Shown: positions 1 to 37,030 of the stretch, piece after piece
Numbering within the stretch: position 1 is the stretch's first letter
How the letters are laid out: every line of letters begins with the position of its first letter
Assembly: GCA_013813355.1 (NCBI GenBank)
Contig: JACCRT010000057.1
Coordinates: 1 to 37,030 of the forward strand
DNA from: Acidobacteriota bacterium
Lineage (GTDB): Bacteria; Acidobacteriota; Vicinamibacteria; Vicinamibacterales; 2-12-FULL-66-21
Length of the DNA stretch: 37,030 nucleotides
Reading direction: 5' to 3'
Notes under the pieces: generated by a model
What the model saw: only the letters and a program-made list of their open reading frames with translations
Databases searched by the model: none
Told to the model about the DNA's origin: nothing
Translations under genes and position numbers: made by a program

Positions 1-61
1 GAACCAACGGTGGGATGAGGATGTGGACGGGTTCAAGATCACCGCGCCGACCGAGCCTTGA
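1..61 (+). CDS. C-terminal end of an unidentified protein (partial)
   Basis: An open frame enters from the left edge in frame 2 and ends at TGA 59-61. It encodes a 19-residue tail, NQRWDEDVDGFKITAPTEP. The tail is acidic then hydrophilic and shows no motif, so no family can be named. The other forward frame beginning at base 1 stops at 16-18. The frame is judged coding only because it reaches the edge and is followed by non-coding hairpins; it could be chance. Confidence 0.35.
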   Translation, partial: NQRWDEDVDGFKITAPTEP

Positions 62-89
62 GCCGGCGCGGGAGCCGGGCAGTCTTCAG

Positions 90-148
90 GCGGCTTCAGC
101 CGCAGCCCGACTTTCAGTCGGCAATGAGTCTACCGCCTTTAGGCGGTA
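90..148. repeat. Cluster of three small REP-like hairpins
   Basis: Three perfect hairpins follow each other closely: GCGGC-TTCA-GCCGC (90-103), CCGAC-TTTCA-GTCGG (107-121) and TACCGCC-TTTA-GGCGGTA (131-148). Stems are 5 to 7 bp and the loops are similar (TTCA, TTTCA, TTTA). No T-tract follows any of them, so they are not typical terminators. Spacing and loop similarity resemble REP-type palindromes or the ends of IS200/IS605-like elements. No transposase is present in the window. Confidence 0.6.
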
Positions 149-219
149 GTGCTTTTCAAAGGAGAGTCTTGCAAACTTTGTGACTGGCGGTGACGTCCTA
201 TGCACCAAAGGTCCGGCTG

Positions 220-225
220 TATACT
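220..225 (+). promoter_or_regulatory. Possible -10 box for the M24 peptidase gene
   Basis: TATACT lies exactly 6 nt before the ATG at 232, which would put the transcription start on or next to the start codon. No good -35 hexamer is visible at 16-19 nt upstream and no Shine-Dalgarno sequence precedes the ATG, so a leaderless transcript is possible. Confidence 0.35.
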
Positions 226-231
226 CTCGAG

Positions 232-1413
232 ATGCCGCTTCACATACCTGCTGTTCAGAAGGCGCTGCGCGAGGATGGTCTGGATGGCTGGCTGCTGTAC
301 GATTTTCACGGTTCAAACCCGATAGCGGTCCAGCTTGCGGGGCTTGCAGGAGCACGGAAGATGGCTACCCGGCGGTGGTTTTACCTCGTCCCGGCCGAGG
401 GGCCCCCCCGTGGGCTCGTGCACGCGATTGAACCGCACAACCTCGATGCGCTGCCGGGCCAGAAGCAGTCGTATTCCGGCCGGGAGGCGCTCGCCACGGG
501 CTTGCGCAATCTGCTCCAGGGGATGAAGCGGGTCGCGATGGAGTATTCGCCGCGCAACAGCATCCCGTATATTTCGCGCGTCGATGCCGGAACAGTCGAA
601 CTGGTGCGGGAGCACGGGATTGACGTGGTGTCGTCGGGGGACCTGGTCCAGCGTTTCGAGGCGGTCTGGAGCGACAAGGCGCTCGCCCTGCATCGCGCCG
701 CATCAGAGCGGCTCTACCGTATCAAGGATCACGCGTTCGCCCTGGTGCGGGAACGGATGGCCGCCGGGGTCGCGATTCACGAATACGAGCTGCAGCAGCA
801 AATGGTTGAGTGGTTCAGGGGCGAGGGGCTTGTGAGCGATTCGGCGCCCTGCGTCGCGGCGCAGGAGAACGCCGGCAATCCGCATTACCAGCCCGGCCCG
901 GAGGCCAGCCGCATCATCGGCCGCAACGAAGTGCTGCTACTCGATCTGTGGGGCAAGCTGCCAGAGCCCGGCGCGGTGTTTGCTGACATCACGTGGATGG
1001 CGTTCACCGGCTCGAGGGTGCCCGCGAGGTATGCGGACGCCTTCGCGGCGGCGCGGGACGGCCGCGATGCCGGGATCGAGCTGGTCCAGGCCGCGGCACG
1101 CGAGGGCCGGACGATCCGCGGTTTCGAGGTCGATCGGAGGGCCCGTGACGTCATCGACCGGCTCGGCTTCGGCGCGCAGTTCATCCACCGCACCGGCCAC
1201 AGCCTGGGGGAAGAGGTGCACGGAAACGGCGTGCATATGGATGACTACGAAACGCACGACGAGCGCCGGCTCATCCCGGGGACGGGTTTCACGATCGAGC
1301 CGGGGATCTATAACGAGGAATTCGGCGTCCGTACCGAAATAAACATGTTCGTTGGCGAACGCGATGCCGAGGTTACCGGGCCCACCCAGACAGAGTTAGT
1401 CCTGCTTGCGTAA
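232..1413 (+). CDS. M24-family Xaa-Pro aminopeptidase-like metallopeptidase
   Basis: A 393-residue pita-bread-fold peptidase, likely cytosolic, expected to remove N-terminal residues ahead of proline. The N-terminal creatinase-like domain covers about residues 1-150 (IPAVQKALREDGLDGWLLYD near the start). The catalytic domain has all five dinuclear-metal ligands: D238 (LLDLWG), D252 (VFADITW), H323 (HRTGHSLG), E356 (FTIEPGIY) and E369 (RTEINMF). Start: ATG 232 matches where this family normally begins; a GTG at 190 would add 14 residues without similarity to the family. Neither start has a clear ribosome site. The htrA-like gene follows after 18 nt, so the two are probably co-transcribed. The substrate is not known; a creatinase-like hydrolase is the alternative. 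Confidence 0.9.
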   Translation: MPLHIPAVQKALREDGLDGWLLYDFHGSNPIAVQLAGLAGARKMATRRWFYLVPAEGPPRGLVHAIEPHNLDALPGQKQSYSGREALATGLRNLLQGMKRVAMEYSPRNSIPYISRVDAGTVELVREHGIDVVSSGDLVQRFEAVWSDKALALHRAASERLYRIKDHAFALVRERMAAGVAIHEYELQQQMVEWFRGEGLVSDSAPCVAAQENAGNPHYQPGPEASRIIGRNEVLLLDLWGKLPEPGAVFADITWMAFTGSRVPARYADAFAAARDGRDAGIELVQAAAREGRTIRGFEVDRRARDVIDRLGFGAQFIHRTGHSLGEEVHGNGVHMDDYETHDERRLIPGTGFTIEPGIYNEEFGVRTEINMFVGERDAEVTGPTQTELVLLA

Positions 1414-1431
1414 GCAGGGGGAGTACCGCAC

Positions 1432-2982
1432 ATGTCCACGCGCAAGAGCACGCTTTTCTACGCTTTTCTCATCTCCATCGCGTCCATCGCCGTCGGGATG
1501 GTGATCGCCTCCAGGCTGGAGCTGGCCCCGACATCGTCGGCCCAGCAGATGGCCGTGCCGGCGATGAACAGCGCGCCGCTCGGTGGCCCGATCGACGCGA
1601 CGACCTTCCGGAACATCGCCCAGGCGCAGGTCCCGACGGTCGTGAACATCCAGACGTCGGGGCGTGCCCGGACCCGTGAGCTGAGCGAATTCTTCGGAGG
1701 TGGCGAGGGTGACGACCTCCTCCGCCGGTTCTTCGGTGGGCAGACACCCCAGCAGCGGCGCGCGCCGAGAGGTGAGGCGCCGCCCACGGCCGGCGCGGGC
1801 ACGGGGTTCGTCGTGGACAAGGCGGGCTTCATTCTCACGAACAACCACGTGGTCGAAGGGGCCGACGTGATCCGCGTCAGCCTCTTCGGCGGCGGGCGCA
1901 CCGAGAGTTACCCGGCGCAGATTGTGGGACGCGACGTGCTGACCGACAGCGCACTGCTCCAGCTCACCGAGATGCCTTCGACGCCACTGCAGGAGGTCCG
2001 GTTCGGTGACTCCTCGCAGATGCAGCCCGGCGACTGGGTCGTGGCCATCGGCAATCCCTTCGGGCTGGCGCACACCGTAACGGTCGGCGTCATCAGCGCG
2101 CTCGAGCGCACGCTGCCGGGGAGCGGCGTCCAGGGGCGCGAGCAGCCGATGCTGCAGACCGACGCCGCCATCAATCCGGGGAACTCCGGCGGCCCCCTGA
2201 TGAACGTCCGGGGTGAGGTCGTCGGCATGAACACCGCGATCTTCACCGATGCCCAGCGCGCCGCGAACATCGGCATCGGCTTCGCGACGCCGATCAACCT
2301 GATCCGCGACCTGCTGCCCCAGCTTCGCGCGGGCAAGGTCGTCCGCGGCATGATCGGCGTCGGGCTGCGGCCAGACCCGATCAGCCGCGAAGAGGCGAAC
2401 GCCTGGGGGCTCCCGGGAGGCACCGGCGCGCTCGTGACGACCATCAACGAGGGCGACCCGGCGGCTCGCGCGGGAATGGAGTTGGGCGACGTGGTCGTGG
2501 AATATAACGGCCAGCCGGTCACCCGCAACGATGCGCTCATCTCGATGGTGATCACGACGAAGCCAGGCACCACGGTGCCCGTGACCGTCATGCGGGATCA
2601 GAAGCGCGTGACCCTGAAGGTCACGGTCGACGAACTGGACCTGGATGCCGAGCGCGCAGGTCGTCCCGGCGGGCCGGCGCCCGACGAACCGACGACCACC
2701 GGCTTCGGGATGACGCTCGAGCCGATCACCCCCGAGATCGGGCGGCAGCTCAACCTGCCGGGCGGCCGCGGCGGCGCGGTGGTATCGAGCGTGGAACCCC
2801 GCAGCCCCGCGGCGAACGGCGGCATGATTCCGGGTGACGTGATCCTGGAAGTAAACCGCCAGCCTGTCACCAACATCAGCCAGGTGACGCGGGCGCTGGA
2901 GGGCGTGAGCCCGGGCACGCCGGTGTCGCTCGTCGTCTGGCGCGGCAACCAGCAGATTTTTGTGGTGATCACCCGACGCTAG
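1432..2982 (+). CDS. HtrA/DegQ-type periplasmic serine protease with two PDZ domains
   Basis: A 516-residue envelope quality-control protease/chaperone. Residues 8-27 form a hydrophobic signal or anchor helix. The trypsin-like domain spans about 60-300 with catalytic triad H139 (TNNHVV), D172 (LTDSALL) and S252 (NPGNSGGP). Two PDZ domains follow, at about 305-400 and 422-515, as in DegP/DegQ. A Gly/Arg-rich stretch at 88-122 corresponds to the variable LA-loop. A purine-rich GGGGGAG sequence precedes ATG 1432. The gene follows the M24 peptidase by 18 nt. Its TAG stop lies inside the left arm of the 2978-3145 inverted repeat. DegP, DegQ and DegS cannot be separated by sequence alone; two PDZ domains exclude a DegS-like form. 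Confidence 0.93.
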   Translation: MSTRKSTLFYAFLISIASIAVGMVIASRLELAPTSSAQQMAVPAMNSAPLGGPIDATTFRNIAQAQVPTVVNIQTSGRARTRELSEFFGGGEGDDLLRRFFGGQTPQQRRAPRGEAPPTAGAGTGFVVDKAGFILTNNHVVEGADVIRVSLFGGGRTESYPAQIVGRDVLTDSALLQLTEMPSTPLQEVRFGDSSQMQPGDWVVAIGNPFGLAHTVTVGVISALERTLPGSGVQGREQPMLQTDAAINPGNSGGPLMNVRGEVVGMNTAIFTDAQRAANIGIGFATPINLIRDLLPQLRAGKVVRGMIGVGLRPDPISREEANAWGLPGGTGALVTTINEGDPAARAGMELGDVVVEYNGQPVTRNDALISMVITTKPGTTVPVTVMRDQKRVTLKVTVDELDLDAERAGRPGGPAPDEPTTTGFGMTLEPITPEIGRQLNLPGGRGGAVVSSVEPRSPAANGGMIPGDVILEVNRQPVTNISQVTRALEGVSPGTPVSLVVWRGNQQIFVVITRR

Positions 2983-3145
2983 GCCCCTGGAAGCGTGATG
3001 CGTTGCCTACGTCCCGGAGCGCGGCGCCCGGATCGCCAGGCGCGACGACCGCGCATCGTGGGCCTCTGTAAGGGAGGAGCAACGCCGCGAGCCGGGATGC
3101 CCCGCCCGGGACGTATGTGACACATCACGTTTCCAGGGGACTAGC
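2978..3145. repeat. 168-nt element with 39-nt inverted arms (structured RNA or MITE-like)
   Basis: Arm 2978-3016 and the reverse complement of 3107-3145 agree at 33 of 39 positions by eye, and three of the six mismatches would be G-U pairs in RNA. Both arms begin GCTAG then CCCCTGGAA. Inside, CGCGGCG (3021-3027) can pair with CGCCGCG (3083-3089), extending the stem past an asymmetric bulge that holds GGGATGCCC. The shape is a long closing stem, an asymmetric bulge and an inner stem, like a structured RNA of the 6S kind. It could equally be a miniature inverted-repeat element. The left arm includes the stop codon of the upstream protease gene. Confidence 0.6.
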
Positions 3146-3211
3146 AGGACAACGCCTGACTTTCCCGTTGCGGTGGGAAGTTGGAGATGTGGAAGTCGTC
3201 ACGTGACTACG

Positions 3212-3240
3212 AGGCCGGCGGGGTTCCTGCCGGCCTTTTT
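3212..3240 (+). terminator. Intrinsic terminator directly before midA-like gene
   Basis: AGGCCGGC (3212-3219) pairs with GCCGGCCT (3229-3236), with a 9-nt loop, followed by TTTTT ending at 3240. It terminates the M24/htrA unit or the 2978-3145 transcript. It ends only 5 nt before the next start codon (3246), leaving no room for a promoter or ribosome site, so it may act as an attenuator. Confidence 0.75.
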
Positions 3241-3245
3241 CTCTA

Positions 3246-4358
3246 ATGCTGGAGATCCTCCGAGCCGCGATACGCGCCGGGGGGCCGCTGACGCTGGCGG
3301 CCTTCATGGAGCTGGCGCTGTATCACCCCGAGCGCGGATACTACGCGCGGACCGCGGAGCGCTCCGGACGCGCGGGCGACTTCTTCACGAGCGTCGATGT
3401 CGGGCCGCTGTTTGGCGAACTGCTCGCCGTGCAGTTCGAAGAGATGCGCCACATCCTCCATGCCGCGACCGCACGTACTGAGTTCGATCTCGTCGAAGTC
3501 GCGGCGGGCAACGGCCGGCTCTCGCGGGACGTGCTTGACGCGGCCGAACAGCACCATTCATATCTCTACCAGGCCGCTCGACTCTCGCTGGTCGAGCGCA
3601 GCGGGCCGGCGCGAGAGGCTCAGCGGAGCGTGATCGGGCGGCACGGACGAAAGCTGAGCCGCTCGAGCCCGGACCTTCCCTCGTCGGTTCACGGCGTCAT
3701 CTTCGCCAACGAGTTGCTGGACGCCATGCCCGCACACGCCGTGGTCATGCGCGCCGGTCGCCTGCGTGAGCTGTACATCACGGAGCAGGACGATCGGCTC
3801 GTCGAAACCGAGGGCGACCCGTCCACGCCCGCGCTCGCAGAGCATTTCGCTCGCGTTGACGTCGTTCTCGACGATGGCGCGCGGGCCGAGGTCAGCCTGG
3901 CGGCGATTGACTGGATTCGTACCGCCGCGCGGGCTCTCGACGCCGGATTCCTGCTGCTGATCGACTACGGTCACGACGCTAAGGGCCTGTATTCGCCGCT
4001 GCACGCGGCCGGTACCCTGATGGCCTATCGCCGGCACACCGCCAGCGGGACCGGCTGGCTCGACCGGCCCGGCGAGATGGACCTCACGACCCATGTCGAC
4101 CTCAGCGCCGTGCGACTGGCCGCAGAGGCTGCCGGGTTGACTACGCTCGGGCTGGTGGACCAGACGTATTTCCTCAGCGCGCTCGACCTTGCCGAACGGC
4201 TCGAATCAGGCCATGATCGGGCGGCACTGGCCCGCCGGTTGGCCGCCAAGACCCTCGTCGTGCCGGGCGGGCTGGGCAGCACGATGAAAGTGGCCGTGTT
4301 CGCCCGTGGGGTGGGCGCCCCGCGCCTCAAGGGCCTCGCGGGCGGCCGGCTGACGTAG
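3246..4358 (+). CDS. MidA/NDUFAF7-family SAM-dependent methyltransferase (DUF185)
   Basis: A 370-residue Rossmann-type methyltransferase of the family that includes mitochondrial NDUFAF7/MidA, which methylates an arginine of complex I subunit NDUFS2. The bacterial target is not established. Family landmarks are LYHPERGYY (25-33), GDFFTSVDVGPLFGELLA (44-61) and the SAM-binding strand-loop VEVAAGNG (83-90). IFANELLDAMP follows further on, and LLIDYGH is the later acidic motif. ATG 3246 is preceded by a terminator T-tract and has no Shine-Dalgarno sequence; no better in-frame start is visible. The next gene begins 54 nt later behind its own -10 box. Confidence 0.88.
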   Translation: MLEILRAAIRAGGPLTLAAFMELALYHPERGYYARTAERSGRAGDFFTSVDVGPLFGELLAVQFEEMRHILHAATARTEFDLVEVAAGNGRLSRDVLDAAEQHHSYLYQAARLSLVERSGPAREAQRSVIGRHGRKLSRSSPDLPSSVHGVIFANELLDAMPAHAVVMRAGRLRELYITEQDDRLVETEGDPSTPALAEHFARVDVVLDDGARAEVSLAAIDWIRTAARALDAGFLLLIDYGHDAKGLYSPLHAAGTLMAYRRHTASGTGWLDRPGEMDLTTHVDLSAVRLAAEAAGLTTLGLVDQTYFLSALDLAERLESGHDRAALARRLAAKTLVVPGGLGSTMKVAVFARGVGAPRLKGLAGGRLT

Positions 4359-4381
4359 GCGCGTCGGGGCTCGATCCCCGC

Positions 4382-4387
4382 TATAAT
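4382..4387 (+). promoter_or_regulatory. -10 box (TATAAT) ahead of CYTH-murU-amgK
   Basis: Perfect TATAAT 25 nt before ATG 4413, immediately preceded by a small hairpin CGGGG-CTCGAT-CCCCG (4365-4380). No convincing -35 hexamer is present at normal spacing. It probably drives the three-gene group downstream. Confidence 0.5.
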
Positions 4388-4412
4388 CCGTCGTTTGGAG
4401 GTCTGCTCTCCC

Positions 4413-4976
4413 ATGACCACCATGACCAGCATCGAACGCGAAGTGAAGCTCCGGTTCCCCTCGGCGGAAGAGGCACGGGTTGCCGTGCTCAAGACAGGCG
4501 CCGTGCCGCTCCTCGGGCGTCGGTTGCAGGAGGATGCGCTGTTCGACACGGCAGACGACCAGCTCAAAGCACGGCGATCGGCGTTGCGGCTGCGCCGCGA
4601 CAACGGAAAGACGCGGCTGACGTTCAAAGGGCCCGTGCAGCCGGACGTCATGAAGGTCCGCGAGGAACTCGAAACCGTCATCGCCGACGGGGACGTGCTG
4701 CACCGCGTCTTCGAAGAACTGGGGTTACGCGTCTGGTTTCGCTATCAGAAATACCGCGAAGAGTTCTCACACCAGGATGTGATCGTTGCAATCGACGAGA
4801 CGCCCGTCGGGGTCTTCGTCGAGCTGGAGGGTTCCGAGCAGGGGATCAGCGATATGACCGCCGCCCTCGGCCGCTCCCCCGCCGACTACATCCTGCAGTC
4901 GTACTACGCCCTGTTCATCCGTCACCGGTCGAAGGTGGGGCTCGCCGGCGACGACATGCTGTTTCCGGGCGAATGA
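4413..4976 (+). CDS. CYTH-domain protein (class IV adenylate cyclase / triphosphatase family)
   Basis: A 187-residue single-domain triphosphate tunnel protein. The diagnostic ExExK motif is E8-R-E10-V-K12 near the N terminus. Basic and acidic strand residues typical of the tunnel follow (LRLRRDN, RLTFKGP, REELET, EYREEF-like KYREEF, VFVELEG). Members hydrolyse inorganic triphosphate or thiamine triphosphate, or make cAMP (CyaB). Which reaction applies cannot be told from sequence. Start: ATG 4413 has GGAGG at 4397-4401; a second ATG at 4422 is possible, and a TTG at 4395 overlaps the ribosome site. The gene lies 31 nt upstream of the murU-like gene and is probably in the same operon. Confidence 0.85.
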   Translation: MTTMTSIEREVKLRFPSAEEARVAVLKTGAVPLLGRRLQEDALFDTADDQLKARRSALRLRRDNGKTRLTFKGPVQPDVMKVREELETVIADGDVLHRVFEELGLRVWFRYQKYREEFSHQDVIVAIDETPVGVFVELEGSEQGISDMTAALGRSPADYILQSYYALFIRHRSKVGLAGDDMLFPGE

Positions 4977-5007
4977 GCCCGCGACGGCGCATCGGACTCC
5001 TTTCTTC

Positions 5008-5964
5008 ATGAGCCTGGCCGCGCTCGTGCTCACCGCGGGGCTGGGCACACGCCTGCGTCCGCTCACCTACCGGCGCGCCAAGGCGGCTGCCCCGGTCAAC
5101 GGCGAGCCGCTCGCCCGCCGGGTCGTGCGCTGGCTGGTGGCCCGCGGCTATCACGACCTGGTGCTGAACCTGCATCACCACCCCGCGTCGATCGCACGCA
5201 TCATCGGGGACGGGTCCGATCTGGATGCGCGCGTCCGCTACTCGTGGGAACAGCCCGTGCTGGGATCCGCGGGCGGACCACGCCGGGCTTTGCCGCTGCT
5301 GACCGGCGGCGGGCGCGAGCGCTTCCTGCTGGTCAACGGAGACACGCTGACGGACGTGGACCTCCCCGGCGTGCTGTCCACCCACGGCCGAAGCGGCGCG
5401 CGCGTCACCATGGCGCTCATTCCGAACCCGCGCCCGGACACGTACGGCGGCGTGCTGGTATCCGACGACGGATATGTCGAGGGATTCACCCGGCGGGGAC
5501 GCGGCGGCGAATCCTTTCACTTCATCGGCGTGCAGATCGCGGAGAAGGATGTCTTCGGGGGGCTCGAGGACGGAACGCCTGCCGAGTCGGTGAACTGGTT
5601 GTACCCGGCGCTCATCGCACGCGATCGACGGGCGGTCGGCGCCTGCGTCAGCGACGCGGTCTTCCGCGACATCGGCACACCTGCCGACTGCCTGGCCACA
5701 TCGCTCGAGCTGGCCGGGATCGAGGGGAGCCACCTCGTGTCGGACGGCAGTCGCGTCCACCCCACGGCGCGGATCGAACGCACCGCACTGTGGGATGATG
5801 TGGTCGTCCAGAAGGAGGCCGAACTCGTGGAGTGCCTCGTCGCCGATGGCGCGGTGATCCCTGCCGGCGCCAGGTACCATCGCTGCGCGATCGTCGCTGC
5901 CGGAGATCGCGCGCCGGAACCGGGGGAGCGCCGGGAGGGAACGCTGCTGGTGAAGCCGCTATGA
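5008..5964 (+). CDS. MurU-like nucleotidyltransferase (NDP-sugar pyrophosphorylase) with C-terminal beta-helix
   Basis: A 318-residue nucleotidyltransferase. The signature loop GLGTRLRPLT (11-20) with K25 binds the nucleotide, and NGDTLTD (110-116) carries the metal-binding aspartate. Paired with the next gene (AmgK-like kinase), it most likely makes UDP-N-acetylmuramate from MurNAc-1-phosphate in peptidoglycan recycling. Pseudomonas-type MurU is about 225 residues. The extra C-terminal 80 or so residues here (about 238-300, hexapeptide-like VHPTARIERTALWDDVV) look like a short left-handed beta-helix, as in GlmU or glucose-1-phosphate transferases. The usual PKPM motif reads AKAAAPV. Its TGA stop overlaps the ATG of the kinase by 4 nt. 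A different sugar substrate is possible. Confidence 0.85.
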   Translation: MSLAALVLTAGLGTRLRPLTYRRAKAAAPVNGEPLARRVVRWLVARGYHDLVLNLHHHPASIARIIGDGSDLDARVRYSWEQPVLGSAGGPRRALPLLTGGGRERFLLVNGDTLTDVDLPGVLSTHGRSGARVTMALIPNPRPDTYGGVLVSDDGYVEGFTRRGRGGESFHFIGVQIAEKDVFGGLEDGTPAESVNWLYPALIARDRRAVGACVSDAVFRDIGTPADCLATSLELAGIEGSHLVSDGSRVHPTARIERTALWDDVVVQKEAELVECLVADGAVIPAGARYHRCAIVAAGDRAPEPGERREGTLLVKPL

Positions 5965-6986
5965 TCGAGAAACGCCGCGCCGATCTGGCCGAAGTGCGAG
6001 AACGGATTGACGGGTACCTGCAGCAGAGCGGGCTGGCGGCGCAGTGCCCGCGGGTCGTGCCGCTGACGGGTGATGCCTCGGATCGCCGGTACTTCCGCGT
6101 GATCCTTCCCATGGCCCCGTCGATCGTGCTCTCGCTGTATTCGAAGCCGTTCGAGTACGACACGCTCTCGTTCGTCAACGTGGCGGGCCTCCTGGCGCGC
6201 ATGCCTGTTCCAATCCCGGCGGTGCTCGGGCACGCCGACGAACTGGCGGTGCTCGCCCTCGAAGATCTCGGCGACGTGACGCTCCAGGCGCATCTCGGCG
6301 CCGCGAGCGCCGGCGAACACGCCGCGCTCTACCGGCAGGCGGTCGCGCTCATCGAAACGCTGCAGCGGCGGGGAGCGGAGCTCGCCTCCCCGGACTTCGT
6401 GCCGTACGGCGTAGCCTTCGATGTGGAGAAGCTCGGGTGGGAGCTGGACTTCTTCATCAAGCACTTCATCGAAGCCTACCGCGGTATCGTGATGCGGCAG
6501 ACCGAGCTCGACGAGCTGCACCGGGAGTTCTCGCGACTGGTCGAAATTCTGGCCTCGGAGCCGCGCGTGCTCTGCCACCGCGACTATCACAGCCGCAATC
6601 TCATGCTGCACGAGGAACGGCTCTACATCATCGACTTTCAGGACGCCCGGATGGGCCCCGACACCTACGATCTCGCCTCACTGCTGCGCGACTCGTATGT
6701 CGACCTGCCCGATCACACGGTCAACGAGCTGCTCGCCTATTTTCTCGCCCTGCAGGGCAGAACCGGCGATCAGCATGCGTTTCGTGAGCGGTTCGACCTG
6801 ATGGCGCTCCAGCGCAACCTCAAGGCGCTCGGGACCTTTGGCTTCCAGACGACTGCCCGCCGCAATCCGGTCTACATCCAGTACATCCCGAGGACCTTGC
6901 GGTACGTTCGCAACAATCTCGGCCGCCTGCCGCAGTTCGCCCGAATGCAGGAACTACTCGCGACTCACGTCGACGAGTTTCGGTGA
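5961..6986 (+). CDS. AmgK-like sugar kinase (aminoglycoside phosphotransferase fold)
   Basis: A 341-residue phosphotransferase of the choline/aminoglycoside kinase fold. It resembles AmgK, the anomeric kinase for N-acetylmuramate and N-acetylglucosamine. Early motif LTGDASDRRYFRV (35-47) matches the family glycine-rich/phosphate region. The catalytic loop is H206-RDYHSR-N213 with D208 as likely base, and DFQDA (225-229) supplies the metal-binding aspartate. Start ATG 5961 overlaps the preceding stop (ATGA), implying translational coupling. A longer in-frame opening upstream lies inside murU and is a shadow. Together with the MurU-like enzyme it would bypass de novo UDP-MurNAc synthesis, a route linked to fosfomycin tolerance in Pseudomonas. 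A 690-nt gene gap follows. Confidence 0.87.
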   Translation: MIEKRRADLAEVRERIDGYLQQSGLAAQCPRVVPLTGDASDRRYFRVILPMAPSIVLSLYSKPFEYDTLSFVNVAGLLARMPVPIPAVLGHADELAVLALEDLGDVTLQAHLGAASAGEHAALYRQAVALIETLQRRGAELASPDFVPYGVAFDVEKLGWELDFFIKHFIEAYRGIVMRQTELDELHREFSRLVEILASEPRVLCHRDYHSRNLMLHEERLYIIDFQDARMGPDTYDLASLLRDSYVDLPDHTVNELLAYFLALQGRTGDQHAFRERFDLMALQRNLKALGTFGFQTTARRNPVYIQYIPRTLRYVRNNLGRLPQFARMQELLATHVDEFR

Positions 6987-7061
6987 CAGCCCCATCTCGT
7001 CCTCGCGTCGTGAGGCCACTCGAAAGCCGCACATCGCACCAGCGTCGAGGCGTAAACGGCC

Positions 7062-7358
7062 CCCTCTTAAAGGCCTACAGGAGGAACGAAGACACGGAGG
7101 ACGCACGGAGGGCTGGTCGCGCCCGCGCGTTGCGCGGGCGGGATCACGGGCGGTGGGTAGAGGCAAGCACGGCAGAGTCGAGTCGTGCTTGCCTCTGGCC
7201 CCCGCCCGCGATCCCAGTCGCCGGCCCGTCGGGCCGGCGGCGCGAACCGCCCTCACGGCCGCGGATGGTTGTGATCACCCGTGTGCTCTCCGTTCGTTCT
7301 TTGCGTCTCTGTGTCTCCTGTGGGCCTTTGACCTCCGCTGCCTCCGTCCCCTCTTTAA
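7062..7358. mobile_element. Palindrome-rich MITE-like element
   Basis: Outer arms 7069-7110 and 7288-7329 are inverted repeats (about 32 of 42 positions match; the distal 15 differ at one). Between them sit three hairpins. CGCCCGCGC-type 7120-7128/7132-7140 is the first. A 76-nt double stem follows at 7140-7215, with GGGATC plus CGGGCGG outside and a perfect 13-bp AGAGGCAAGCACG stem inside. The third is a perfect 9-bp CGCCGGCCC stem at 7219-7239. Nearly identical sequences CCCTCTTAA (7062-7070) and CCCTCTTTAA (7349-7358) flank the arms and could be a target duplication. No open frame inside looks real. Confidence 0.6.
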
Positions 7359-7630
7359 TGAGATGTATGCGGACGCTCCGCCCCTGGGGCAGACGCTCGC
7401 CGAGGTTTTTGGCGTGGGGCGCCTGGCGAGCGGCATCAGCTTCCTGGGGCAGATCCTTGTGCGGGGGGGGAGCAAAATCTCCGCTTCCTCAGGTGAACTG
7501 CTGAGCTGTTGGCCACGCTGTAAGCTGACGCTGCAGGGTGAGCGGCGACGCGCGGCGGCGATCCGCGAGGGCGAGAACACAGGAGATTCCGAGATTCCTG
7601 GTGCCGGCTGGGGATTGGCCGGTTGACGAT
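7359..7630. other. Non-coding stretch, nothing recognised
   Basis: About 270 nt between the palindromic element and the next promoter. A forward open stretch (ATG 7363 to stop 7624-7626) and a reverse one (7275-7733) exist. Neither has a ribosome site, a family motif or a plausible composition. No hairpin with a T-tract was seen. Confidence 0.5.
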
Positions 7631-7636
7631 TATAAT
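7631..7636 (+). promoter_or_regulatory. -10 box (TATAAT) for the isomerase-asnS unit
   Basis: Perfect TATAAT 44 nt before ATG 7681, giving a predicted leader near 40 nt. TTGACG at 7623-7628 is too close to serve as its -35 element. A GAGGG ribosome site follows at 7671-7675. Confidence 0.55.
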
Positions 7637-7680
7637 GGGTGGTTTCAGAGACAGGCCTGAAGGGGTCACTGAGGGTATGC

Positions 7681-8519
7681 ATGCGTTTCGGAGTCTCGAC
7701 CCACTTGTTCCACGACCACCGGCTGCAGCGCAAGCATCTCGCGCAGGTGGCGGGCTATGGGTTCGAGTCGATCGAATTGTTTGCGACGCGGAGCCATTTC
7801 GACTACCACGACCCCTCCTCCATTGATGCGCTGGCCGGCTGGCTCCGCGAGACGGGACTCCGCCTCCACGGCGTCCACGCGCCGATCGCCGACGCGGTCC
7901 ACGGCGACAACTGGGGCGGAGCGACCTATTCGACGGCCGCCGGGGACGGTGCACGCCGGCAGGCCGCGGTGCGCGAGGCCGAAGCCGCGTTGCGAATCGC
8001 GGAACGCATCCCTTTCGAGGTCATGGTCGTGCACCTTGGCGTCCCCGCCGGCAAGAACGGCAGCGCCGACAACAGCCGCGCCGCCGCGACGCGCAGCGCA
8101 GAGGAACTGGCCCGCATCGCGGAACCCACGGGCGTCCGGATCGCTTTCGAGGTCATCCCGAACGACCTCTCGAGTGCGGCCGCCCTGGTGAAACTGCTCG
8201 AACGCGACCTCGAAGCGCCCCACGTGGGCATCTGTATGGATTTTGGTCACGCGCACCTGATGGGGGATGTCGCCGACGCGGTCGAACTCGCGGCCGAGCA
8301 CCTGATCACCACCCACGTGCACGATAACCGCGGCCGGCAGGACGATCACCTCGTGCCGTATCTCGGCTCGATCGACTGGGATGCCTCACTGGTGACCATG
8401 CAGAAGATCGGCTACGAAGGAACGTACCTCATGGAGGTCGCCAACACCGGCTCACCCGCCGCCGTGCTCGAAGAGGCGCGACGGGCCCGCCAGCGCTTCG
8501 AGCGCACGCTGACACACGC

Positions 8520-8523
<4 letters not shown>
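7681..8523 (+). CDS. Sugar phosphate isomerase/epimerase-like TIM-barrel protein
   Basis: A 280-residue protein of the AP-endonuclease-2 fold (PF01261-type), which includes xylose isomerases, epimerases and endonuclease IV. Typical metal-site strands are seen in order: [33 protein letters not shown] and YLMEVAN. They supply His, Glu, Asp, His and Glu ligands. ATG 7681 is chosen because GAGGG sits 5 nt upstream and the protein then opens with the usual first strand [14 protein letters not shown] at 7639 would add 14 residues just behind the -10 box. Its TGA stop overlaps the asnS ATG by 4 nt, so the two are coupled. The substrate is unknown and the link to asparaginyl-tRNA synthesis is not obvious. 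Confidence 0.85.
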
Positions 8524-9812
<1,289 letters not shown>

Positions 9813-9852
9813 CCGCGCAGCGACGGGTGGCAACCGCCCTGAGAGGATTGCC

Positions 9853-11247
9853 ATGAAAATTGGATTCGTCAGTCTCGGCTGTCCGAAGAACCTCGTCGAC
9901 GGCGAGGTCATGCTGGGCATGGCCCGCGACGCCGGGCACGAGATCACGCCGTCGGCCGCGGACGCGGATGTGATCGTCGTCAACACGTGCGCCTTTATCG
10001 ATTCGGCCAAGCAGGAATCGATCGACGCCATCCTCGAAATGGCCGGGCAGAAGAAGGACGGCAAGTGCTCGCGCCTCGTCGTGACCGGCTGCCTCGCGGA
10101 ACGCTACCGCGAGGAACTGCGGAAGGAGATCCCGGAGATTGACGCGGTGCTCGGCACCGGCGAGGTGCCCCACATCCTCGAGGCGCTCCAGCCCACGCGA
10201 ACTCCCATGGGCGCGGCTGTACCGCTCAAGCTATTCAGGGCCGGCGACTTCCCGGGCGGCGCGACTGCGACGCCCGAGGCTCCGACGCTGCCGACCTACC
10301 TGTACGATGCCGACACGCCGCGGCTCCTCTCCACGCCACGGCACTTCGCCTATGTCAAGGTGGCCGAGGGCTGCGACTATACCTGCGCCTTTTGCATCAT
10401 TCCGACGCTGCGGGGCCAGTATCGCAGCCGCACGACCGACTCCATCGTCCGGGAGGCCCGCGCGCTGGCGGCCCGCGGGGTCCGCGAGCTGCTGCTCATT
10501 TCTCAGGACACAACATTTTTCGGGATCGACCGAGGCGAACGCGGGGCCCTGGCGAGGCTCCTGCGGCAGCTGAATGCCGTTGACGGGCTCGCATGGATCC
10601 GGCTCCTCTATCTGTATCCGACGACGATCACCGACGACGTGCTCGACGCGATGGCGGACTGCGACAAGGTGTGCCGGTATGTCGACCTGCCGCTGCAGCA
10701 CGCCTCGCCAGCCGTCCTGAAGCGGATGCGGCGTCCGGGGAGCCGGCAGACGTATACGCGGCTGGTCGACCGTATCCGGCGCCGCGTTCCGAACGTGACG
10801 CTGCGAACGACGCTCATCGTCGGGTTCCCGGGTGAGACGGATGCGGACTTTGCCGAGGTCGATGGTTTCGTGGCGGAGATCGGGTTCGACCATGTCGGGG
10901 TGTTCACGTACTCCCACGAAGAGGGGACGCGGGCCTTCGATCTGCCGGACGATGTGCCGGCGGTGGTGAAGCGGCGACGGCGCAGTGCCCTGATGAGCCG
11001 GCAGAAGCGGATCGTGGCCCGGGCGCAGAAGGCACGGATCGGCAGCGAGGTGACCGTGCTGGTGGACGGCCCGTCCGCCGAACACGAGCTGGTACTGCAG
11101 GGCCGACTCGAAGGGCAGGCGCCCGACATCGATCCCCTCGTGTTTCTGACCGGGTGCGATGTCGAGGGCCATCGGCCGGGGGACCTGGTCAGGGGCACGG
11201 TGGTCGGGGCGAGCGGCTACGACCTCCTGGTCCAGCCGTTCAGTTAG
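9853..11247 (+). CDS. rimO: Ribosomal protein S12 methylthiotransferase RimO
   Basis: A 464-residue radical-SAM enzyme that adds a methylthio group to an aspartate of ribosomal protein S12. The N-terminal UPF0004 domain supplies C10 (SLGCPKNLVD), C46 (VNTCAFID) and C80 (VTGCLAE) for the auxiliary Fe-S cluster. The radical-SAM triad is C174, C178 and C181 in GCDYTCAFC. A TRAM-like domain ends the protein (IGSEVTVLVDG to GYDLLVQPFS). The opening CPKNLVDGE distinguishes RimO from MiaB. GAGAGG lies 8 nt before ATG 9853. The gene sits between asnS and the rimP leader; a weak hairpin (11251-11269) follows the stop. Confidence 0.95.
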   Translation: MKIGFVSLGCPKNLVDGEVMLGMARDAGHEITPSAADADVIVVNTCAFIDSAKQESIDAILEMAGQKKDGKCSRLVVTGCLAERYREELRKEIPEIDAVLGTGEVPHILEALQPTRTPMGAAVPLKLFRAGDFPGGATATPEAPTLPTYLYDADTPRLLSTPRHFAYVKVAEGCDYTCAFCIIPTLRGQYRSRTTDSIVREARALAARGVRELLLISQDTTFFGIDRGERGALARLLRQLNAVDGLAWIRLLYLYPTTITDDVLDAMADCDKVCRYVDLPLQHASPAVLKRMRRPGSRQTYTRLVDRIRRRVPNVTLRTTLIVGFPGETDADFAEVDGFVAEIGFDHVGVFTYSHEEGTRAFDLPDDVPAVVKRRRRSALMSRQKRIVARAQKARIGSEVTVLVDGPSAEHELVLQGRLEGQAPDIDPLVFLTGCDVEGHRPGDLVRGTVVGASGYDLLVQPFS

Positions 11248-11275
11248 GGCGGGGATCGAGGGCGTCCCCGTGTGC

Positions 11276-11281
11276 TATATT
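11276..11281 (+). promoter_or_regulatory. Possible -10 box for the rimP-nusA-infB operon
   Basis: TATATT about 105 nt before the rimP start, directly upstream of the attenuator-like leader. No strong -35 hexamer is seen. Confidence 0.4.
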
Positions 11282-11284
11282 CAT

Positions 11285-11361
11285 GGGTGGCAGCTTCGAG
11301 GAACTACCCGAGAGTGGGCCTGTGCCCACTTTTTCTTTTTGAGGGACAGTTGTCTGTCCTT
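11285..11361 (+). promoter_or_regulatory. rimP leader: attenuator-like RNA with terminator
   Basis: Three hairpins are stacked in the leader. GGGTGG/CTACCC is at 11285-11290 with 11304-11309. AGTGGGC-CTGT-GCCCACT is at 11313-11330, followed by TTTTCTTTTT to 11340, a textbook intrinsic terminator. AGGGACAG/CTGTCCTT is at 11342-11349 with 11354-11361. A terminator inside the leader of a ten-kilobase operon implies regulated read-through. From memory, premature terminators ahead of rimP (ylxS) are common in other phyla and often contain a GTGGG/CCCAC stem. Confidence 0.7.
11313..11340 (+). terminator. Intrinsic terminator in the rimP leader
   Basis: Seven perfect base pairs AGTGGGC/GCCCACT around a CTGT loop, followed by TTTTCTTTTT. 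It lies 41 nt before the rimP start, so it must be bypassed for the operon to be expressed, unless a further promoter lies downstream. Confidence 0.8.
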
Positions 11362-11381
11362 CCGGTGGGGCTCGCGAAGCC

Positions 11382-11885
11382 GTGAAAAACGCTGAATTGT
11401 CGCGCGTTCGGGAGGCGGCGGACCGCGTGGCGCGCGGTTACGGGCTGGAAATCTTCGACGTGCAGCTCAGGCGCGAAGCGATTGGCACTGTGCTGCGGGT
11501 CGTGATCGACCGTCCGGATCGCGGCGTGCCCGAGACGCCGGAAGAGGCCGTCGGCATTGACGAATGCCAGCGCGTCAGCCGCGACCTGAGCGCGCTGCTC
11601 GATGTCGAGGACGAGGATCTCGCGGAGCCGGCGCTTGGCCAGACCTACACCCTGGAGGTGTCGTCGCCCGGTCTGGATCGGCCACTGCGCCACGAGGCGG
11701 ACTATCGCCGGTTCGCGGGCAGGCTGGCCAAGCTGGTGACGATGGAACCGATTGGTGGCCAGTCGGCTTTTGCCGGCCGGCTGACGGGCCTCGAGAACGG
11801 GCACGTGCTCCTCGAAGAAGGCCGGCGGACCCATCGGATTCCGTTGGCGCAGGTCAAGCGCGCCCGGCTCGACGTGGAGTTCTAG
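11382..11885 (+). CDS. rimP: Ribosome maturation factor RimP
   Basis: A 167-residue protein needed for maturation of the 30S subunit. Family features: GYGLEIFDVQLRREA near residues 17-31, VLRVVIDRP, then EAVGIDECQRVSRDLSALLD, YTLEVSSPGLDRPL and the C-terminal SH3-like domain ending KRARLDVEF. The start is GTG 11382 with a purine-rich GGTGGGG 12 nt upstream. A 63-nt spacer with a small repeat separates it from nusA. Position at the head of the nusA-infB operon is standard. Confidence 0.93.
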   Translation: MKNAELSRVREAADRVARGYGLEIFDVQLRREAIGTVLRVVIDRPDRGVPETPEEAVGIDECQRVSRDLSALLDVEDEDLAEPALGQTYTLEVSSPGLDRPLRHEADYRRFAGRLAKLVTMEPIGGQSAFAGRLTGLENGHVLLEEGRRTHRIPLAQVKRARLDVEF

Positions 11886-11892
11886 GGGCTGA

Positions 11893-11933
11893 AATGGGGT
11901 GCCGAAGGGTGCTCTCAGCACCTGGCAGCACCC
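11893..11933. repeat. Short GGTGC/GCACC word repeat between rimP and nusA
   Basis: The spacer contains GGGTGC twice and AGCACC twice in opposite sense, so it can fold as GGTGC-TCTCA-GCACC or with the outer GGGTGC/GCACCC pair. It lacks a T-tract and lies inside an operon. It looks like a third kind of word-like repeat. Confidence 0.45.
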
Positions 11934-11948
11934 TGAAGATAAAGGTAT

Positions 11949-13265
11949 ATGGCTACGATAAATCCGCTGCTCCAGCAGATCGACGCGATCGCGAAGGAAA
12001 AGGGCGTCGAGCCCGAGATCATCATCGGGGCCGTGCAGGACGCCCTCGAGGCGGCCGCGCGCAAGAAGTACAAGGGCGAGGAGCTGCGGGCGCGGTTCAA
12101 CCCGGAAACGGGCGACTTCGATCTGCTCACGGTCAAGAAAATCGTCGAGGAGGTCACCGACCCGCTGACGCAGTTCTCGCTGACCGATGCGCAGGAGATG
12201 TACGGCGACGAGGCCGAAGTCGACATGGAAGTGGAGTTCCCGCGCGACAAGGGGGACCTTGGCCGGATCGCTGCACAGACGGCCAAGCAGGTGATCTTCC
12301 AGAAGGTCCGCGAGGCCGAGCGCGAGAACGTCTACGGGGAATACAGCGAGCGCATCGGCGAAGTCGTCAGTGGCATCGTCAAGCGGTTCGAGAACGGCGA
12401 CATCATCATCGAGTTCGGGCGCGTCGAGGCGCAGCTCCCCCGCAAGGAACAGTCCCGGGCTGAGAACTACACCGTCGGTGACCGCGTGCGCGCCGTCATC
12501 CGGGGCGTGAACCGCGCCGCCAAGGGTCCGCAGATCGTGTTGTCACGTACTGACCCCGCACTGCTGATCAAGCTGTTCGAGCAGGAAGTGCCGGAAATCT
12601 ACGACGGCACCGTGATGATTCGCGGCGCGGTCCGCGAGGCGGGTGACCGCGCCAAGGTGGCGGTGTACTCTCGCGAGCGCGACGTGGACCCGGTGGGCGC
12701 CTGCGTCGGCATGAAGGGCACTCGCGTGCAGTCGATCATCCGGGAGCTGCGTGGCGAGAAGATCGACATCGTGGAGTGGTCCGACGACCCCATTTTCTTC
12801 GTGACCAATGCCATCAGCCCGGCGAAGGTCCAGCGCGTCTCGATCGTCGACGACGCCGAGCGGGTGATGGAAGTCATCGTCGAAGACAGGCAGCTGTCGC
12901 TCGCGATCGGCAAGAAGGGGCAGAACGTCCGCCTGGCGGCGAAGCTGACCGGCTGGAAGATCGACATCAAGAGCGAAGAAGAGAAGCGGCGCGAAGTTGA
13001 AGCGCAGTTCGGCGCACTCGAACTCGGAGAAGGCGCCGAGGGCGCAGCCGAGGAAGGCACCGGGGGCGCGGCCGAGGCCGCGCTCGAGCCTGCGGCCGGC
13101 AGCGAAGGGGCTCCAGTCGAGGAAGAATCCTCGGAGATGACGGCGAGTGCGGCCCTGGAGCCGGCCGCCGGCGACGAAACCCCAGGAGAAGCCGCGGCGG
13201 TGGAAGAAACCGCTGAGGCGGCGGCTGTGCCCGATTCGGCCGGGGACCAGGAACCGCGGCAATAA
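11949..13265 (+). CDS. nusA: Transcription termination/antitermination factor NusA
   Basis: A 438-residue RNA polymerase-binding factor controlling pausing, termination and antitermination. The N-terminal polymerase-binding domain covers about 1-125. The S1 domain is at about 133-200 ([20 protein letters not shown]). Two KH domains follow, with the first around [14 protein letters not shown] and the second around [16 protein letters not shown]. The C-terminal 85 or so residues are an Ala/Glu-rich low-complexity tail instead of the acidic repeats of E. coli. An AAAGG ribosome site precedes ATG 11949. It lies between rimP and infB; no ylxR or L7Ae-like gene separates nusA from infB. Confidence 0.95.
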
Positions 13266-13329
13266 GAAAGCTGATGTGGCACCGCATCTGAATCAGAGCA
13301 ACGAAGCAAAGAGCAACCAAAGAAACTGA

Positions 13330-16146
13330 ATGGCCACAGTCCGGATTTACCGCGTCGCGGAACTGCTCAATACCTCGAGCCAGGAAGTCATCGCACTCCT
13401 GAAGCGCGACCACGGCATCGAAGTCAAGAGCGCCTCGAGCACCATCGAAGAGGTCGTCGCGCGGGAGTTTGTCTCGCGTCTGGCACGGCAACGCAACCTG
13501 ACGGTTCCGTCGAACGCATCGTTCGCCGACGTACCCCCTGCGCTCAAGGGCCGAAAACCGGCCGGGAAGGCCCAGGAGCCGCAGAAACCCGCGGCACCCG
13601 TCCTGCCGCCGCCGCGCCTGGTGAAGAGCGCAAAGCCGCCGGCGCCGGTCGCGGATCCGGCCGCCGAGCCGCAGCCGCCTGCCGCAGCCGAAAACGTGAT
13701 GGTGCCGCCGCCAGTCGCCAGCGTCGAGCCGGAGGCCGCAGAGGAACCGGTCGACGCTGCGCCGCCAACGCCCGCCGTCGAGACACCGGCAACCGTGTCT
13801 GGTTCGGCGCCCCCCGTTGGAGAGGCCGACGTGGCCGCGCAGGCGCCGGAAGCGCCCCAGGCTCCGCAGCCGTCTCACGAACCCACACCGTCGCCGGCCG
13901 AGGACCGGCCTGCCGCCGCGGCGCAGGTCACACCGCCTCCGAGAACTACCGGCGGGCCGACCGGCAGGGTCGTGCCCCCCACGCTGCGTCTGCGCGTGGA
14001 AGATCCGACCACCGGCAAGGCGCCGCCCGCCCCGCCGCGGCGGCCGCTCCTGGTGCGCCCGGCGCCGCCGACAACGCCGGCCCCGCCGCAGGCGCCGACT
14101 GGGAACCTGAGCCGTCCCGGAGGACCAGCAGCCGCCGGGCGTCCAGGGGCCCCGGCCGTACGTCCGGGGCAGCGGCCGGGTGGCCCGCTGCCGCCGCGAC
14201 CGCCCATGGGGGGGCCTCGCCCCTTGCCGGCGCAGCCGGTCCGGCCCGCATTGCCGCCCCGTCCGGGGATGCCGGGATACCGCCCGCCCATGTACCACAG
14301 GCCGGGGAGCCCTCGGCCCGGACGCCGCGACAGCAGCTCGCGGCCCCAGATGCAGGTCCAGGCCCCGGCCCCGCCGCCGCCCGTGACCCGCACCATCACG
14401 CTGGCTGAAGGCATGACCGTCGCCGACCTCGCCGCAAAGCTCGACGTGAAGGCCAAAGACGTCATGAGGAAGCTGATGGATCGCCGCATGATGGTGACCA
14501 TCAACAGCACGCTCGACGACGAGACGGCGTCCATGGTGGCGCGAGAGTTCGGCGCCGACGTCAAGATGCAGACATTCGAAGAAGAGATGCTGCAGGTCGA
14601 ATCGGAAGAGCTCGATCCTTCGGACCTCGTCACCAGGGCCCCAGTCGTGACCGTCATGGGCCACGTCGATCACGGTAAGACCACGCTGCTCGACGCGATT
14701 CGCTCGGCCCGCGTGGCCGAACGCGAAGCCGGCGGCATCACGCAGCACATCGGCGCCTACTCGGTGCAGGTCACCGACCGGAACGTCGTCTTCCTCGACA
14801 CGCCGGGCCACGAGGCGTTCACGATGATGCGCTCCCGCGGCGCAAAGGTGACCGACGTCGTCATTCTCGTCGTTGCGGCCGACGACGGGGTGATGCCGCA
14901 GACAAAGGAAGCGATCGACCACGCCAAGGCCGCCGGGGTGCCCATCCTCGTCGCCATCAACAAGATCGACAAGCCTGAGTCCAATCCGGACCGCGTGAAG
15001 AAGGAACTGTCTGACCTCGGGCTCGTTCCCGAGCAGTGGGGCGGCCAGACCGTCATGGTCGAGGTCTCCGCGAAGAAGAAGGAGAACCTGGAGCTGCTGC
15101 TCGAGATGATCCTGCTCGTGACGGAACTGAGCGACCTCAAGGCGAACCCCAAGCGGAACGCGGCCGGGACCGTGCTCGAAGCCAAGCTCGACAGGGGGCG
15201 TGGTCCAGTCGCCACCGTGCTGGTCCAGGACGGCACGCTGCGCGTCGGGGACACCGTCATCGCCGGCACGATTGTCGGCAAGGTGCGGGCACTCATCGAC
15301 GATCGTGGGCGGCCGCAGAAGCAGGCCGGCCCCGCGACGCCGGTCGAAGTGCTTGGCCTCGGCGGCCTGCCGCAGCCGGGCGACACGTTCCAGGCGCTCA
15401 CCGACGCGGCCAAGGCGCGCCAGATCGCGCACTTCCGCCAGAACCAGGCGAAGGAAAAGGCGCTCGGCGGCCGGGGCAGCCGGCTCACGCTCGAGTCCCT
15501 GCAGGCCCAGATCGCCGAAGGCGGCATGAAGGAGCTCCCGATCATCGTCAAGGCTGACGTGGGCGGCTCCGCCGAGGTGCTGGGCGATACCCTCACGAAG
15601 CTGACGGACGAAAAGGTCAAGATCCGGATCATCCACAGCGGCGTGGGCGCCATCAACGAGTCGGATGTGCTGCTGGCGTCGGCGTCGAATGCCATCATCA
15701 TCGGCTTCAACGTGCGGCCCGACCGCAATGCCGCCGACGTGGCCGAGCGCGAGACGGTCGACATCCGGCTCCACTCGATCATCTACAACGTCGTCGACGA
15801 GATGAAAAAGGCGATGTCGGGCCTGCTCGACCCGACGTTCCGCGAGGTGCGGATCGGCGCGGCGCAGGTCCGCGAGACCTTCCGGACGCCGAAGTTCGGC
15901 ACCATCGCCGGTTGCATGGTCACCGAGGGACGCATGACGCGGTCAGGCGACACGCAGGCGCGCCTCCTCCGTGACAACGTGGTGGTGCACGAGGGGAAAA
16001 TCGGCTCGCTGCGGCGCTTCAAGGACGATGTCTCGGAGGTCAAGACGGGCTTCGAGTGCGGCATCGGCTTCGAGAAGTACAACGACCTGAAGGTCGGAGA
16101 CGTCATCGAGGCGTTCGTCGTGGAACGGGTGGCCACACCGGTCTAG
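13330..16146 (+). CDS. infB: Translation initiation factor IF-2
   Basis: A 938-residue GTPase that places initiator tRNA on the ribosome. It has an IF2_N module at about 1-55, a very long Pro/Ala/Arg-rich disordered linker at about 70-350 and a second IF2_N module at about 352-417. The G domain has GHVDHGKTT (near 444), DTPGHEAF (near 490) and NKIDKP (near 543). The beta-barrel and C-terminal tRNA-binding domains follow. The linker explains the strong reverse-strand open frames seen here, which are shadows. The start ATG 13330 is 64 nt after nusA, without a strong ribosome site. It is the third gene of the operon. Confidence 0.96.
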
Positions 16147-16239
16147 CCGCGGATTGACACGGATGAGGGACACGGTCATGCCGGAACACGAGCTCGAATC
16201 GGCGGTCGGACAGAGCGGCGGAGGTGTGTTCCAGCTCTG

Positions 16240-16704
16240 ATGCCCGGTCCGTCGCGACAGTCCCGCGTCGGGGACCAGATCCGGGTAGAGCTCGCCGAGC
16301 TGATTGCGCGGCAGGTCCACGATCCCGGGATAGGCTTCCTGACCATCACGCACGTCAAGATGACGCCGGACCTGCAGCAGGCCCGCGTTTACTACACGAC
16401 CATCGGGGACGACAAGGCGCGCCGCGACACCGCCAAGGCGCTGGAGCGCGCCACTCCGTTCCTCCGGCGCCTTGTCGGCCAGCGGCTGCGGCTGCGGCGC
16501 GTGCCGGAACTGCAGTTTTTCTTCGACGAGTCCGTCGAGAAGCAGGATCGCATCGAGCGGATCCTGCTGGACCTCGAGCGCGAGCGCGCCGAGGCGCCTG
16601 CCCCGGACGAGCCACCGGCCGCGCGCGAATCCAACGGGGCTCCTTCCGAGGACAGCAAGACGCCGCCCGGTGCCGGGATGGCAGAAGATACGCATGACGA
16701 ATGA
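16240..16704 (+). CDS. rbfA: 30S ribosome-binding factor RbfA
   Basis: A 154-residue KH-fold protein for late 30S maturation and cold adaptation. Core motifs are RVGDQIRVELAELI, DPGIGFLTITHVKMTPDL, ARVYYTTIGD and LRRVPELQFFFDES. The last 40 or so residues are a low-complexity Pro/Glu/Ala tail. ATG 16240 follows GGAGG at 16220-16224, a long spacing of 15 nt. The 93-nt gap after infB starts with CGCGGATTGACACGGATG, a word-like motif. Its TGA overlaps the nrnA start by 11 nt. Confidence 0.93.
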   Translation: MPGPSRQSRVGDQIRVELAELIARQVHDPGIGFLTITHVKMTPDLQQARVYYTTIGDDKARRDTAKALERATPFLRRLVGQRLRLRRVPELQFFFDESVEKQDRIERILLDLERERAEAPAPDEPPAARESNGAPSEDSKTPPGAGMAEDTHDE

Positions 16705-17680
16705 CGACTTCGTGATCCACCAGATCCGGGACGAGATCCTCCAGCGCCGGCGCTTCCTGCTCACCTCCCACGCCCGCCCCGATGGCGATTCCATCGGCTC
16801 CCAGCTCGCGATGGCGTTCGCGCTCGACGCCCTGGGGAAAGAAGTGCGGATTGTCAATGCCGATGCCGCGCCGGACCACTACCAGGGATTCCCCGGCATG
16901 CACCGCATCGAGATCACGACGGAGGTGGACACCGACGCCGACGCGGTGATCGTGATGGAGTGCAGCGACCTGTCGCGGACGGGCATTACCGGGTTGGACT
17001 CGCGTTTCATCATCAACATCGACCATCACGCTGGAAACCGGCTGTACGGCGCGCTGAACTGGTACGACGAAACCGCCGCCGCCTGTGGCGAGATGGTCTT
17101 CGACCTGATCCGCGCCCTTGGCGTCCCCCTGACCGAGCAGATCGCTACCCACATCTACCTGGCGATCCTGACCGACACCGGGGCGTTTCACCACTCGAAC
17201 ATCACGCCACGAACGTTCGACATCTGCCGGCAGACCGTTGAAGCCGGCGTGAACCCGGCGGCGATGGCACGGCGGGTTTTTGACAGCAACAGCTTTGGGA
17301 AGCTGAAGCTGATTGGGGCCGTGCTCGACTCAATGGTCCTGCTCGACGAGGGCCGCCTGGCCGTGCTGTACCTGGACGACGAGATGCTGCAGCTGTGCGG
17401 ATGCACGCACAACGATACCGAGGGGCTCATCAACCTGCCGCTCACCGCGCGCGAGATCCAGGCCGTCGTCTTCTTCAAGATCGCGCCAGGCGGCGTGGTC
17501 CGCGTCAGCATGCGATCGAAATACGATGTCGATGTACGGCAGGTCGCCGCCCAGTACGGCGGGGGCGGCCACAAGAACGCGGCCGGCTTCACGGTCGACG
17601 GCCCGCTCGACGAACTCCGGCCGCGGCTCATCGAGCGTCTCGTCATGGCGATCGGCGAGGGACTGCTGACGAGACCGTGA
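16694..17680 (+). CDS. DHH/DHHA1 phosphoesterase, NrnA-like (oligoribonuclease / pAp phosphatase)
   Basis: A 328-residue DHH-superfamily enzyme, expected to degrade nanoRNAs and dephosphorylate 3',5'-pAp. Some members act on c-di-AMP or pApA. The DHH domain carries SHARPDGDSIGSQ (metal ligands) and NIDHHAGN. The DHHA1 domain near the C terminus has the glycine-rich YGGGGHKNAAGF substrate-binding motif. ATG 16694 lies inside the end of rbfA (11-nt overlap), implying coupling. The operon position between rbfA and truB is classical for this gene. A repeat directly follows the stop. Confidence 0.92.
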   Translation: MTNDDFVIHQIRDEILQRRRFLLTSHARPDGDSIGSQLAMAFALDALGKEVRIVNADAAPDHYQGFPGMHRIEITTEVDTDADAVIVMECSDLSRTGITGLDSRFIINIDHHAGNRLYGALNWYDETAAACGEMVFDLIRALGVPLTEQIATHIYLAILTDTGAFHHSNITPRTFDICRQTVEAGVNPAAMARRVFDSNSFGKLKLIGAVLDSMVLLDEGRLAVLYLDDEMLQLCGCTHNDTEGLINLPLTAREIQAVVFFKIAPGGVVRVSMRSKYDVDVRQVAAQYGGGGHKNAAGFTVDGPLDELRPRLIERLVMAIGEGLLTRP

Positions 17681-17766
17681 ACAGCTGGCAGTCGGCAGAT
17701 GGCAGCTGGCAGTTTCCTGCTGCCTACTGCCAGCTGCCAGCTGCCTGCTGCCAGCTGCCTACTGCT
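17681..17766. repeat. Word-like repeat (CTGCCAGCTGCC family) filling the nrnA-truB gap
   Basis: All 86 nt between nrnA stop and truB ATG consist of AGCTGGCAG words (twice, forward) followed by CTGCCTACTGCCAGCTGCC-like words in the opposite sense. The two halves can fold into a hairpin. No Shine-Dalgarno sequence remains before truB. The same word family occurs between the smc and M48 genes (24466-24596). Confidence 0.75.
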
Positions 17767-18687
17767 ATGGACGGTGTGCTCGTCATCGACAAGCCGGCGG
17801 GGCCGACGTCGCACGACGTCGTGGCGCTGGCCCGCCGCGCGCTCGGCGAGCCACGGATCGGGCACACCGGCACGCTCGATCCGATGGCCACCGGCGTGTT
17901 GCCGCTCGTGGTCGGCCGCGCGACGCGGCTCGCATCGATGCTGAGCGGTGCCGCCAAGACCTACGACGCGGCCATCCGGTTCGGGTGCGCGACGGACACC
18001 TACGACGCCACCGGCCGGGTGGCAGGGGATCCGGACGGGCCGGTGGCATCGGCCGTCGAGATTCTGCCCCCCGACCAGATCACCGCCGTTGCGATCGACG
18101 CGGCACTCGCCCGCTTTCGCGGCACGTACGACCAGACGCCGCCGCAGTACTCCGCCAAGAAGATTGGCGGGGTCGCCGCCTACAAGCTGGCGCGACGCAA
18201 ACAGGACGTGACGCCCTCGGCCGTCCAGGTCACCGTCAGCGACTTGAGGCTGCGGGCATACGCGCGCGGCGTCGCGACCGTCAGCGTAACGGCATCAGCG
18301 GGCTTTTACGTCCGCTCGCTGGCGCATGACCTCGGCGCGGCGCTCGGCTGCGGCGCACACCTGGCCGCGCTCCGGAGAACCCGCTCCGGCAGTTTCACCC
18401 TCGAGATGGCGGTCGGGCTCGATGTCATCGCCGGGGAGCGAACCGGGGCCGCCGCCCGGCTCGTGTCGCTCGATCACCTGCTCCCGGAACTACCGGCCGC
18501 CAGATTGAACGAGCGTGGCGCCCGTCGCGTGGGCCATGGGCAGGCCGTCGGTCCGGAGGACTGCGTGGAGCCAGCGCCTGCCCCACGGGAGGGCCGCGTG
18601 AGGCTGCTCGACCCCGGTGGGCGGCTGCTGGGGCTGGCCGAACCGCGCGCCGGAGGTCTTTTGCAGCCTGTCGTCGTGCTGGTGTAA
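17767..18687 (+). CDS. truB: tRNA pseudouridine-55 synthase TruB
   Basis: A 306-residue enzyme making pseudouridine 55 in the T-loop of tRNAs. N-terminal family motif GVLVIDKPAGPTSHDVV; catalytic aspartate in GHTGTLDPMATGVLP (residue near 40). QTPPQYSAKKIGGVAAYKLAR and GFYVRSLAHDLG are further landmarks. ATG 17767 fits the family start but has no ribosome site because a repeat fills the gap. A GTG at 17677 overlapping the nrnA stop (GTGA) is in frame and would add 30 repeat-encoded residues. Promoter elements for rpsO lie in its last codons. ribF, often next to truB, is absent. Confidence 0.94.
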   Translation: MDGVLVIDKPAGPTSHDVVALARRALGEPRIGHTGTLDPMATGVLPLVVGRATRLASMLSGAAKTYDAAIRFGCATDTYDATGRVAGDPDGPVASAVEILPPDQITAVAIDAALARFRGTYDQTPPQYSAKKIGGVAAYKLARRKQDVTPSAVQVTVSDLRLRAYARGVATVSVTASAGFYVRSLAHDLGAALGCGAHLAALRRTRSGSFTLEMAVGLDVIAGERTGAAARLVSLDHLLPELPAARLNERGARRVGHGQAVGPEDCVEPAPAPREGRVRLLDPGGRLLGLAEPRAGGLLQPVVVLV

Positions 18688-18690
18688 GAT
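18661..18690 (+). promoter_or_regulatory. Possible promoter for rpsO-pnp inside the end of truB
   Basis: TTGCAG (18661-18666), an 18-nt spacer and TAAGAT (18685-18690) resemble a sigma-70 promoter. An internal promoter ahead of rpsO is usual in bacteria with this gene order. Confidence 0.5.
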
Positions 18691-18777
18691 ATTGATTCCT
18701 TTGGAATTGGCGGATACGGCGGCCTGGTCCGGCAGCATGTCACTGTCGATGGTCTGGGCCGTACGTGGAGGTAAGAC
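18691..18777 (+). promoter_or_regulatory. Structured leader of rpsO
   Basis: An 87-nt leader. ATTCC-TTT-GGAAT forms a small hairpin near its start, and TACGGC (18715-18720) pairs with GCCGTA (18758-18763), just before the GGAGG ribosome site. S15 represses its own mRNA through such leaders in several phyla; autoregulation here is inferred only. Confidence 0.4.
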
Positions 18778-19047
18778 GTGGCATTCGACAAAGACCGCAA
18801 GACGGAAGTTATCGGTTCGTATCAGACTCACACGACCGACACTGGTTCCCCCGAAGTGCAGGTAGCGCTCCTGAGCGAGCGGATCAACTACCTCACTGAG
18901 CATTTCAAGACCCACGCGAAGGATCACCACTCGCGTCGCGGCCTGCTGAAGCTGGTCGGGCAGCGCCGGCGGCTGCTTGATTACCTGAAGGGCAAGGATA
19001 CGGAGAAATACGCGACGTTGATCCGTCGTCTCGGTATCAGGAAGTAA
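18778..19047 (+). CDS. rpsO: 30S ribosomal protein S15
   Basis: An 89-residue primary 16S rRNA-binding protein, of normal family length. [19 protein letters not shown] (18-36) and [21 protein letters not shown] are the S15 signature; it ends with LIRRLGIRK. The start is GTG 18778 with a good GTGGAGG 6-7 nt upstream. It is followed after 107 nt (including a word-like repeat) by pnp, the conserved rpsO-pnp pair. Confidence 0.96.
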
Positions 19048-19110
19048 CTCAGAACTCAGAATGGAGAACTCAGAACAGGGGATGCTCCCGCAGTCTGAGT
19101 TCTGCACTCC
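19048..19110. repeat. Word-like repeat (AGAACTCAG family) between rpsO and pnp
   Basis: AGAACTCAG occurs at 19051-19059 and 19065-19073; its reverse complement CTGAGTTCT is at 19095-19103. Two alternative hairpins are possible. The same word family appears at 34603-34677. No T-tract follows, so read-through into pnp is likely. Confidence 0.65.
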
Positions 19111-19154
19111 TGGCGCTCCATAAGCTGGCGCAGCTACAACAGAAAGACGGACAC

Positions 19155-21290
<2,136 letters not shown>

Positions 21291-21300
21291 GGCTGCAGGG

Positions 21301-21335
21301 CGCCGGGTGGGCCAACCAATTGGGGCCGCCCGGCG
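21301..21335 (+). terminator. Strong hairpin after pnp (terminator-like, no T-tract)
   Basis: CGCCGGG (21301-21307) pairs with CCCGGCG (21329-21335), with GGCC/GGCC inside. It starts 10 nt after the pnp stop. TCTCAAG follows, not a T-run, so it may protect the mRNA end or act with Rho. Confidence 0.4.
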
Positions 21336-21391
21336 TCTCAAGCTGTGCAGGACGCCGTCTGCGACTGCCAGAACGACACCAGGAGGCACAG

Positions 21392-21751
21392 ATGACCCTC
21401 GGAAAGACTGGCGCTCTCGCTCTCGTCTGCATCGCCGGGGTCGTTGGAGCCGGAACCCTGGTCGCGCGCGGGCAGCAGGTCCGCGAGGTGTCGATTTCGG
21501 GCAGCCAGTACGCGTTTTCCCCCGCCCGCATCGAGGTGCAGCGGAACGACGTCGTGAAGGTCACCTTCACGGCCGGCGACATGGCCCACAGCTTTACGAT
21601 CGACAATTACCGCATCGCCAAGCGCGCGTGGGCCGGCCAGGCCGTGACCTTCGAGTTCCGGGCCGACCAGCCGGGCGAACACACCTTTTACTGCAACCTG
21701 ACGCAGGACGACGGCTGCCGCAATATGAAGGGCACGCTGGTAGTACGGTAG
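21392..21751 (+). CDS. Small secreted or membrane-anchored cupredoxin-like protein
   Basis: A 119-residue protein with a hydrophobic signal or anchor (about 6-25) and one cupredoxin beta-sandwich (about 30-119). It probably binds copper in the periplasm. Visible candidate ligands are H66 (MAHSF), C101 (FYCN), C109 and M112 (GCRNMKG). The usual pattern for blue copper is His-Cys-His-Met, and for CuA it is His-CxxxC-His-Met. Here no histidine lies between C101 and M112. A good AGGAGG (21381-21386) precedes ATG 21392; a longer frame from 21320 has no ribosome site. It stands between pnp and the TPR gene, probably as its own unit. Cytochrome oxidase subunit II-like or nitrosocyanin-like relatives are possible. 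Confidence 0.8.
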   Translation: MTLGKTGALALVCIAGVVGAGTLVARGQQVREVSISGSQYAFSPARIEVQRNDVVKVTFTAGDMAHSFTIDNYRIAKRAWAGQAVTFEFRADQPGEHTFYCNLTQDDGCRNMKGTLVVR

Positions 21752-21834
21752 AATACCTCCTCTCCCCAGTGTGAACGGCTGCACGCGGCAGGGCTTCCCG
21801 GCCCAGCCTGGCCCGTGGACTGCGAATCATCACC

Positions 21835-23004
21835 ATGCTGTACGTGGCGTTCGTCCTTCTGTTGGCGTCTCAGACTCCTACCGCGCCACCCGTGCCGGTG
21901 CGAAGCGTGTCGGAACTCAACGCCGAGTCCGAGAGATTGCTGGACAGCAACCCCGGGCAGGCCTTGGCGGTCGCGCGCAACGCGCTGGAGAGGGCGCGCG
22001 AGGGTGGAGACGCCGCAGGCGAAGCCACGGCACTCAACGGCATGGCGGCGGCGTACCGGCTGCTGGGTGTGCCCGGTCCCGCGACCGAATCCGCCCGCCT
22101 TTCGATTGAACGCTCGGTGGCGGCCGGTGACGAGCGGGGCGAGGCCCAGGGCTACAACACGCTCGGCCTCATCGCCGCCGACAGCGGCCAGCTCGCCGAT
22201 GGGCTCGAGCATCACCTCCGCGCGCTGGCCATCCGCGAACGGATCGGCGACCGCCCCGGAATCTCGTATTCCCTCAACAATCTGGGCAACATCTACCGGG
22301 CCACGGAGCAGTACGTGAAGGCCCTCGACTATCACGCACGCGCGCTCGCGCTGAAGATCGAGATCGGGGACCAGCGAAGCGAAGCCTACTCACACCACAA
22401 TATCGGCCTCGTGTACCGAGCGATGGACGACATGGTCCGGGCGCTGGCGGCATTCGGGCGGGCGCTCGAGATACGCGAAGAAATCGGCGACCAGTGGGGC
22501 GAGGCCAGCTCGCTCAACGCCATCGCGCAGATCCAGGCCATCACCAATCCGCGCGACGCGCTGGCCATCTACGAGCGAACCCTTGCGTTGCGCCGTGCCG
22601 TCGGCGACCAGCGGGGTGAGTCCAGCACATGGAAGAACATCGGTACACTCCGCCTGCAGATGGGCGACCCGGCGCGGGCGGCGGCGGACCTTCAGCGCGC
22701 GCTGGACTTGACCGCACAGGTGAATGCCCCGCTCATCCGGATCGAGACGCTGGAGCACCTGTCAGAGGCGGAGGCGGCACGCGGCAACTATGCGGCGGCG
22801 CTCGAACGTTATCGCGAGCACGTCACGCTGAAGGACAGCCTGTTCAATCAGGAGAACTCGGATCGGATCAGATCAGCAGGCTGCAGGCCGCGCATGAAAC
22901 CGAGCGCCGCGAGCAGCAGATTGCGCTGCTCGAGCACGAGCAGGCGCTGGCGGCGGCCGCGCGCGAGCGCGAAGCCCTGGTGCGGACCGGCCTCGTCATC
23001 GTAG
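21835..23004 (+). CDS. TPR-repeat protein, 5' part of a frame-broken gene
   Basis: A 389-residue frame. After a short hydrophobic N terminus (MLYVAFVLLLASQ, likely a signal peptide) there are about seven tetratricopeptide repeats (about 30-335). Several contain the recurring phrase RALAIRERIGDRPGISYSLNNLGNI-like. Homology-like sequence runs to LKDSLFNQENSDRI (about residue 345). It then switches to arginine/serine-rich nonsense, while the adjacent frame carries the expected continuation. A tandem pentamer at 22861-22875 causes the shift. Removing 5 nt gives one 501-residue protein: TPR domain, coiled coil, one membrane helix and a Cys4 domain. ATG 21835 has no strong ribosome site. The intact form would be a membrane-bound scaffold or sensor; partners are unknown. 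Confidence 0.8.
   Translation: MLYVAFVLLLASQTPTAPPVPVRSVSELNAESERLLDSNPGQALAVARNALERAREGGDAAGEATALNGMAAAYRLLGVPGPATESARLSIERSVAAGDERGEAQGYNTLGLIAADSGQLADGLEHHLRALAIRERIGDRPGISYSLNNLGNIYRATEQYVKALDYHARALALKIEIGDQRSEAYSHHNIGLVYRAMDDMVRALAAFGRALEIREEIGDQWGEASSLNAIAQIQAITNPRDALAIYERTLALRRAVGDQRGESSTWKNIGTLRLQMGDPARAAADLQRALDLTAQVNAPLIRIETLEHLSEAEAARGNYAAALERYREHVTLKDSLFNQENSDRIRSAGCRPRMKPSAASSRLRCSSTSRRWRRPRASAKPWCGPASSS
22861..22875 (+). repeat. Pentanucleotide tract GATCG-GATCA-GATCA at a frame break
   Basis: Three adjacent GATCR units. Deleting one copy of ATCAG (22867-22871 or 22872-22876) restores the frame exactly, reading NSDRISRLQAAHE across the junction. The extra unit may be a natural slippage event or a sequencing/assembly error. 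Confidence 0.85.
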
Positions 23005-23345
23005 TGGCGCTGGCGGCCTTCTGCCTCGCGCTGCTCTACGCGCGCTACCGTTCTACCCACCGGTCAGAAGCGCGCCTGCAGGCTCAGGCTTCCGAACTGC
23101 GGGAAGCACTGGCCCGCGTGAGGACCCTGAGCGGGTTGATTCCCATCTGCAGTCACTGCAAGAAGATCCGCGACGACAAGCAGAGCTGGCACCAGCTGGA
23201 ACGCTACATCTCGGACCATTCCGACGCCGCCTTCAGCCACGGCATCTGCCCCGATTGCATCGAGGAGTGGTACGCGGAAGACGCTGGACTGACCAGACCG
23301 GGTGCGGTGAGGCCCACGCCGGGTCCAAGGCGCCCCGGGGTGTAA
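22872..23345 (+). CDS. 3' part of the TPR gene: membrane helix and C-terminal Cys4 domain
   Basis: This frame continues the TPR protein after the 5-nt shift. It has a coiled coil (ISRLQAAHETERREQQIALL), a membrane helix (TGLVIVVALAAFCLALLYA), then a second coiled coil (EARLQAQASELREALARV). The terminal domain LIPICSHCKKIRDDK ... HGICPDC holds two CxxC pairs, a likely zinc site. From memory, this C-terminal module ends many PAS, GAF and response-regulator proteins. Its function is not known to me. The piece has no good start of its own; a GTG at 22980, just before the membrane helix, could give a 121-residue product. Its stop is 6 nt from the stop of the convergent M48 gene. Confidence 0.75.
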   Translation: MSRLQAAHETERREQQIALLEHEQALAAAAREREALVRTGLVIVVALAAFCLALLYARYRSTHRSEARLQAQASELREALARVRTLSGLIPICSHCKKIRDDKQSWHQLERYISDHSDAAFSHGICPDCIEEWYAEDAGLTRPGAVRPTPGPRRPGV

Positions 23346-23351
23346 CGGGGC

Positions 23352-24461
23352 TCAGTCGCGCTGCGCGCGAGCGCTCTCAATCCGGTCTTCGATGGACGGA
23401 TGGGAGTGGAACAGCCACAGCGCCAGTCTGGAGGGGCTCGGCTCCACCAGGTTCTGGGTGGCCGCCCGGCGCATGGCCGAGACGAATGCGGCGCGCTGGC
23501 CCGTCAGATTGAGCGCATACTCGTCGGCGCGACGCTCGTTCGACCGTGAAAAGGCATTGAGCAGGGGCGTTGAGAGGAGCATGACGGCGCCGCCGGCCAG
23601 GAGCAGCAGCGGCAGGCCGGCCACGTCCGCGCGTGACTGCAGCCCGATCACGGCCCACCACCGCTCCAGCGCCAGCGCCGCGGCGCCGAAGGCGGCGACG
23701 AGCAGCGCCGACTCCACGGCCAGCCCCTTCAGGATGTCGCGGTGAACGTGGTGCGCCATCTCGTGCGCCAGAATCACCTCGATCTCGTCATCTGCGTATG
23801 CGGCCAGGAGCGTATCCGACAGCAGGATGCGGCGTGTGCCCCCGGTGCCGACCAGCGCCGCATTCGCCCGCCGCGTTTTCTCGCCGAGCCCCCACTCGAA
23901 GACTCCCAGCACAGGGACGCCCGCCTTCGCCGACAACGCCTCGAGCCGCTCGCGCAGTGGCGGGCGGTCGAGCGGCGTGAGCCGGTAGAACAACGGCATC
24001 AGCACGATCGGGAACAGCTTCGCGAGGAGGCCCGTGGCGGCCATGAACGCCGCCGCGGATGCGAGCCACCACCATCCCGGCCACAGACGCAAGGTCCCGT
24101 AGACGACCTGGACGGCCAGCACCGCAAGGGAGCCGGTGATGACAAGCGCCTTTACATGGTCCCGGAGCCACGTCCGGAAGGATTCGGACGAGAGGCCATA
24201 CCTGCGCTCGAGCCGAAAGGAACTGTAGAACGCCAGCGGAAAGGTGGCCGCTTCGTGCAGCAGGACGAACGCTGTCGCGTACACCCACACCGTCAGCAAG
24301 GCTGAACTGTCACGACCGGAGAGTGAGCCGGCCAGATCCCGCAGGATGTCGGACCCACCGGTCGCCAGCAGCGACACCGGAATGGCGGCCGAGACCAGCA
24401 GCGACGTGACGGACGCCCGCCGCTTCAGCCGATGGTAACGAACGGACTTGTCTTCGTTCAT
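23352..24461 (-). CDS. M48-family membrane metalloprotease (Ste24/HtpX-like)
   Basis: A 369-residue integral membrane zinc protease. It has several hydrophobic helices (about 20-45, 60-85, 105-150, 245-300). The zinc motif is H233-E-M-A-H237 (AHEMAHHVHRD), with the third ligand E309 in NERRADEYAL. TFPLAFYSSFRLERRYGLS before the catalytic core is typical of the Ste24/CAAX-protease branch. It ends in the usual HSHPSIEDRIE. The likely role is turnover of membrane proteins. Start ATG 24461 (MNEDKS) is preferred. An in-frame ATG at 24497 would add 12 residues encoded by the word-like repeat. It lies downstream of smc on the same strand. Confidence 0.88.
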   Translation of the reverse strand: MNEDKSVRYHRLKRRASVTSLLVSAAIPVSLLATGGSDILRDLAGSLSGRDSSALLTVWVYATAFVLLHEAATFPLAFYSSFRLERRYGLSSESFRTWLRDHVKALVITGSLAVLAVQVVYGTLRLWPGWWWLASAAAFMAATGLLAKLFPIVLMPLFYRLTPLDRPPLRERLEALSAKAGVPVLGVFEWGLGEKTRRANAALVGTGGTRRILLSDTLLAAYADDEIEVILAHEMAHHVHRDILKGLAVESALLVAAFGAAALALERWWAVIGLQSRADVAGLPLLLLAGGAVMLLSTPLLNAFSRSNERRADEYALNLTGQRAAFVSAMRRAATQNLVEPSPSRLALWLFHSHPSIEDRIESARAQRD

Positions 24462-24465
24462 CCTG

Positions 24466-24596
24466 TAGCCGGCAGCTGGCAGCTGGCAGTCAGCCACATT
24501 CGACGTTGGTGGGTGATACGCGCCGCGCCCTTCATCAGGCGCGTCAAGCTTGGCTGTCTGCCTACTGCCTACTGCCAGCTGCCTACTGCCAGCTCC
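24466..24596. repeat. Word-like inverted repeat (CTGCCAGCTGCC family) between smc and the M48 gene
   Basis: Left arm 24468-24496 contains GGCAGCTGGCAG words. Right arm 24551-24596 contains CTGCCTACTGCCAGCTGCC words in the opposite sense. Between them lies unrelated sequence with a 7-bp hairpin ACGCGCC/GGCGCGT. The right arm ends at the smc stop and the left arm starts beside the M48 start. It is the same family as at 17681-17766. Confidence 0.75.
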
Positions 24597-27500
24597 TCAG
24601 TTCAACTGCACCGAAATCAATTTGGACACCCCGGGCTCCTCCATCGTCACGCCGTAGAGCCGGTCGGCGATCTCCATGGTCTTCCGGTTGTGCGTGATGA
24701 GGATGAACTGGGTGTGATCCTGCATGCCCTGCAGCATCTCGACGAATCGGCCGATGTTGGCGTCGTCGAGCGGCGCGTCAATCTCGTCGAGCAGGCAGAA
24801 CGGGCTCGGCCGGTACTTGAAGATGGCGAACATGAGCGCCATCGCCGTCAGCGCCTTTTCGCCACCCGAGAGAAGCTGGATGCTCTGGAGCCGTTTGCCG
24901 GGCGGCTGGGCGATGATGTCGATGCCGCTTTCGAGCTGATCGTTCTCGTCGAGCAGCATCAGGCCCGCACGGCCGCCGCCGAACAGCGTCGTGAAGGTTC
25001 CCTCGAAATTGGTGTTGATGGCGGTGAACGCCTCACGGAACCGCTCGCGCGTGGTCTTCTCGATTTTCTTGATGGCGTCGCCCGTCGCGGCAATCGAATC
25101 GACGAGATCCTTGCGCTGGGCCGTGAGAAAGGTGTGCCGCGACTCGAGGTCGTCGAACTGATCGATTGCCATCATGTTGACGGGGCCCATCTTGTCAATC
25201 TTGGCCCGGAGGTCGCCGACCATCTCGTCGGGGGTCATCACAGGCCCGGCTGGCGCCGATTCGGGTTCCACGAGCGGCTCCGCGTCGGGTTGCGCCGCCG
25301 CGGCCACGAGCGTGGGATCGTCTTCGACCTCAGCCGCTTCGGGCGCGTCATCGACCGGTTTCGGGCTGGCAAGCAGCCCGTCGCTCTCGAGCTGCGCCAC
25401 CTCCTCGGCCACCTCATCGAGAGTGGCCTGGACGGTTTCGACGCAGGATGCCGCCAGGTGCGAGAGGTCAGCCTCGGCTGTCGCCCTCACCACCTCGAGT
25501 TGCGACGCCTCGTCACGGACGCCCTCGAGGGCCTTGCGAGCTTCGCGGATGCGCCCCTCCTGCGACTCGAAGTGCGCCCGAAGCGCCTGGGACTGCTCGT
25601 CGGCCCCACGCACGTGATCCCGCAGATCGTCGAGTTCGCGGAGCCCGGCGTCCAGCCTCGCCTCAGCCGCCACGATCGTCTCGAGCAGACCTGTGCGGCG
25701 CGTGTGCGTGCGGGCCAGGTCGTCGCGGCGAGTCACCACGCGCGTCTCGAGTTCCTGTGCAGCCTCCTCCAGCCGCTGGATCTCGATGGAGAGGCCGCTG
25801 GCGCGTTCCACCAGCGCGGCGTGGGCGGCCTTGGCCTCGGCGGCCCGCAGCGCCTGCGCCTGCAGCGCCTGGCGGGCGTCATAGACGCGCCGCTGCGCGG
25901 TGTTGAGCTGTTCGTCGGCCGCCTGCTGGTCGAGCTGGATCCGGGCGATCGAGGCGCGAGCCTCTTCCTGCCGCGCCTCCTGCGTTCGTGACTGCTCCTC
26001 TGCGCTCCGGCGCTCGGCGGCAATCTGCTCCTGCTTCCGGGCAATCCGTTCGGTGGTTTCGCGTGTCTGGCCCGTCTGCAGCTCGAACCCAAGGGCGGCC
26101 TTTTCTTGCCGGTGCCGTTCCCCCTGGAGGGCCAGGATGGCGGAGTCGGCCGAGGCGACAGCGACATCGAGACCCTCGATCCCTTCGCCAAGACGATCCA
26201 CCGCCAGCCGCGCGGTCTCCGCGCGCTCGCGGAGCTCCTTGATTTCGCGCTTGGTCGTCAGGAGGCCTCGCGCTTCCGCGCGGGCGCCCCCCTCGACCAG
26301 GTGCGGCCCGTGGAACACTTCCCCGTCCAGCGTGGCCACGCGTCCGGTCGTCCCGGCGGCGGCGGCCCTCGCACCGTCGTAGTGCTCGGCGATCCAGGCA
26401 TGGGCGAGCGCGGCGCGGATCGCTGCGGCTGCGGGCCCCGAGACGTCGACGACATCAGCGACTCGAATCAATCCCTCGCCTGGCGATGCGACGTCCTGCG
26501 CGGTGCCTTCATTCTCGCCAGCCACGAGGAAGCCCACGCGTCCGGCACTGCGTTCGCGCGCGAAATGCAGCCCCGCGGCCGCCTGCTCGTGGGTCCGCAC
26601 CACGACGTGCTGGAGCAGATCGCCCAGGCACGCCTCGATGGCGCGTTCGTAACGGGCGTCGGTCTGCAAATAGTCGGCGACAGATCCCATCTGCCCGACG
26701 TCCTCGCCCGATTCGGCGAGGACGAGACGGGCGCCGTCGCCGTATTCCGCCCGCGCGGCATCGAGTTCCTCGAGCGACTTGAGACGCGCCGACACGCCGG
26801 CGAGGTCATGCTCGTTCGTTCTCAGCTCGCTCGCGCGGACCTCTCGGTCAGCCCGCGCGGCCGTCAGTTCTGAATCGCGCGCGGCGCGTTCCAGCCGGAG
26901 TTCCTCGATCGCCGTCCGGGCGCGCTGCATCCCCTCCTCAGCGGCCGCGCGCTCGTCGGCGGCCCTCCCCGCTTCGACGTGCAGATCGTGGCTCTCGCCG
27001 TCGAGTTTCGCCATCTGCTCGGCCAGCCGCCCTTGTGCCGCCGCCGCGTGCTCCAGTGCGTGACGCAACGCCGTTGCGGCGTTCACGGCCGCGTAGTGCT
27101 CGCTGCGGGCCGCCTCGACGTCGGCATCGAGTCCGTCGATCGTCCGTTCGAGATTGGCCTGGGAGGCTTCCTCGCCACGGAGCGTCTCGAGCGCCTGGCC
27201 GCGCTCCGTCGCGGCACGCGCCGCGGCGTCGCGCCGCGCGGCGAGATCCAGCCGCGCGGGCTCGCGTCGTGACTCCAGTGATTGAACCTCGGCCTCGATC
27301 TCCGATGCCATGACGGCGAGGTTCTCGACCTGCTGCTTGTCGAAGGCAATCTGCTGCTGCAGGCGGCCGCTCTCGAGTTCGCTTGCGTGCGCCGCTTCCC
27401 GCGCCGCCGTCGTTCGGCTGTCCGCTTCGGTCAGCTCCAGGCGCACGCGCTCGAGCACCGCCTCGACGGTGGCCAGGTGCGCAGCCGCCGCGGTTTCGCG

Positions 27501-28364
27501 GGCGCGCGCGTCAGACAGCCTGGTGCGCGCGGCATCGATCGCTTCACCGAGCAGCCGATACCGCTGGGCGAACTGCACCTTTTCCCAGCGCCGGAGTTCC
27601 TCGCGCAGCCGCCTGTAGCGTCGCGCTTTGGCCGCCTGCCGCTTGAGCGTGCCCCGCTGCTTCTCGACTTCGAACACGATGTCGTCGACCCGGGTCAGGT
27701 TCTGCTGGGCGGCCTCGAGCTTCAGTTCGGCGGCGCGCCGGCGGCTCTTGAACTTCGTGACCCCGGCCGCCTCTTCAATCAACTGGCGGCGGTCGGTCGG
27801 ACGGGCGCTCAGAATCTGACCGATCTTCCCCTGCTCGATGACGGCGTAGCCTTTCACGCCGAGCCCGGCATCCATCAGCAGGTCCTGGACGTCGCGCAGG
27901 CGGCACGACTCGCCGTCAATCAGGTACTCGCTCTCGCCGGACCTGTACAGCCGCCGCATCAACTCCACATCGCGGACGATCAGGGGTGTTTCGTCCTCGA
28001 CCGCCACCCCGGCCAGCAACTCCCCGGCGGCGAACTGCTGTGCGCCGTCCGCAGGGCCAGCCGCCTTTGGCCGTGCCGGCGTGCCCATGGGTACGCGCGC
28101 CGCGACGCCCGCCAGCTTGAGCTTGACCTCGGCCGCGCCCGTGGCCTTCCGCGCATCGCTCCCGCCAAAGATCACGTCCTCCATCCGGTCGCCACGAAGG
28201 CTCTTGGCGCTCTGCTCGCCAAGGACCCACGTCAGCGCATCCACCACATTGCTCTTCCCGCAACCGTTGGGGCCGACAATGGCCGTAACCCCATCGTCGA
28301 ACGTAAGTTCGGAGCGATCCGGGAAGCTCTTGAAACCGGCGATTTCGAGACGTTGCAACCGCAT
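24597..28364 (-). CDS. smc: Chromosome segregation ATPase SMC
   Basis: A 1255-residue condensin-type ATPase that organises the chromosome with ScpA and ScpB. Walker A GPNGCGKSN is at 31-39. Long coiled coils flank a hinge in the middle. The signature LSGGEKALTAMA starts at 1165 and Walker B FCLLDEIDAPLDD is at about 1189-1201. An insertion of about 40 residues rich in Ala/Pro/Gly occurs after KLKLAG in the N-terminal head. A disordered acidic Pro/Ala-rich stretch lies before KIDKMGPVNMMAI in the C-terminal part. ATG 28364 has AAGGA 11 nt upstream. A terminator lies 25 nt upstream; the M48 gene follows after 135 nt. scpA and scpB are not in the window. Confidence 0.95.
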   Translation of the reverse strand: MRLQRLEIAGFKSFPDRSELTFDDGVTAIVGPNGCGKSNVVDALTWVLGEQSAKSLRGDRMEDVIFGGSDARKATGAAEVKLKLAGVAARVPMGTPARPKAAGPADGAQQFAAGELLAGVAVEDETPLIVRDVELMRRLYRSGESEYLIDGESCRLRDVQDLLMDAGLGVKGYAVIEQGKIGQILSARPTDRRQLIEEAAGVTKFKSRRRAAELKLEAAQQNLTRVDDIVFEVEKQRGTLKRQAAKARRYRRLREELRRWEKVQFAQRYRLLGEAIDAARTRLSDARARETAAAAHLATVEAVLERVRLELTEADSRTTAAREAAHASELESGRLQQQIAFDKQQVENLAVMASEIEAEVQSLESRREPARLDLAARRDAAARAATERGQALETLRGEEASQANLERTIDGLDADVEAARSEHYAAVNAATALRHALEHAAAAQGRLAEQMAKLDGESHDLHVEAGRAADERAAAEEGMQRARTAIEELRLERAARDSELTAARADREVRASELRTNEHDLAGVSARLKSLEELDAARAEYGDGARLVLAESGEDVGQMGSVADYLQTDARYERAIEACLGDLLQHVVVRTHEQAAAGLHFARERSAGRVGFLVAGENEGTAQDVASPGEGLIRVADVVDVSGPAAAAIRAALAHAWIAEHYDGARAAAAGTTGRVATLDGEVFHGPHLVEGGARAEARGLLTTKREIKELRERAETARLAVDRLGEGIEGLDVAVASADSAILALQGERHRQEKAALGFELQTGQTRETTERIARKQEQIAAERRSAEEQSRTQEARQEEARASIARIQLDQQAADEQLNTAQRRVYDARQALQAQALRAAEAKAAHAALVERASGLSIEIQRLEEAAQELETRVVTRRDDLARTHTRRTGLLETIVAAEARLDAGLRELDDLRDHVRGADEQSQALRAHFESQEGRIREARKALEGVRDEASQLEVVRATAEADLSHLAASCVETVQATLDEVAEEVAQLESDGLLASPKPVDDAPEAAEVEDDPTLVAAAAQPDAEPLVEPESAPAGPVMTPDEMVGDLRAKIDKMGPVNMMAIDQFDDLESRHTFLTAQRKDLVDSIAATGDAIKKIEKTTRERFREAFTAINTNFEGTFTTLFGGGRAGLMLLDENDQLESGIDIIAQPPGKRLQSIQLLSGGEKALTAMALMFAIFKYRPSPFCLLDEIDAPLDDANIGRFVEMLQGMQDHTQFILITHNRKTMEIADRLYGVTMEEPGVSKLISVQLN

Positions 28365-28388
28365 GGCTGGATGGGTCCTTGCTCAATC

Positions 28389-28434
28389 AAAAAGCCGCTT
28401 CCGTCAGGAGATACACTCCCGCCCGGAAGCGGCT
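28389..28434 (-). terminator. Intrinsic terminator between ctpA and smc (minus strand)
   Basis: AGCCGCTTCCG (28393-28403) and CGGAAGCGGCT (28424-28434) form a perfect 11-bp stem. On the minus strand it is followed by TTTTT and GATT. It ends the ctpA transcript about 225 nt after its stop. It lies only 25 nt upstream of the smc ATG, so smc must start within that space or read through. The remaining gap 28435-28658 holds small hairpins (CCCAC/GTGGG near 28510, GCCCC/GGGGC near 28570) and nothing else recognised. Confidence 0.8.
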
Positions 28435-28658
28435 GGGTTCGCTTCGAAGATGTTCAGGATGCTGAGGTAACGAAAAAGACTGGACAAAAGACCGTTTGGC
28501 CGGCATCCACACCCCACCCAAAGTGGGATGGCCCCTGGAACCGGTGAACGGCCGTCAGTCTAACAAGCCCCATACCTTGGGGCAAGATCAAATTGAGACC
28601 CCAATATGTTGGTCCATCGCCCCATCAGAAGAGGCCTCGATCCAACCCGTTCTCTGTG

Positions 28659-30296
28659 CTAGCGCCGCCCCTGCGCCACCCTGGCCCGCGTGAGCTCGGT
28701 CATCCGGTTGGCCTCTGCATAGTGGCTCAGGGCGAACTGGGCCTGGGGATCGCGTGCAATGAGGTTGCGGCGGGCCTCGTCGATGCCGAAGAGCTCCCGG
28801 TCGATGTCGTAATGAATCATCGCGCGGATGAACGCCTCGTCGGCCTGAAACGCTTCCTCGTCAATCTTGATCTTCAGTCCCGCCAGCGAAGCCTTGAAGT
28901 CCGCGAGCATCTCGTCGGTGACGGTGAAGCCACGCGAGAGCGGCCGAAGTGCCTGGTTGGCGTCGCTCAATCGGGTATCCCCTTCGGCGCGGAAGCGGCC
29001 AGCGTAGTCGAGGAACGCCTGGCGCGCATACAGCAGGCGGCCGAACCGGGTCGGGTTGAAGCCCTCCACGGGGCCGACAATGAACTTGTCGGGCTCGATA
29101 CCACCGCCGCCGTAGACCTTGCGGCCGCTGTCAGTGAGTTTCATCTCCGCTGCCGAGCGCTGGCGGTCCTCGCTCTGGTCGCGCAGCGAATAAGTGAGGT
29201 ACTCGTCGAAGCTGCCGTCCCACGGGCGCTGGATCAGCCGTCCGCTCGGCGTGTAATACCGTCCGGTGGTAACCGCCACGCCCGCGCCGTCTGAAACCCT
29301 GTAGACCGACTGCACCAGCGCCTTGCCGAAGGTCGTTTCGCCGACGACCAGGCCGCGGTCGTGGTCCTGCAGCGCGCCGCTGACGATCTCGGAGGCGCTC
29401 GCACTATTGCGGTTGACGAGTACGACGACCGGCAGGTCGATGTACTCGCTACGCTCGGTCGCACGGTATTCCTGGTCGGCGTTGTCCACGCGCCCGCGCG
29501 TGTAGACGATCATGTCGCCCCGCGGCAGGAACCGGTTCGAGATCCGAATCGCCTGGTCGAGCGCGCCCCCCGGGTTGTCTCGCAGATCGAACAGCAGGCG
29601 CGTCATGCCCTTCGCCTTGAGCTGTTCGAGTGCGGCGCCGAACTCACGGTCAGACGTCTCGGAGAACTCGCCAAGCTTGATGTAGCCGGTCTGCTCGTCG
29701 ATCATGAACGCGCCACGCACGGTGACGATATTGACCTCGTCGCGCTCGATGCGCATGTCGATGAGGCCCTCGTAACCGCGGCGCTTGATCCCAATCCCTA
29801 CTTCCGTGCCCTTCGGCCCCTTCAGCAGCCGGACGGCCTGGTCGGCCGTAAAGCCCTTGGCGTCTACGGCCTGACCGTCGTCGCCAACGATCCGCGCGAT
29901 GATGTCACCCCGGCGCAGCCCCTTGCGGTACGCGGGGGAATTCTCGAAGACCGACATGACCGTAATGTCACCGTCGAGGCTCTGGATCTGGATGCCGAGA
30001 CCGTAGTAGCTCCCCTGCTGGCGCTCGCGCATCGCCGAGTATTCCCGCGGATTGAAAAAACTGGAATGCGGATCGAGTGTGTGCAGCATGCCTTCGATGG
30101 CGCCGTACACCAGGCGGTCGGACGGAACTTCCTCGACGTAGTCGCGCTCGACGGCGGCCAGGGCAGACGTAAAGATCCGGTAGTGCTGCGAGATCTCGTC
30201 CTGGGTTGCCAGCACAGAGCTGCCGAAGAAGCCACCGACCAGCGCTGACAGGAGCACCGCCAGCATGGCCGCAGGGAAAAAGCGGGAATGGCGCAT
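28659..30296 (-). CDS. C-terminal processing peptidase (S41, CtpA/Prc family)
   Basis: A 545-residue periplasmic serine protease. The signal peptide is residues 1-30 (MRHSRFFPAAMLAVLLSALVGGFF ending VLA). The PDZ domain lies at about 95-180. The S41 core has the Ser-Lys dyad S300 (NSASASEI) and K325 (TTFGKALVQ), with the usual 25-residue spacing. About 150 further residues follow the core, ending in an Arg-rich tail. It trims or degrades envelope proteins, often in peptidoglycan control. ATG 30296 is chosen because a clear signal peptide starts there; upstream open frame runs through promoter sequence. A -10 box ends 6 nt before this ATG. It is divergent from tatA. Confidence 0.93.
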   Translation of the reverse strand: MRHSRFFPAAMLAVLLSALVGGFFGSSVLATQDEISQHYRIFTSALAAVERDYVEEVPSDRLVYGAIEGMLHTLDPHSSFFNPREYSAMRERQQGSYYGLGIQIQSLDGDITVMSVFENSPAYRKGLRRGDIIARIVGDDGQAVDAKGFTADQAVRLLKGPKGTEVGIGIKRRGYEGLIDMRIERDEVNIVTVRGAFMIDEQTGYIKLGEFSETSDREFGAALEQLKAKGMTRLLFDLRDNPGGALDQAIRISNRFLPRGDMIVYTRGRVDNADQEYRATERSEYIDLPVVVLVNRNSASASEIVSGALQDHDRGLVVGETTFGKALVQSVYRVSDGAGVAVTTGRYYTPSGRLIQRPWDGSFDEYLTYSLRDQSEDRQRSAAEMKLTDSGRKVYGGGGIEPDKFIVGPVEGFNPTRFGRLLYARQAFLDYAGRFRAEGDTRLSDANQALRPLSRGFTVTDEMLADFKASLAGLKIKIDEEAFQADEAFIRAMIHYDIDRELFGIDEARRNLIARDPQAQFALSHYAEANRMTELTRARVAQGRR

Positions 30297-30302
30297 GAAC
30301 GC

Positions 30303-30332
30303 ATCGTAACAGACGAAATCACGGCGCCGCAA
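30303..30332 (-). promoter_or_regulatory. Promoter of ctpA (possibly leaderless)
   Basis: On the minus strand TTGCGG (30332-30327), an 18-nt spacer and TACGAT (30308-30303) are followed after 6 nt by the ctpA ATG. This spacing predicts a transcript starting at the start codon. There is no Shine-Dalgarno sequence. Confidence 0.5.
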
Positions 30333-30416
30333 TGACTTCGGGCTGAGCAGCGTGACCGAAGCGAAACCAGACCACCTCGACGGCCGCACGGTAGGCGCGG
30401 TTGCCGCTCACTGCGT

Positions 30417-30422
30417 TATAAT
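30417..30422 (+). promoter_or_regulatory. -10 box (TATAAT) for tatA-tatC
   Basis: Perfect TATAAT 66 nt before ATG 30489. TTGCCG at 30401-30406 is too close to be its -35 element. The leader contains GGGTGGGGAGG/CCCCC-type sequence that can pair weakly. Confidence 0.5.
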
Positions 30423-30488
30423 GCCCGAGGGTGGGGAGGTTCCCCCACGGATCTTCGTTCACTGCCGCCCTTTGAAGGACTGTTGACT

Positions 30489-30758
30489 ATGTTCGGTTCC
30501 GTCGGCATGCCGGAACTTCTGATCATCCTGACGATCGCCCTGATCATCTTCGGGCCGCGCAAGCTGCCCGAGCTCGGCCGTTCGCTCGGGCGGAGCCTTC
30601 AGGAGTTCAAGCGCGCGTCGCATGAGCTCAGGAACACGCTGGACGACGAGGTCCGGATTGAGGAAGAGCGCGACCGGGAACGGCAGCGTGTGGCGACTCC
30701 TGCGGCCCCTCCCGGACCGGAGGAGCCAGTCGTGGCCCGGCAGAGCGGCCTCGACTAG
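30489..30758 (+). CDS. tatA: Sec-independent translocase protein TatA/TatB family
   Basis: An 89-residue membrane protein of the twin-arginine system, which exports folded proteins. One membrane helix (about 5-21, VGMPELLIILTIALIIFGP) ends in the FGP hinge. An amphipathic helix follows (RKLPELGRSLGRSLQEFKRA), then a charged tail. Start ATG 30489 matches the family; a TTG two codons upstream is less likely. tatC follows after 12 nt. No separate tatB is present, so this may be a bifunctional TatA in a two-component TatAC system, unless a tatB lies elsewhere. Confidence 0.92.
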   Translation: MFGSVGMPELLIILTIALIIFGPRKLPELGRSLGRSLQEFKRASHELRNTLDDEVRIEEERDRERQRVATPAAPPGPEEPVVARQSGLD

Positions 30759-30770
30759 CCCGTTCGCGCG

Positions 30771-31571
30771 ATGGCGCTCGTCCCTTCCACCACGACGGAA
30801 GATCCCAACCGTCAAATTCAGCTCACCGACCCCGACTCCCTCGAGGACGGCGCGAGCAAGATGTCATTCCTCGAGCACCTCGAGGAACTGCGTCGGCGCC
30901 TCATCAATAGTGCGCTCTCCCTTGTCGCCGGCGTGTTCATTGCTTTTTTCTTCCTGAACCGGATCGTCGACTTCGTGCTCCTGCCGCTCAGGGAACTCCT
31001 GCCGGAAGGCAGCTCGTTCCAGACGATCGAGGGCCCCGAGTACATCATCCTGTACTTAAAGATCGGGCTGCTGGCGGGTCTCTTCGTCGCCTTGCCGCTC
31101 ATCCTCTGGCAGGTCTGGCTCTTCATCGCCCCGGGCCTGTACGCGCACGAAAAACGGTTCGCGATCCCGTTTGTGGCCATGACCTCGGTGTTTTTCTTCA
31201 TCGGGGCCGCCTTCGCGCACTACCTCGCCTTTCCGTATAGCTGGGACTTCTTCGTCAAGTTTCAGCCCGAGTACGTGCAGTTCATGCCGAGGCTCGGCCC
31301 GACGTTCTCGCTCTACGTGAAGATCCTCTTGGCCTTTGCGCTGATCTTTCAGATGCCGACGGTCGTGTTGTTCCTGGCGCGCATGGGCATGGTGACGCCC
31401 GGATTCCTGGTGAAGCACACGAAATACGCCGTCCTCATCATCTTCATCCTCGCCGCTTTCCTCACGCCGGCAGACGTCGTGTCGCAGTTCATGATGGCAG
31501 GGCCCATGATCTTGCTCTACGGCCTCAGCATCGGGATTGCCTGGGTCTTCGGACGGCGTAAACCCTCATAG
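30771..31571 (+). CDS. tatC: Sec-independent translocase protein TatC
   Basis: A 266-residue membrane protein that recognises twin-arginine signal peptides. The N-terminal FLEHLEELRRRL (33-44) is the TatC signature. Six membrane helices follow, with LPLILWQVWLFIAPGLYAHEKR in the centre and YAVLIIFILAAFLTPADVVSQ near the C terminus. The roughly 30 residues before the signature are hydrophilic and unusually long. Start ATG 30771 is 12 nt after tatA, so the two are co-transcribed. The next gene has its own promoter. Confidence 0.95.
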   Translation: MALVPSTTTEDPNRQIQLTDPDSLEDGASKMSFLEHLEELRRRLINSALSLVAGVFIAFFFLNRIVDFVLLPLRELLPEGSSFQTIEGPEYIILYLKIGLLAGLFVALPLILWQVWLFIAPGLYAHEKRFAIPFVAMTSVFFFIGAAFAHYLAFPYSWDFFVKFQPEYVQFMPRLGPTFSLYVKILLAFALIFQMPTVVLFLARMGMVTPGFLVKHTKYAVLIIFILAAFLTPADVVSQFMMAGPMILLYGLSIGIAWVFGRRKPS

Positions 31572-31644
31572 ATTCAGGTCGTTCCCAGTTCGCCTGAAGT
31601 CGTGCCGGGATCCAGGGGTTGTCACTTTTTCACTACAGTTGGGT

Positions 31645-31650
31645 TACAAT
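31645..31650 (+). promoter_or_regulatory. Possible -10 box for the OmpA-family gene
   Basis: TACAAT about 80 nt before ATG 31732. TTGTCA (31619-31624) resembles a -35 hexamer but its spacer is 20 nt, longer than usual. A strong outer-membrane gene would be expected to have its own promoter here. Confidence 0.4.
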
Positions 31651-31731
31651 CTCTGCAGTAGTCTCTGCGGAGGGGCGTGACGTTCGCTCACTGCCAGCCG
31701 CGGGACCGGAACGAGACAGGACGGAACGCAG

Positions 31732-33384
31732 ATGACAAGATTCGCAGCAACGTTGTGCCTGGCAGCCACCGTGGCGGTCGCCACGCCGGCGTTCGCCCAG
31801 GCTCCCGCAGACCAGGAGACCCGCCGGGCGACCACGACGGTCCAGGGAGACACAGGCCTCTGGTTCGTCCCAACGGCCGAGATCCTGCCGGCCCGCCGGT
31901 TTTCGCTGAGCGCGTACCGCGTTAACTTCGATTACGACCAGGGCTTCACCGACGTGTCGAACTGGCCCGTGACGGTCGGGGTCGGGCTGGCTGACCGCGT
32001 GGAACTCTTCGGCGCGTTTACGCTTGTCAGGCGCATCGACCGGGACGTGCGCCCGCTCTTCGTCGCCGCAGGGCCGCGATTCGGCGGCGTGGTGAACGAA
32101 TACCCGTTCGTGAACGACGGCTGGAGCGGCAACCAGCTCGGGGACCTCTGGCTGGGCGCAAAGATCAACCTGGCATCGCAGCACCGCCAGTCGCCGGCGG
32201 CATTTGCGCTCCGCGGGCAGCTCAAGATTCCGACGGCGAGCCGTGACGATGGGGCAGGGACGGGCCGCCTGGATGCGGCGATCGACGCGGTCGTGAGCAG
32301 CGAAATCAATGAGCGGGTGGAACTGTCCGGGTTCGGCGGCTTCATCGTGCGCGGCGATCCCGACGAGTTCAATCTGCTGAACGGCTTCCGCTGGGGCGTC
32401 GGCGCCGCCATGCCGACGCGGGGAAGCCTGCGGCTGACGGCCGAACTGCACGGCGAAGTGTACAGCGGAGACGCGGTGACCCTCGAGGGTGCCGTGCCCC
32501 AGCAGTTCGGCACCGCACCGCCGGTGAACTCCGAGCAGCGCGGGCCCGTCAACGCCAGCCTCGGGCTGACGTGGCTGGGCGCCAACGGCCTCTTTGCCGG
32601 GGCTGGCGTGAACTGGAACATGCGGATGGACCCGCGCAGTGATTTCGGCGCCTTCGGCGACGTCACAGGGGATTCGCTCGGCTTTCAGGTCCGGCTTGGT
32701 TACCACCCCGGCGTCCGCGTCTACGTCGCGCCCGCGCCGCCGCCGCCACCGCCGCCCACGACCGCGAACCGTCCACCCACCGTGCGTGCCCGGTGCGAGC
32801 CGTGCACGGTGGAGATTGGCAAGGGGTCAACGCTTTCGGCCGATGCCACCGATCCGGACGGCGATCAGCTGACCTATCGCTGGAGCGTGCCGACAGGCAC
32901 CCTGACGAGCCCCAACGATCGACAGACACCGTGGACGGCTCCGATGCAGGAGGGCCCGGTCGTCGCCACCGTGACCGTCACCGACAGCCACGGCGCCACG
33001 GCGACCGACGCGGTGACACTGCAGGTCGTGCGGCCGGCCGTCAAGGAGTTCACGTTCGAGGACGTCCACTTCGACTTCGACCGCTACTCGCTCCGGCCCG
33101 AGGCGACGCGCGCGCTGGACGAGGCGATCCGCTCACTGCAGGAGAACACGACGCTGCGCCTCGAGATCGAAGGGCACACCTGCAACATTGGCACGGCCGA
33201 GTACAACCTCGCGCTCGGCGAACGCCGCGCGATCGCGGTGCGTGAGTACCTCGCTGGCCGCGGGATTGGCGCCGACCGCCTGCGCACGGTCAGCTACGGT
33301 GAAGAGCGCCCGAAGCACGACAACGCCCGGGAGGAGACTCGCCGCCTGAACCGCCGCGCCGCGCTGGTGGTCCGGATCCAGTAG
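31732..33384 (+). CDS. Outer-membrane beta-barrel protein with PKD-like and OmpA domains
   Basis: A 550-residue protein. The signal peptide is residues 1-22 (cut after PAFA). A beta-barrel region covers about 35-330 with alternating strands and GVGLADRVELFGAF-like segments. A Pro-rich linker (near 335-345) leads to a PKD-like domain (about 350-435, DPDGDQLTYRWSVPTG). The OmpA/Pal-like peptidoglycan-binding domain ends the protein (about 440-548: VHFDFDRYSLRP, GHTCNIGTAEYN, RRLNRRAALVV). The barrel would anchor the outer membrane to the cell wall. In the OmpA domain the usual Asp of GHTD is Cys. A strong terminator follows (33437-33472). Confidence 0.9.
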   Translation: MTRFAATLCLAATVAVATPAFAQAPADQETRRATTTVQGDTGLWFVPTAEILPARRFSLSAYRVNFDYDQGFTDVSNWPVTVGVGLADRVELFGAFTLVRRIDRDVRPLFVAAGPRFGGVVNEYPFVNDGWSGNQLGDLWLGAKINLASQHRQSPAAFALRGQLKIPTASRDDGAGTGRLDAAIDAVVSSEINERVELSGFGGFIVRGDPDEFNLLNGFRWGVGAAMPTRGSLRLTAELHGEVYSGDAVTLEGAVPQQFGTAPPVNSEQRGPVNASLGLTWLGANGLFAGAGVNWNMRMDPRSDFGAFGDVTGDSLGFQVRLGYHPGVRVYVAPAPPPPPPPTTANRPPTVRARCEPCTVEIGKGSTLSADATDPDGDQLTYRWSVPTGTLTSPNDRQTPWTAPMQEGPVVATVTVTDSHGATATDAVTLQVVRPAVKEFTFEDVHFDFDRYSLRPEATRALDEAIRSLQENTTLRLEIEGHTCNIGTAEYNLALGERRAIAVREYLAGRGIGADRLRTVSYGEERPKHDNAREETRRLNRRAALVVRIQ

Positions 33385-33436
33385 GGACGCACCCTGCGGG
33401 GGCGCCCGCACGACCCTGATCGGTGTCAGCAGTCAG

Positions 33437-33472
33437 GGGCCGGCTTCGCATCCGCGGAGCCGGCCTTTTTTT
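33437..33472 (+). terminator. Intrinsic terminator after the OmpA-family gene
   Basis: GGCCGGCT (33438-33445) pairs with AGCCGGCC (33458-33465), followed by TTTTTTT (33466-33472). It lies 53 nt after the stop and ends the transcript. Confidence 0.88.
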
Positions 33473-33523
33473 CGTGGAGGCACCGGAGGCGGCGAGGTCA
33501 CCGCGTTAGACTATCCCTTCCCA

Positions 33524-34564
33524 ATGGTGATCAAGGCGTCGGCGTCGGCCGACATCCGGCAGCTCATTACCGCGTTGAGCAGTGACGACGAGGTGGCGCG
33601 GGAAACCGCCGTCGCGCGGCTGGCTATCATCGGGAGCCGCGCCGTGGACCGCCTCCTGGCGGCGTACCGCGGAACGACCGACCGCGGCACGCGGACCGCC
33701 ATCCTGCGGGCGCTGGAGCCCTCGGCCGACGACCGCGCGCTGGCGATCGCACGGGAGGCGCTCCGAGCCGGCGGGGACATGGGTGTGGCCGCGTCCGGCG
33801 TCCTGCGAAGCCTGCTGGATTCGCGGCAAGCCCCGACGGCCGCCGCCGCCCTGGATGCCCTCATCACCGTCGTCACGGACGGCGCGACCGAACACCGCCT
33901 CAGGTTCGCCGCGGGAGAGGCCCTCCGGGCCGTCCCGGCTATCTCCGCCCAGGTGGCAGCGGCGCTGCGGGAGCTTCCGGGAATGGCAGACCAGGCTCCT
34001 GAGGGGGATAGCGCCCGGGCGGGGGCCGAGGCCGGCGCCGTCTGGCAGGATGCCTTGGAGGGGCGGCTTCCGGACCTGCCAGGGTCGCTGCGGGAGGCGC
34101 TGAATACCTACAGCAGCCATGCACCCCTCGGCGGGCTCCAGGGCCTCGTCGAGGCCGTCCGCGCTCACGAGCAGACCGTCGGGGCGGACCGGCGCAGCGA
34201 TTGGCGCACGCTGCGCGGCGCGCTGCACCAGGCGCTGGCACTCCGGGGCAGCCGGGTGGCGCTGTACGACCTGCGAGAGTCGCTCGAGCAGGCCGCCGAG
34301 CCGCTGCCACCAGCCTTCCTGACCGCGCTGCACGCCGTGGGTGACGAATCCTGCCTGGAGCCAATCGCCGCGGCCCATCACGTGGCGCAGGACGCGCGCT
34401 GGAAAGCACAGCTCCGCGAGGCCTTCCAGGCCGTCGCCCGACGCGAGCGCCTCAGCCGCCGAAGCGCCGTCATCAAGCGGGTGGCGGCCAGGTGGGGGGA
34501 GGACTTCAAGGAGCTGAGCGGCGCTCGACAGGGGCGGGCGCGGCGGTCACCCGCCAGAGATTGA
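33524..34564 (+). CDS. HEAT-repeat-like alpha-helical protein of unknown function
   Basis: A 346-residue soluble protein. Its first half reads as HEAT-like helical pairs (ALSSDDEVARETAVARLAII, RTAILRALEPSADDRALAIA, AAAALDALITVVTDG, LRFAAGEALRAVP). The second half is helical, with no clear repeat. There is no signal peptide or membrane segment. Such proteins usually act as protein-binding scaffolds; no partner is visible. ATG 33524 has no ribosome site; TAGACTAT at 33507-33514 may be a -10 box with a very short leader. It is transcribed alone, after a terminator. The last 20 residues are arginine-rich. Confidence 0.75.
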   Translation: MVIKASASADIRQLITALSSDDEVARETAVARLAIIGSRAVDRLLAAYRGTTDRGTRTAILRALEPSADDRALAIAREALRAGGDMGVAASGVLRSLLDSRQAPTAAAALDALITVVTDGATEHRLRFAAGEALRAVPAISAQVAAALRELPGMADQAPEGDSARAGAEAGAVWQDALEGRLPDLPGSLREALNTYSSHAPLGGLQGLVEAVRAHEQTVGADRRSDWRTLRGALHQALALRGSRVALYDLRESLEQAAEPLPPAFLTALHAVGDESCLEPIAAAHHVAQDARWKAQLREAFQAVARRERLSRRSAVIKRVAARWGEDFKELSGARQGRARRSPARD

Positions 34565-34602
34565 ACCCGGAAGCGGCTACCGCCGCCCGAGTTCCGAGCC
34601 TT

Positions 34603-34677
34603 GAATTCTCAGTTCTGCGTTCTGACTTCAGAGTTCTCAGCTCTGCGTTCTGCGTTCTGGGTTCTGAGTTTCAGAAC
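34603..34677. repeat. Word-like repeat (AGTTCTG family) at the end of the pilX-like gene
   Basis: About nine copies of GTTCT or TTCTG words in the same direction, with AGAAC at the end in the opposite sense. It resembles the AGAACTCAG repeat at 19048-19110 read in reverse. It separates convergent genes and overlaps the last codons of the pilX-like gene. Confidence 0.65.
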
Positions 34678-36158
34678 GTGCGCCAGGTAAAGCTGGTCAT
34701 CACCGGATTCCCGGCCGTGAGAACCTTCTGCTGCAGCGTCGTGTCGTAGTGAATTCCGGCGCTTCCGCCGAATTCCATGGTCTTCATGATGACCGATCCG
34801 TAGAAGTCGGCATTGCCCCAGAACCTGCCCTGGGCATTGGGGGCGTAGATGAGGGCGGCGGTGTTCCCGTTGCCGTCCATCTCGATGAGCTTGGTACCGG
34901 CATACTCGAACGTGAGACGTGAAGGATCCCACGTCGCGTTACTGAGCCCGTTGCCGGTGACATCCAGCACCTTGGTGACGCTGCCCTCGCCCGCCAGCAC
35001 GATCTTCACGGGCCCGCCCGAGTTCGAGTCCACCACGATTCGGGTGGTGCCCGAAATCGTCAAGCTGTTCATGTGGTAGGTGCCGGCCTTCAGGGTGACA
35101 ATCGCATTGCCCTTAAGGCTCAGGTTGCCGAACAGCACCGGCGAGCCATCGGAGGGCGGCGTAAAGGTCGTCTGCCCGCCAATCACCTGGCAGACACCGG
35201 CGTAGCCCGCAGGGCAGCTGTTATGGATGGTCTGGTTCGTGGTCGGGGGCATCGGGCTTGGCGCCGCCGGCGTCGGAAAGTCCACCGACTGCGGCAACTG
35301 GATCAGCCCTTCCGAGACCGTCCCGAGCGCGGCGACCGTCGCGGCCGTCACGTTGTTGGCGGTGCATGCCCCAACGCCTGACATGGGGGTCGAGAGCGTC
35401 CCGTTGATGTCGGCGCTGCCTCCTCCCGAGAGGTTGCCGTTCGTGCCGACGTGCCCCTGGCTACTGGCCGTCACCGGCGAGCTGCCCGTGACCGGCTGGC
35501 TCGAGTTGTAGCTGCTCGTGCTGGCGTTGCCGCTAAACGACAGGGCCGAGCAGCCGTTCGCGGTCGCGAACGCTGCGTAGCTGAAGACAGGCCTGGTCGA
35601 GCGCTCGATGACCGCCGAGACTTCGACCTCGCCGGAACCCAGCCCGGCAGCCCGCCGGCCGACACCCGTGACTTCCCAGGTCTGCAGCGTCCACATCGCG
35701 CCGGTGATGCCGTCAGGGACCTGCCGCATGCCCAGCAGGCGGGCCCGCGCGGTGTACGTCACGGTGCCGTTGCCGACGTTCAGCGTGCCGCTCGAGGCGT
35801 TCTGGAACGCCTGGACGACCGCGGCGACTGGATAATTGGACGTCGTGCCGGCGTCGCTCGATAGAACCACGGGCTGGCCACCGGAGGCAACAGGCGAGAG
35901 CGCAAGGTTGTAATTCGCAAGGGCGTCGCCGGCAGTCCCTGGCATCACCACCTGGTACCCGCTCGACAGCAGGTAGTTGGCCGCCGCGGCGACGCCGGAT
36001 TCCGCGGCGTAGCGGGCCTGAGACATCGAGGTGTAGCTCGAGCTCGACAGGGTCTCGGTTCTGGCCACGTGCACCATGGCCGCGCCGAGCGCGGACATGA
36101 TCAGCATCGTGAACATCGCCATGACGATGGCCATGCCGCGCTGGTCAGATCGGTTCAT
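34671..36158 (-). CDS. PilX-like type IV pilus assembly protein
   Basis: A 495-residue protein. The N terminus MNRSDQRGMAIVMAMFTMLIMSALGAAMV is a PilX_N-type hydrophobic segment with a Gly before the helix, as in prepilin-like proteins. RARYAAESGVAAAANYLL-like QARYAAESG follows and is typical. The rest is Gly/Ser/Thr/Asn-rich and beta-structured, with few charges, and is much longer than the roughly 200 residues of classical PilX. It is likely a minor pseudopilin priming or tipping the pilus. ATG 36158 has GAGGA a few nt upstream and lies 18 nt after the pilW-like gene. The stop is inside a repeat. Confidence 0.78.
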   Translation of the reverse strand: MNRSDQRGMAIVMAMFTMLIMSALGAAMVHVARTETLSSSSYTSMSQARYAAESGVAAAANYLLSSGYQVVMPGTAGDALANYNLALSPVASGGQPVVLSSDAGTTSNYPVAAVVQAFQNASSGTLNVGNGTVTYTARARLLGMRQVPDGITGAMWTLQTWEVTGVGRRAAGLGSGEVEVSAVIERSTRPVFSYAAFATANGCSALSFSGNASTSSYNSSQPVTGSSPVTASSQGHVGTNGNLSGGGSADINGTLSTPMSGVGACTANNVTAATVAALGTVSEGLIQLPQSVDFPTPAAPSPMPPTTNQTIHNSCPAGYAGVCQVIGGQTTFTPPSDGSPVLFGNLSLKGNAIVTLKAGTYHMNSLTISGTTRIVVDSNSGGPVKIVLAGEGSVTKVLDVTGNGLSNATWDPSRLTFEYAGTKLIEMDGNGNTAALIYAPNAQGRFWGNADFYGSVIMKTMEFGGSAGIHYDTTLQQKVLTAGNPVMTSFTWRTF

Positions 36159-36176
36159 AACGTCCTCTACTTGCCT

Positions 36177-37030
36177 TTAGTTCAGCAGGGTGACGACCGT
36201 CGCCGGAAGGGGCTGGATCCGATTCGCGTAGCCGAGACTGGCCATCTGCCATGTGTGAAACACGTTGCGCGGCGCCACGTTGAGGAGCGCCTTCGTCACC
36301 ACCTGGAACTCGCCGGTGACGGGATGTCGATCGTGCGTCCGCACGGTCGTCATGATCGCTACGTTCACCACATACGTCCTGCCGCTGATCGTGTGCTGCT
36401 GGTACGAGAAACAGGGCGGCACCGTGCCGTCGGGGTCCGGGGGATTGGGTAGCAGGTTGTCGAGCAGGACCTGCTCCACCGTCACGCCCGGCTTCGCCCC
36501 GGCAGTGAAGGGCATCATGTTTCGGTACAAACGGCCTTCGAGCCAGCTGCACGTGTACTCCACGTACACCATGTTGCCGTCACCGTTGATGTCGCCGACG
36601 ATCTTGAGCACGCTGGGTGTAGAGCCGTTAGAGCCGTTCGCATGGTCCGTCGGGATCACACCCTGTCCGAAGCCGGCCGCGGGTGCCACGCGGGCGCCGA
36701 TTGCATGAGCGGAGCCGAACACGGCCGTGATCTGGTTTGCCCCGGTGTTCACGTTCGTGACCGTGACGACCTCCTGAGTCGCGCCATGCCCGATGACGAG
36801 CCGCACACCGCCGCCGAAGCCGTCGACGAACATCCCGGTCGTCGAGGTGACCCCGACCGTGTTCGTGCCGGCAGCCACGGCAGCGGTGAGCGCCACGGGA
36901 TTGGGGAACGCGACGCGGCCGGCCTGCCCGACCTCCTGCTGCAGCAGCGCCGTCGCATTCCTGATGCCGGCGTGCATCTCGGAACGGTTCGACTGGTCCT
37001 GGTTCAACCGGCTCATGTCAACCACGCCCT
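36177..37030 (-). CDS. PilW-like minor pilin, N terminus outside the window (partial)
   Basis: At least 284 residues, open to the right edge. The visible sequence starts VVDMSRLNQDQSNRSEMHAGIRNATALLQQEVGQAGR, matching the region just after the hydrophobic helix in PilW-type prepilins; the prepilin peptidase site must lie beyond base 37030. A long Gly/Thr/Val-rich beta-rich domain follows, with an unusual TNTVGVTSTTGM segment. A GTG at 37025 is internal, not a true start. It is co-transcribed with the pilX-like gene downstream. pilV and fimT-like genes are probably just outside. Confidence 0.72.
   Translation of the reverse strand, partial: GVVDMSRLNQDQSNRSEMHAGIRNATALLQQEVGQAGRVAFPNPVALTAAVAAGTNTVGVTSTTGMFVDGFGGGVRLVIGHGATQEVVTVTNVNTGANQITAVFGSAHAIGARVAPAAGFGQGVIPTDHANGSNGSTPSVLKIVGDINGDGNMVYVEYTCSWLEGRLYRNMMPFTAGAKPGVTVEQVLLDNLLPNPPDPDGTVPPCFSYQQHTISGRTYVVNVAIMTTVRTHDRHPVTGEFQVVTKALLNVAPRNVFHTWQMASLGYANRIQPLPATVVTLLN

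Follow-up and report, generated by a model that had tools for sequence, protein, structure and literature searches.

What is the strongly folded sequence at positions 7062-7358 of this DNA: a structure fixed at its locus, or one copy of something that spreads? In the window (the whole 37,030-nt contig stretch that we analysed), it is an intergenic, folded DNA repeat of ~290 nt, located between a PF01636 phosphotransferase gene that ends at 6986 and a PF01261 gene that starts at about 7678, with a spacing of 691 nt between the two genes. A first-pass annotation had described it as a MITE-like element with nested hairpins, flanked by near-identical CCCTCTT(T)AA words. The nested-hairpin structure is real. 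The inverted arms (7069-7113 and 7285-7329, 45 nt each, spacing 171 nt) are 76% complementary, and they enclose three inner hairpins, one of which, hairpin B, has arms (7140-7171 and 7184-7215, 32 nt) that are 88% complementary and contain an inner helix of 13 perfectly paired bp (by eye). Both the RNA fold of 7062-7358 (-197.2 kcal/mol, z = -12.3) and the DNA fold (z = -9.6) were matched by 0 of 200 shuffles, and the cloverleaf core folded alone gave z = -10.5. The parts are as follows.

7069-7113, + strand: left arm, an inverted repeat whose purine-rich strand reads inward, with C-N-R-A-G octamers ACAGGAGG-AACGAAG-ACACGGAGG-ACGCACGGAG
7108-7120, + strand: core closing stem, 5' side (inverted repeat and folds)
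7121-7139: core hairpin A, 8 bp with a 3-nt loop (folds)
7140-7215: core hairpin B, a long double stem with the perfect 13-bp inner helix (88% inverted repeat and folds)
7217-7241: core hairpin C, 9-11 bp with a 3-nt loop (folds)
7242-7254, + strand: core closing stem, 3' side (inverted repeat and folds)
7285-7329, - strand: right arm, inverted (inverted repeat; 86% over 135 nt to a half-element on contig 43 of the same genome)
7330-7358, - strand: right outer arm, ACCTCCGCTGCCTCCGTCCCCTC... (comparison with the contig 43 copy and an element of genome G131)

The element extends slightly past 7069-7329, into the outer arm at 7330-7358. A left outer arm is absent in this copy; both outer arms are present in the sister copy on contig 43 and in an element of G131, a genome of another family, that carries a GxxExxY gene. 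The flanking words CCCCTCTTAAA (7061-7071) and CCCCTCTTTAA (7348-7358) are indeed a near-identical pair, with 1 mismatch, but they are not supported as an insertion duplication: in the sister copy, the word is part of the outer arm and recurs at the opposite end in inverted orientation (TTCAAGAGGGGACGG..., by eye), so that CCCTCTT(T)AA is the end sequence of the element and there is no convincing target duplication. The left arm matches the inward C-N-R-A-G type; its word occurs once in the window at ≤3 mismatches, and a scan of the window found no chains of at least 4 such units. No Rfam 15 family, rRNA families included, matched the window at gathering scores, and we rejected a 23S rRNA intervening sequence as the identity of an element that sits between the PF01636 and PF01261 genes.

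The genome of the window (1.22 Mb in 60 contigs, 57% complete) contains 9 matches to the arm pattern at ≤3 mismatches, the left arm of the element being one of them, compared to 0 for the reversed-pattern control, and the copies, which are wholes or halves, lie on contigs 37, 43 and 34; the arm is thus multi-copy and dispersed in its own genome, as the annotation had supposed. Across the class, the window-type arm pattern was found in 5 of 193 genomes (the reversed control gave 1 match, in another genome), with 14 matches in genome G085 vs. 0 in its congener G086. Comparison of the site among eleven relatives of the same family shows that six have only 66, 92, 109, 112, 172 and 182 nt between the PF01636 and PF01261 genes, that is, the element is not at the same site in 6 of 11; CTCCGTGG-type words in the 182-nt site (G003) are a possible remnant. 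The site in G001 (224 nt, of which about 47 are still coding) holds a heptamer hairpin and that in G007 (1208 nt) holds CACGAAG arrays; G002 has 3.5 kb between the two flanking genes, and G009 and G006 have them on different contigs. A search with the window element at E ≤ 0.001 yielded nothing in ten of the 11 relatives, and in G007 the matches are elsewhere in the genome. An identical sequence kept at the equivalent position in different genera, which the annotation had named as the sign of a fixed RNA, was not found, with the caveat that in G131 a right half-element (C10:61831; L035, L250) stands upstream of a gene resembling, by eye, the downstream gene of the window, which may reflect a hot spot or an old shared element. 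The window element has copies elsewhere in its own genome, and its site is short in six of the eleven relatives; it is therefore a scattered repeat with the look of a mobile element rather than an RNA fixed at this locus.

Right after the element, at 7383-7470 of the window, lies a 97% copy of a gene's 3' end; the gene (at L102, 1498-2688) was named phosphopentomutase-like by eye. Further copies of this gene end were found on contig 43 of the same genome (C43:9627-9714 and C43:8746-8824), where the gene-end copy (91% to that in the window) adjoins a BrnT toxin gene (PF04365) and fragments of the element. The element was apparently copied along with the end of the host gene.

Words of the arm type are not confined to this lineage, as the annotation had stated. 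A scan of species genomes with the exact arm pattern identified 28 stretches in 7 genomes (by accession prefix): 12 and 3 in two Planctomycetota, 9 in Acidobacteria 13_1_40CM_65_14, and a single stretch per genome in a Gemmatimonadetes, a further Acidobacteria, a Geobacter and a Vicinamibacteria, the last of which belongs to the order of the window (G198/G135). The unit type varies by locus (CACAGAG, CACAAAG, ACGGAG, CACGAAG, CGCAGAG and GCCGAG, by eye), and Planctomycetota also have CACAGATT and other units outside C-N-R-A-G, while both arms of any one element share the unit type (by eye). Homologous intergenic sites can hold different types, namely ACGGAG in G085 vs. CACGAAG in G086, and likewise the window vs. 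G007 and G001; simple copying does not explain such differently spelled hairpins at homologous sites.

In three Planctomycetota loci (L051, L063 and L065), a coding sequence lies between the arms. The open reading frame of L065 is GxxExxY (TIGR04256, 1.3 × 10−35; PF13366 PD-(D/E)XK, 4.1 × 10−33), and L051 and L063 hold GxxExxY fragments of 105 and 102 nt (3.2 × 10−9 and 1.6 × 10−6, the latter below the curated cut-off), so that two of the three cases that first showed the link between arms and GxxExxY are fragments. We searched for GxxExxY in 14 genomes, most of them chosen for carrying arms (13 distinct, as G198 and G135 have identical coordinates), and found a match in 10. The protein was also found in 6 of 12 genomes of the window's family, 27 of 59 evenly drawn Planctomycetota and 7 of 72,556 plasmid records, with no match in phage records; it was not found in the genome of the window (57% complete), G007 or G135, though arm elements are present in all three.

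To compare the flanks of these genes, we aligned each 300-nt upstream flank with the reverse-complemented 300-nt downstream flank at 55 loci with near-full-length GxxExxY and full flanks among the matches listed: 26 from the 14 genomes mostly chosen for arms and from the window's family, 22 from Planctomycetota (6 of 28 loci had incomplete flanks and were left out) and 7 from plasmids. The pooled test was confined to loci of 3300-3420 nt in total, which leaves out short flanks and short matches; the earlier locus counts, that of the 18 TIGR02436 loci among them, covered loci of 3060-3420 nt. Among the matches listed, 34 of the 55 GxxExxY loci scored at least 40 (20 of 26, 11 of 22 and 3 of 7) and 44 scored at least 34 (23 of 26, 17 of 22 and 4 of 7). 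Random 345-nt segments of element-bearing contigs reached these scores in 3 and 15 of 1500 cases, respectively, and a second random set reached 40 in 1 of 1500. Inward C-N-R-A-G chains of at least 3 units stood on both sides of 21 of the 55 loci (13, 6 and 2), compared to outward chains on both sides of 2 (0, 1 and 1), again among the matches listed; in the second random set, inward chains occurred on both sides in 0 and on one side in 105 of 1500 cases. These frequencies are to be read with the fact that 26 of the 55 loci were collected around genomes that had in part been selected for their arms, the evenly drawn Planctomycetota giving 17 of 22. Eleven of the 55 loci among the matches listed had no arms at a score of at least 34, including 3 of the 7 plasmid records (Treponema, Persicobacter and Prevotella). 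That arms of inward tandem ~8-mers frame GxxExxY genes is an addition beyond the earlier reading of the sequence.

Two other gene families were put to the same test. Among the matches listed, TIGR02436 loci scored at least 40 in 14 of 15 cases and had inward C-N-R-A-G chains on both sides in 0 of 15, and Y1_Tnp loci scored at least 40 in 2 of 13 and at least 34 in 4 of 13, with inward chains on both sides in 0 of 13 and on one side in 1 of 13. The Y1_Tnp loci serve only imperfectly as a negative control for inverted flanks generally, and such genes may have TIRs of their own (PMC3733652). TIGR02436 (23S-IVP/four-helix-bundle) genes were present in all 14 searched genomes (13 distinct) vs. 0 of 14 control genomes, with two in the genome of the window (C45:35112-35429, L192; C46:10979-11221, L213; listed loci L191-L220). 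In the earlier count, 17 of 18 TIGR02436 loci with full flanks among the matches listed were framed by inverted arrays at a score of at least 40, with a locus-specific unit of 6-8 nt (by eye).

At two loci, filled and empty sites could be compared directly. In Sphingomonas parapaucimobilis, arms plus GxxExxY lie between fabD and fabG, which are separated by a short spacer only in S. paeninsulae, Rhizobium indigoferae and Methylobacterium bullatum. Bacteroides finegoldii has arms and GxxExxY between radA and the next gene, a site that holds a 13-nt spacer in Parabacteroides distasonis and a different gene in Phocaeicola massiliensis. At both fabD and radA, arms and GxxExxY are thus shown to be one block, present in one record and absent from the compared relatives. 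No target duplication was seen by eye in either filled/empty pair, and at the site of the window the relatives are too diverged for this comparison.

The relation between coding and gene-less copies is best seen in G085, where the arms on either side of a GxxExxY gene (L149) are those of the gene-less elements in the same genome. A three-hairpin core stands on each side of the gene in the same orientation, and both cores fold as cloverleaves; this is the one coding locus at which cores were seen on both sides. The 14 gene-less copies examined match the L149 arms at 83-98% over 20-71 columns, two of them over only 20-21, and have one core or less (by eye), as would be expected after recombination between the two cores of L149. 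The arms of the coding copy are 92% alike. In the 14 gene-less copies, arm likeness averages 0.821 within an element and 0.829 between different elements; as arms within an element are no more alike than those of different elements, the gene-less copies appear to be relics in which pairing is not specifically maintained. An inversion of the core relative to the arms in G085 was ruled out, L136 being L132 in the other orientation (by eye).

Gene-less G085 elements often adjoin a short GCGRTTTYCRTTYCGGTGTAG-type repeat (flanks of L132, L134, L136 and L059, by eye), which is either their outermost layer or a preferred neighbour. At G085:C315 965-7176, two elements frame about 5.7 kb with genes resembling duplicated permeases (by eye). 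This stretch is absent in the congener G086 (C185 7443-7982), where a CACGAAG hairpin stands; because that hairpin is a different one, the pair provides no clean empty site.

The cloverleaf fold recurs in the window, G007, G085 (two copies), G131 and G149 (z from -10.5 to -15.3) with little common sequence; in the window's genome, a second copy has a weaker cloverleaf (z = -5.6) and a third, the sister copy on contig 43, a single hairpin (z = -3.4). This sister copy is identical to the GxxExxY-framing arm of G131 in 49 of 66 columns, through outer and inner arm, and the left arm of the window is identical to that arm in 28 of 34 columns, in its inner part. The right arm scored 28-29 against the G131 arms compared to a shuffled maximum of 27, so that the link of the window to G131 is carried only by the left arm and the sister copy.

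The GxxExxY protein itself looks like a nuclease. Across 48 GxxExxY proteins, conservation is 92-98% at the active-site residues, namely the E within the GxxExxY motif, one D, E-x-K and one Q. The L149 protein was modelled with AlphaFold2 (mean pLDDT 84.5); nearest to it in fold is SSO0001 (4ic1; Foldseek E = 0.014, Z = 9.1), which we take to be a Cas4 relative, followed by a named Cas4 (4r5q, Z = 7.0), the Hjc resolvase (1gef, Z = 6.5), the fdxN excision factor (2okf, Z = 5.9) and the R2 endonuclease (9dou, Z = 5.4). These matches sit in a crowd of similar folds, with the Z of Hjc within the common range, and Foldseek gave no match at E ≤ 0.001; the predicted fold supports a nuclease, with no specific function singled out. 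No sequence relatives of GxxExxY were found in the PDB at E ≤ 1. A defence annotation was set aside, as neither the L149 protein nor the IVP protein of the window's genome (L192) matched a PADLOC model at E ≤ 0.01. Within the literature covered, which included few subscription papers and no bioRxiv preprints and was in part available as excerpts, we found no role for GxxExxY, whose name appeared only in single mentions, and no description of the hairpin repeats.

Taken together, the window element is probably a gene-less, MITE-like copy of a hairpin-element family whose coding members carry GxxExxY. In this family, tandem ~8-mers (C-N-R-A-G) that point inward make up long inverted arms, which flank the gene in coding copies; in several genomes of the Vicinamibacteria class the arms enclose a cloverleaf core (a closing stem and three hairpins, that is, a four-way junction). 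MITEs are defined by inverted ends, the lack of a gene, diverged dispersed copies and a coding type with the same ends. The window element is multi-copy and gene-less with inverted ends, and coding types with the same arm class are present in G131 (L150) and G085 (L149), with none found in the incomplete genome of the window. The MITE-like label of the annotation therefore holds for the multi-copy, gene-less form with inverted ends. We found no target duplication, and a further difference from MITEs is that the putative parent enzyme is no known transposase.

As to how such copies might arise, the arms and core would extrude as a hairpin or cruciform in single-stranded or supercoiled DNA, and GxxExxY, with a predicted fold among those of Cas4, Hjc and the R2 endonuclease, would cut the extruded structure or a target, after which repair could copy the element into a new intergenic site. 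Gene-less copies would form by loss of the gene, for example by recombination between two cores as in G085, and might subsequently drift as relics that could still be mobilised in trans. That the nuclease moves the elements is our inference; among the genomes compared, no transposition was seen.

Several other explanations have to be weighed against this reading. The arms could be an independent repeat family, grown by slippage or otherwise mobilised, between which GxxExxY genes merely settle or hitch-hike. The excess of gene-less copies (14 examined) over GxxExxY matches (4) in G085 would fit, as would the BrnT toxin gene among the element pieces on contig 43 and the fact that TIGR02436, another small-protein family, is framed by inverted tandem arrays of a different kind (14 of 15 at a score of at least 40, among the matches listed). 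We nevertheless consider it unlikely, as the arm class tracks the protein class (inward C-N-R-A-G on both sides of 21 of 55 GxxExxY vs. 0 of 15 TIGR02436 loci, among the matches listed) and arms and gene come or go together as a single block at fabD and radA. Vertical retention or loss of an old ancestral element, whose repeat units turn over and re-spell it in place without any mobility, would account for the different unit types at homologous sites and for the half-element beside a similar gene in G131, yet we hold it to be very improbable given an arm pattern in only 5 of 193 genomes of the class, the 0 vs. 14 matches in the congeners G086 and G085, and the same arm word in distant phyla.

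A conserved structured RNA, terminator or attenuator selected at this locus would agree with the very strong fold and with the intergenic position of the copies, several of which directly follow a stop codon (by eye; gene calls from a crude ORF filter), whereas the lack of an Rfam match in the window at gathering scores, the absence of the element from the site in 6 of 11 family relatives, and own arms that match no better than foreign ones in the 14 gene-less G085 copies make it quite improbable. Slightly less credible still is a REP/REPIN- or TIRtron-type repeat moved by an IS200/IS605-like tyrosine transposase (RAYT/TIRYT). Y1_Tnp genes are present in 10 of the 14 searched genomes (13 distinct), the window's included, and Acidobacteria TIRtrons are described (PMC3733652); against this, the arm word occurs in the flanks of 0 of 20 Y1_Tnp loci (L106-L125), inward arms stand on both sides of 0 and on one side of 1 of 13 (both counts among the matches listed), and Y1_Tnp was not found in G131 and G135, which carry arms. 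As none of the genes among the matches listed is framed by the arms, we rejected RAYT/Y1_Tnp as the partner.

The layout of a gene-less copy derived from GxxExxY-carrying members has parallels in known systems. In REPtrons and TIRtrons, tyrosine transposase genes are framed by REPs or long TIRs and accompanied by dispersed gene-less repeats (PMC3733652). The elements studied here are similar in having one gene within inverted repeats, dispersed gene-less repeats of the same sequence and Acidobacteria hosts, but their framed gene belongs to a PD-(D/E)XK family (PF13366/TIGR04256) and is not an HUH tyrosine transposase, so that the layout is REPtron/TIRtron-like without membership; their arms are tandem octamer arrays of up to about 80 nt, with a cloverleaf core in some genomes. 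A REP/REPIN hairpin has 20-40 nt with a GTAG or CGTC tag at its foot, compared to ~290 nt for the window element. In 23S rRNA intervening sequences, an S23p ORF (PF05635) lies within complementary stem-loop ends, and these sporadic sequences are called selfish (PMC4990558). A small ORF framed by complementary ends and a sporadic distribution are shared with the GxxExxY elements, which differ in protein, in arm units and in lying outside rRNA genes; the TIGR02436 genes of the searched genomes are also framed by inverted tandem arrays. Intergenic TAACTGA heptamer repeats of Beggiatoaceae and cyanobacteria, whose distribution resembles that of the fdxN excision factors XisH and XisI, likewise consist of short tandem units in distant phyla, and an fdxN excision factor (2okf, Z = 5.9) is among the GxxExxY fold matches; unlike the GxxExxY elements, they are direct repeats with one inverted set, and the accessible text reports no framed gene (PMC4679880).

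A wider generalisation, which we offer tentatively and with some doubt, is a class of cross-phylum mobile DNA in which a Cas4/Hjc-like GxxExxY recognises the hairpins or four-way junctions of its own octamer arms, with a lineage-specific unit, alongside a parallel class around the 23S-IVP four-helix-bundle protein, many of the unexplained octamer and heptamer hairpins between genes of environmental bacteria being their gene-less relics. The link between an arm class and a nuclease family suggests a testable job for both GxxExxY and the repeats. If GxxExxY cuts its own hairpin or cloverleaf DNA, this would be a new cross-phylum route by which small elements spread and, if true, could account for many unexplained intergenic hairpins in environmental genomes.

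The window also holds intergenic arrays of other heptamers, at 17682-17765, 24467-24594, 19044-19110 and 34602-34670 (CAGCTGG, AGCTGGC, AACTCAG and TGAGTTC types). The first three have inverted partners (by eye), and the arrays resemble the arms that frame TIGR02436 genes.
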